A stretch of 64,000 nt of DNA, from the NCBI RefSeq assembly GCF_025698545.1, contig NC_068569.1, forward strand, positions 9,486,001-9,550,000. The letters are read 5' to 3'. The translations under genes and the position numbers were made by a program. Position 1 is the stretch's first letter, and every line of letters starts with the position of its first letter. This stretch comes from Gossypium raimondii (lineage: Eukaryota; Streptophyta; Magnoliopsida; Malvales; Malvaceae). Below are positions 1-64,000 of this stretch, piece by piece. Below the pieces are notes generated by a model that was not told the origin of the DNA, did not search any database, and saw only the letters and a program-made list of their open reading frames with translations.

Positions 1-62
1 CAAAGGCTAATATAACTGTGTTGGGTTTTTTTTTCTTCGAGGAGGAAAAGAAAAGAGAAAAG

Positions 63-3000
63 ATGGTGGACATAGACGACACCTTGCAGGAGATCAAGAA
101 CGAGAACGTCGATCTTGTAAGGAAAAAAAAAACACATGATTTTATCTTTGTTTTTTTCACTTTTTGTTTGATGGTTAGTTTGTGTTTTTTTATGTCTTAG
201 GTTTTTAGGGTACATATTGAGATGACACGATTGTTATGTTAGCAGTCATTGCAATGCAAACACCAGATTCAATTTTACTTTTATGTTGCTTGGCCACCTA
301 CTGAATTTGTTTGATAGCTGATACTTATTATATGAATCGTTTCCCAAGCTGACGATGGCTCCCTTTGCCAGTTTGAATGAAGCATTTTAAAAAAAATAAA
401 ATTTAAAGATTGTTTGATTGTTTGATGATAGAATTGATAATTTTGGTGTGTGTGTGTGGGGGGGGGGTTGTAGGAGCGTATACCCGTTGAAGAAGTATTT
501 CTGCAGTTGAAATGCACCAAGGAAGGGTTGACAACCGAGGAGGGGCTGAAGAGACTGCAAATCTTTGGCCCAAACAAACTCGAAGAGAAGAGTGTAAATA
601 TTTGCTAATCTCACTCCCACTGTTTCCTCATTTTCTGTTATTATATATAACGAGGAGAGAAGCTGATTAGGGTTGAACGAATTTTAAACAGGAAAGCAAG
701 GTTTTGAAGTTCTTGGGATTTATGTGGAATCCTTTATCATGGGTGATGGAGATTGCAGCAATTATGGCCATTGCTTTGGCCAATGGAGGAGTATTAATCC
801 TTCTCTTTCATCACGCTTTCTTGCTATACTTGCATCGCAATTAGGTAAACCATTTTTTTTAACTGGATAAACCAAAATGCAGGGCAAGCCCCCAGATTGG
901 CAAGATTTCGTTGGTATCACGGTTTTGCTTATTATCAACTCCACTATCAGTTTCATTGAAGAAAACAATGCAGGCAATGCAGCAGCGGCACTTATGGCCG
1001 GTCTTGCTCCCAAAACCAAGGTGCTTTATATGAGACATCAATAATTGGCCAACAGAAACAATACATGCATACGTGATAGTAGAAAACTGATGTTTCCTTT
1101 GCATGTTTGAATAATTGATTAATTAATAGGTCCTAAGAGATGGAAAATGGTGCGAGCAAGAAGCTGCGATTTTGGTACCAGGAGATATCATCAGCATCAA
1201 GTTGGGAGATATCATCCCAGCAGATGCACGTCTCCTAGAGGGCGATGCGCTCAAGGTTGATCAATCTGCCTTAACTGGTGAGTCTTTGCCGGTAAACAAG
1301 AACCCCGGTGATGGGGTTTACTCGGGTTCTACCGTCAAGCAAGGTGAGCTCGAGGCCGTTGTTATCGCTACTGGTGTTCACACCTTCTTTGGTAAAGCAG
1401 CTCACCTGGTCGATAGCACCAACAACGTAGGCCACTTCCAGAAGGTAATCTCACAAGCTTATGACAAGCATCATTTGTGGTATATTCTTAACTTGTATCT
1501 GATGTGTGCACTGGGATGGGAACTGATTGATCAGGTGCTGACCGCAATTGGGAACTTCTGCATATGCTCAATTGCAGTAGGCATGCTAGTTGAGATTGTG
1601 GTGATGTATCCGATCCAGCGTCGAAAGTATAGAGATGGAATTGATAATCTCTTGGTGCTTCTCATCGGAGGGATTCCTATCGCCATGCCAACAGTTTTGT
1701 CGGTGACAATGGCTATCGGGTCTCACCGGCTTTCTCAACAAGGAGCTATTACAAAGAGAATGACAGCCATCGAGGAAATGGCAGGAATGGATGTACTCTG
1801 CAGTGACAAGACTGGGACACTTACTCTAAACAAGCTTACTGTAGACAAGAGCATGGTTGAGGTTGGTCCATGAATTGGGTTCAACAGGCAGCCGTTAACA
1901 TACCTTCAACTATGAGAGTCAAATCGTGTATTGTAGAAACCATAACTCATTGATCATGCAACTGAAATTTCAGGTATTCACAAAGGATGTTGACAAGGAA
2001 ATGCTTCTGTTACTCGCGGCAAGGGCCTCAAGGGTTGAAAATCAAGATGCTATTGATGCCTGCATTGTTGGAATGCTAGGTGACCCCAAGGAGGTGAACT
2101 CTTCTTGCTTGTGCTTCTCAATCCATTTCCATTATTTTCTCATCCACTTCATCTTATGCAAATAAATCTTACATTTAATATTTGGTTTACAGGCAAGAGA
2201 GGGTATCACAGAGGTCCATTTCTTCCCTTTTAACCCAGTTGACAAGCGTACAGCCATGACATACATCGAGTCCGATGGCAGTTGGCATCGAGTCAGCAAA
2301 GGTGCACCAGAGCAGGTAAAATATCAGCAGGAGCTTTATACCACATTTTTCTTTTCCTGGCAGTGTTTTTTGCTTCTTATTTTTACCTGAAATCTCTATC
2401 AGATCATTTCTCTCTGCGACCTTCGAGATGATGTGAAGAAGAAGGCTCATGATATTATTGATAAATTTGCTGATCGTGGACTTCGTTCTCTTGGTGTGGC
2501 TAGACAAGTGAGTTTGCAACCCATTTTTCTTGATAGCTATGCTTTCTTTTAAGAAGCAAATGGAAGAAAAGCTTATTGTGGAATAAACTTAATTGTATTT
2601 TTAGACTGTTCCTGAGAAAACCAAGGACAGCCCGGGGAGTCCATGGGAATTTGTGGGCCTTTTACCTCTTTTTGATCCTCCTAGACACGACAGCGCGGAG
2701 ACGATTCGTCGCGCACTCCATCTTGGTGTGAATGTCAAGATGATTACCGGTGATCAGTTGGCCATTGGTAAGGAAACCGGTAGGAGGCTGGGCATGGGAA
2801 CCAACATGTATCCATCATCTGCTCTCCTGGGCCACAATAAAGATGAAAAAGTTGACACAATCGATGTGGATGAGCTTATTGAAAAGGCTGATGGCTTTGC
2901 AGGAGTTTTCCCAGGTAACCGAGTTGATATATTTGGTAGCTAGTGTTGTAGCTATCATGTTGTCCTAACTCCTAACTAATGAACTACCATTCAGAGCACA

Positions 3001-4510
3001 AATATGAGATTGTGAAGAGGCTACAAGAAAGGAACCACATTTGTGGCATGACTGGAGATGGAGTGAATGATGCACCAGCCCTTAAGAAGGCAGACATTGG
3101 AATTGCTGTGGATGACGCAACCGATGCAGCTCGAAGTGCATCGGATATAGTATTAACAGAGCCTGGACTAAGTGTGATTGTTAGTGCTGTTCTAACAAGC
3201 AGAGCCATTTTTCAGAGAATGAAAAACTATACCATCTATGCCGTTTCCATCACTATCCGTATCGTGCTGGGTTTCATGCTCCTTGCTCTTATTTGGAAGT
3301 TCGATTTCTCCCCCTTCATGGTTTTGATCATTGCTATACTCAATGACGGAACTATTATGACCATCTCCAAGGACAGGGTTAAGCCATCTCCTATGCCTGA
3401 CTCATGGAAGCTCAAGGAGATCTTTGCCACCGGCATTGTTCTCGGAACCTACCTTGCTTGCATGACTGTTGTTTTCTTCTGGGCTGCTAACGATTCCGAC
3501 TTCTTTTCGGTAAAATAAAAAGGAAACACTCTTTACATTCTCCTTAAGAACCATACTTATGAAGCATGAACCACAAAGCATGTTGATCCATAATTGCAGG
3601 ATAAGTTTGGGGTAAAATCCATCCGGTACAGTCAAGATGAGCTTACAGCCGCTGTGTATCTCCAAGTGAGTATTGTGAGTCAGGCACTCATCTTTGTGAC
3701 TCGTTCTCGGAGCTGGTCTTTTATCGAACGTCCCGGTCTCCTTCTAGTGGTTGCCTTCATTCTAGCACAACTGGTGAGTTGGTGTAAAATTTCACATCAA
3801 TTGCAGAATTTGATATACAAAAGAACAACTTATATTTCATTTTTTGGTGTGTTGTTCAACTTTGTAAGGTGGCTACTGTCCTTGCCGTTTATGCAAACTG
3901 GGGATTCGCTAGAATTAAAGGCATCGGGTGGCCTTGGGCTGGTGTTATTTGGCTCTACAGTATAGTTTTCTACATCCCACTTGATGTTCTCAAGTTCTTA
4001 ATCCGGTATGCCTTAAGTGGAAAGGCCTGGGATAATCTCCTTCAGAATAAGGTATGCAAATCATTATCCTTGAATGACAACTGAAACAATGCTCTGTTTC
4101 TCACTTCTTGATATTCACACTTACATATTGCACACAGACTGCTTTCACAACAAAGAAGGATTATGGAAGGGAAGAGAGGGAGGCACAATGGGCCACGGCG
4201 CAACGAACCCTTCATGGATTGCAGGCTCCCGGAGCTGAAGAAATCTTGAATGAGAAGAGCAGCTACCGAGAGTTATCGGAGATCGCCGAACAAGCCAAGA
4301 AGCGTGCTGAAGTTGCAAGGTATAATATGATATGATCACTGGTGATTGTGAATATGTTCGTTGTTTCACTTGTTTTATTTCATGAGATGAACATGTTATG
4401 TATGGTTTACCAGGTTGAGGGAGCTTCATACCCTGAAAGGGCATGTTGACTCAGTTGTGAAACTCAAAGGACTTGACATTGAGACCATCAACCAAAACTA
4501 CACTGTATGA
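63..4510 (+). CDS. AHA9-like: Plasma-membrane H+-ATPase (P3A-type proton pump), 15 exons
   Basis: It pumps protons out of the cell using ATP and energises the plasma membrane. Exons: 63-116, 474-593, 692-790, 883-1020, 1130-1444, 1535-1861, 1974-2093, 2193-2315, 2403-2507, 2605-2914, 2995-3509, 3600-3773, 3869-4051, 4138-4319, 4414-4510. They total 2862 nt, giving 953 aa (family usual length about 950). Visible marks: TGES actuator motif, phosphorylated Asp in CSDKTGTLT (about D333), KGAPEQ nucleotide-binding motif, TGDGVNDAP hinge, the membrane Asp in ILNDGTIMT (about D688), and a C-terminal R-domain ending YTV, whose penultimate Thr is the known 14-3-3 phosphosite. Wording such as VDKSMVEV and [16 protein letters not shown] matches my memory of the AHA6/8/9 subgroup (pollen/anther pumps). 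Oddities: [11 protein letters not shown] where the family has VADATDAA, and a weak exon-6 donor (GTTGGT). Only 62 bp of upstream sequence is in the window. Confidence 0.97.
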
Positions 4511-5348
4511 GAAATGCAGGGCTGAACATTGCAAATTAGCGATATCCAATTTTTTTTTCTTTATTAGTTGTTTCTGTAATAACAGAGTGGCAATATAAAA
4601 CACAGGCTTCATTTAGCTGGTTCTTGTTGTCCGTATCAATGTAATAAAGAAAATTTTTTCTTCCATTTAATGATTGAAGGAATCTTTCATTAATTCCGTA
4701 TAGATTTCCTTGTTTCTTTTCTAGCTTTTTGGTTGTCATATAAGCACTTTTCAAGTTCGTATATCTCTTCTTTTCGGCCTGAAGAAACAAAACTTTAATG
4801 GAACCCTAACACCATTAACTAATGAATAATCGAAACGAGTTCATATGAACAAGCAAAGCCATTTGACCAATATGTTTTGCTGCTTGATATGACAGAAAAA
4901 AATATTCACGGTCATATATAGACTCATGATATAAATTCATGAATTAAAAAATTAAGTTAAGACTTGTGAATTGAATCGTATATTATTAAATTTGTTATCG
5001 GTGTAATAAAAAAACAAATTGATATATATATATATATATATATATATTTTATTTTTTATTTTTTTTGAAATTTTGAATATTAGACTTCTATCAAGTTCCT
5101 CAAAATTCAATAATATTCTAGAAAAAATTCAATAATATTCTAGAAAAAGTATAATTTATATAATAGAAAAGGAGAAAAAATATGTACAATGGAAAACTAT
5201 AGAAATTACAATACACTTAGAAAAATTATAAAGCAATTTGAGCGTTTTATGTTTATCAAGCAGATATAGAGGGAATCTTCAACAAGAATATATACATATA
5301 TTCTTCTTTCAAAAGGTAAGAACATATATGTATGCGTGTGAGATTTCC
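4511..5348. other. 3' region of the H+-ATPase and intergenic spacer
   Basis: This spacer holds the 3' UTR of the proton pump, with a candidate AATAAA poly(A) signal at 4643-4648. It also holds a TA microsatellite at 5022-5047 and a 22-bp unit repeated twice in tandem at 5105-5148. No coding signal was seen. Confidence 0.6.
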
Positions 5349-6095
5349 CTATTCTTCAGTTTCAGTAATGCTTGCTAGACTTGGTTGCCATTGGTCAAAT
5401 GATGTGCGTCTCTTGGGTGACCCTTTTGCATGGCCTCTGGCTCTCTTCCTCGTATGCAGCCTTGTCTGATCATCATGATCAGCTGATACCACGTTTCCAG
5501 GCGATCTGGTTTTCTCAGCAGAATCATCACCATCACAGGCTTTATGATGATCGTGACTGCTCTTAGCACCTGTCATCAAGCAAGCGAAGCAACTTTTGTC
5601 ATCGAAACATGACCCATCCTCCTTCTCCATACCTTTGGGAACACCTTTTTCTGCACTAGAATCTGCACTCGAATCTTCATCCTCAAAACTATGGCTCAGG
5701 CTGGAATATGGAATTTTATTATTCTTGTTCGTAAAGAACCAACACCTAGTACTGGAATCATCGTTGACAGGATCCTGTGATTCCTCGCTTTGCTGGTATT
5801 TGCTTCTTGTTGGTGTAGGACTAGGCGAATACTTGTTGGAGAGTCGTTGAAGCTTTCGGATAGTGCTTATAGGCACCACATAGAACTTTTGACCCAGCAT
5901 TAGCTCAGTCTCAGGTGCAACAATGGCGCATGGTTGCTGGAAAACATGTGGGTAAGCCACCACACATCTTGGGTTCCGGTAGATTATCTCCGCCGCAAGG
6001 ATAGGCCGGTCATGGAGCTCCACGTGACCTCCTGGATGAACAATCTTCACAAAGAGGTTCTTGGTGTTTTTACTGCAAATCCAGCTTGAAAACAT
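5349..6095 (-). CDS. DUF4228 / PADRE-domain protein
   Basis: A 248-aa single-exon reading frame. The N-terminal ~95 residues carry the DUF4228 (PADRE) pattern: a short start (MFSSWICSKN), a V-x-I-V-HPGG segment with HDRPILAAEI, then a P-x-ELMLGQKFYVVP block followed by a basic stretch. The C-terminal part is Ser/Asp/Lys-rich, apparently disordered, with a WQPSL motif near the end, as seen at the end of many members. The family is plant-specific and its genes often respond to biotic and abiotic stress; the biochemical role is unknown. I start at ATG 6095 because the frame upstream (to 6203) would add 36 residues with a Pro4-Lys4 run encoded by a G-run and T-run tract, which looks like 5' UTR. 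The longer start cannot be excluded. Confidence 0.85.
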   Translation of the reverse strand: MFSSWICSKNTKNLFVKIVHPGGHVELHDRPILAAEIIYRNPRCVVAYPHVFQQPCAIVAPETELMLGQKFYVVPISTIRKLQRLSNKYSPSPTPTRSKYQQSEESQDPVNDDSSTRCWFFTNKNNKIPYSSLSHSFEDEDSSADSSAEKGVPKGMEKEDGSCFDDKSCFACLMTGAKSSHDHHKACDGDDSAEKTRSPGNVVSADHDDQTRLHTRKRARGHAKGSPKRRTSFDQWQPSLASITETEE

Positions 6096-6203
6096 ATTCT
6101 TTTTTTTTTTTGGCGGGGGGGGATGAGAATGATTATGATTATAATCGGGGAAGTATTTCAAGGCATTGCCGTTTCCTAGAGACGGTCGAGAATATCCTTT
6201 CAA

Positions 6204-7885
6204 TTTAAACAGCTATGAAAATTTCTTTCATTAGTTTGCTTCTTGTTTTGGTTTGATTCATTGATAATATCGTGGCAATGATGTTAAAATTCAAGCACAC
6301 GCATTACTCAAAATTTTGTCATCAGTAACGAGGACAAACATGTCATGTCATCGGAGTCTAATATTAATCAGCACTTCTTAATTGGATATCATTACATTTT
6401 TATTCCTACGTGGAACTATACTTATTTTATGGCTCATCACGTGGCATATTCCTTTCTTTTTTTCACATAACATTTCATTTCATTTGCATGCAATTTACTT
6501 TAAATTCTTAAAAGGTATTATTATTTTTCCACTCCAATTTTATAAAAAAATTATTTTAACTTTTTATCTTTTTTAATTCTTAAATTTATAGTTTTATCAA
6601 ATCACCTTAGAAATTAATGAAAAAATTAATATCTTTTAGCTTTATTGATGTGGCATACACGTAGATGACACATCGTTGTTTAATTAATTTTTAAGATTTT
6701 AAAATTCAATTAATATAAATATTAATTTTAAAATTATTAAAATGTACAAAATTATAAACAAATATTTTTATATTTTCTAAATTTTAAAAATTAATTAAAT
6801 ACTAACATATCATTCAGATAGCAATTCATGTGTATGCCACATCAACAAAGATAACAAAAGTTAACTTTTATCCATTTTAGAATCATTTTAAAAATTTAAG
6901 TTAAAAGGGTAAAAGAGAGAAAAAAAATTAAACAAAAAACTAAAATAAATTTTTATGTAAATTCTTAAATATAGTCGAAATTAATGTTGGTTTTGTGTGG
7001 GGGTGTTATTAGCAAAGCCTGAAACCATTTCATAAGGTCAACATCGACCGTCGAATACTTCAAGATACATTGGCATTGCCTGCAAAGCTTTATCATTCCA
7101 TTCTTGTTTGGAAATATTCCACATAGGGGAAGTAGACAAAATTCAATGCTTCGGCTTAGGCTTAGGCAATGCCCCTTTTTCAAGTGAATCTAATTCTAAT
7201 TGCTAACTAATTTTATAAACCACATTATTGGAAAATACAAAAAAAAATATTTTGTTTATATACAAGACTTTGCAAAAATACCAAATTAGAACAGATTTAA
7301 GTAAGATTATCATATCATAATTCTAATTATTCTGTTACACTACCCAAAACAGAATGTCCTTTTTATCATTTTAAGTCGTCTTAAGTTGTTTGTTTAAATA
7401 AAATGGACTTAAATATTTGACAATATATGAATAGAAATCAAAGTAGATTTGAATATCAAAGATTAAATAATTCTTCAAAAAACATTCGTTAAATATCCTA
7501 ATCCACAAAATTGATCAAATTGAATAATGTTTTAACGATTAAGTGCCATCCTTAATCGAGAATTTCATTTTCTATTCCCTGTTTTTTTTTAGTACAAGGA
7601 TCAGAGTAATACACAGATGATGTTAAATATCTGTATTTGGAATATAAATTCTACGTTGCAACATCAGAAAATCACCAAAAAGACACGTCCATGGCATGAT
7701 GAAATTGCATCAGATCCTCGAAGAAAAGGTTCATTTGGAAAAGAATGAGGGAAAACTAGTCTACCAAATGCAGTGTTGTAGCAAAGAAGGGTAGATGCAA
7801 AATCAAAATTCAAGACATCATGGTCACAAGTTCAGAATTTGTATAATCGGCACGAAAGAGGTGGAAGAGAGGAGGCACCGACAGG
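6204..7885. other. AT-rich intergenic spacer
   Basis: Spacer between the PADRE gene promoter and the 3' end of the receptor kinase. It contains a MITE-like inverted repeat at about 6537-6955. Part of 7600-7885 is presumably the kinase 3' UTR. No supported coding frame was seen. Confidence 0.5.
6537..6955. mobile_element. MITE-like inverted-repeat element
   Basis: Two arms of about 120 bp are imperfect reverse complements. The best conserved core is TTGATGTGGCATACAC at about 6645 on the + strand, matched by GTGTATGCCACATCAA at about 6830. The middle is AT-rich and non-coding. Size (~0.4 kb) and structure suit a non-autonomous DNA transposon. The exact ends and target duplication were not resolved. 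Confidence 0.5.
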
Positions 7886-10603
7886 CTATGTAAGTCTTAA
7901 TGAACCTCCGAGTTCTATCGGTACAAGAGGGATGATAGAATGCAGGACATCAGTTATGAGTGGCCTATAACTTGGTTCGGGCTGTATGCACAGCACCGCA
8001 ACAGCAGCGACCTGTTCACAGATGACATGATTTGATGTTTATAAAGAGAACATGGGCATATGACGATGCGAACAAAATAATTTTCCATGTACCTGATATA
8101 AGTGCTTTAAATCCATTGTATCTTTTATTACTGGATCAACTAACTTCGGAAGTTTCAATCTGTCGGTAAGCTGAGGCATGACCTATAAAAATAGTATATA
8201 AATGAAGTATTAAGCCATGGCTGAAAGATATCAAAATGTATGGTCCAAAGAAATTACCCATGTAACAAGAGATTGGTGCTGAGTTGGGGACATTTTCTCT
8301 AGCGGTTTCTTTCCGATTAGCAGCTCCAGAAGTACAACTCCGAAAGCATATACATCACTTTTATCGGTCAATTTACCTGAGAAACACAATAAGGTTTTTA
8401 CTCTATCAAAGAGTGAGATTACATCTGGTACTAAAATCTCTCTTTTATGGAGCCATTTAGGAAGGAAGAACAACTATGTCTCCTTCATCTTTCCGTAGAT
8501 TTGTAATTGCTCAAGAATTTCATGAATCACATTCAATGTCACTAACATCCCCATTTCTGTATGTTGTGTTTGCAAAAAGACGTATTACACTAGAAAATGC
8601 ATCGGATCTCATTCGTAATTTCTTACGTATCGAAGCATAAAGAGCTTTGGCTTACCCTCTAAGAGGTACTCCGGAGCTACATAGCCCAATGTTCCGGACA
8701 ACTTAACGTTTTTGTTCTGAGATCCAGTAGTCACAGCAAGGCCAAAGTCCGATAGCTGAATCAATGAAAAGATAGTTAAGGGAACCATTCAAAGTTGACA
8801 TTTCAAGAAAGATCCGTAAAGACACGAGCTTTCATGTCTGTCATGCATAATGTTACCTTAGCATTGAAGTTGGAATCGAGAAGGATATTAGACGATTTTA
8901 TATCTCTATGGACGACTGGTGGATTGCAGTTCTCGTGAAGATACTCTAACGCTCTATCAGACATTACGAACCAAATTAACAACAGATAAGCAATGAATCA
9001 GAGTAAGAGATTAGAACAGAATTGGATATGGAGAATTCACCTAGCAACATCAATTGCAATTTTCATTCGTAAATGCCAGGTTAAAGCTGATCCTTGAGAA
9101 GGTCCTATAATGTCCAAACCAATAAAATTATATTAAAAGATAAACTTTAGCCATCTTCAACTAACTTTCACTATTCTTTGTGACTTTGGGATCAAGAAAA
9201 GGAGTTCATATACCGTGTAACTGACTCTCCAAAGAACCATTTTGCATCATTTCATATACAAGTAACTTTGTTTCATCATGGATACAGTAACCTAAGAGTG
9301 ATACAATATTCTGATGCCGGATTTTGACCAGCCAGTCCACCTCATTCTGCACATTGCAATAAACCCCAGGAAGGATGTATCAAATGCACACAAACTAGAT
9401 ATCAAAAATCTATTTCAGTCGGGCACAAAATGTTACCTCGAATTCCCTTTCAGCATCCACTCCTCCATTATCTAATTTTTTCACAGCAGCAAGAAATTTG
9501 TCATCGAAGCGAGCTTTATAGACACGTCCCCGACCGCCCTCACCTAGAACATTACTTTCTCCGAAACCGTTTGTTGCAGCTTCCAATAACCGATACTCGA
9601 TGACAGCTACTGATCCCTTTTTCCCAGCCATCCATAAGGAATTAAAACGATCCACAATTGGACTCAATGAAATTGCTTTTGTAGGTTCTGCAGATTGCGT
9701 AGTGAAAACCAAAACAAAAAACAGAGTTGAAATTGGAAGACAAGAATCCCAAGCAAGGCATAATCTTAATCTCAAGGTGAAAACTTGGAAGCCAAAAACA
9801 TAAGGTGATTAAGTGAGACAAAAAAATGATACCTAAGTTTTTTTGTTTGCTTTTCCCATTGGAGTTGTTCAAGATTTTCTGTCTACATATCCAGAAACAT
9901 GACAAAAAGAGCAATATTCCGGCAAGGAGAGTGGAGGCAACAATTAGAGCTATAAGAATTCTCTTGTTTAGATCCTGGTGGTGCACTACTCGAACAACAG
10001 CCACCCCTGCTTTACCATGAACATAGTTATTTAAATTAGCACATCTTTAGGTAAACAGAAGGAAAAGATCCTTCATTCTTGTTTGCATAAAGAACTGTAC
10101 TTTCAAAATTAAATAAAAGAAATGGGGCACTTAAATGGACACAACTCAAACAAATTGTTGGTTACTATTCCAAACAAGTTAACTTTGGCCACTTCAATGG
10201 AATTAGCAATTGTTCCTAACAGCCAAACTACTGAAAAATCATAAGCCTATAGGTACAGTGCACAATATGTGTTGAATCCTGGGAAATATGAGAAAAACGT
10301 AATAATAACAGTAGAGTAATGCAGAAATCTAGACCATCTGAAGCAAGCAAACGAAACAACCCCATTTAGGAGAAATGAAGAACAGATTGCAAACTCAAAA
10401 CCAAAAAAAAAAAAACGTAGAGTTGAAAAACCTGGAGAAACAGCTTCCATCTGTGAAGAAAACTGAGAAATGGGCTCTTGTTCAGAAGGAAGAACAGAAG
10501 CGGATGTGAAGGGAACAGTTGACTGTGGTCGGGCATGAATTAAGAGTGAAAACAAAGAGAAGGAACATGCCCACATGGGAAATAATAGACGCAGAAGATT
10601 CAT
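7886..10603 (-). CDS. Receptor-like Ser/Thr protein kinase (At1g80640-type)
   Basis: Ten exons, in transcript order: 10432-10603, 9833-10006, 9437-9687, 9214-9346, 9041-9104, 8857-8953, 8656-8755, 8258-8376, 8093-8182, 7886-8011. They total 1326 nt (441 aa) with all phases closing. A signal peptide (residues ~1-25) precedes a short Ser/Pro-rich extracellular part without LRRs, and one transmembrane helix lies at ~74-98 ([14 protein letters not shown]...). The kinase domain shows a Gly-loop GEGGRG at 164-169, catalytic Lys at ~185 (AAVKKL), HRD at 280-282, DFG at 300-302 and an [20 protein letters not shown] activation/APE segment. It is therefore an RD-type, probably active kinase. The juxtamembrane wording ([17 protein letters not shown]) and kinase domain match my memory of Arabidopsis At1g80640/At2g25220. 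Ligand and pathway are not evident from sequence. Confidence 0.95.
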
Positions 10604-13160
10604 CGTGTCTCGGCTACGACAGAAGGGACGATAGAGAGAATTTAAAAAAAAAAAAATCAAAATGTAGGAACTAATGAATGAAACTTCTTTTCCTGTTCAA
10701 AGATCTTGCTGTTTCACTTTTGAATCTATCTATGGTTAACTCTTCTTTTGAGGGGGAAAAATTGCAGGAAACTAAGAAAAAGAAAAAGAACCCTTGTCTT
10801 TTAATCTTAAATTTAATCAGTTAAATTATGTGTGGGGGAGTTGATGGACATAGGGCATCATGTGTGACAGTTAATAAAGGAGAGAGTTCGATATAAGTTT
10901 TATGAGTTTAGGGTTTAGACAGTTGGGATGTAGATATACAAAGTTGATTAGTCTCAGAATACAGTTATTACTTAACTGCTGAATTTAAGATCTTTTATGG
11001 ATAGCGATATAATTAATTTGACAAATTAATTTTTCTTTTCCAGAGGACCCTAAATCCTGTTTAAACCTTTCATGCATTCCTCAGTTGTAAACATGGATTA
11101 ATTCAGATAATTAAATCCTTAAGTAGTTTGGCGCGTTTAAACTTTTGAAGGTTGTTTTTGTTTTGGATGGAGAAAATTTGTATGTATGTTGGTAGCAACT
11201 TTAACAAAGTAGATAGCAGAATCGAGAAATGTTACTTTGCATAGTTATAGTGGGCCCCGTGGATCCAATTCATTTGAGATGCAGGCATGAACCCGCCTAA
11301 ACCAACAAAGCTCGGATTCGATTATTACTAACTTCCAACTTTTATGTCTTCCCAAACCTTATTTTCAAATATAAATATTTATGTTACTTACCAATCTCAA
11401 TTTCCTAAACTCGTCAAATTAAATTTAAATCCTCAAATAAATAAATAAATAAAGGATGAGACATTATGAGATGGGGCAGCAAACTTCAAGTGGCCGTCGC
11501 AAAGGGACACCTACCCAACCCTTAAAACCCAACGTCCCAATCAGAGTTTCTTTTATATATATATATATTAAACACTAAATTGAATTCATATTAATTTCAT
11601 TTAGTGTCGGGTTAAGTAGGAGACTCCTTTCTTCCATTCCCAATCAAAGTTAAAGAAGCAAAAATCTATTTATGCTACCAAATTTTTAATCTCTAGTTTT
11701 AAGCCTATCCTAATACAAGTATGCAACTTAATCTGCGATATATATAATAATATTATTTCCTCATAATTTGGTGGAAAGCTCTTCACATTCACATGAGAGA
11801 AGTGATGTATGTTATTTATATAGGTCACATGTGGCGATGGTGGTCAGCTAACCCTAACAGCTGAATTAATTATTTCTTCTTATCTTCTTTTATTCTTTAT
11901 TTCCGCTTAGAGGATTTTATAAAACAATGCTAAATATTAAAAAGCTTTTTGTAATGGGATTTCTTGATTTAATTTATCCTAGGGTTAAGCATTGATTTTC
12001 ATATGAATAATTGTACTATTGTGGAAATGTTGTAAAATTAAAGCTAAAGATCGTGTTTGAACCTCATGATATATACAAAGTCCTCACACTCTTCATATAT
12101 TTTGAATTTAATCCTCATACTTTTAATTTTAGGAATTTAACTTTTCACTTTCAAATTTAAAATTCAAGTTTAATTGTTAACCCCATTAAACTTATTTTGT
12201 TCAATTTGCCAGTGTAAAACATTGAAATTTAAAATAAAATAAAAACTTACTTGATAGCCACATAAAAATTACATACCAATAAGCTTAAATATAACAAAAA
12301 AAAGATTAATGATGTTATCAACTCTTAAAATTATTAAACCTTTTAATCGAATAAAATATTTAAACTAACTAATAATATTATAAAGTTGAGATACCAAATT
12401 ATATTAATAATTAATGTATAGATATTAAATTTCAAATCTAATTCAAATATAAGAACTAAAATTAAAATTTAATCATTAATATATATAATTAAAAACAGTA
12501 AAAATATGTGTATTTAGATACATGTCATAAATTTAAAATTAAAAAAATTGCTTACATTTTTTTTCATTTTTAAGATCGTGAAGAGTGGTAATTGAGAATA
12601 TATATAAAGGCAAAGCAAAGAAAATTTGTGTTAATAGGGTATGATAAAATTATAATTTTTTGAAAATTCAGGCTAAAATTTTATATTAAAAGAATTTAAA
12701 TTGAATTATTAATTCACGAGATTATAATATAATTTTAGCATATAAACCAAAATGGGTAAAGGTTTTTGCTTGTCTCTTGGACCGGTCTGAATATAAATAA
12801 AATATTATTGATAATATTCGAAACATTTATGTAGCCCCAATTTAAAATTGAAAAGTCTAAAAAAGAACATACGAATTGCTCCTAAACAAAAAATAAAAAC
12901 CCTTGAATCATTCATTGGCTCAAGATTTTGGAGTGCACAGGGGACAAAGTCAGTAAATTTAGATTGTGGACAATCTTCTAAAAGGGATAAGTATTTTTGG
13001 GTTTTAATGTGTGGAAACAAATTTATTTATTTTTATATAAAATAATTATTCTTCAAATTTTTTTGTGAATCCTTTTTTTCTTTTGGGAAATTACTTAATA
13101 GTGGTTTGTTAAGTGTGTTACAACTGAAATGATGTTTTTATCCTCTCTCTTTTTTTAATA
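10604..13160. other. Intergenic spacer upstream of the kinase
   Basis: Contains the kinase promoter and 5' UTR at its left edge, then AT-rich sequence with short A/T runs and a TA tract near 11556-11570. A weak inverted symmetry at 12110-12480 may be an old MITE but was not resolved. No coding signal was seen. Confidence 0.45.
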
Positions 13161-13170
13161 GATTATCTTC
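13161..13170. repeat. Left target-site duplication of the outer TIR element
   Basis: GATTATCTTC directly abuts the left TIR and matches GATAATCCTC next to the right TIR with two mismatches. A 9-bp duplication with decay is the simplest reading. Confidence 0.5.
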
Positions 13171-13488
13171 GAGTTTTTATTAAAATAATATTTAAAAAAA
13201 TATTAACATGGTATCTTTCAAAAATTATGTACTAAAGTGGTACATTTAGGATGGTGGAGGGTGGTGCATAGGCGGCACCACCCTAGTTCTAACAAAAGAA
13301 AAACAAAACTGTTTTAAAAAAAATTGACAAAATTGTTTAAAAAAAATAACTGACAAAAAGAAAAAGGTGATGGGACGGGATAGCACCGGTCACGCCTTCC
13401 CCAGAGGCGGCACCGGTTGCTGCAGATGGGTTAGAAGGCCCGTGACTTGTTTGGGGACCATTATAAGGTCCCCAATGGCCATTTTTGG

Positions 13489-14279
13489 GGGTTTTTTTCT
13501 AAAATAATATAAAATTAAAAAAATACTTATTTGGTATGTTTATAAAATTATGTACCATTTTGGTACATTTAGTATGGTGGAGGGTGGTGCATAAGCAACA
13601 CCACCCTAGTTCTGACATGATTTACACTAAAAAAATAAATTTGTTAAAAAAAATAAACTGATGAAAAAACAAAAAAAAAATGATGGGATAGCACACACCG
13701 GTTACGCCTAGGGAAAAGGCGGCACCAGTCACGCCTTCCCCATAGGCGGCACCCACTCCCCCCCACATCTGCCTTCTCTTTTTTTTTCTATATTTCTTTT
13801 TCCCTTCCCTTCCTGCCCTCTCATTCTCATTTTTCTTATTCTCTTCTTTTCTTCAATTCTTTCTCTCTTCCGGCTGGCCAAAAATGGCAATTGGGTACCA
13901 TTATATGGTCCCCAAACAAGTCACGGGCATGAAATGTCCCATCGCTGCTACAGTACCGGTGCCGCCTATGGGGAAGGCGTGATTGGTGCTGCCTCTTTCC
14001 TAGGCGTGACCGGTGCAGCCCCTTCCCTAGGCGTGACCGGTGTCGCCTCTTCCCTAGGCGTGACTGGTGTCGTGCTATCCCATCACCTGTTTTTCATTAG
14101 TTTTATTTTTTTTTCATCAGCTTTGTTTTTGTTTTAGTGTCAGAGGCGTCAGAAATAGGGTGGTGCCGCCTATGCACCACCCTCCACCACTTGAAATGTA
14201 CCATTTTGGTACATAATTTTTGTAACATGTCATTTTGATATTTTTTTTAATTTTATATTATTTTCGTAAAAAAAACCCC
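13489..14279. mobile_element. Small non-autonomous TIR element inserted into its own relative
   Basis: The ends are inverted repeats (GGGTTTTTTTC and AAAATAATATAAAATT on the left; their reverse complement on the right). They continue ~130 bp inward to the same TGGTGGAGGGTGGTGC block as the outer TIRs. An 8-bp direct repeat ATTTTTGG flanks it at 13481-13488 and 14280-14287; a ninth base would mismatch. Inside are GC-rich repeat units at both subterminal positions and a central piece (~13755-13950). That piece is an inverted copy of the very sequence into which the element inserted. It has no coding capacity beyond the minisatellite frame. Confidence 0.7.
13955..14085 (+). repeat. 27-bp GC-rich minisatellite in the TIR element family
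   Basis: Three full 27-bp units (13976-14002, 14003-14029, 14030-14056) plus partial units start GGCGTGA and contain CCGGTG. Related, shorter or inverted arrays lie at 13378-13425, 13688-13755 and 24240-24330. The unit is nine codons long, so an open frame across it reads as repeats of a GVTGAASSL-like peptide. I treat this as repeat structure and not as a proven protein. Confidence 0.75.
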
Positions 14280-14280
14280 A

Positions 14281-15765
14281 TTTTTGGCCAGCCGAAAGAG
14301 AGAAAGAAGAAGAAAATAAGAGAAGAAAAAAATGGAGAAGGAGAGGGCGGGAAGGGAAGGGAAGGGAAAAAGAAAGAAAGAAAAAAAGAGAAGCGGAATA
14401 GAGAGAGGGAAAGAGAAAGAGAAGGAAAAAAAATAAATAAAAAAAGGAAATGATGGTTTGTTGTTTAGGGAAGATTAGGTGTTTAAGAAAAGGTAATCTT
14501 TTTGTTATAAATTAATGTGAATTTAATTTTTTTGTTATTATTGTTGATTTAATTCGGATTTAATTTTTAATTTTATTTTTATAAGGTATTATTTGGTTAA
14601 AAAAGCTATTAAGGTATGTTTGTATTTATTTTATATTTTCATTCCTTCATAAATTATTTTATATCAAATAACTTGCTTCCCAAATATAAATAGAGAACAA
14701 TCTTTTTAATATATTAATTGATAATAGAAATTTTTTTAAAATGACCTAAACATCAGTCCTTTACAAAACTCATGATAATAACATAATCAATAATGGGATC
14801 CACTTACCTTAAGGTTGGCATGTCAAGCATATTATATATTATATATTATGATTACACTCATGATATAAATAAAATATAAGATAATAATATTTTAAAAATT
14901 TATATATAAATATCAAATTATACTTTGAAGGTAATATTATTGGTTTGAATCTTGTTATAAATAAATTTGTTATTGTTCTGTTAATTATTTTGCTTCTCAA
15001 AATTAAAATATTTTTAATCTTTTTAGTTGGTAGTAATTCCCAAAAATTATTCATTAGATCCCTTGACAAGCTTTCAAAAAGAAAAAGTTGGGAAACAATA
15101 TCTTGAAACCATTATTTATTAAATTAAGAGTTTTAAATTTTAAATAGATTAAACTAAAGTTGGAAAAGATTTTTATTTATTATTTTTATGTAATTTATTT
15201 GTTATGTGTGTTTTAAATTAATTAGATATATTTTTATGTGATTTATTTGGCATGTTATTTTGATTATTTTAATATTATTATTTTTATTTTTATGTAGGTA
15301 AAAGATGAGACCATTGATATGAAATTTGTGAATGAGACCATTGAGTTGGAATTTACGAGATAAATTAGGGACCATTAGCTTATATGTTCTAATTTTTTAA
15401 AATTTTATAATTGAGAATAAGAGTTTATATTTTAAATATTATTTTATGTTTTCTATAAATATTATAATTGAAATTTCTTTTGAATCCTTCCTTGTATGCA
15501 AAAAATTAATTTTTTTACAATAATTAAGTTGACATGTTATTATATATATTATATTTTAAACCAATACATTTTATTTATTATCATTTTAAAGTAATAATAA
15601 AGATATTCATATTTATTATGTTGAGATACTTATTATCATTTTATTATGCTGGTATTTTTTGTAATTAAAATAATATATAAAATTTAGGTATTTTGATAAA
15701 TATTTAAAATGCATCAAACTTTGAAATTAATAACCAAATTTTGTTTTAAAATTGCAGGTATCGCA
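14281..15765. other. Body of the outer element upstream of the PMD gene
   Basis: A purine-rich (GA) tract at 14291-14450 is followed by AT-rich sequence. A short internal duplication near 15305-15360 repeats GAGACCATTGA. I see no intact coding frame; it probably supplied promoter and 5' sequence of the PMD gene. Confidence 0.45.
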
Positions 15766-16825
15766 ATGGGTTCATTGATTAAGAATGACGGTCACATATC
15801 AAACATAGTTAATAATATGGTAATATATTGTCATTTGTTAATCACAGGTTTCCTTAAAAAAAGTTCTATGTCATTTATAGAAATAAATTATGTTATTATA
15901 ACTATTTTCTATAATTTAATTCTGTCAGGGCCTGTACCGCGCATTAAGGGGTCGGGTGAATGGTATAGGATATTCTCAGGATGAATGACTGATGCCATAC
16001 TTGGATTTAGCTGGGTTCGGGTCAGCAGTATTGATCCGGACGTTTGATATGCAGTACGATTCAATATCTGCATTGGTCGAGCGTTGGCGCCCGAAGACCC
16101 ACACTTTTCATTTACCGTGTGGGAAGTGCACTGTCACTTTGGAGGATGTTGCATTGCAACTTGGGCTCCCAATCGACGGGACTGCCGTAAAGGGCGTAAG
16201 TACGATAGCTGAGCTGACTACCCTTTGTTATGGCCTACTAGGAGTCTCGCCTAACGATGTCGAGTCCAATTTTATGAGTTTGAAATTTTCATGGCTGAAA
16301 ATAAATTTTGAACATTTATCAATTAATGTCACTGAGCATGAGGTGATGTGCACAGCTGGAGCGTACATTATGCATATTATAAGGGGTGTACGGATGCCGG
16401 ATGGGAACAACAGGGTTCATTTGATGTATTTACCACTATTAGCTGATTTGCAGAATGTTCGCTCGTATAGTTGGGGTTCCGCAGTTCTGGCTATATTGTA
16501 TCATGAGCTTTTTCAGACGACAAAGCCTGATGCCGTAGACATAGGCGGATGCCTTATATTGCTGCAGTCATGGGCTTTTTTTCGGATGTCATTCTTAGCA
16601 TCGGTTAGGCACTAAGCATACGTACTTCCACTAGTGAACAGGTGATAAAATTTAACTTGTTATAGCAATTAATTGACTTTTTTTTTTCTAATGATACTAT
16701 TCTAACAATCTAACGTGTAATTTGTTTTCGTAGATGGAGTTTTTATCCGGGAATCGAGAGGTCGTACACTATTCTGATAAATCGTTTGATGATTGAATAA
16801 CATGCCAGGGAAGGGGTAAGCTATT

Positions 16826-16830
16826 CCAAT
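16826..16830. repeat. Target-site duplication CCAAT (left) of solo LTR 1
   Basis: CCAAT directly precedes the LTR start and recurs at 20525-20529. Confidence 0.85.
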
Positions 16831-19800
16831 TGTAACAGCCCGATTTTGGGTCTAGTCGGAACAGTGGTTTTGGGACCACAAATCCGACGAGAAAAAAAAA
16901 TGTAATGGCCTGAATTTTCAAAGGTGTCGGAATGGTGATTCGAGATCACTAAATTCGACAAATGATTAGAAAATATTATTAATTTAGTGAGTATAAGTTA
17001 AATGTGAAGTTAGGAAAAATTTTGAAATAGTGAATAGTGCACTAGAAATAAATATTAAAATAATTAGAATCGAAAACGAGGTATTAAGACCTCAGAGATT
17101 TTAAACCGAGCCATAAATATTTTTATAAATATTTATGGAGTGTTAAAAAGTTAGTATTAAAGTTTCGTCAAGAAATTTTAAAGTTCCGATAATTAATTGA
17201 ACAAAAAAGACTAAATTGTAACAAATGCAAAATTATAGTAAATGATTAAATAGCTTAAATGATAAAAGGAAGAGAGTTAAAAGGAAAATAGACCCAAGGT
17301 CTATTTGGGCTGGACGGCAAAGGCAGAAATCAGGAGAATTAAGGGCAAAATTAGAATATTGCAAAATTTACTTAATAAAGTTAGGACCAAAGTGGAATTA
17401 TCTAGATTTCTCTTCATTTTTTCTGCATTCTCATCAGCTAAAACACCATGGAAAGGTTTCTTCAAGCTGGTTCTTCATATTTTTACTGCAAGTAAGTTCA
17501 ATTCTTGATCATTTCTTGAAATTTTTGTATTTTTACGACTTTTACAACTAGGCCCACTTGTTGAATTCATTAGTTTTTTATTTTATGAAAGAAGTTGAAA
17601 GTTGATATGAATATGTGCTGGAAGTATATGATGATTTAGCATGAAATTAGAGCTTTAAATTGTTCATATGCTGATTTTATTGAAAAAATTGAATAGAAAG
17701 TGAATGTTTGGGACCTAATAGTAAAAGAGTTTGAAGTTAGAGCTATATGTGGAAATTCTGAATTTCAATAGTTGTGAAATAACTTATAATGTCTAGCTAA
17801 AGTATTAACTGAGAGAATTAGATCAATTGAGGGGTTAATTGAGAAAGGACTGAATTGTATAAACTGTGAAATTTGGGGCAAAATGGAAATCAACATTTTG
17901 CACTAAAACAGTTTTGGACAGCAGCAGTAGTCTAACTTTGAAAAATCACCAAAAACTTTAGAGATTGAATTAGAGGATGAATAAAATACGAAATTAAACC
18001 TTATTGAGTTTAGTTTCTTATAAAAGAAACGGTGTAAGCAATGGAATTGTAAATCATGAGATATAATGGATTTTGTGAGACAATGTCAGAATGAATTTGG
18101 GTTCCCCTGTTCTGACTTTGGAAAATCATTAAAAATTGTACAAAAATGATTATGAGTTATAATTTATATGGTTAGAATCCTTAATGAGTCTATTTTCAGA
18201 AGAAATAAATGGAAACATTATTTGAATTCTGTACAGTGAGACAATTAATTTTTAGTGAAGAGTGGTCGGAACTATTAGACAGCAAAACAGGGGAAACTTT
18301 AAAGAATAAACTGTACTATTTTGCTAAACCAAAAATTCTGAAAATTTTATGGTAAGAATATATGTGAATCTAGTTTTGGGGAAAATTTACGGATCTTAAT
18401 TTGGAGCTCTTTAGCTCTGGATAAAAATAATTTAGTGACTCTGACTCGGATAAACAGTTTTGAATATACATGTGAGTGAATAGTGAAATTATAGTTAATG
18501 TTGTTTAAGTGTATTATACATATTAAGGATGTGGAATGGAGAGGAGGAGGAGGAAAATTGGGAAATGTATAAATGATTTGTGTATAATTGGTCATATGCT
18601 TGATTATAATTGATAAACGATAAAATAGAAATGATGCTTATATTTGTGCATTATTGGATATGGTTTAAGCTCATGTGTGCAAATAAAGTTTCATAGTACG
18701 TGTGAATAGTATATTTGATATATGATTGGGCATGAAGTAATGTCATGAATGGTTTATGAATTAACATCTGTTGGTAAATGTGGCACATTAGTAAATGTTG
18801 TGCTCATCCATGCTTATAATGCTTATGTTATATGTGTATTTGGCTAACATATTTGGTATACATGCTTAGGCTTTGGCCAAGTAATGACTGAATTATGTCA
18901 CGTTAAATTTATAAGTTATGCATTGAAATGTGATTATTGAATAGAAATTGAAATGGTTTGAATTGAATTATTGAATTAAACTGGAATATTGAAATTGGTG
19001 ATTGATATGGATTTTATTGGAATTGAAACTGAGAAAGTGGAAATTGATATGTGAGATCGACATCGAATCAATTACGAATCTTGAATATTGTTATGTATGC
19101 TGCATTGAACTGTGAAAATACTGAAATAATGAATTACTGCAATACTGTGAAACTGATTGAAATAAGAAATTATAATTGATACCGAACTAATATGGAAATT
19201 TATACTGGAAAGTGAATTGAATACCCTATTAACTAGTCGGGCTAGTCGGATATAGTTGGCATGCCATAGGTTATGGCAGAGTACGGGTATTTGTTTGCCA
19301 TCGATTAGGCACTTATGTGCCGACTCATCGTTATCATTCGATTCGGCACTTTGTGTGTCGAATCATATCAAGTATCATTATCGACTCGGCACTTTGTGTG
19401 TTGAATCTCATTATCTTTATCATATCCGACTCGGCACTTTGTGTGTCGAATCGTTATCTTATCGATCGATTCGGCACTTTGTGTGTCGAATCGTTATCAT
19501 ATCACATTCTGATTCAGACTTTGTGTGTTGAATATCATTCTCGCTACTGTTACTAATTCTTCGTATCTTGGTGTGTTTGGTTGGAATCATGTATCCGTCG
19601 AGTCCGAGTCAAGTTAATAGGGCAAATGAAATAAAGTTCTTGATAAAACTAAATCGAATGATAAAGCATATGTGAAAAGTGAAATTTGAAATAAAGAAAT
19701 AAGAATGATAGTTATATATAATTAGTTGATAATATTAAAAGATTGAATTGTTTATTAGTAGTAATAATTGTAATGAAAAGTATGTGTGTGATTTAATGTC

Positions 19801-20524
19801 GATAATGATAAATTTTATGAAATAGATTTTGATAATATAAAATGATGTAAAAATCGAAGTAAAAATGAAATAATTTGAAATAGTGAAATAATATTTGAAT
19901 TTAATTGAATACAAGTTATTGAAAAATATTTATGGATTTAGTGTATGAAGTGAGTATTTAAAGACTATAACGTAAATTGATTATAAAAAAAACAAATTGA
20001 CAATGGAAATTGATGATGGATAAATTATTAAAATGGAATGGGAAATTGAAATGAATGTGAAATAATTACTAAAAACTAATGTTGTAAGGTTTAGATATGA
20101 AATAGAATAAGTTATTGAATTGAGAATTTCATAAACGTGTTAATGAATGGTATAGTTAATAAACATTGAATTAAATGGTAATTACATATTAGTGTTAAAC
20201 TTAGTGGCATTGAATTGTACGTAAATTAAATGGAAATTTGCTAGTGATATGATTTAAATTGTGAGCATGAGAAATTGCAAATTGAATGAAATGGTAATGA
20301 AACATTGATTTGCATGAGTATGTATTGGGTCTCATAGGCTATATTTATTAAGATTATAATATTTTGAGGATATATTGTGAAAAGTTATAAAAGCATGTTA
20401 ATAATTTTGAAGTTTTTAATTTAGATGAAATTTTATAACTCGGTTAAATACATTTACAAGTGTATGTGTTCTGGTAATGCCTCGTACCCTATTTCGGTGT
20501 TGAATACGGGTAAGGGGTGTTACA
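16831..20524 (+). mobile_element. Solo LTR of a Ty3/Gypsy retrotransposon, copy 1 (3694 bp)
   Basis: Starts TGTAACAGCCCGATTTTGGG and ends GGGTGTTACA, i.e. TG...CA termini. It is flanked by a perfect 5-bp target duplication CCAAT at 16826-16830 and 20525-20529. No internal gag-pol lies between the duplications, so it is a solo LTR left by LTR-LTR recombination. It contains a hairpin repeat array (19303-19535) and a TGGCATGCCA palindrome (19256-19265). Very similar to the LTR at 24337-27784. The structure resembles long-LTR Tekay/Del (GORGE-type) elements of cotton, by memory. Confidence 0.9.
19303..19535 (+). repeat. Hairpin repeat array inside solo LTR 1
   Basis: About six units of ~40 bp. 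Most contain GATTCGGCAC, a TTTGT loop and GTGTCGAATC, which are near-perfect inverted arms. The equivalent place in solo LTR 2 (25245-25365) has three units. The array therefore varies in copy number between LTR copies and explains part of their length difference. Confidence 0.8.
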
Positions 20525-21419
20525 CCAATATTCATGACATGTAATTACTTTGTATATCTTACTCGAGTCGTATTAAATTTTAACCATTTTATTAATCGTG
20601 CATTTTATCTGGATGTCGTATCGAAGACCGAAAATTACGGCTATTATACCATCGTCTGCCCACATTCATTCTCACATGTGGTGCATTAACGCACCAATTA
20701 TCAATTTCTAGACGGTCAATTAGTACTACGAGGATCGAGTGCTCCAGCAGTTTGGTTGCATCCAGTATATCCCGGATTCCCCAATGCAGTTGGGGAAGAT
20801 TCACGAGATTAATAAGAGAGGAAAACAAGGAAATAATTGGGGGTTGTGCACTAGAAATATATTGTAGTGTGGGATAATCGGATGGCACGGAGACCTCAGA
20901 TAGATATTTCTTTTGATTTGCAACCGTCGTTAGAGTACGTACAACGGTACTCTAGTAATGGAAAACCATATTTACTTGGTAGGCAGTCGACTGTAGTCCC
21001 CCCGCACATGCATCGACTTTTGGCATACGAGCCAGTGCCCGATATAGAGGCCGAGCCAGAACATCAATCAAAGCTCGAGCCCGAGTAGTCGTATACACAT
21101 TCCGCTGATAGTTCTTATCTCCCGAAGTTACGGGTCAATGACTATTTCTCGGGCTCGTCAGGACACGGATATCATTACGGGTTTAATATCTTTAGTCCAG
21201 TACAACTATAGTACAATACTCCTCCCGACCTGTATCCACAACATTACTCCACTCCTCGTGGGTCATATCCACCGCAGTACAGCACTCCTCCCAGCTCTAG
21301 CTCATCGATGGCATTCAGAGCATATGATCTTTCTTCCATGTTTCACACACCCCCACCTGCGGCTGAAAAGGATGTTCATCGTCGCGATCACCCACAACAT
21401 GAACGTTGACCCCCGCAAT

Positions 21420-23295
21420 CACCCATTTCCATTCAAGTATCATAATCGGCTGAAGCAATCTAGAAGGTACTTGATGCTCGGCTTTTAATTGCTGGCATAT
21501 TAAACATTTCGAAACAAAGTCAGAAATGGCTCGTTTCATACTGTGCCACCAATAGTGTTGTTTCATATCGTTATACATTTTCGTGCCACCCGAATGAATA
21601 AATAATCGACTATTATGAGCTTCATTCAATATCATCTGAATTAACTCTGAATTTTTTGGAACACATAATCGGTTTCTGAATCTCAAACAATCATCAGCAT
21701 CAACTAGAAACTCTAAATCAACATTCAAGTCACAATGAGCCCGTTTTGTAATTAAATCATCTTCGGCTTTCTGAGCTTCACAAATCTGTTGAACAAATAA
21801 CGATTTTGCTTTTAACTCAGCTATTATCACACCATCATCAGACATAGCTATATGCACGTTCATTGCACGCAAAGCAAACAATAATTTTCGACTTAGAGCA
21901 TCAACAACAACATTAGCCTTTCCCGGATGATAGTCAATTACAAGCTTGTAGTCTTTTAAGATCTCTAACCATCAACGTTGTCTCAAATTCAGATCTTTCT
22001 GAGTCATCAAATATTTCTGGCTTTTGTGATCAGAATAAACATGACATCTCTCACCGAACAGATAGTGGCACTATATCTTCAATGCAAAAGTAAAAGCTGC
22101 CAATTCCAGATCGTGTGTCGGATAGTTTTTTTTCGTGCAACTTTAACTGTCTTGAGGCATAAGCTATGACTTTGCCTTCCTGCATCAAAACACAGCCCAA
22201 ACCACTCAAAGATGTATCACTATAAATGACAAATTCTTTACCCGATTCTGGCTAAACTAATACTGAAGCTTCGGTCAACAAGGCTTTCAACTGGTCGAAA
22301 CTTTTCTGGCACTTTTCTGACCACTCAAACTTAACATTTTTCTGCAATAGCTTCGTCATCGGGGTTGCAATCATAGAGAATCCTTTCACAAACCGTATGT
22401 AGTAACCAGCAAGCCCCAGAAAGCTTCAAACTTCAGAGACATTCCTCGGAGGTTTCCTATCAAATATAGCTGAAATTTTGCTCGGATCAACCCGATTACC
22501 TGATGCTGATACAACGTGGCCCAGAAAGTTGACTTCACGTAACCAAAATTCACATTTACCGAACTTAGCATACAACTGTTTATCTCGCAAAGTCTGTAAC
22601 ACCAGACTCAGATGCTCACATGCTCGGTTTCATCACGGGAGTAGATCAGAATATCATTTATGAATACTACCACAAATCGATCTAGATACTGTCTGAAGAT
22701 TTGATTCATCAAATCCATGAAAACAATAGGTACATTAGTAAGTCTGAAAGGCATAACCAAAAGCTCATAATGTTCGTACCTCGTTCGGAAAGCAATCTTT
22801 GGCACATCAGAGTCTTTAACTTGTAACTGGTAGTAGCCTGATCTCAAATCTATCTTCGAGAATACTGAAGCCCCTTTCAACTGATCAAACAGGTTATCAA
22901 TCCGTGGTAACAGATATTTATTCTTTATGGTCACCTTATTGAGTTGTCGATAATCAATACACATTTTCATAGTCCCATCTTTCTTTTTCACAAACAGAAC
23001 TGGTGCGCCCCAGGGAGAAAAACTCGGTCGTACAAAACCTCTATATGTCAACTCCTGCAACTGAGCTTTCAATTCTTTTAATTCCGCAGGTGCCATTCTA
23101 TACGGAGCTATCGATATCGAAGTCGTCCCCGGCACTAATTGAATCCCAAACTCTACCTCTCGTATTGGCGGCAAACCCGACAATTCTTCAAAAAACACAT
23201 CTGGATACTCGCTCACAACAGGTACTGATTCAACCTTTCTTTCGGTTACTTTATTAACAAGCACATATTGAAAGTAAGCTTCGCAGCCTTTTTTT
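21420..23295 (-). pseudogene. Ty3/Gypsy pol fragment (RT, RNase H, integrase zinc region), no LTRs
   Basis: Reverse reading gives the pre-RT linker ([14 protein letters not shown]), then an RT with [23 protein letters not shown] and FINDILIYS. The rest of RT and RNase H follows with frameshifts and stops (near 22600 and 22200). The integrase zinc region comes last (H...H with CLICQQLKAEH, 21480-21650). The sequence stops abruptly at EWKW, just before the integrase catalytic core, where it meets the PMD tail. The RT catalytic motif normally reads F-x-DD; here the first Asp is Asn. There is no gag, protease or LTR. It is probably a fragment captured by, or inserted in, the TIR element, and is not active. 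Confidence 0.9.
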
Positions 23296-23299
23296 TACA

Positions 23300-23880
23300 T
23301 ATTTTTGAATTCTCCTATGGGAAATTCTCTATATTAAATTCTGAATTCTCTTCAAATTCATCTTCTATAATCCAATTTGGAAATTCCTCATGATCTTCTT
23401 CCTCTTCAATCTTTATAATGGGTATTGAATTTAGAAATTTTCTTGGTAATTTCCTAACAACTAATTTATCCATCCGTGGTATGTCAAACACATTTTGCTT
23501 TCCAGTCAACTTTCATGAACCTACACTTTGTCTCGTTATTTTCCTTGCTTCATAAGAGATTATAAACTTCATGAAGTATATAACTAGATTCCAATAGGTT
23601 CGTGGTACCAATGTCTTCTAAAGTTGGTCTAAAATGATTTGATGCTTCCGTTCTATTAATGTCCCTCTAAGGGTTAAGTATTGCACTTTATTCTTTCTAA
23701 TCAATTCATGACCCTTCCATAACACTTCTTGCATCTTTTGATTTACGGTAATAAGGTGTTGAACAATGTCTTCTTCTAGTTTTATTCGTAGTCTTGCAAT
23801 TCTCTCATCATCATATCAAATTTATTGTCATTTCTAACAATATCTATAATGTAAATATTTTCAAGATTTATCTTTTTTTT
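23300..23880 (-). pseudogene. Decayed reading frame of unknown family
   Basis: On the minus strand several open pieces line up. One reads MQEVLWKGHELIRKNK then LTLRGTLIERK; another (23315-23509) is 64 aa, acidic at its C-terminal end and includes DIPRMDKLVVRKLPRKF. Stops separate them. I do not recognise the family. The pieces lie between the pol fragment and the right end of the TIR element, so they may be a remnant of the outer element's own second gene or a captured host gene. Confidence 0.35.
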
Positions 23881-24331
23881 TGTTGTTGTTGTTATCATCG
23901 ACTAACAATTAATTTATAATAGTTAATTACTAATATAAAAACTTTCAAATATATTAAAAAATTTAAAACATAACATTCACAATAAACACATAATTAATCT
24001 AAACACAAAACTTACTAACAAAACACAATAAACAAAATAACTTTAAAACAAAACATAAAAATAACACTAAACAAACTATAGAATACTAAGAAAATAATTT
24101 TTTCTTATCATCATCTATTCTATTTGAAAATAACAAAAAAACAATAATATCTTTTCTTTCTTTCTCTTTTCTTCTCTATCTCTTCTTCTGCTATTTTTTT
24201 ACTGATGCCTTAAATAGAGCCGGATGGGGTTGGGGGCAGGAGAGTGGGTGCCACCTATGGGGAAGGCGTGATCGGTGTCGCCTATGGGAGAGGCTTGACT
24301 GGTGCCGCCTCTTCCATAGGCGTGCCCAATG
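23881..24331. other. Right subterminal region of the outer TIR element
   Basis: AT-rich stretch, then a pyrimidine-rich tract (24120-24200) that mirrors the purine-rich tract near the left end, then 27-bp GC-rich units at 24240-24330. This mirror order supports assignment to the same element as 13171. Confidence 0.6.
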
Positions 24332-24336
24332 TGTGC

Positions 24337-27300
24337 TGTAACACCCCTTACCCATATCCAACACCGGAATAGGGTACGAGGCATTACCAGAACACATACA
24401 CTTGTAAACGTATTTAATCGAGTTATAAAATTTCATCTAAATTAAAACTTTCAAAATTATTAATATGCTTTTATAACTTTTCACAATATATCCTCAAAAT
24501 ATTATAATCTTAATAAATATGGCCTATGAGACCCGATACATACTCATGCAAGTCAATATTTCATTTCCATTTCACTCAATTTGCAATTTCTCATGCTTAC
24601 AATTTGAATCATATCACTAGCAATTTTCCAATTTAATTCACGTACAATTCAATGCCACTAAGTTTAACACTAATACGTAATTACCATTTAATTCAATGTT
24701 TATTGACTATACCATTCATTTCAATTTCCCATTCCATTTTAATAATTTATCCATCATCAATTTCCATTGTCAATTCGTTTTATTTATTTATTTATTTATA
24801 ATCAATTTACGTTAGAGTCTTTAAATACTCACTTCATACATTAAATCCATAAATATATTTTTCGATACCTTGTATTCAATTAAATTCAAGTATTATTTCA
24901 CTATTTCAAATTATTTCATTTTCACTTCTCATTTTACATCATTTTATATTATCAAAATCTATTTCATAAAATTTATCATTATCGACATTAAATCACACAC
25001 ATACTTTTCATTACAATTATCACTACTAATAAGCAATTCAATCTTTTAATATTATCAACTAATTATATATAACAATCATTCTTATTTCTTTATTTCAAAT
25101 TTCACTTTTCACATATGTCTTATCATTCGATTTAGTTTTATCAAGAACTTTATTTCATTTGCCCTATTAACTTGACTCGGACTCGACGGATACAGGATTC
25201 CAACCAAACACACCAAGATACGATGAATCGAAGAATAGCGAATGATGATTCGACACACAAAGTGCCGAGTCGATAAGAATAAGATAAAGATTCGACACAC
25301 AAAGTGCCGAATCGATAACGAATAAGATAACGATGAGTCGGCACATAAGTGCCTAATCGATAAGGCAAATACCCGTACTCTTCCATATCCTATGGCATGC
25401 CAACTATATCCGACTAGCCCGACTAGTTAATAGGGTATTTAATTCACTTTCCAAGATAAATTTCCATCTTAGTTCAAGATCAATTATAATTTCTTATTTC
25501 AATCGGTTTCACAAGATTGCAAGAATTCATTATTTCAGATTTTCACGTTCAATGCAAGATACATATCAATTTCCACTTTCTCGCCTCAATTCCAATAAAA
25601 TCCATATCAATCACCAATTTCAATACTCCAATTTAATTCAATAATTCAATTCAAACCATTTCAATTTCTATTCAATAATCACATTTCAATGCATAACTTA
25701 TAAATTTAACGTGACATAATTCAGCCACTACTTGGCCAAAGCCTAAGCATGTATACCAAATATGTTAGCCAAATACACATATAACATAAGCATTATAAGC
25801 ATGGATGAGCACAACATTTATTAATGTGCCACATTTACCAACAGATGTTAATTCATAAACCATTCATGACATTACTTCATGCCCAATCATATACCAATTA
25901 TATTATTCACACATACTATGAAACTTTATTTTCACACATGAGCTTAAACCATGTCCAATAATGCACAAATATAAGCATCATTTCTATTTTATCGTTTATC
26001 AATTATAATCAAGCATATGACCAATTATACACAAATCATTCATACATTTCCCAATTTTCCTCCTCCTCCTCTCCATTCCACATCCTTAATGTGTATAATA
26101 CACTTAAACAACATTAACTATAATTTCACTATTCACTCACATGTATATTCAAAACTGTTTATCCGAGTTAGAGTCACTAAATTATTTTTATCCGGAGCTA
26201 CAGAGCTCCAAATTAAGATCCGTAAATTTTCCCCGGAACTAGATTCACATATATTCTTACCATAAAATTTTTAGAATTTTTGCTTTAGCAAAATAGTACA
26301 GTTTATTCTTTAAAGTTTCCCCTGTTTCGCTGTCTGACAGTTCCGACCACTCTTCACTAAAAATTAATTATCTCACTGTACAGAATTCAGATGATGTTTC
26401 CGTTTATTTCTTCTGAAAATAGACTCATTAAGGATTCTAACCATATAAATTATAACTCATAATAGTTTTTGTACAATTTTTAATGATTTTCCAAAGTCAG
26501 AACAGGGGAACCCGAATTTATTCTGACCTTGTCTCACAAAATCCATTATATCTCATGATTTACTATTTCATTGCTTACACTGTTTCTTTTATAAGAAACT
26601 AGACTCAATAAGCTTTAATTTCATATTTTATTAATTCTCTAATTCAATCTCTACAATTTTTGGTGATTTTTCAAAGTTAGACTACTGCTGCTGTCCAAAA
26701 CTGTTTTAGTGCAAAATGTTGATTTCCATTTTTGCCCCAAATTTCACAGTTTATACAATTCAGTCCTTTCTCAATTAACCCCTCAATTGATCTAATTCTC
26801 TCAATTAATAATTTACCTAGACATTATAAGTTATTTCACAACTATTGAAATTCATAATTTCCACATATAGCTCTAACTTCAAACTCTTTTACTATTAGGT
26901 CCCAAACATTCACTTTCTATTCAATTCTTTCAATAAAATCAGCATATGAACAATTTAAAGCTCTAATTTCATGCTAAATCATCATATACTTCCAGCACAT
27001 ATTCATATCAACTTTCAACTTCTTTCATAAAATCAAAAACTAATGAATTCAACAAGTGGGCCTAGTTGTAAAAGTCATAAAAATACAAAAATTTCAAGAA
27101 ATGATCAAGAATTGAACTTACTTGCAGTAAAAATATGAAGAACCAGCTTGAAGAAACCCTTCCATGGTGTTTTAGCTTATGAGAATGCAGAAAAATGAAG
27201 AGAAATCTAGATAATTCCACTTTGGTCCTAACTTTATTAAGTAAATTTTGCAATATTCCAATTTTGCCCTTAATTCTCCTGATTTTCTGCCTTTGCCGTC

Positions 27301-27784
27301 CAGCCCAAATAGACCTTGGGTCTATTTTCCTTTTAAGCCCTCTTCCTTTTATCATTTAAGCTATTTAATCATTTCCTATAATTTTGCATTTGTTACAATT
27401 TAGTCCATTTTGTTCAATTAATTATCGGAACTTTAAAATTTCTTGACGAAACTTTAATACTAACTTTTTAACACTCCATAAATATTTTTATAAATATTTA
27501 TGGCTCGGTTTAAAATCTCTGAGGTCTCAATACCTCATTTTCGATTCTAATTATTTTAATATTTATTTCTACTGCACTATTCACTATTTCAAAATTTTTC
27601 CTAACTTCACATTTAACTTATACTCACTAAATTAATAATATTTTCTACTCATTTGTCGAATTTAGTGATTTCGAATCACCATTTCGACACCTTTGAAAAT
27701 TCAGGCTATTACATTTTTTTTTCCTTGTCGGATTTGTGGTCCCGAAACCACTGTTCCGACTAGACCCAAAATCGGGCTGTTACA
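24337..27784 (-). mobile_element. Solo LTR of the same Ty3/Gypsy family, copy 2, reversed (3448 bp)
   Basis: The + strand begins TGTAACACCCCTTACCC and ends CGGGCTGTTACA, the reverse complement of solo LTR 1's ends. A perfect 5-bp target duplication TGTGC flanks it (24332-24336 and 27785-27789). It contains no gag-pol. By eye it is about 95% identical to the LTR at 16831-20524. It inserted into the GC-rich subterminal repeat of the outer TIR element, which continues unchanged after it. Confidence 0.9.
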
Positions 27785-27834
27785 TGTGCTGTCCCATTAG
27801 TTTATTTTAATAGTTTTATTTTTTTTAAATAGTT

Positions 27835-27965
27835 TTTTTTTTGTCAGAACTAGGGTGGTGTCGCCTATGCAGCACCCTCCACCACTTGAAATGTACTATT
27901 TTGGTACATAATTTTTGAAAGATGCCATTTTGATTTTTTTAAATATTATTTTAGTAAAAAAATGC
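27835..27965. repeat. Right terminal inverted repeat of the outer element
   Basis: Reverse complement matches 13171-13310, including CATCTTTCAAAAATTATGTA-like sequence, TAGTACATTT and GGTGGAGGGTG. It lies just outside solo LTR 2. Confidence 0.75.
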
Positions 27966-27975
27966 GATAATCCTC
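27966..27975. repeat. Right target-site duplication of the outer TIR element
   Basis: GATAATCCTC follows the right TIR and is the partner of GATTATCTTC at the left end. Confidence 0.5.
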
Positions 27976-29579
27976 TCTCCTTACATTAGTGTGGGGAGGA
28001 GATTTTTAAAGAGGAAGGTAAATTGGACATGGATTGTGGTCATCAAACACTCTACTCTACAAGTGCAAGGGTAGTGTGGGTAGACTATCAACTAGAAGTA
28101 TACTAGTCGATGTGAAGCAGTTAAATAAAGCGACGTCGACTTTGGAGAAATAATATCTTGACATGCATTGTTAAAATCTCTTTTCTATCTTTAAAGAAAT
28201 GAATTAGTTCACTTTACGTGACGTGATGAGATAAGACTATAAAGCAAAGTCTCGCTAAATTTTACTCCTAAATGTAAGTAGTAAACAATTTAACGATGAA
28301 TGATAATATTAAGAATATTACATTATTGAATTTAACTACTTAACTATTCATATACCTCTCATTAAAAGAAAATAATTTCTTACATAAAAAGTTTTGCTTC
28401 TAGTTCAATATGAATTTTTGGACTGCATCGATTTTATTTAATAATTCGTATTCAATTGATGGATGCTCCTCTACTGGGATTTTATGTTTCGCCAACTAAA
28501 TTAATGCTGCCAAAACATTGGCCACAGAATTGCAGCTCTAGACTTGTTCACATTGAATTTTTTTCATAATTAAAACTAAATTTTGGGACACCTATAAAAC
28601 ACAACTAGCCTTGTAATAAAATAACATCATATACAAAATAATATTTCTACACTTATCAAAAATTACAATTTCGTTGAATGAAATGAGAGACAAGTATTGA
28701 AAAATATTGTTGAGTCGTTGAATTTGGGAAAGCCAGGGTTTTTTTTTTTCTTTAATTTTGTTTAAGAGTTGAGTAGTTGGCAGTTTTATAACTTTATGTG
28801 AAATTTGTTTTGTTAGAAAATAGTTAAATTTTATTAAATTACCTCTCAATCTCATTCTTTAACTTAATTTTTTTATGTCATTCATCGATTAACTTGTAAC
28901 ATCAATTCAATTAATAGTCTACATACATTGATTTTTGTCATTTCTCCAACTAAATTGATACCCAATTAACTTATGAAACTAACTCAATTAAGAATTTAAA
29001 TATATTTAAAAATAAATTAAAGAGAATTATATATAATATAATCGGCTTTTTTAAGATCAGTACATAAATAAGAAAAAAACAGGAAGTAAATGATTCAAAT
29101 ATTTTAACTTAAAATTGTTAATTAATATTTTTATGTTCCAATTTTTTAATTAAATTGGTGTGGTTTAATTTACAGTAGTTTATTATTATTATTATTGGTA
29201 GAAGTAAAGGATCCAGTTCGAAACCACCGGATAGGTACATCAGAAAAATCTACTAAAATACTTTCAAGACTTTTAACATAAAATAGTAATTAAAAAACTG
29301 TCTCAAAGGATTATAATTTAACACAAATTAATTAAAATAAATCACTAGTTGAAAACATCTTAATGATTGAAACATGAACAATTAGTAAAAAGGGTTTAAC
29401 TACTAAAACAGGGAATTATGGAACAATTAAAGGATTTAACTATCAAAACCAATCACTAGATGAGAACATCTTCAAAGGGTTTTTCGTTTTATATGGAAGT
29501 GGGGACAAATTATGAGATGGTGTCTCCTTCTTGGGTAAAAGTATAATAAAAATTGAATTGTGTATTATCATTTCTATTA

Positions 29580-29860
29580 AAAATAGAAAAATTAATTCTT
29601 GTATTTTAGATTAAAAAGTAAATTGATTCATTAAAATTTCATTCATTTTACTATTAAAAATTGGTTCCTATAAATAATGAGATATATGTGGCACCCACGT
29701 ACTATTGTTTGATAATTTTGTCAACCACGCCAATTTTTAACAATAAAAATAAATGAAATTTTAATAAGATCAATTTACTCTTCAATCTAACTACAATGAT
29801 CAATTTACTCTTTTTTAAGTAAAAATAAAATGTAATCTAACTTTTAATATAAAGGCCTTC
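29580..29860. mobile_element. MITE-like inverted-repeat element
   Basis: Arms AAGTAAATTGATTCATTAAA / ATTTCATTCATTTTAC and, inverted, ATGAAATTTTAATAAGATCA / ATTTACTC flank a short centre with ATGTGGCACCCACGTACT. It matches, by memory, a very common dicot MITE type with AAATTTCAT arms around a GTGGCA core. Ends are approximate. Confidence 0.55.
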
Positions 29861-31338
29861 ATTGTACTTTTGCCATCATTCTTAATCTTTTGCAGTTTAT
29901 TACTCAAGATTTATAATATGAGTACAAAATTATATAAAACGATAATAAAACTTTAATTACAATGAAATTGAATTTTAAAATTTTAAGATTTAAGTTTAGA
30001 GTCTATGTCTATTATATATGTTTTATTTTGAGTATAAATATTTTTTATAAATTTTATATGAAAAATAAAACATTGTATTATTACAAAATTAAATTTTAAC
30101 ATAATTTTAATATCAACTCCACTTAAAATAAAATTATTTGTTTTTCCAAATTCCAAGGATGAAGGGGTCTGCTTCGACTTCTAGATTAGTAAAGTACATT
30201 GCAACATGTGGCAGACTTAACTAAATGTGCGGGGTATCATTTATTAATTAGCTTTCTTTGCTTTTCTTCTCACTTCTCATCTATATGATCCAAATTTGTT
30301 CCAGATTTTTACCTTCTCTCTTTAGGGTTTGTGATAATCTATACATTGGGAATGAATTTGGTGTAAATTAATTCAGTAGTAAAATTGTTAAATAATTAAA
30401 ATTTTATTATAATCTATTTACGAAGTAAAGATGAAGTATGCTATTTAAAAAAAAATTATCTACTAATTTTATTTCTCAATGTATTTATCGAGTAGGCTCA
30501 ATAACTAATTTTCTATATTTTGTAGGCCTATATAAAAATTAATATAATATAAAATATCCGAGTAAAAAAATATTAAAAGTTTACATAAATACTTGACTTT
30601 GGTTGAAATGATAAAATTTAGAAAATTAAATATTATAGATACGTGACTTAGATTAAATACTGAATTATTTTGATTATTATGTGTGAATTTTTATTGACTA
30701 TAAAAATATTAAAAACACAATTATAACAATATAACTTAATTACTAAAAATATATTTTTTTAATATTTTTCAAACTCAAATGACTTGTTATACGAAACAAT
30801 CAAATATTTAATATATATAGGAAACTTTATCCATAACAATAAATTAAAAATTATCATTTATTTAAAATATAATCATTTTAAATTAAATCCTCTGGAAGGT
30901 GCTGAACAAATTATTCGTGAGGATGCACAGGGCGTGGGGCGTCTTCGCCTAGTCACTGTTTCCTACGCTGTGGGCGATAGGAATCCTAATGAGCTTTAAA
31001 TGGCTACTTGGGCCGTCAAGAGGAATTAGTAAACTTTTAGGACCAAATTCCTTCCAATTTAGTAGTGTTCTTCAAATTGGGTTCATAAGAAAGCCAATTT
31101 AAACCAAGATTTTTATTGCTTTCATTTTCACAATTTATATATTTTTAATTTAGAAAATTTTTAAAATTTAATAACTAATTTAAAATAGGATGTCTAATTG
31201 AATTAATTGAGTTGTTTAATTAGTTTTTATGAACAAAACTATGTTAAACTAAACAAAGTTTAGATGGACTCTGGGTTTTTGATACGTAAATGAATGAATT
31301 TTGAAACCCAAAATATTAAATACACGATAAAAAGAAAT

Positions 31339-31716
31339 TGTTAGAATTGAGTGACCGAATCCTTATTTAAATAGAATATAGCGGTAAGTAAAATAAAAGT
31401 AAAATATATATAGAACTACAATTCTTTTATTTTATTTTAGAATAAGATTTTTTAAATCTTATTAAACTCAATCGAATAAGGTGTTTCAATCTTACTACAC
31501 TCCTCCTATTAGAATATGATTTTACAAGCCTATAAATAGACATACTCTACTCCTCTTGTAATCATTCGAATTCGACTTAGTGAATTATCTTCTTCTTTAC
31601 CCGTTATTTTTTCCGGAACTGTGTGTTCTTAATTTTTTTTCTTTCTATTTTCTTTGCGATATATTATCATTATCGACGTTATATTTTTCACAGAAATTCA
31701 ATAGTTTGTGTTAACA
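31339..31716 (+). mobile_element. Copia-like solo LTR (about 378 bp)
   Basis: Begins TGTTAGAATTGAGTGACC and ends TTTGTGTTAACA, with an internal TATA box in CCTATAAATAGACATAC and a pyrimidine-rich downstream part. These are typical of short Copia LTRs in dicots. The flanks GAAAT and AAAAT match at 4 of 5 bases as a worn target duplication. No internal coding region is present. Confidence 0.6.
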
Positions 31717-32599
31717 AAAATAAAGCTTTATCCCCATCCAAAATCTAAAATATTCTAAATTTTTATTGATTTTTATATAATATACTTTTAATAAAGTTTC
31801 GTCCACTGCATTTAAGGTCCAATGGCTCCCCTCTGACATCTTCATATTCTGAACAATTACATTAGCCTTTTTAACCCTCCATTAGAAAAGGTTACTCATT
31901 TAAGTTCTTCGTCCATCAAAGCGTTTTAATCCATAGATTAAACCAAATTCTGAAAAAGGCATGAAATTGTGGAGGAAGATAAATAAGTGATACGTAAACT
32001 GAAGTTCCAAAGGGAGAATCATTTTGTGTCAACTAAAATAGTGGCAGTAAAGCAGGGGGATTTTATAGTATCTATTCGTTTTGCATTTAAAAGAGAATCA
32101 TTATTTTTTGTCTCACCATGTGATATTCATATCAGTTTGCACATGTAGTGATGGTATATCTATTGAAAGCCCTAACTCTACTTAGCTGGCCTGCCCTGCC
32201 CTGCCCTTCTTATGATCTTATGATCTTATCCACTCTCTTAATTCACTACAAATTAAATGCAGTATGCAATGCAGGTTCCTTCCAAGACTTTGCCACCTTG
32301 AAGTAATTCATTAAATTGTGAAAATAAGCAGACTGAAAAGTAAGCACCAATTGTCAATTGAGAGAAGCACTGAAAGCGAATCTAAGGATGGCAAATTTAT
32401 TAGTGGTGCAGCGTAGGCATGCATGCATGCCTGTATTTGAAACACACCCGTATTAAAATCTTGATTTCCAAATTCCAAAACAGACCATAATGTTGTGAAG
32501 TTCAAGGCGGTTTCTTTTATTGCACGCGAAAGAAAAGTCAAGTAAACCATACTTGTAATCAACACTAGTGTAAAATGACACCTCACTTTCATGCATTCT

Positions 32600-32608
32600 T
32601 ATATATAG
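32600..32608 (+). promoter_or_regulatory. TATA box of proline-rich gene copy 1
   Basis: TATATATAG lies ~41-49 nt upstream of the ATG at 32649, leaving a very short 5' UTR. The same box is at 35895-35903 for copy 2. Confidence 0.6.
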
Positions 32609-32648
32609 AGAGAAATAATAAGCGAGGAGACGGAAACAGGAAGCAGAA

Positions 32649-33833
32649 ATGAAAGCAAGCAGCTTAGTGGTTTTGGTAGTGTTAGCTTTGCTTTTGTTCA
32701 CCCAAATTGCAACAGAGGCCAGGTCACATTCCCACCATAGAGGACAACAACAACAACTCAGAAGAAGAAGAAGCGGCGGCGGTGGAAGAACATCTTCAAA
32801 CTGTGACCCATTGTTTCAGTTCCTGTTTGGAACCTGCGGTCAATGGCCTTTCTCAACATCTCCCTCTCCCGACAATCCTTTTCTTCCTAGAAGGCCTCCC
32901 CCTCCTTTAATATCTCCACCGTTGCCTCCGCCTTTACCACCTCCTGCTCAACCAATTGTTCAACCATCCCCTCCCCCATTACTCCCATCCCCACCACCTG
33001 TTGTCTCTGCTCCACCACCTTCATCACCACCCCCCTCCCCTCCACCTCAATCCCCACCACCACCACCTCCACCATTAGTGCCTTCACCACCACCACCATC
33101 AATCCCACCACCATCGCTAATCCCACCACCACCGCTAGTTTTTTCACCTCCTCCGCCTGATGTTATTCCCTCGCCAGTATTCCCATGGCTAAGTCCTCCA
33201 GACACCCCATCCCTTCCAGATCTCTCACCACCACCAAACGTTTTCCTTCCACCGCCAGAGGAAATTACACCCCCACAACCTGAGTTGACACCAGCACCAC
33301 CTCTAATCCCTGCATTTTCTCCACCGGCTGATGAATTTACACCAGTTCAGCCCATATTTGCTCCTCCAACCAACCCGAACTTACCACCAGGCGATGAATT
33401 TACACCAACAACGCCATTTCTGCCCATATTCGCTCCACCAACAGATGAGTTTCAACCAGCACCGCCATTTATGCCTATAGTTTTTCCACCGCCAGCACAA
33501 GATCTGCCGCCTGATGTGACTATCCCGGCACCTCTAGTCCCCATATTTTCTTCACCACCTGACCCTCCACGACTTCCATTGTTACCACCAGAACAGCCCT
33601 TTACAGATGCACCACCCATTGATTCAACTGGTCCACCAAATGTCTTTCTGCCACCACAGGTGGTTCCCACAATCCCTGAGATTCCTCAGCAGCCGCTTCC
33701 ATTTTCATCGACTCCAGCAGCACCAGATACGGGTTTCGTTGATCCAGTGCAGCCAATGTTGTCGCCTCCACAATCTTTCTTGCCACCGTTCCAGCTTCCC
33801 TCATCGTTTGATTCGCCACCTTTTAAAAATTAA
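32649..33833 (+). CDS. Secreted proline-rich (extensin-like) cell-wall protein, copy 1
   Basis: A 394-aa intronless frame starting with a clear signal peptide (MKASSLVVLVVLALLLFTQI, cleavage near ATEARS). A short basic segment with Gln and Arg runs follows. Next is a small conserved-looking Cys pair motif, CDPLFQFLFGTCGQWPF, then more than 300 residues dominated by Pro with Ser, Leu, Phe and acidic spacers (PPPP, SPPP, EFTP repeats). The protein should be secreted, hydroxylated on Pro and O-glycosylated in the wall. The CDPLFQ-LFGTCG block before the Pro region occurs, by memory, in other plant proline-rich proteins of unknown exact role. No Tyr cross-link motif (YVY) is evident. Identical to the protein at 35945-37129. 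Confidence 0.88.
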   Translation: MKASSLVVLVVLALLLFTQIATEARSHSHHRGQQQQLRRRRSGGGGRTSSNCDPLFQFLFGTCGQWPFSTSPSPDNPFLPRRPPPPLISPPLPPPLPPPAQPIVQPSPPPLLPSPPPVVSAPPPSSPPPSPPPQSPPPPPPPLVPSPPPPSIPPPSLIPPPPLVFSPPPPDVIPSPVFPWLSPPDTPSLPDLSPPPNVFLPPPEEITPPQPELTPAPPLIPAFSPPADEFTPVQPIFAPPTNPNLPPGDEFTPTTPFLPIFAPPTDEFQPAPPFMPIVFPPPAQDLPPDVTIPAPLVPIFSSPPDPPRLPLLPPEQPFTDAPPIDSTGPPNVFLPPQVVPTIPEIPQQPLPFSSTPAAPDTGFVDPVQPMLSPPQSFLPPFQLPSSFDSPPFKN

Positions 33834-35655
33834 ACTTCCGTCTTATATTACACGGCATTAAATATATGTTTTTAGAATAAGGAGAAGGTAGTTGATGGAT
33901 GCTTTTCCCTTGTTGAAAAGTTTGACTTGTTTTTATTAGGTTTGCTTTATGCATAGTTTTTCCTGTTTCATGTATAATATTTTGTTTACGTTCAATGGAT
34001 ATAGCAATGCACGGAAAGTTTGATTTAAAGAAGGAAGAACATGAAATCAAGTCCAAGACCTAATAAATTGGTCTAATTTTGTTGAACTAGCTAGTTGTAT
34101 ATTTTATAATTCAACATTAAATTTAATTTATATATTCAGATTGATTATTTCATTGAAAAGTTCAGTTGAATGGTTTGATCTGATTTTTAATTGATAAATC
34201 ATCCATCCTTACTAGATTATTTTAGAAAAATTGACTTGATTATTTATAGAAAATTGATGAAAATAAATTAGGTTTTAGTCAAGGTGGGAGATAATGTCTT
34301 AAGTTCTAAGTTTTATGAGCATTTATTCTAGGTTTAAAAATCATGAACTTTCTATAAAATTAAAAATTTTAACTATTTACCAACTAAGCTTATGTCATTA
34401 ATTTAGTTAAGTACTTAAAAATAGTATCAATTAATTAAATTGATTTGATCTGCCGACTGAGTCTTAGCTCATTTGACATCGAAATTGTTACTTGTACCAA
34501 CTTAATTTTTAGTGGTGTCGAAAAAGCTCATTTTTGGAGCTGAATTGCTAAATGAGATGGTTAAGTTTGAAAGTGAAAATTCATGTGTCGTTACAATAGT
34601 GATAGATTAAATTATTTAGTAAAATTAGAATGAGTTGATTGATAATTATAGTATCGGGATTAAATTGCAAACTGACAAAAATGAATAAAATTGAATAAAA
34701 GAATAATGGAGGATTAATGTGACAAATAAAACATGGTGATAAAACAATTTAACCAATGTTTTATTAGCAAAGGAGAAAAGGATTTTGGTTCTTCATGCTT
34801 TTGCCGATACAAAATTAACAATCTAGGTGAGTTTTCCTTTCAAACTTTTGTAGATTTTGCACGTGCGAATCCTACTCTAGCCGACTCATTAATTCATTTT
34901 TACTATTATGTAATTTAGTTTAAGATATCATTGTTGAAACTAAGGTGAAATAGAAGTTGAATATCATGGATTATAGAGAATTATGTGGGTTAGATTAAGA
35001 TTTGGTAAGTTAAATAATAAAATGTTGAACTTAGCTAGAAATTTAGTTAAAATTAATAATAGGATCAAACTGTTAAAAAGATTATGTTATGAATTGAAAG
35101 CTTGAGGTCCTTGTATTTTATTTATTGAGTCAAATCTAAATTCAATTGGATAGATTGTGTGATATAAGCGTTTGAGTCTTAGAGGAGTAAAGGACTAAAT
35201 TGAATTAAATGCATTCATGTTTGATTTCATTGAACTATGTTGAATTACGAGATTAACGATGTGCCCGTAATTGTATTATCAAATGTAGCCAAAGATGATG
35301 TCGGAACATCAAAGGCGAAGGGAAAGGAAAAGATGAATGTTGTATAGCTTTTGTGATGTGTGCTTCTATAATTCAATTTCAATTTACTTTTGTAAATTAA
35401 TTAGTCATTATAATCAATATGACTATGCATCAAGGTAATTGTATATTTCTCTTATGAATATTTTTGAATAATAGATACGATTGGTGATATTTGAAATAAA
35501 TAATGAATTGTTTTGGATGTGATTATGAATATTTGAACATTGATATTATAATGATATATATTACAATGAAGATTATGATGTTAATGTCCCATTAAATGAT
35601 GTTAGACGTACTTCTAGTATAGTTGGCATGCCATAGGGTCACCATTATAGTGATT

Positions 35656-38600
35656 AGAGAAGCACTGAAAGCGAATCTAAGGATGGCAAATTTATTAGTG
35701 GTGCAGCGTAGGCATGCATGCATGCCTGTATTTGAAACACACCCGTATTAAAATCTTGATTTCCAAATTCCAAAACAGACCATAATGTTGTGAAGTTCAA
35801 GGCGGTTTCTTTTATTGCACGCGAAAGAAAAGTCAAGTAAACCATACTTGTAATCAACACTAGTGTAAAATGACACCTCACTTTCATGCATTCTTATATA
35901 TAGAGAGAAATAATAAGCGAGGAGACGGGAAACAGGAAGCAGAAATGAAAGCAAGCAGCTTAGTGGTTTTGGTAGTGTTAGCTTTGCTTTTGTTCACCCA
36001 AATTGCAACAGAGGCCAGGTCACATTCCCACCATAGAGGACAACAACAACAACTCAGAAGAAGAAGAAGCGGCGGCGGTGGAAGAACATCTTCAAACTGT
36101 GACCCATTGTTTCAGTTCCTGTTTGGAACCTGCGGTCAATGGCCTTTCTCAACATCTCCCTCTCCCGACAATCCTTTTCTTCCTAGAAGGCCTCCCCCTC
36201 CTTTAATATCTCCACCGTTGCCTCCGCCTTTACCACCTCCTGCTCAACCAATTGTTCAACCATCCCCTCCCCCATTACTCCCATCCCCACCACCTGTTGT
36301 CTCTGCTCCACCACCTTCATCACCACCCCCCTCCCCTCCACCTCAATCCCCACCACCACCACCTCCACCATTAGTGCCTTCACCACCACCACCATCAATC
36401 CCACCACCATCGCTAATCCCACCACCACCGCTAGTTTTTTCACCTCCTCCGCCTGATGTTATTCCCTCGCCAGTATTCCCATGGCTAAGTCCTCCAGACA
36501 CCCCATCCCTTCCAGATCTCTCACCACCACCAAACGTTTTCCTTCCACCGCCAGAGGAAATTACACCCCCACAACCTGAGTTGACACCAGCACCACCTCT
36601 AATCCCTGCATTTTCTCCACCGGCTGATGAATTTACACCAGTTCAGCCCATATTTGCTCCTCCAACCAACCCGAACTTACCACCAGGCGATGAATTTACA
36701 CCAACAACGCCATTTCTGCCCATATTCGCTCCACCAACAGATGAGTTTCAACCAGCACCGCCATTTATGCCTATAGTTTTTCCACCGCCAGCACAAGATC
36801 TGCCGCCTGATGTGACTATCCCGGCACCTCTAGTCCCCATATTTTCTTCACCACCTGACCCTCCACGACTTCCATTGTTACCACCAGAACAGCCCTTTAC
36901 AGATGCACCACCCATTGATTCAACTGGTCCACCAAATGTCTTTCTGCCACCACAGGTGGTTCCCACAATCCCTGAGATTCCTCAGCAGCCGCTTCCATTT
37001 TCATCGACTCCAGCAGCACCAGATACGGGTTTCGTTGATCCAGTGCAGCCAATGTTGTCGCCTCCACAATCTTTCTTGCCACCGTTCCAGCTTCCCTCAT
37101 CGTTTGATTCGCCACCTTTTAAAAATTAAACTTCCGTCTTATATTACACGGCATTAAATATATGTTTTTAGAATAAGGAGAAGGTAGTTGATGGATGCTT
37201 TTCCCTTGTTGAAAAGTTTGACTTGTTTTTATTAGGTTTGCTTTATGCATAGTTTTTCCTGTTTCATGTATAATATTTTGTTTACGTTCAATGGATATAG
37301 CAATGCACGGAAAGTTTGATTTAAAGAAGGAAGAACATGAAATCAAGTCCAAGACCTAATAAATTGGTCTAATTTTGTTGAACTAGCTAGTTGTATATTT
37401 TATAATTCAACATTAAATTTAATTTATATATTCAGATTGATTATTTCATTGAAAAGTTCAGTTGAATGGTTTGATCTGATTTTTAATTGATAAATCATCC
37501 ATCCTTACTAGATTATTTTTAGAAAAATTGACTTGATTATTTATAGAAAATTGATGAAAATAAATTAGGTTTTAGTCAAGGTGGGAGATAATGTCTTAAG
37601 TTCTAAGTTTTATGAGCATTTATTCTAGGTTTAAAAATCATGAACTTTCTATAAAATTAAAAATTTTAACTATTTACCAACTAAGCTTATGTCATTAATT
37701 TAGTTAAGTACTTAAAAATAGTATCAATTAATTAAATTGATTTGATCTCATTGAGTCTTAGCTCATTTGACATCGAAATTGTTACTTGTACCAACTTAAT
37801 TTTTAGTGGTGTCGAAAAAGCTCATTTTTGGAGCTGAATTGCTAAATGAGATGGTTAAGTTTGAAAGTGAAAATTCATGTGTCGTTACAATAGTGATAGA
37901 TTAAATTATTTAGTAAAATTAGAATGAGTTGATTGATAATTATAGTATCGGGATTAAATTGCAAACTGACAAAAATGAATAAAAATTGAATAAAAGAATA
38001 ATGGAGGATTAATGTGACAAATAAAACATGGTGATAAAAACAATTTAACCAATGTTTTATTAGCAAAGGAGAAAAGGATTTTGGTTCTTCATGCTTTTGC
38101 CGATACAAAATTAACAATCTAGGTGAGTTTTTCCTTTCAAACTTTTGTAGATTTTGCACGTGCGAATCCTACTCTAGCCGACTCATTAATTCATTTTTAC
38201 TATTATGTAATTTAGTTTAAGATATCATTGTTGAAACTAAGGTGAAATAGAAGTTGAATATCATGGATTATAGAGAATTATGTGGGTTAGATTAAGATTT
38301 GGTAAGTTAAATAATAAAAATGTTGAACTTAGCTAGAAATTTAGTTAAAATTAATAATAGGGATCAAACTGTTAAAAAGATTATGTTATGAATTGAAAGC
38401 TTGAGGTCCTTGTATTTTATTTATTGAGTCAAATCTAAATTCAATTGGATAGATTGTGTGATATAAACGTTTCGAGTCTTAGAGGAGTAAAGGACTAAAT
38501 TGAATTAAATGCATTCATGTTTGATTTCATTGAACTATGTTGAATTACGAGATTAACGATGTGCCCGTAATTGTATTATCAAATGTAGCCAAAGATGATG

Positions 38601-38955
38601 TCGGAACATCAAAGGCGAAGGGAAAGGAAAAGATGAATGTTGTATAGCTTTTGTGATGTGTGCTTCTATAATTCAATTTCAATTTACTTTTGTAAATTAA
38701 TTAGTCATTATAATCAATATGACTATGCATCAAGGTAATTGTATATTTCTCTTATGAATATTTTTGAATAATAGATACGATTGGTGATATTTGAAATAAA
38801 TAATGAATTGTTTTGGATGTGATTATGAATATTTGAACATTGATATTATAATGATATATATTACAATGAAGATTATGATGTTAATGTCCCATTAAATGAT
38901 GTTAGACGTACTTCTAGTATAGTTGGCATGCCATAGGGTCACCATTATAGTGATT
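35656..38955 (+). repeat. Tandem duplication, unit 2 (3300 bp) with proline-rich gene
   Basis: Second copy of the 32361-35655 unit. Its right edge runs on without a break into the remaining LTR-like sequence, so unit 2 keeps the original downstream context. The left edge of unit 1 keeps the original upstream context. There is little homology at the breakpoints. Confidence 0.9.
35945..37129 (+). CDS. Secreted proline-rich (extensin-like) cell-wall protein, copy 2
   Basis: Encodes the same 394-aa protein as 32649-33833. One extra G in the 5' leader (about 35930) opens the frame upstream to 35870, but the signal peptide and the TATA box at 35895-35903 fix the start at 35945. The promoter is copied only from ~290 bp upstream of the ATG, because the duplication begins at 35656. 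Copy 2 therefore lacks the more distant upstream DNA of copy 1 and sits next to LTR-like sequence; expression could differ. Confidence 0.85.
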   Translation: MKASSLVVLVVLALLLFTQIATEARSHSHHRGQQQQLRRRRSGGGGRTSSNCDPLFQFLFGTCGQWPFSTSPSPDNPFLPRRPPPPLISPPLPPPLPPPAQPIVQPSPPPLLPSPPPVVSAPPPSSPPPSPPPQSPPPPPPPLVPSPPPPSIPPPSLIPPPPLVFSPPPPDVIPSPVFPWLSPPDTPSLPDLSPPPNVFLPPPEEITPPQPELTPAPPLIPAFSPPADEFTPVQPIFAPPTNPNLPPGDEFTPTTPFLPIFAPPTDEFQPAPPFMPIVFPPPAQDLPPDVTIPAPLVPIFSSPPDPPRLPLLPPEQPFTDAPPIDSTGPPNVFLPPQVVPTIPEIPQQPLPFSSTPAAPDTGFVDPVQPMLSPPQSFLPPFQLPSSFDSPPFKN

Positions 38956-40347
38956 TGCTAACCATCGTCGCTAGGCAACCCGAGATGGTAGAATAATCAC
39001 ATATTAAAACTCATCATTGATGGGCAACCAGGGATGACAGAATAAAATAGTCCTAATTTTAAAGGGACGTGGACTTATTCGATATATATAGATCCAAGTA
39101 TTCATTCTATTGTCAATCGTCGAATAATAGGGGCCAAAACGAATAATCACGAGAATTGATAATGAAATGTGAATTTAATAAGAAAGTTGGAAAAATGATA
39201 TGTTGAGTTAAAGTAGTAAATATTAATGTAATTGATACTTGTTATATATAATTACTTTAGTTTATTCTTAATAAAATATATTTGAATTATATTAGTAGCA
39301 CTAAGTATTCAATACTCAACGTACAATTTTGTTTATTTATGTGTGCAGGTCTTGGACGAGGTTTTCTGTAAGTTGAAATTTCAAAGCATTCATTCTCAAC
39401 AACTCATCTCAAGAATAATTTTGCTACCTCTTTTGTATGTATATACGTGTTTAAGTTGGAATGACATGTACCTAGGTTGTTTTAGTCATGTTGTTTAAAT
39501 TGCCATTTTGGTATATTGATATTTGGTCTATGAAGTTTTATAAGTTGAATTTTAATCTTTAATTATTAGATAACTATACTAGTTTATATAAGTTTGATTA
39601 TGAGAAATAGATGGTTAAATGTTGGTGCAGTGGTGATTATGATTTGATGATGTTTGATTATGTTTATATATGTTAGATTGATGGTGTTACTTTGATTTGA
39701 AGATTAGGTACACTTAAGGTGCCATTTGGTTTAGTTTGGACCCTTGAAATGTGCATTTAGGACAAATTTTATCATTGTGTCTCGTAACCATAGGAACAAA
39801 ATTTACTTTATATTTTGACATTCATGCTCAGTGTCTCGAGACTAGAAAATTCTATTTAAGTCTCGAGATAAGCGGTATTCGTCTCGAGACAAGTAAACTT
39901 TGAAGCTAAATTAGTTTTGCCTTGATCCCAAGTCTTGAGATAAGAACCTTTTGTCTCGAGACATTCAAACATTAAAGCTAAATTAAGAAAATAGGGGAGA
40001 CTAGTCTCAAGACCTAACCTCGAGACACCACCTCTAGTGTCTTGAGACATGTTGACATCAAAGCAAAAGTACCTAAAATAAGATAAGGCCTTTTTCTAGA
40101 GACAAAATATTGAAATTTGATAGTCAAGTTTGGATTTGAGTCTTAAATCTATGAATGATGATAATTTAAATCCTAAAGACTATGAATGCATATGTGTGTG
40201 GGTATGATTGATGATTTAAATTGGTTTGAATGATAATTATGATTTAAATTTTGTGATTATATAAATGAGATAGCTTGAGGTGCTTCGGTAACATAATTTA
40301 ACATCATGTATTTGGGTCCTACAATCAGGTTAGATCTGGGATTTTAC
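37800..40347 (+). mobile_element. Decayed long LTR-like sequence (Gypsy type)
   Basis: The stretch carries LTR hallmarks: a 20-bp block TATAGTTGGCATGCCATAGG (38918-38937) shared with both solo LTRs. Its downstream end reads TGAGGTGCTTCGGTAACA and then ATTTTACA, like Tekay-type LTR ends. Its left part is duplicated in unit 1 (~34503-35655). Start and target duplication were not found, and overall similarity to solo LTRs 1 and 2 is low, so it is another family or very old. Confidence 0.45.
39833..40050. repeat. Cluster of GTCTCGAGAC palindromes
   Basis: The 10-bp palindrome GTCTCGAGAC occurs perfectly at 39833-39842, 39881-39890 and 39953-39962. There are about five near matches (TCTCGAGATA, TCTTGAGAT, TCTCAAGAC, CCTCGAGACA, TCTTGAGACA). 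The spacing is irregular (20-70 bp). It lies inside LTR-like sequence and may be a regulatory array or worn minisatellite. Confidence 0.65.
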
Positions 40348-41401
40348 ATTGACAATGCAGGAGGATGCGGGTTTGAGCGTGTTCAAACGTGTTTTCCTCC
40401 TATTTAAATATTAGATAGGGATTATAAATAATTTTAGACATTATATAAAAAAAAGTCATCTTACATTTTGACATAACATTTGGCTAGTAAGCGTTTCTTT
40501 AATTATCGATCTTTATTTTGTAAACATTTTTACATTTTCTTTTATCAAATTTATCACTTCTTTTTATGACATCTTATATATTAGATAGATATATTGTATA
40601 TTTTAAAATTATAAAACACAATAATTCAACTCAATACATCAATAAAAAAAATAAAATTAATATTACAAATATTACATTAACCAAATTCAAAACTTATCTA
40701 TGATAATTTTTTAACAAAAATAACATGTAGCAATAAAATAAAAAAGATTTCGTGTTGTGGACTGAATATTAGTTAAATTGATGTTTATATTGTTGTGAGT
40801 GTAAAATGAGGTGGTTCGCATGTATCTTCCTATCCAAAAAGCAGGATAAATTATAAAAATATTTTTAGGGCCACGCCACTATTCCTATCCCACTTGTTCG
40901 TGTTTCGGCCTAAATGGAGCCATGGTAACCATTAGTTCAAAAAACAATTCAAATGAGAAGGAATTGAGTTGTAGGTTTTGAAGTATTAACAAAAGTTTAA
41001 TCACTGTTTCCTTTGGCTCCTACCATTGAAGAGACATTCATTTTTTTATTAAACGAATTCAAAAAGAATTATTATTTGTTAAAAAAATTGTTGATTTAAT
41101 AACTCTGCATTAGGGAGAAGAAGATGGGTGAATGGAGCCTTGCAAATTTAAAAAGAAAGAAAAAGAAGAAGAAATGGTTTGGATCTCATTTTGTTTAAAT
41201 TTAAGTGGGTATAAAGTAATGGACGGTTATGGTGAATGGGCAATAAGGTTAAAATTCAAAGTGATTTATTTATGGATTTGTGATTTATGTATAGTAAAAC
41301 TACTGTATCCATATTTTTTATAATTAAATGTAGAATTTGAGATCAATTTTTAATTTCCTGTGGCTGGCCTCGCATTCAGTTTCTTCCCCACTAAATCGAG
41401 A
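40348..41401. other. Intergenic spacer and F-box/LRR promoter
   Basis: AT-rich. No coding signal apart from an unconvincing 63-codon frame at 41132-41323. The sequence before 41402 contains no intron signals that would add an upstream exon. Confidence 0.45.
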
Positions 41402-43120
41402 ATGGAATTACCAGAAGAATGTTGGGAATCAATATTCAGTTTCTTAGAACACCATCGCTACTTCGAGCCTCTTTCTTTAGTCTGCAAAAGATTTCTTTCC
41501 ATCACCAATCATCTCCGCCGCAGTCTCACCATCACCGACCCTACCCTTGAATCCCTCCCTCATCTCCTCCTCCGCTTCCCCAATCTCACCACCATCGCTT
41601 TTCGTGATTTTCACGGCAATCTCGATTCCGTTCTTTCCCTCATTTCTCAGTCTGGGTTGCCCTTGACCTCCCTCGACGTCTCCTGCCACAAGTGTTTCCC
41701 TTTACTGGGTTTGAAATGCTTGGCTTCCAAAATTAGGATTTTGACGGAATTGAATTGCTCCAACATTGGGTCTTTGAAAGACTCTGATTTGATTGAGATC
41801 GGGAATTGTTTCCCTTCTCTTGAAGTGGTTGACATTAGCTACCCTGACCATGGATGTGGGTTTTCCCCTAATGGGTCATTGGATTCCAAGAGCTTTTCGG
41901 GTTTGGTTACAGATTATGGGATCCTCGGTTTGGCCTCGTCGCTCACGAGACTGCGCAAGATTGATCTTTCCGGTAATACCTTTATAACCGATCAAGCTCT
42001 TGTTAGTTTATCCTCCAATTGTATGTTTTTGACTGAAATTGGGATTCGTGATTGCGATTTCATTACCCAGAACGGGATTGCTTTGGCTATTCGTAAAACT
42101 GGTAATTTGAAGTCGATTTTCATGAACGGAATTGGAATTCCTTCTATAGATGTATGTTTTCTGGATTCCTTTTCCTATGCCAGAAGCTTATGCGAGCTTG
42201 ATCTCTCCAATTCGTTTATATCCGATGAATTGTTGTGTTTAGTAGCTGAGGCAAACCTTCCGTTAAACAAGCTTGTTCTCTCTCGTTGCTTTTGCTTCAC
42301 ATTTGATGGGATTTATTTTCTCTTGTCCAAGTACCAGTTCCTTGCATACTTGGATCTTGAAGGAGCAAATTTTCTCAATGACGAGTCCATAATAGAATTA
42401 GCCAAGTTTTTTGGTAATTTAACCTTTATAAACCTTAGTTTATGCTCTAAGCTTACCAATTCAACCTTGTTCAATCTTACGGGAAACTGTCCATTGCTAA
42501 CAATTATCAATATGGAGAGAACAAACCTAGGGGTGGAAGCATTTCCAGCTGAAATCGTGGTGAATCCTCGAGTCAAGTCGTTACATTTGGGTTGGAATAA
42601 CAATTTGAATGATGAATGCATGAAAATGGCTTCCTATGTTTGCCCCAATCTAGAAGTACTCGACGTTACCTACTGCTCGGGTATTACGGAAGAGGGCATC
42701 TTGGAAGTTTTGAAGAGTTGTGTGCAGATTAGGTGTTTAGAGATCAGTAGATGCCAGGGCGTTAATAATCTTGAATTGGACTTTGAACTTCCTAAACTAG
42801 AGGTTTTGCTGGCAGAGGGGTTGGCAATTAACGATGAGGCATTGGCTTCAATCGGGAAGCGATGTGGGCGCCTATCCCGTCTGAATCTGGAAGGTTGCTT
42901 GAATGTGACTGCCAGAGGAGTTGAAGGCGTGATTGTGAACTGCAAAGCATTGAAAGAGATGAACTTGAGATGGTGTAACAATGTGAGTGTAGACATTGTA
43001 GCTTGGATGGTGCTTTCAAGGCCATCTTTGAGGAAGATTACCCTGCCATGTGGTTCTGTTCCTACTGCAAACCAGAGGAATTTTTTCCTGCGCCATGGAT
43101 GTTTAGTTTGTCAAGGCTAG
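41402..43120 (+). CDS. F-box/LRR-repeat protein (RNI-like)
   Basis: An intronless 572-aa frame. Residues 1-45 form an F-box (MELPEECWESIFSFL, then LSLVCKRFL), the part that binds SKP1 in an SCF ubiquitin ligase. The rest is a run of about 18 cysteine-containing leucine-rich repeats (patterns such as LTELNCSNIGSLKDSDL, LEVLDVTYCSGITEEGI and LSRLNLEGCLNVTARGV) that would fold as a curved substrate-binding solenoid. The start is ATG 41402; the open frame reaches 41360, but only by using GTG. By memory it resembles the Arabidopsis RNI-like genes At1g80570/At1g80630. The substrate is unknown. Neighbours are the duplicated proline-rich genes and an ERF gene. Confidence 0.93.
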   Translation: MELPEECWESIFSFLEHHRYFEPLSLVCKRFLSITNHLRRSLTITDPTLESLPHLLLRFPNLTTIAFRDFHGNLDSVLSLISQSGLPLTSLDVSCHKCFPLLGLKCLASKIRILTELNCSNIGSLKDSDLIEIGNCFPSLEVVDISYPDHGCGFSPNGSLDSKSFSGLVTDYGILGLASSLTRLRKIDLSGNTFITDQALVSLSSNCMFLTEIGIRDCDFITQNGIALAIRKTGNLKSIFMNGIGIPSIDVCFLDSFSYARSLCELDLSNSFISDELLCLVAEANLPLNKLVLSRCFCFTFDGIYFLLSKYQFLAYLDLEGANFLNDESIIELAKFFGNLTFINLSLCSKLTNSTLFNLTGNCPLLTIINMERTNLGVEAFPAEIVVNPRVKSLHLGWNNNLNDECMKMASYVCPNLEVLDVTYCSGITEEGILEVLKSCVQIRCLEISRCQGVNNLELDFELPKLEVLLAEGLAINDEALASIGKRCGRLSRLNLEGCLNVTARGVEGVIVNCKALKEMNLRWCNNVSVDIVAWMVLSRPSLRKITLPCGSVPTANQRNFFLRHGCLVCQG

Positions 43121-44704
43121 CAGCTTTTCGACACACTCCATTTAAGTTCAGATTTGTGCACAGTTAACATGACGAAACAATGTGATGACTAGAATTGCAT
43201 CTCATATGAACTAGTCATTTTCTATTTCCGTGTACTTTCTACTGCGTTGCAACTCAACCTAATTGTTTGATACTTTGCATATAAAATATGTTGCTATGAT
43301 ACGTATGTTATAATATATTCATTTCGTTTAAGACTCTGTTTCATTTTATTTGTTTGATTGTTAGTTTGTATATAATATACTCCAAATTCTCCACCTCATC
43401 TGATTGCCAACACTTTCCACTCCCCACAACTATCCTTACATCCAAAAATATTTTTTTACTGATTGTAATTTAACCATTATTAACACTCGGTCCTAGTGAT
43501 ACAATAGCTGAATCTCTCATTAACTCATGGAAATTGAGCTGGCTATAGATGGATGAAACCAGCTGTGAAAGCAAAGATACATATAATATCCTGAAAATCT
43601 CTCTCTCGAGTTTCACCCACGGCTTTCCAGGTCGATTTGAAAGGAAATTAGCCCTTTTTGAGTTTTTTCCCGTATGCTTATGTAAGCTACTGCTAATTAA
43701 CAATGATGATACCCATCTTTTCATTCTTTCAGTCTAAACTAGGTTTATAGTCTGGCTAATAGGTTTAGTGAATCTGAATTAACCCTCTTACAATTGAATT
43801 TGATTTTTATACTTTTCATTATATATATTTATTTCAATTAAGCAAAACTAACTATTTATTTTAATGTATGATATTTCAGAAATTATAAATTATTTACACA
43901 GGTAAGTCAAAATTACATTTTAATTGTTATTATATTCTTTATGTCCAGTTATCATTTTTTAGAAACCTCATACGAGTTATTATCAATTAAATGAACACGT
44001 GAATTAGCTAGTAGAAGTGTTATTTTCTTTTTGTAATAATTGCACACAGATCATTACAAGGCAAAGACATGAAGACGAGATTAATAGAGTTTCCTGGTCG
44101 AAGGTTTAGAGAGCGGCAGATGATTCGCTTAAAATGTGTATTGTTCACTAAAACACTGTAACATCGAATTTGCTTTAAAAAGGTACTACTACTACGCCAA
44201 CAACAGAGAATTATTCTTGGGAGTTTAAACATACACAACCAGAACTCCTAGTAGAAGATTCATGTCATCATGCAATAATAAACCATTACCACTCATCTTC
44301 GTTTCGAGGACATTCCACTGGTTTTGCTTCCAGCGTACCGTCACCATCACTTTCACTTCCAGTTCAACACAAGAGAAACCCACCCCGAGCACCAAAAAAC
44401 CATTAAGATGAAGCTTTCATAGCAGAACAGATTACGACTATATTGTCAGATTCTTTCTATATCTTCATATATATATATATATATATATATCTTCCTAGAT
44501 TTCAACTTACAACCCTGAAAAAGCCCAGATAGGTACTTTGCTTCAATGCACCATGCAAAAGGAAAACATAAAAAAGCATCTTGGCACGCACCATCATTAG
44601 TTTCGGTTACAAGTCTCTAGAAAGAAACAAAGGATTAAAGTAAATTTTTAGAAACTGCTAATAGGGAGGAACTGGCATTGGCCGTCATATTAAACCAGCA
44701 TTCT
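43121..44704. other. Intergenic spacer, converging 3' ends
   Basis: Lies between the 3' ends of the F-box/LRR gene (+) and the ERF gene (-). A TA microsatellite sits at 44468-44490. The last few hundred bases are probably ERF 3' UTR. No gene was seen. Confidence 0.5.
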
Positions 44705-45544
44705 TTACTTATTTGACGTAGTAGCCTTGCTAGTAGTAAGTACCAAGCCCGACTTCCCTTTCCCTTCATTGCCACCAAAACTACTATCAGAACTGAAGAG
44801 CTGATCCACGGAGGTCACCACTGCGCATTTCCTCACTGTTTTAGCTTTACCTTTAACCTTCTTTGCCTCTGAAGATGAAGACGAGGTGGAGGGTGATGCC
44901 AGAGCTGGCAAAACCGATGGAATTTCGAAGTTGGTCTTGGCTTTCGACCCCCTCAGCCGCCTCGCCGCCGCATCATACGCACGTGCAGCCTCCTCTGCCG
45001 TGTCGAACGTGCCTAGCCAGTGCCTGCACCGTCCAACACGATCGCGTATCTCCGCCGACCATCTTCCCCACGGCCTCTTCCTCACACCCCTGTAGCTTTT
45101 CTGCACTGAAACACTACTACCGAGGTCTCTCTTGTTCGCCCCGAAACGTTGCGACACCGAAATGAAACCTGGCCTATCGCCATCGCTGCTACGGTTGGAT
45201 GTAGTGGGGTTGGCCTTGTTACCGAAGAGAACGTGCTGGCCAACCACCACGGCTATCCCATCGAGAACTGGCGGCATTTCTGGACCGGATTCGATCGTGG
45301 TTTCAACTGCATTTTCACGATTCTTATCAAAGCCATCAAGTGACAAAACACCAGCGAATTCAGTGCAAACGGGTGGATAGTTTCGCTTGTAAAAATAGGT
45401 CGGGGCTATCATTGAGGAACAAGAAGGGAATTGTGAGGAACCCGCGGGGCGATCGCATGGCCAAGACGCTTCAGACGTCTGTGGCGTATCGAAGAACGGA
45501 ACGGCTTGCAAAGAACGGAAATCTACCATCGCGGGGCTTTGCAT
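44705..45544 (-). CDS. AP2/ERF transcription factor
   Basis: A 279-aa single-exon protein with one AP2 domain at residues ~151-208 ([18 protein letters not shown] ... [19 protein letters not shown] ... TNFEIP). The Ala and Asp at the two class-defining sheet positions (SAEIRD, GTFD) place it in the ERF and not the DREB group, so a GCC-box-like target is expected. The N-terminal half is unconserved; the C-terminus is Ser/Lys-rich. No EAR motif is obvious. The frame is open to ATG 45613, but a TATA box at 45612-45618 overlaps that codon. Transcription should begin near 45585, so I start at ATG 45544 (MQSPAMVDF); ATG 45529 is also possible. By memory Arabidopsis At1g80580 is a similar ERF in a similar neighbourhood. 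Confidence 0.9.
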
Positions 45545-45611
45545 TGGAAGAGGTGGAGTAAATGAGCAGACAGATATGTAGAGTTCGATAGGTGTGCGTA
45601 ACATTAAGTAC

Positions 45612-45618
45612 ATTTATA
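45612..45618 (-). promoter_or_regulatory. TATA box of the ERF gene
   Basis: TATAAAT on the minus strand, within CTATAAATG, about 70 nt upstream of the chosen start. It rules against the two most upstream in-frame ATGs. Confidence 0.6.
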
Positions 45619-45622
45619 GAGG

Positions 45623-48600
45623 AGAAACAAATTATTATTTAATTAAATTAAAAGAAATTATCTAACCCATTACGTAAATTAAAATTATTTTAATTAAGGG
45701 TTTAATAAGATTTGATTTTGGGTTTGGAGATATTGCTGTCAATGTCATTGTCGATGAGACCGTAATCCGTAATATTTACGTTGCCATATCTCTTGCTTGA
45801 TTACCTATTTTGTTCTTCTATTTCGTTGTAATTTACAACAAATGTATGCTTGAACACCTTTTTTCGTAGAGGACAAAAACGTAACACGACAATCATGAAA
45901 ATTAAAGTAAGCTTATTTAAGGATATCATTACATATAAAACAAAAAACAAACTAGAAGTGTGACTAAAGTTGATTTGATGGAGTGGAAATTAAGAGGTTT
46001 AAAAGGTCAAAAATAACCCTAAGCCCTAATTGAATCTCTAGTTTCTGGTCGGGGAGTAAATAGACGAGGGTCATGATTGTGAATGAAGTAAAGATGATGG
46101 GCAATCCAGAATTTGGGGAGAAACTATGGAGTGTAATAGGGTATTTAATGTGTGTAATCCCTAGGGTACTTGATGGGTTAATAGGCGTTGGATTGCTTGG
46201 CGTCAGCTTGGCATCAAAAGATTAGATTGTTTGACGCTCTGACTCGAGATATGTGTCGATGATGCTTTTCATCATACTGCTGTAAATTTTATTTGTTTTA
46301 CTGTACATTCTTGATTGAAATTAAAAAGAATTACGAGTTAAATTTATATTTTTTTCATAGAGAGTGAACATGACAATGATGTAGTAATATAAATGCAGTT
46401 ATTATAGATTTATAATTTTGAGTCGATTTTGTTGATGGTGTTTGGTGGAATCTTATAACCCAAAACAAGTTCTAATCTAATTTTGTATATGCAATTCAAT
46501 ATTTAAATGAGCGAAAATTCTAAATATTTCTTACTCCTTAAATCTAAAAAGCAAGTAGCAGAGAATTAAGCTGTGAATATCACCTTTGTAACATTATTAT
46601 TTAGGATGTGTTTAGTTAAGTAAAAAGTGGAGCAATAAGTAAAATTTTAGTATGTTTAGTAGAGAAAAGAAAATGAGAAGAAAGAAAATAGAAAGTGACA
46701 TTTTTTTCATCTTTATACATTTTTAAATATTTTATTTTCTTTCATTTCATTTTCGCTTCTCTAAAATAATGAATGGAAAGAAAGATATTTGTTATTTCTG
46801 TTTCTTTTATCTCTCCTACCAAGTATATTCATTTTTCGCTTCTCTAATTTTCCAATCTTTCAATTTTATCCTTACAATTTTTTTACTCTACCGAGCAAAA
46901 CCTTGATCATCATTTTTAATTTTGTCCGTTTGAATTAAATCTATTAGTAATTATATGGTCGATTAAAATAGATTAAACCGGTTGGTGTTTACTTAATAAA
47001 ATTTTCAATTGAATTTTATATGTATCATATTTTATTTACTTTTCATGTATTTATAATATAAATAAATATATAACTCAATCCATTACATCCATATACAAAA
47101 ATCCATGGATGAACTTAACCAACAGGTCAAAATTTATGTAGATAGATTTTATTATTTAAGTGTAATTTGATAAATTAAAATTTAATAATATTTTGAAAAG
47201 TAAATATTATTTTTAAAAAATAAGTATGGAATATAATTAAATAGTTTGATAAATGTAGTTTAAAAAAATTAAAAGTGAATAGCGTTAAAATAAATACAAT
47301 AAAACAAAACAAAAGAAATTAAAAAATCAACATTAAGCTATAAACAACTCTCATATATTTATCATTTTCCATATTTTTATAAAAATGTTATTATTTTTTA
47401 TAAATTATCAATCTACTTAAAAATTCAACTATTAAAAATCATTTTTATTTGATTTAATAATTTCAATGAATAAATGAATTATTTAAAATTTTAAATCTAA
47501 TGATCCAACTTCTTTTTTTTTTTAAATAAAATGATGGAACTTGCTGACTAACAACTGAAAAATCTCTATATTAAATGAATAATTAAAATTTTGATATACT
47601 CAATTACATAAATATAATAATCAATATTATATAGAAAGAGTTATGTTTGGGTTGCCGTGCCATGTTGGCTAAAATAATAAAGTGGATGCATGGTTATTAC
47701 AGGGAAAGAATTGGGAGTAGGTAAGGTGCAGCGGAGTAGCCGTGTGGAGACTGTTGAAGAACCGATGTGTAAGTGGGAGAAGGGCACGATTTTGATCAAG
47801 AGATGATGATTATTCGGTTCGAGTCAAAATGGCGTATCTTATTATGGACACACGAAAGGTCCACATCATATGGTTCATGTCAATCACACCTTTACTTCTA
47901 AAGTTCTAATCTTTTTCCCTTCCTTTTGGGTTTTACTTGGGCCAAAATCTATTGAAATTGACCAATAAAATATTATATCAAAAGTTTTCTGCATCTTGTC
48001 CGATTCACATTCTTCAATTTTGTTTAGTTTAAATGTTAAAATTTTAATTTTATATTTAATTTTAATTTAATTATATTCATAAATTTTTAATTTTTATTTA
48101 ATTGTACTATTTTAAAATAATTATATTTATTTATGGTTTTATTATAAACATATAGTTAATTAAATAATTGTTTAGAAAAATACGATGAATATTTGTATTA
48201 ATATTACGTTAAAAAATCAATGTCAAAAAAAATATTAATGACAGTACACAATAAACTTTATAATTTAATCTATGTGTAATTTTAAATTTTTTAATAATAT
48301 ATGGAGTTTTGGATTTTTTATTATATTAATACTAAAATTAGTTTTCTTTTTCAAAATTAAAATACCCATCGTCCATAATAATAATTAATTTCCTCATGAC
48401 GGATAAACCGCAAGCCAAATGTATATACAGATATGTGTTACCATATTAACTTCATTTATAAAAATGAGAATTTTCGCAAACCATAAATGACATAATTTTT
48501 CCTTTGGAAAAAAAAATCGGTTTGCATGTTCCAAGTCCCAAAATGCATCTCGATATTCCTCATTGACCAAAAGGAAAAAAAAATCTCGATATCAATTATC

Positions 48601-51095
48601 AAATACTTTGACAGCAAAAGGACAGAAGCAAATCGAAGCAGCTATGTTGTTTCGAGAAAAACATACATTTTTAAAATCCAAATCCGAAGATACAAGATCA
48701 CAAACTATGTTGAAATCAGACATTAACATGCATAATTAAACTAATAATAAAACAATTTTGTTCTGTGTGCATGTGTGTTATTAACTTATTTTATTATTCC
48801 AATTTGAAGCATAATCATGGAATAGTGGATCAGTGCTTGCTACTTTTCTTCCTAGTCAAGCTTTAATACGTTGGAATTTGGATTTTATATTTGCGAAATA
48901 CTTCTTTGGTAAATGTAAAAAATGGAAGTAATTGTTTCTTTAAAAAATCTTAAAAGGAGTTTATACTCCAAGATTTGTCACTCATCTTCATGTAAAAAAT
49001 CTATACATGACCTTAATCAAGACAAATAAAGAAACTGTAATGCATTTAGCATGGTTTTTGCAGTATTAGTTTGGGAAATAATCCATGCAAGAATCTCTGG
49101 AAACACTAAACACAAGCAAGAGAATAGGAGAAGGTGAGATTAGGGTTGTTGGCCACTGGGATACCCTCACTTTGATATTTGAAGAAACATTCGCTACTAC
49201 CGAAAAAAATTAAAAAAGGAATGTCGGTCTTGAACTCTATATCTATGAAGATAGGATTTGGGATGAATGTTGTTCCCAAGAGAAACTGGGTTTCTGATAA
49301 TGAAGCACTGCCACTGCACGCCCATGGGGGCTGACTGGCTTTTTATAATTAGTTTACGATGATTTTAACACTAATATCATATTCATTGGACTAAGCGTTC
49401 TTCACTTGCCACGGAGTTTTAATGTTTAAAAAGCTTTGGGGTTTTGGGGAAAGAAATTAAGAGAGAGAGGAAGTGAAAGTGTGTGAGAAAATCCCCAGAA
49501 GAAAGAAGACAAAGAAAGTATGTTATTATGATATCTTTATGATTCTTTTACATCGAAACCGTGTATTTTAGTGTAAAGTAAAATTAAAGTCGCTGTTGGT
49601 TTGGCTTGACTTTTGTGGTGAGATCATGTGAGATGCTACAAACTTTTGTAATTTCCTGGTTTGGGACCATTGATGAGCCACTTCTGAATATACCCATGTT
49701 TCCTTTGCACTAGAACGGTATGTTTCTGTCTTTTTTATTTTTTGACGGTAAATATGAAACGTGGTCAACCAAAAAGGTGGATTTGGTTTACCTCCCCCGG
49801 ACCACGACGGGTCTTGTCAGTACTGTTTTGTGCCTTAAAACTGAATGCTGGGCTTTGCCTATGTCAACTAAGAGCAAGCTCGAGTTTCAGGACCACGCCC
49901 AGTTCTTGGAACCCCCCTTCCACTGGTACTTTTTTACCTTGAATCTTTGATATTCAAACACTAACTCTGGAACTGTACAATTGTAATTAGGCTTGACACA
50001 AACCCCCACCATAAACTGGCAATGCCGATGGACACCTCTATATGTGTAAATTATCCCCCCCCCCTCCATGTAAAAAAACTATATTTTATGAATACTTACG
50101 AAAACAATAAAATTAATTAGTGCCACACTCACTTGCCAGCAGACTAAAATGTAATATTTGATAAATATTCTTTATGCAACGAGTCACTATTCATTGTTGT
50201 CAAGAAAGTCTTTGAGGTCGTTTATTTATTCTTGTCGGGAAGCAATGGGAGCCGAGGCCTTCCAAAAATTTTGAAAACATATAGAGCATACATATTTATG
50301 TGTGTTTATATGCTAAATGAAATTAAATTAATAGCCTCAAATTAATCTTGTATCTTTTATATTTATATTCTTGTTTTTAATTTATTTTTGACAAGATTAG
50401 AATTACATTTGTTATTTATCTCTTGATTTGTAACTGGTATTCTTCTGTTTCATCTTTATATTCACATGTTTAAGCTGTTGATGACTGGATCCATGAGCTA
50501 CCCTAATTGTTTAATCTTCTTCACGGCCCCAAAAATCAAACGACAAAGATCCACCACTGAATGCCACCTAATGTGATCCAACACAAATATATCATGTACA
50601 TTATAGCGCACGACATCCTTGTTTTTTTATATTTCTCCACTGAGTAACATTAATTTAAAGATTTGGCAAGCAAACCAGAGAATAAGCGAATCTAAACGTT
50701 GATCCAATTTGGAGAAGCTACGGGCACTGCAAAACATATGTTTACCAATACTAATACATGTTATACCATGCGGATCAAAATTACAAGGGACTTGAATATC
50801 AGATATCCAAAAAAAATTTATCATAACCCATGATATATTTAATATCCTAATCCCAAAGTAATCTAAACTATTAAAAAATTCAGATATTCGATTTTTTACA
50901 ATCAATTTGCATCCTATAGATGTTATTTAACATATATTCTTTTAATTACTTTCTCTTTTTCCTTTAATCATTAGTGATTTTTTTTCTCCAAGGAACAAAA
51001 AAAGGGGAACCCATGATTTAACCAATTTCAAGAAGCACTATTTTTCTGGAAGGAGCTTTTTTCGTTGCTCACCCATCCTTGCTGCTTGTTCACTG
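45623..51095. other. Long intergenic spacer (about 5.5 kb)
   Basis: AT-rich. Holds a MITE-like element (46605-46905) and many A/T runs. The stretch 49060-50000 has higher GC, a purine-rich leader-like segment at 49440-49520 and two overlapping short frames near 49720-49950, but no recognisable protein. No tRNA or known miRNA was recognised. Confidence 0.4.
46605..46905. mobile_element. MITE-like inverted-repeat element
   Basis: Left arm GGATGTGTTTAGTTAAGTAA with TAGTAGAGAAAAGAAAATGA is approximately inverted in the right arm (CTCTCCTACCAAGTATA ... TACTCTACCGAGCAAAACC). The pattern of a 'TGTTTAGTAGAG' arm is typical of small non-autonomous DNA elements in plants. Ends are approximate. Confidence 0.45.
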
Positions 51096-54000
51096 TTATC
51101 GTTCATTTTCATTAGAAACTGACGATTGCTCTACTGCCTTCCCGGCTGCTTCAAGCTGTGCCATCAACTCTCTAAGCTGCAAAGTCAGTGGAAAAAATAG
51201 CCCGCAGAATATTGATAAATAAGTAAATTAAGTAGACCTGGCAATGCTCATAACACAGATACAGAAAAGAAAAGCAACTGCAACAGACAAATTGCCAAAT
51301 TCTAAATAAACAAGCAAACTTGACTATAACAATTAACAACAGTGCACTAACTCCGTTTGAATATCCAAATAATACCTTACCTGATCCTCCAAGGCCTGAA
51401 TTTTATCACCCTTCATCCTCAAAACCTTCTTTTCCCTGACAAAGTTTAACCTCAACGTTACATCAAACAGAAAAAGTCACATTCACCCGTACTAGTTCAT
51501 TATGCATTTGAGTTGAAGATCGAATTACAATTTCCACATAGAATCGGTTTTCATGTAGTTAAAAGTTACAATTGTAAGCATCCACAGTTATCAAAACCAC
51601 ATAACACAAGGTTTCCCTCTGTAGATCCATATGAAAAGATTTTCTAACACCAGGACTGTGTACCAGCAATACCTCTAGGACCATAACATGTTATTAGAAA
51701 CCTAAAGTGTATTTTAACTGATTTCATCACCATCATACATGGTGAATTGAAACCTTTCCCTTTTCTCATTGATGTTGACAGGAGAATTTGCCCAAATACA
51801 TGCTTTGCTTACCAAGAAAATGTAAAATGACAAAAGAGTCCAGCCAGCCAAATTAACATCTAATGATGAACAGCATCCATCTCCAACATTCTCATTGCAA
51901 TTTATGTGATTATGAATTGTGAAGGGACAGACATCCAACCCAAAAATACAGTAAATGACAAATTGATGGCAAAAATCTGAAGTGTTAACATAAGCAGAAA
52001 TAAATGTCTGATATAACTTTTCAAAAGTTCATTGAAAAGTTACAAAGGTCCCTTCCAGTTTAATAACATCAAAACATGTCAAAGACAACAGCATGCAAAA
52101 AGTTGTTGCTGTAACCTACAAAAAGTGCTAGACTCTAACCATACCTCTTTTCAACTTCCAACAGCTTTGCTTTCCATATCTCCTGGTTTTTCAAAAGATT
52201 CTCGTTGAGCTGCAGACAGAAACAGCAAATTTCGTACTTAATTAATGTGTTAAAGAAAATAGCTTTTGAAACCAGCCAAAAATTTGTGGATAATCTTAAG
52301 GTCAAGAGCTTATTACTCACATCCTCGAGAAATTTCTTTTCCTTCACACATCTTTCCAGCTTGGCCTGCATTTTCTGCCGCTTTTGCATAACAGTCTTGT
52401 TAAAAGCATCAGCAATTGCCCTCTCAGTTTCTTCATTTTCTTGTTGAAGCAAAGTCTCAAAATACTATAATTAAATCAAGCTCGCGTTAACTGTAAGCTT
52501 AAAGAGTAACTCTTTCAATGTTACTAAACAAGGGAAGCAAAAGCTTACCACTTTTTGGTTCTCAAGCTGGGTGCGAAGTAGTTCATTGTATTCATTAACA
52601 ATCTGTAAAAGAAGACCAGAATATTACACAAAAGCACCAAAAACAAAAGGTGAAATAAATAAATATATATATATATATATATATATATCCAACCTCAGTT
52701 TCGCAGGTCAACATAGCCTCATTAACTCCAGAATCTATACAGTGACAGCTCCCGCAGCCATCACTAGCATGCAGACAGTGTGAATTCAATTCAACTAGCT
52801 TGCCATCAGTTTTGGATTGAATTAGTCGATGAACATAATTATCACCAGCATAATCCCAGACACGCTGTGTTTCCAGTTCAAGAGAATAGCAGTGTTGTGT
52901 TTCTTTCCAATGTATTATAGCATGCCCCCCTTTATACCTACATTAATATTTTGCTTCTAAGAAACAGCGCAACAAATATAAGAAAACGTTGATGAGAGAA
53001 AAGAAAAATTTTACCTCCCACAGCCAACAAAACCACAGATGACACAAATCCAAAGGTTCTCTGAAGTCTGACAGATGAAACATTTTGACTTTTCAGGCTG
53101 CTGCTGGCAATATCGGCATACCTGCAACAAAGTATTTGACATTCAATATACTTCAATTGTTTTCTCCACATTAAGAGCAGGTGTATGAAATGACTTTCAT
53201 AAGATACAACAGCAGTATGGTCGCAAATGACCGAAAAAGATTAAATAGTAGAAAGAACAATCATATTCACTTACTGGACAAGAAGAATCAGTCCATTTTG
53301 AAATGCAGGAGCAATGGAAAGAATGATTACAGATGGTCGTGAGGATCCCACTAGCATCCTGGTCTAATCTCTCTGTAACAGAAGGCAAAAAAAAGACGAA
53401 TATGATGCCATCTACAATTTCCTGTCCTAAGAATATGCACTAAGCTAGTGAAAACTAAATATGATGATTAGAGACATAGAACTGCCTTAAGGAAGTATGC
53501 AAGAAAGAAAGGAAACAAATAGGCAGTTAATGGAAGAAGAAAACAGAGCACCAAGGAGAAAATCATTGAGGGTATTTTGTGGCATATGGGGTGCAGCCTG
53601 TTAGAAAGATGCAGAACAGAAGGATATTGTGTAATGGTTTGATCTGGTTAGCACATCAGTACAAATTCAGAATCAGCAACTTTGGTTTGATCTGGAATGA
53701 CTCAACTAGAGGACCAATACTTTATCTCCTTACCGCCAATCCAGCAGAAAATTCAGGTCTAACCAATGCCACTTGAATCTTAACAATTTTACTTTGCATA
53801 GTGGATACAGTTGACCATTAAACAGGCCAGAAAGAGAACTACATAATTTTCCTTATTATTTTAGTCCACCTGTGGCTAGGGCTTGGCTGCTTTAAATCGA
53901 AAAGTCCTTAAAATGGATGTACAAAACCAGCAGTTAAAGTCACAATTCTTCTCAACAATTTCTTTTTCTTCTTTCCAAAAAATTTGATGATATTGGTCTA

Positions 54001-55041
54001 ATCTACAGAAACTTCGCGATTAAGAAGTAACGAAAAAGGGTACCATATAGAGAAAAAGGAATATAACTTTAAAATCAAAGTTGATGTAGGTACCTAGACA
54101 AACTGGACACGAAGGCTGCTCAGTCGAACTTGCTGGGGGAGACTGTACATGGTCAAGAGAACCGGTGTAGCCTGTGAACTGCACATCCAGTGTAAAAAGC
54201 ACACGGCAAAGTTCTTCCTAAATAAACCCAAAATTAGTAAAATAACTCACTTAAAAAAACAATAAATAATGACATCATAATAAGCATAGATAATTTAATT
54301 AACCCTATACTTTCCCAACAAGAAAAAGAAGCCCTACCTCAAGTGAATTAAATTGTCTGTTGTTAAAATGTTGATAAAATTTATCTGTGGAGTCTTGACT
54401 ATCAAATCTTATCAAAACACTATAACGATCCTCCATTCCATCATTCCTAATCATCACCATCAAAGGCAGCAGTAAAAACTCAAAATCTCAGTCAATGAGC
54501 AAGATCAACTCTCATTGTAAAAGCATTGTCTAAACAAAGGCATATTAATGCATATTATGCCAACTACAAACATTATAGTAAATCATTGACTATCGATTTC
54601 AGAATGGATGATATAATTTTGAAATATGTCAAACCATTTTTTACCTGACAATTCTCATCTCCGATATGTGATGGATAAATGAAGCACAAAACTGACAGAA
54701 ATCAGCGTATGTCATGTGGTTCGGCACCCCTAGAACACATGCAAGAGGTTTCCTTTCAACCTATAAACATATAAAATCATATCAAATTGCAGAATTAACA
54801 GTAACTCCATCAAACTCTCCTAAATTAGTTGAAATTTCAGCAAAATGAAAATGAAAGCCGGAAGATCCTTCTGCACGCAACAAAAAGAATGACTGAGATT
54901 TATCAAAAAATGAAATAAAAATTTAACGGAAGAGCTTACGGGAAGGGCGGATACGGTGTCATTGGAGAAGAGATGCATAACTCCACGCGTCTCTTCGATT
55001 CTAGGGTTTCCAGAAGAGAAAGGGATGGCCTCCGTATTCAT
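51096..55041 (-). CDS. BRIZ: BRAP2 RING ZnF-UBP domain E3 ubiquitin ligase
   Basis: Twelve exons, in transcript order: 54940-55041, 54645-54760, 54338-54446, 54094-54217, 53275-53372, 53015-53121, 52694-52937, 52549-52602, 52321-52464, 52145-52209, 51381-51435, 51096-51176. The total is 1299 nt (432 aa) and all phases close. Domains: a BRAP2-type RRM-like region (~40-135: [30 protein letters not shown]); RING-H2 (C146, C149, C165, H167, H170, C173, C182, C185); ZnF-UBP (~C188-H234, with CFIC, CVIC, VGCGRYKGGHA); and a coiled coil (~300-405). In Arabidopsis, BRIZ1 and BRIZ2 form a heteromeric E3 needed for seed germination (known). The open frame upstream of 55041 has no other ATG. It is somewhat shorter than my memory of the family (~480 aa), mainly at the C-terminus. 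A TA repeat lies in intron 7, just after the exon-7 donor. Confidence 0.94.
52660..52689. repeat. TA microsatellite in a BRIZ intron
   Basis: About 14 TA units lie in intron 7 (52603-52693), only a few bases from the donor at 52692-52693. This dinucleotide run is likely polymorphic. Confidence 0.8.
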
Positions 55042-55572
55042 GTTTGGAGATGTTAGATCGCCGGAGATAGCCGTCTCTGACTGCCGGAACTTCTCGTCGC
55101 TAGTCAACGTTCTTAAGCTTGATGAGATAAATTTATTTCTTTAACTTTAGGGGTTTAAAAAGAGATTAATGGAAGTCGAATGAAATTTGTGAGTTCATAC
55201 CGAAACAGAGAGAGAATGGGTTTCAGTTCTGTGCGAGGGACATCGCGCGGCGTGTTAAAGTATCCAATCAGAGAATGCCACGTCAGAACAGCCGCCAATT
55301 ATAAGTTTCGTTTAAGCAGTACTAATTAACCATAAGGTCGGGGTTTAATCCCCATTAAGATTTAATTCAAAAAATTAATTACTCATACCAACAATAGAAA
55401 AATGAGATGTTCAAACCTATCGGAAATTCGTGTGCTCTTTTCAACTCAATATTTATTTCTAATTTTGAGATATTTAATCATGTATTTTTTTGTTTCAAAC
55501 TTTTGGCCGAATTCATAACTCGTATAACTTTTTTTTATTAATGTTGCTGGCAATCATTAAAAAAAAGCAAGA

Positions 55573-55669
55573 TAATTTTATATATAGATTTTATCGTTAA
55601 AGCCTTTTTTCATTTATAATTAATTTTATATATAGATTTTATCGTTAAAGCCTTTTTTTCATTTATAAT
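55573..55669. repeat. 48-bp direct tandem duplication
   Basis: The block from AATTTTATATATAGATTTTA to CATTTATAAT occurs twice in a row, differing by one T in a T-run. Recent local duplication. Confidence 0.8.
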
Positions 55670-57059
55670 ATCGTAAATATAACCTATCAAGTAATATTAA
55701 AAGCTATTTTTTCCGTAGTTTCTCTAAATACTACTTAATGAAAATGCATTATTAATAAACTTATTATGACAGTAAATCTTAGTTTTAATTCACATAACTC
55801 TATATAAAATGATAATCTATTTAAGATATTAAGTATAATTTAATATAGGGCTAAAGTCTAAATAAATGAACTATAACACACCAATAATAAAAAATATATT
55901 TAAAAAGAATGCAATTCAAATTATTTATATCATATATAATAATTACTGTTATTTTATATTAATAAATTTAGTTCATATTTATTTAAGATGAAACATAACA
56001 GTAAAAAATTGCAAATACGATTAGATTACTTTTAATACAATCATATAATAATTAAAATATATAATTTCTACGTATTACTTTATTCAATCTAAAAGTATTC
56101 CATTATAATAGTATTTTTTTATATGTATATTTAGAATTTTAAGATTGAATTTGGCATCCCATTAAATTTAGATAAATCATAAATAAATAAAATATTTTTA
56201 AATCGTAATATGTATATGTATACAAGTAAATAAAGAAACAAATTAAACTTGGGCCGCAACCAGCCCAGCACGGTCCACAAACACACAGAAAGAAGGAGAA
56301 AAAAAAGGAAAGTAAAAGAAAAAGCCCGCTATTTTCTCTCTCCTTTTTTTAAGGAGAGTCCTTAATTGGATATCTCGAAAGACAAGTTTCAAGGCCGAAC
56401 TCTAGTACACTTGAAATATTTTACATAAATGGAGCTTTAACGTATGCCAACTTTGGGGTTTTAAAATAATTTGGGTAACTAACCATGATTATGTTTAGAT
56501 CTAAACTCAATCTAAATGTTTGCAAATGAAATTTAAGACCACTTCTTTCGATCAATTATTGGTCACGTAGTCTCTGTTATTTGTTTTACTGTATACATGC
56601 AGTGTTGGCTAAGAACTTTAAACAACACAGAACAGTAATTTGCATGAAGAAAGTGAAACATCCCATGCCCAAAAAGGAAGTCTGGTAGTTAAGTTTTTTG
56701 GGTGATGAAATTTTAGTTTACTCTCTAATGTCTTTATCTCTCGCGTAAGAATAAAGAATGAGAAAGAACTTCCAAAAAACTGAAAAGATTCAAGGAACCT
56801 ACACTAATCTAATTCACATGTGAAAAATAATGGATTAAAATAATATATTGACCACGCGCATATTTGGAAAAAAAGGTGATTGTTAGCATTTTCTTTACGT
56901 CAAGTCAAAGGCATCGAAGGTATTATTATTTTTATTTACTTGATAAGATTCACTCGTACATGGCTTAATATGAGTGAATTACTGTCCCCTAACTACTTTT
57001 TAATTATTATTCTTCATTTTACGGTTGTAGTTGCTTACTTTAGTCACATTTCTCGCATG

Positions 57060-57610
57060 TTAACTATGGGATTCGTGTTTGATTGAATTGAGTGAAAATT
57101 TTTTGAGTTAATTGAGTTGACGAATCTTATTTTATCATTCTAATTATTCAATTTAAATTTTTCAAATCAAGTCAAATAAAATAAAATTCAAGCGAATCGA
57201 ATCGAGTAAAATTGTTTGAATTAAATCAAAAATTAAACTTGTCAAATAAAATTATTGTTACAAGATACTAATTTCATGTTATAGCACATAAATTTGAAAC
57301 CATATATATTTGGAAAATTTTTCAAAACAAACTTGAATCATTAATTAACTTATTTAGGTCCCAAAATTATTATTTTAGAAAATTTTAGAAATCTTTATTT
57401 TCTTTATATATTATTTAAAATTTTATAAATATTTTGAATTTTTGTAAATTTCGTTGGGAGAGACTAATTTGCTCATTTTCAAAATTAATAGGAACTAAAT
57501 GATTTGTTATTCGAATGGTAAAATTCAAATATATTCAAACTCAAAACTTGAATTACTTATTTTGAGTTTACTTGAATAATTTGATTCGATTTAACTGGAA
57601 ATTCATTTTT
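57060..57610. mobile_element. Inverted-repeat element, MITE-like
   Basis: The left arm (GATTGAATTGAGTGAAAATT ... GAATCGAATCGAGTAAAATT) and right arm (TTGAGTTTACTTGAATAATT ... TTCGAATTGAATG) are inverted and rich in TCGA/GAATTG motifs. These resemble a common dicot MITE with 'TTCGAGTT' arms. Ends are uncertain. Confidence 0.4.
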
Positions 57611-58129
57611 TTTCGAATTGAATGAAACAATATATCTAATATGGGTCATCTGTCTAGACATGCTCCTCCTGAATGAAACAAATTCCATAAATATATAATA
57701 TTTATGGATAGTTATATATCTTTATATCCATATAAATTATAAAACCTATTTCGAATTAATAATCCTTCTTTTAAGTTTGAAATAATCCGTATAGCCAAAA
57801 TAATAATTTTAATAAACGTTTGAAAACATCTCCGGGCAAAGAACCATCCCTGAAATACTTTGGAGGTATACTTTTCAAGCGATTGTACAACCGTGTAAAC
57901 ACGAGAAATGTATTTCTAAATACTTCTGTATTTTGAATACAGAAAAATATATTGCAATTTAATCCTGTCATATTTTTAATAGGTAATTATCTAATTTCAA
58001 ATTCAATTACTCTTTTTCATCATGTGTTAATACATTAATTAAACATTTAGCAAATCAAAGTGTAGGAAAAATCATCTCATGTATAAATTTCAAATTATTT
58101 GAGTGTTATTAATAAAATAACTATTTCTT

Positions 58130-58650
58130 TCTTGGCAAATAATTTTTTTATTAATAAAGAGTACAAAGCTCAAAAACGTTACTTGCAAATACAAGACAAG
58201 GCACCAAACCAAAAAGGTCTAAGCCTTGGACCCACAGCACCCTATCTAGAGACTAGAATAGCTGCACTCAAACCCTAATCTCATCGGTATCTGCATAAAA
58301 CAATCTCCCCTTGGCAACACGCCTCCAACATAAACACATTGCATACAATTTCTAAAGTTGATCAATATCAGAAAGAAAATCTAAAGTTGCTGATCACCAA
58401 CCAATTTCTAACAGAAGCACGAAAATCTTCCATATAAGTTCCAAGGCTTCTTTAACCATCATTGCTCTCCAAAATCCTGCCTTAATACAATCCTTCCTTG
58501 ATGATTATTCGTTTCCAAGTGTTTTTTTAGTATTTTAGTGTTGCTCAGTTTCTTCATCAAGATAGGTCGGGATCCTAACAGCCTGGTTTTATGGTTTTAT
58601 TATAATTAGGGCGTGGCCCTCTTATTGTTATTTAACCCAAAAAAAATGTT
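58130..58650 (+). mobile_element. Possible non-LTR retrotransposon (LINE) 3' end
   Basis: The stretch has higher GC than its surroundings and ends GGGCGTGGCCCTCTTATTGT, then TTATTTAACCC followed by an A-run, as LINE 3' ends do. No reverse transcriptase frame remains. It could be unrelated sequence. Confidence 0.3.
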
Positions 58651-59288
58651 TATAATTTAAATCGGTTTTATATATTCCAATATTTTTAATATAGATTCTT
58701 TAACTTTTTCAGTTTTCACTTGTAGACAAAATTGATACATAAGGGATTTATAATGAGTATTAGTGATTGTCTTTTTCATTATAGGTTATCTCTAAAAAAA
58801 TAAACGGCTGATAATAAAATTTACTTTATAGAATTAAATCCTGGTTAAAAGATTGTACTTAATTTTTGTTATAAATATATATATATATATAATATTCTTT
58901 TCTTACGTGAAATCACGTAAGCTTTGAAACCCTCAAGAGATGCCACACCCCTTGCAAAGCGTTAAACAAATAAGAGATTAGGAATTCAATTCCGTAGAGC
59001 TGCCGTAATATATATTGATTGATGCCTATTTTTACTTTACACTGTATTATATTAATCAAAATCTAGATGCTTCACTTAATGTGTAAATTACTGTTTGAGG
59101 GTCCAAACTGGAAAGCCCTATCCTAAAGCAGTGGTTCCCAGGCAGCAATAGAATGCACATGTGAAAAAGGTGGTTCATGAAGTTTGTAAATCCTAAATTC
59201 AATTCCATGTAAGACGCGTGGCTGACTGTAGTCTACCTGCCCCTCCTATTTTTTGAAAGGTAAACTCCAAACCAGCAGCAGACAATAC

Positions 59289-59543
59289 TTACCTTTCAAT
59301 TTTCACATACGTTTACACGCACCAAAGACCAAACCCATCGTTACTCGTTTTCCCTCCAATCTTCTTGGACTTCATTTACTTTCATTGAAAAATTAAGAGC
59401 AACATAACTCTAATATTACCTTTCAATTTTCACATACGTTTACACGCACCAAAGACCAAACCCATCGTTACTCGTTTTCCCTCCAATCTTCTTGGACTTC
59501 ATTTACTTTCATTGAAAAATTAAGAGCAACATAACTCTAATAT
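59289..59543. repeat. 127-bp direct tandem duplication
   Basis: The block from TTACCTTTCAATTTTCACAT to AACATAACTCTAATAT occurs twice in a row with no difference seen, so the duplication is recent or an assembly effect. It contains no coding sequence. Confidence 0.9.
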
Positions 59544-61011
59544 AAGATTATATTACTATTTTTGTTAGAGAAATAAAACTATATAATATCCATTATTTAT
59601 ATTTATTTCTCTTGTTTTCATTTTTCCAAAAATAGTTCCAGTTATTTTCAGTACTGTACATTTTCTATTTTTATTCTAAATATTTCAATTTCATTTTATA
59701 TATTACATAAATAATTAATAATTCTTTAGTGTTTCACTCAAAGAATGTGTGCTTAAGTTAGAAAGTAAAGACAAGCAAAGTAGGCACGTTTAACCCATGA
59801 AAGCAGACTTAAACTAGGTACATTTAAATTTCTTGTTTCCTTCTTTAATAAAATAAATACACGCATTTGAATTTGATAGTTACTTTTTTTTGATAAAAAC
59901 CAGATAGATTAAATATAATTATCTAATAATATCCAATAAAATTTCTGCAAACGTCATTTTGGTGATGAAGTCAACTTCTAAGTTTTCTTCTCTAGAAATA
60001 TGTTCAAAATTCCATCTGAATATAGACGAGTCTAATTATCTATTTATAAGCAAATTATTTTAATTTGATAGTTACTTTTGAATTTTCATAAGTTAATCAT
60101 TTGTTTATAAGATACATAAATAGTTGTAGTTAGGAAGTTGAAATCAAGAAGGCAACTTGTTGGTTTCAGCATGTATTTCCTTTGATCAGTACTGAGAACA
60201 ACCTTAAAGAAGAACCTTCAAATTAAATAATATATATAAATAAACAAATAAAAAATGATTCTCTTTACTTTTTTATTTTCTTAGACATTCCGTTTTAGTT
60301 ACTTGACAAAGGTGTCCAAGCATCAGTTTTATCAAATTCGGATTTAAGTTTAGCTTACATTTGAATCTCAATGTCTATTCACTTTGTGCAAATGTACATA
60401 ATAACAATATTCGTCCGGATTACTTCTCCAACACATTTTAAAATTATGTTATTTTCTTTTATTATCAAGTTTTAGACAAAATAAACTATTTATGAAATAT
60501 AAAATTTTATTTTATTTGCGGTACTTAATCAAGAACATATTTATATATATTTATTGTTAATTGTTAAAATTAAAAGATTATCTATTTTATATTTATTTAT
60601 GAACAAATAAAAGAAAATTAAAACTATGCAATAAAAATAATAAAATTACATAACATTTCAGGAGACATGTGTAACATGTAATAGAACAGTTAAGGAAGTG
60701 ACTGACGAAATGAGTTAATTGGAAAGTTTCGGAATTTAGAGGTGATTTATTTATTCTTTTAGTATTTTTTGACAATTGAGATGCACATCATTTGCTATCA
60801 AGACGTAGGCATACGCAAATGAATGGTATTGGAGAACAAAGTACCACGTATATTAGAACATGAGGAAAGCATTTTTCATTTTCTTAATTCATACCAAAAA
60901 AATTATAATAATAATAAAGAAACATAAACGAAGCTAAAGCTGAAGCCAAAGTTGGTGCCAGACCTAATGATATTGATAAGGATGTTTATAAATTTGCACC
61001 ATTTTCCTTGT

Positions 61012-61018
61012 TATAAAT
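61012..61018 (+). promoter_or_regulatory. TATA box of the DUF247 gene
   Basis: TATAAAT, about 100 nt before the ATG at 61114. This allows a ~70-nt 5' leader. A second candidate (TTTATAAAT) lies at about 60985. Confidence 0.45.
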
Positions 61019-61113
61019 TAAAGGGACATTCTCTTTAAGTCTATCACTCAACCCCCTTACTTCCATTGTACCAAAAGAAAAAAGAAAAAAGCTTACACCT
61101 AATTATAAACACT

Positions 61114-62793
61114 ATGGCTGCAAGCTCCACTATTATTCCAAGCTTTGATGAGAATCGATGGGTGATTAAAATCCGTCGAACACTGGAGGCAGAGCTTGAA
61201 GATGACCATGAAATCCCCGTCAGCATTTTCAATGTCCCCAAAACCCTTTTCTCGAGTGATCCGGATTCATACACCCCACAGTTGGTCGCCATTGGTCCTT
61301 ACCACTACTGGCGTCCTGAGCTGTACGAGATGGAGAGATATAAGATCGATGCTGCTAAAAGAACCCAGAAAAATATCCTACTCCACAACAATCTCCAGTT
61401 TGATGATCTTGTTGAGCAACTCAAGAGGCTAGCGCCCAAGATCCGAGCATGCTACCATAAGTTACTAGACTTCAACAATGAAACTCTGGGATGGATGGTG
61501 GCCATTGACGCTTCCTTCTTGCTCGAGTTCCTTCAAATCTATGCCATGAAAGAAGGTAAGTCGCTTACCAGGGTTTCTTCAAGGATGTCGCATTTGGTTG
61601 ATTATGCAGGTCGGAAATCTGCCCATAACGCGATCCTTAGAGATATAATGATGCTTGAGAATCAGATTCCTCTATTTGTGTTGAGAAAGATACTGGAAGT
61701 TCAATCCGCATCGCTTGAACAAGCTGATGATCTATTGCTGTCGATGATAACTGGACTATGCAAGGAGCTCTCCCCCTTCAAGATGATGAAGGTATTGCCC
61801 AAGATCCATCTTTCCGAAGCATCTCACTTGCTAGATTGTTTGTATGATAGGATCGTGCCTAAAATCCAAATTCGAACGACGTCCGAGATATCCGAGCTTG
61901 AAGATCCAAATGAGACCAACAAAGGCAAACGAGAATCATCCCAGGATCAGGACCCTGGTTACGTTCAGAAAGTCCTATGCGCGATATGGAACCTGTTATC
62001 AAACCTAAACAAGGGTCCAATAAGTCTCATCAAGAAGATTTTATCTTCAAAGCCAATCAAACTCATATTCAAGTTGCCTTGGACGGTCCTCAGTAAACTT
62101 CCAGGGTTTTCAATCTTGAAACAGCCTATGGAACTTTTCTTCAATGGAGGAGATAGTGAAGGCGCCAAATCAGATGAAGAATCGAGTGCTGACAAGCCAC
62201 CATTAGTGGAAGAGATTACGATTCCTTCAGTTTCTGAGCTTTCAGATTCTGGGGTTCGTTTTTTGCCCACAACAGGCAACATCTCATCCATTACGTTTGA
62301 TCCCAAGACTTTCACTTTATACCTCCCCACCATCAGCTTAGATGTCAACACCGAGGTGATATTGAGGAACTTAGTAGCATACGAAGCATCGAATGCATCG
62401 GGGCCACTGGTTTTCACGCGTTACACCGAGATGATGAATGGGATCATCGACACGGGAGACGACGTGAAGCTGCTGAGGGAGAAAGGGATCATCTTGAATC
62501 ACTTGAAGAGCGATGAAGAAGCTGCAGATGTTTGGAATGGGATGAGCAAGTCAATCAGGTTGACCAAAGTTCCTTTTCTCGATAAGACGATCGAAGAGGT
62601 CAACAAGTATCACAATGGACGATGGAACATCAAAGCTAAAAACATGATGAAATCTTATGTGTTTGGTTCTTGGCAGATCCTTACGTTCTTGGCTGCAATT
62701 TTGCTATTGTTGTTGATGACACTGCAAGCTTTTTGCTCGGTCTATAGTTGCAGTCGGGTTTTCCGTATCGATGCCGCCGATGCCAATGACTGA
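61114..62793 (+). CDS. DUF247 (UPF0481) membrane-anchored protein
   Basis: An intronless 559-aa frame. It shows the DUF247 order: an N-terminal IFNVPKTLFSSDPDSYTPQL and VAIGPYHYWRPEL, then MERYKIDAAKR, a middle DASFLLEFLQ and MMLENQIPLFVL block, and a late LRNLVAYEA block. One transmembrane helix follows near the C-terminus (ILTFLAAILLLLLMTLQAF). The family is plant-specific; the topology puts most of it on one side of a membrane. Its function is mostly unknown, though DUF247 genes sit at grass self-incompatibility loci (known). A basic insert at ~280-340 with an IKKILSSKPIKLIFKLPWTV stretch is longer than usual. The start is ATG 61114; the open frame further upstream lacks an ATG. Confidence 0.92.
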   Translation: MAASSTIIPSFDENRWVIKIRRTLEAELEDDHEIPVSIFNVPKTLFSSDPDSYTPQLVAIGPYHYWRPELYEMERYKIDAAKRTQKNILLHNNLQFDDLVEQLKRLAPKIRACYHKLLDFNNETLGWMVAIDASFLLEFLQIYAMKEGKSLTRVSSRMSHLVDYAGRKSAHNAILRDIMMLENQIPLFVLRKILEVQSASLEQADDLLLSMITGLCKELSPFKMMKVLPKIHLSEASHLLDCLYDRIVPKIQIRTTSEISELEDPNETNKGKRESSQDQDPGYVQKVLCAIWNLLSNLNKGPISLIKKILSSKPIKLIFKLPWTVLSKLPGFSILKQPMELFFNGGDSEGAKSDEESSADKPPLVEEITIPSVSELSDSGVRFLPTTGNISSITFDPKTFTLYLPTISLDVNTEVILRNLVAYEASNASGPLVFTRYTEMMNGIIDTGDDVKLLREKGIILNHLKSDEEAADVWNGMSKSIRLTKVPFLDKTIEEVNKYHNGRWNIKAKNMMKSYVFGSWQILTFLAAILLLLLMTLQAFCSVYSCSRVFRIDAADAND

Positions 62794-64000
62794 TCAGTAA
62801 TTTCCATCCCCATCGGTAAACATTAACGCTCTTTCTCTCTTCATTTTGGTTAATTTGTGTGTGATTATTGAATATGTGTTAATCATGAACCCAAGATTTA
62901 GTCAGATTGATAGGGTATAATTTTTCCTTAAAAGATGTGGGTTGAACTTTTGAAATTTACTGATGATTTGTTTATTTATTTATTTTTACTGCAGATTCCG
63001 ATGTATAGTGTTAAAAAGTAGGTTAAATATAAAAAGTATGGTTTTGTGTGCTTTTAATTTCCTTTGTCTTTCATTCCAAGGTATAAAACATACTAAATTT
63101 GTAATGATGACAATGTTTGTTGGCTTCTTCATTAATCCTCGGCTGCTTCTAAATAAAATTATCCAATGACTGTTCTCCAGCTATGGCGCTTAAAAGCAAA
63201 CAAGGTACTAATTCTGCTATGAAAAGTGCGGAGGTCCAAAACCAAAAGCCTAATCTTCTAATTAATATGCTTTATGTCAAAGATTAAATTAAAGTTCTCG
63301 TAAGCATGAGAGAGACCCAAAGTGGGAAACCTAATTATTTGAGGATAAGACGTATCTAACAAAGTGCTATATGAAACATATATCATCAATTGATGCTCAA
63401 ACACTACCTTTATATATATGTATAAATCTTTTTTATTTTCGGCCGAATTAGGTTTGGAAGCCCAAAATATCTGTTGTTTGTATAGTTCCAGATCAGTATT
63501 TTGACTCAAAACATCTGTCTTTCAATTTAATATCTATAAATATTAAAAAATGTATTAGTATATTGAATTAAATTAAATTAAATAATAATACAAGTCAAAT
63601 TGAGTCAAAATCCTCCCCCCAAAAAAGAAATTATACCCAAATCATTGTGTGAATCAGTATTCAGTCTCCTTAATAACTTAAGGCTTTAATTTGTTTTGGT
63701 TGTATGTGTCTAACATCTCTGGTAAAGATAAAGAAATGAAATAGTAATTTCCATTCTCTAGCTATTTTCTGTTCAACAACATTACGACCCAAATCGACTA
63801 TGAGACTTGAAAACCACTACTCAACTTGTATTATAATCTTGATGAACTGTATTTACAGTATTATTGCTGTATATAATTGATGTTTATGAGTATATTTATA
63901 TAAAAGTTTCGGAGGAAATTTTTATTTCTTTTTAGAAGAGGTAGTCATAAAACTCGAACATGAATTATTACATAATATAATTGAATGAAATGTAATAAAT
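62794..64000. other. 3' flank of the DUF247 gene and spacer to window end
   Basis: AT-rich, includes the probable 3' UTR. A short frame at 62963-63169 looks like chance. A small TA tract lies near 63410. No gene was seen. Confidence 0.5.

Follow-up and report, generated by a model that had tools for sequence, protein, structure and literature searches.

The locus lies in a window of 64,000 nucleotides of Gossypium raimondii DNA (C5:9486001-9550000, the whole stretch that we analyzed), in which the segment from 13171 to 27965 (~14.8 kb) is a Mutator-like element (MULE) by its terminal inverted repeats (TIRs), its target-site duplication (TSD), and the plant mobile domain (PMD) that it encodes. 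The TIRs have 145-nt arms with 79% complementarity and are 87% identical across 131 columns. The flanking sequences, GATTATCTTC on the left and GATAATCCTC on the right, agree at 8 of 10 bases by reading and at 7 of 9 in the best 9-mer, and this imperfect duplication is a point against the assignment. An earlier note on this DNA had set the limits of the element at 13171 and 27965 and had described matching TIRs, a worn 9- to 10-bp duplication, a PMD gene inside, and a Mutator-like identity. All of these hold, the identity being borne out also by TSDs and by MuDR-type transposase pieces in sibling copies. The coordinates of the features are collected in Table 1. Elsewhere in the window, we also found a tandem duplicate of a proline-rich protein gene (32622-33833 and 35864-37129, ~3.3 kb apart, with near-identical translations) and two 127-bp tandem copies with 99% matches (59284-59543).

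Table 1. Features of the Mutator-like element and of the sequences inserted in it, in window coordinates
Feature	Position	Strand	Evidence
Left TSD GATTATCTTC	13161..13170		Read from sequence; 8/10 against right copy, 7/9 as 9-mer
Outer MULE, left TIR	13171..13310	+	Arm comparison; copies elsewhere in genome
TSD CATTTTTGG of small nested element, left	13480..13488		Flank comparison
Small non-autonomous member of same TIR family, in 5' subterminal region	13489..14278	+	TIRs, TSD; several siblings unbroken
TSD CATTTTTGG of small nested element, right	14279..14287		Flank comparison
PMD gene, 5' part (ORF 15989-16615, PMD model 1-189), open here	15650..16830	+	ORFs, Pfam, sibling alignment
TSD CCAAT of LTR 1, left (right copy 20525-20529)	16826..16830		Flank comparison
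LTR-type insert 1, 3694 bp, TG..CA ends, inside PMD gene, read as solo LTR	16831..20524	+	5-bp TSD, siblings
PMD gene, 3' part, stop-containing (PMD second half aligns at ~20577-20846)	20525..21417	+	Sibling alignment, tblastn
Pol fragment of a gypsy element, RT through integrase zinc finger; neither LTR nor TSD seen	21418..23296 (end approximate)	-	Pfam, sibling alignment
500-bp segment	23313..23812		Among compared sequences, here and in E4 (L012/L013) only, 91.8%
Transposase-side flank and subterminal region with GC-rich 27-bp repeats	23873..24331		Sibling alignment, motif scan
TSD TGTGC of LTR 2, left (right copy 27785-27789)	24332..24336		Flank comparison
LTR-type insert 2, 3448 bp, LTR 1 family in opposite orientation, read as solo LTR	24337..27784	-	5-bp TSD, siblings
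Outer MULE, right TIR	27832..27965	-	Arm comparison
Right TSD GATAATCCTC	27966..27975		Read from sequence

The PMD gene of the window copy matches the Pfam model at 15989-16612 with 156.7 bits against a cut-off of 34.9 (E = 1.2e-45), and the second half of the model (positions 238 to 346) was matched by Pfam in a sibling, L017. A structure prediction for this PMD exon that used no sequence other than that of the window had a mean pLDDT of 36.5, and a comparison of this exon with PDB chains returned no match at E values up to 1.

The host genome (750.8 Mb, 281 contigs) holds a family of elements with these TIRs. The first 301 bases of the element match at least 53 genomic places, a lower bound since 40 of 201 first-look candidates were scored; five of the places lie inside the window element itself, and many of the others form facing pairs. 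Around the TIR matches, we read 15 genomic stretches (L009-L023) and another 16 of 10 kb each (L024-L039), in which the ends of the elements resemble GGGTTTTTTACTAAAATAATATT by eye. At least eight of nine flanking bases are equal in 8 of 12 end pairs, compared to 2 of 132 mismatched left/right pairs used as a control, in a count that left out E2, E4, the small copy beside E4, and L024-L039. Among the poorer pairs, the window copy and E7 score 7/9, while E8 and L022 score 4 and have no TSD. The long TIRs and the 8- to 11-bp TSDs that mark the MULE superfamily are thus both present, the former in the window and in its genomic copies and the latter across the family.

The earlier note had proposed a search for intact copies that encode both a transposase and a PMD gene. 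In the copies found through their TIRs, the open reading frames of full-size elements group into common clusters on both strands, and tblastn identified 19 PMD-bearing copies (E1-E5, E7-E9, L025, L026, L028-L032, L036, L038, L039, and the window copy). In 18 of these 19, MuDR-type transposase pieces lie on the opposite strand, facing the PMD gene; all three of the pieces sought are present in 15 copies, and one or two are present in L030, L032, and L036. The window copy is the sole PMD-bearing copy in which tblastn found none of the three. Pfam scans of 40 open reading frames, many of which had no match, gave scores above cut-off for DBD_Tnp_Mut (35.4 in L011 and 33.1 in L036), MULE (43.6 in L009), SWIM (31.0 in L018), and PMD in several siblings, so that a transposase with a MuDR DNA-binding domain, a MULE domain, and a SWIM finger is found at the level of the family, though its pieces are missing from the window copy. 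The PMD frame is antisense to the transposase in all 18 copies that have both genes, and none of these 18 is free of stops in both. The two genes were thus seen together but in no copy intact in both, and the statement that the element carries a PMD gene and no visible transposase, while correct for the window copy, does not hold for the element type, since transposase pieces face the PMD gene in nearly all of its copies.

The family has long TIRs, GC-rich subterminal repeats, 9- to 10-bp TSDs, and two convergent genes. Starting near one end is the PMD gene, made up of two or more exon-like pieces; starting near the other is a transposase of the mudrA type, with a MuDR DNA-binding domain, a MULE catalytic domain, and a SWIM finger. 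The subterminal repeat is a 27-bp GC-rich sequence with a 19-base core. When we scanned 13 elements with set ends for the core, allowing up to four mismatches and leaving out five PMD-bearing siblings, all 29 matches lay no more than 700 bp from an end; two of the elements, E8 and L036, had none. There were also no matches in the 49 kb of the window outside the element or in the second family described below.

Shorter members of the family also occur. Genome copies with TIR-like ends but no PMD body had been named beforehand as counterevidence to the earlier reading, and such copies do exist, in the form of short elements (L021-L024, L033-L035, the small copy beside E4, and the small relative in the window). 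Since they stand beside full-size copies, as is expected of non-autonomous derivatives, we do not take them as a refutation. L016 has transposase-side DNA with neither a PMD nor any of the three transposase pieces, and the 10 kb fetched around L027 and around L037 contained neither genes nor a partner TIR.

Comparison with the siblings also showed how the window copy came to differ from them. Four younger insertions had been proposed inside the element; three are clean (the small relative and two LTRs), but the fourth, a gypsy pol fragment, is a replacement and not a simple insertion. The small relative has a perfect 9-bp TSD, and several siblings align without a break to a query made of its joined flanks. 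Both LTR-type inserts, which form inverted arms of 3.4 to 3.7 kb, have TG..CA ends and perfect 5-bp TSDs. Pieces of the two are 87.6 to 96.6% identical and each matches the other across most of its length, and we read them as probable solo LTRs of one family. At the LTR 1 site, eight of nine siblings (E1-E5 and E7-E9) are continuous and the ninth, E6, has no PMD gene; LTR 2 sits within the 3' subterminal repeats, where E1, E3, and E5 are continuous and the other six gave no alignment reaching both sides. Related LTR fragments are found at other positions in E4 and L028. Copy E9 has inside it an open 535-aa gypsy frame with RNase H and integrase (L020:127-1731).

The pol fragment (1.88 kb; RVT_1, E = 1.7e-19; Integrase_H2C2, E = 9e-17) showed neither an LTR nor a target duplication, and its DNA is absent from all other sequences compared. 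Homology to the siblings stops at 21417 in seven of nine and at 21413 in E9 (E6 has none) and resumes at 23313 in E4, which holds 3.2 kb with transposase in that interval. Because the fragment has no LTR or duplication and stands at the place of the siblings' transposase, we read it as a deletion with replacement, either as filler that repaired the deletion or as what a larger deletion left of an earlier gypsy insertion; under both readings, this copy has lost its transposase. A transposase remnant was considered at 23313-23870 and rejected, since tblastn returned nothing there at E < 1 and the stretch is the segment shared with E4. That 500-bp segment aligns to E4 (L013) without gaps, and its restriction to these two copies means that they may share one sub-lineage; in a tree of the PMD block, they are not paired. 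As for the order of events, the outer element did come first, but the further succession that had been read (small relative, then LTRs, then pol) does not follow, since the four inner events lie side by side and none is nested in another.

The window copy kept its ends and its PMD gene, lost its transposase interval to gypsy pol, and gained three inserts. We put the probability at roughly 0.9 that a Mutator-like DNA transposon with two genes gave rise to it and that it is now old, dead, and non-autonomous. It is an ordinary degraded relic of a design already described in plants, and the events of its history can be put in order only partly.

A tree of the 19 copies is nearly star-like, with terminal branches of 0.041 to 0.080 (0.071 for the window copy), which indicates an old burst after which the copies decayed independently. 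Within the family, the median dN/dS of PMD exon 1 was 0.68 over 36 pairs, compared to a mean of 0.85 and a 95% range of 0.48 to 1.50 in a neutral simulation, and the values for two transposase pieces were 0.48 and 0.62 (28 pairs each). None of our claims draws on the C-terminal PMD rows of E9, which look misaligned (dN of ~0.5). The ratios are near neutral and do not establish that the PMD gene was under selection.

We also found a second MULE family, in an element of ~7.1 kb nested in E5 (L014/L015, C7:49.92-49.94 Mb). Its TIRs are unlike those of the first family (GGGCAAATTACC..., 78% over 201 columns), and its 9-bp duplication agrees at 8 of 9 bases by reading. The element has a PMD gene 48% identical to that of the window copy and a convergent transposase that is 30 to 37% identical in the aligned pieces. 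Pfam scores were above cut-off for two PMD pieces (88.7 and 68.4 bits) and for the DNA-binding domain (31.6), while the MULE match stayed below it (22.7 versus 27.6) and the scan gave no SWIM match. Between the two families, PMD dN was 0.49 to 0.57 with dS saturated in all nine pairs, so that no ratio was obtained; dN of this size beside saturated dS suggests constraint on the protein. The MULE piece yielded a between-family ratio in two of eight pairs (0.32 and 0.33).

PMD sequences are widespread in this genome. A search gave at least 200 matches from the 117 scored among 6,035 loose first-look candidates, the latter figure not being a copy number. Several of the scored candidates have open frames of 500 to 670 aa, and the domain may be strongly amplified in the 750-Mb genome. 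Among the loci read, L045 and L047-L050 are 66 to 69% identical to the window PMD over short stretches, and L043, L044, and L046 are 50 to 51% identical to it and lie near the second family; the TE labels of L043-L050 in our trees were assigned purely by similarity. L040-L042 are uninterrupted PMD genes of a different type, from which the window group stands apart in the trees. L051/L053 (C7:19288670-19291200) is a PMD gene of several exons, with open frames in the parts that we read, and we take it to be MAIL-like and a candidate host silencing gene; the MAIL and PMD-B labels in the trees are likewise our presumption. IQ-TREE placed the two transposon PMD groups (TE1 and TE2) together (68/77), and in the FastTree analysis of exon 1 the window group joined the MAIL-like L051 (0.86); neither tree includes a known gypsy-borne PMD. 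An AU test of three arrangements gave values of 0.84, 0.24, and 0.13 and rejected none of them, and the trees disagree on whether there was one capture or two.

From MULE biology, a transposase acting on the TIRs would have moved the family in the old burst, with which the TSDs agree, and the short TIR-only relatives, including the nested one, would have been moved in trans, as the existence of short copies supports. More tentatively, the PMD protein may have been an accessory factor that aided escape from, or a reset of, host silencing, and by analogy its gene would hold the place of mudrB in maize MuDR or of VANC in VANDAL elements. It is quite possible, though less likely than not, that the protein served instead as a transposition helper, in targeting, in DNA joining, or as a dimer partner. 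In maize, mudrB is a second MULE gene of unknown function that is apparently needed for integration (PMC6446971), whereas MAIN and MAIL1, which are PMD proteins of the host, function in silencing (PMC5418596, PMC7156037). An anti-silencing role would be only slightly favored over that of a helper.

Where the PMD gene came from can also be explained in several ways. The genome of this eudicot has two MULE families of deep divergence, each with a PMD gene convergent to its transposase. This raises a possibility that we think rather unlikely, namely that plant MULEs have had PMD among their core genes since ancient times, and not through recent capture, so that the host silencing genes MAIN/MAIL might descend from a PMD carried by a MULE. 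We consider it very unlikely that the PMD is a host gene fragment captured passively by a non-autonomous Pack-MULE and without a role in transposition. Gene capture is known for MULEs (PMC5418596), the window copy taken alone has a PMD gene without a transposase, and the within-family dN/dS is near neutral; against this, 18 of 19 copies combine PMD and transposase pieces in one convergent layout and so have a transposase of their own, both halves of the PMD domain exist in the family, and the recurrence of the layout in a second diverged family is not explained by a one-off passenger. We give almost no weight to the arrival of the PMD with a Ty3/gypsy element of the PMD-A type whose remainder would be the pol fragment, because, although PMD-A genes are gypsy encoded (PMC5418596) and the fragment adjoins the PMD 3' end, the siblings rule it out for the window locus: 18 of them have PMD at the corresponding place, none of the other compared sequences has the fragment, and homology to their PMD gene ends just where pol starts.

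The two-gene design that we favor has its closest relatives among known plant MULEs. In maize MuDR, mudrA and mudrB are convergent, and the second gene is mudrB where the present family has a PMD gene. Both are two-gene autonomous MULE designs with long TIRs (PMC6446971 for MuDR). The same paper tabulates several groups of angiosperm MULEs, with SWIM fingers and 9- to 10-bp TSDs, in which most members have a PMD that is often antisense, and it names Gossypium raimondii in the MUDR group. Our family resembles groups 48 to 50 of that paper (MDR, MUDRAVI2, and MUDR), with PMD in most members and sometimes or often antisense to the transposase, a SWIM finger, TSDs of 9 to 10 bp where given, and TIRs of 30 to 373 bp; this likeness is one of features, and the window copy has lost its transposase. 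The PMD-C MULEs of grasses and Amborella, for which an anti-silencing role has been speculated (PMC5418596), are likewise PMD-carrying MULEs, but there PMD-C is fused to the transposase, whereas in our family, which is from a eudicot, the two are encoded on opposite strands. VANDAL elements with VANC and Kaonashi MULEs with ULP1 (described in PMC13317346; also PMC6446971) similarly have an accessory gene and short motifs in non-coding parts, and half of the VANDAL group members have PMD and/or a DUF (PMC6446971); in contrast to these, the present elements have clear long TIRs, and the 40 reading frames scanned gave no match to VANC or ULP1 and, in three PMD frames, weak sub-cut-off matches to DUF1985. 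Elsewhere, PMD is listed as a domain of unknown function (PMC8616336), and in tea, PMD and transposase genes are reported to give rise to phased small RNAs (PMC10673657). In the literature on the plant mobile domain in MULEs and cotton, covered mostly short of full texts and with Repbase outside it, we did not find this TIR family named; we take it as a further case of the known PMD-MULE design, perhaps already in Repbase.

The finding bears on how PMD genes and transposons are related, in that a PMD gene and a MULE transposase have been kept as a convergent two-gene unit in one genome, with the layout recurring in a second family that is diverged from the first. This fits poorly with the view put forward in 2017 (PMC5418596), in which PMD was captured twice, as fusions, in grasses and in Amborella, and with a statement from 2020 (PMC7156037) according to which the PMD-C of eudicots is mainly genic. 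It agrees with the 2019 table of PMC6446971. Whether the host PMD or the transposon PMD came first is made testable in cotton relatives, and the copies with a defined subterminal repeat provide material for testing an anti-silencing role of PMD.
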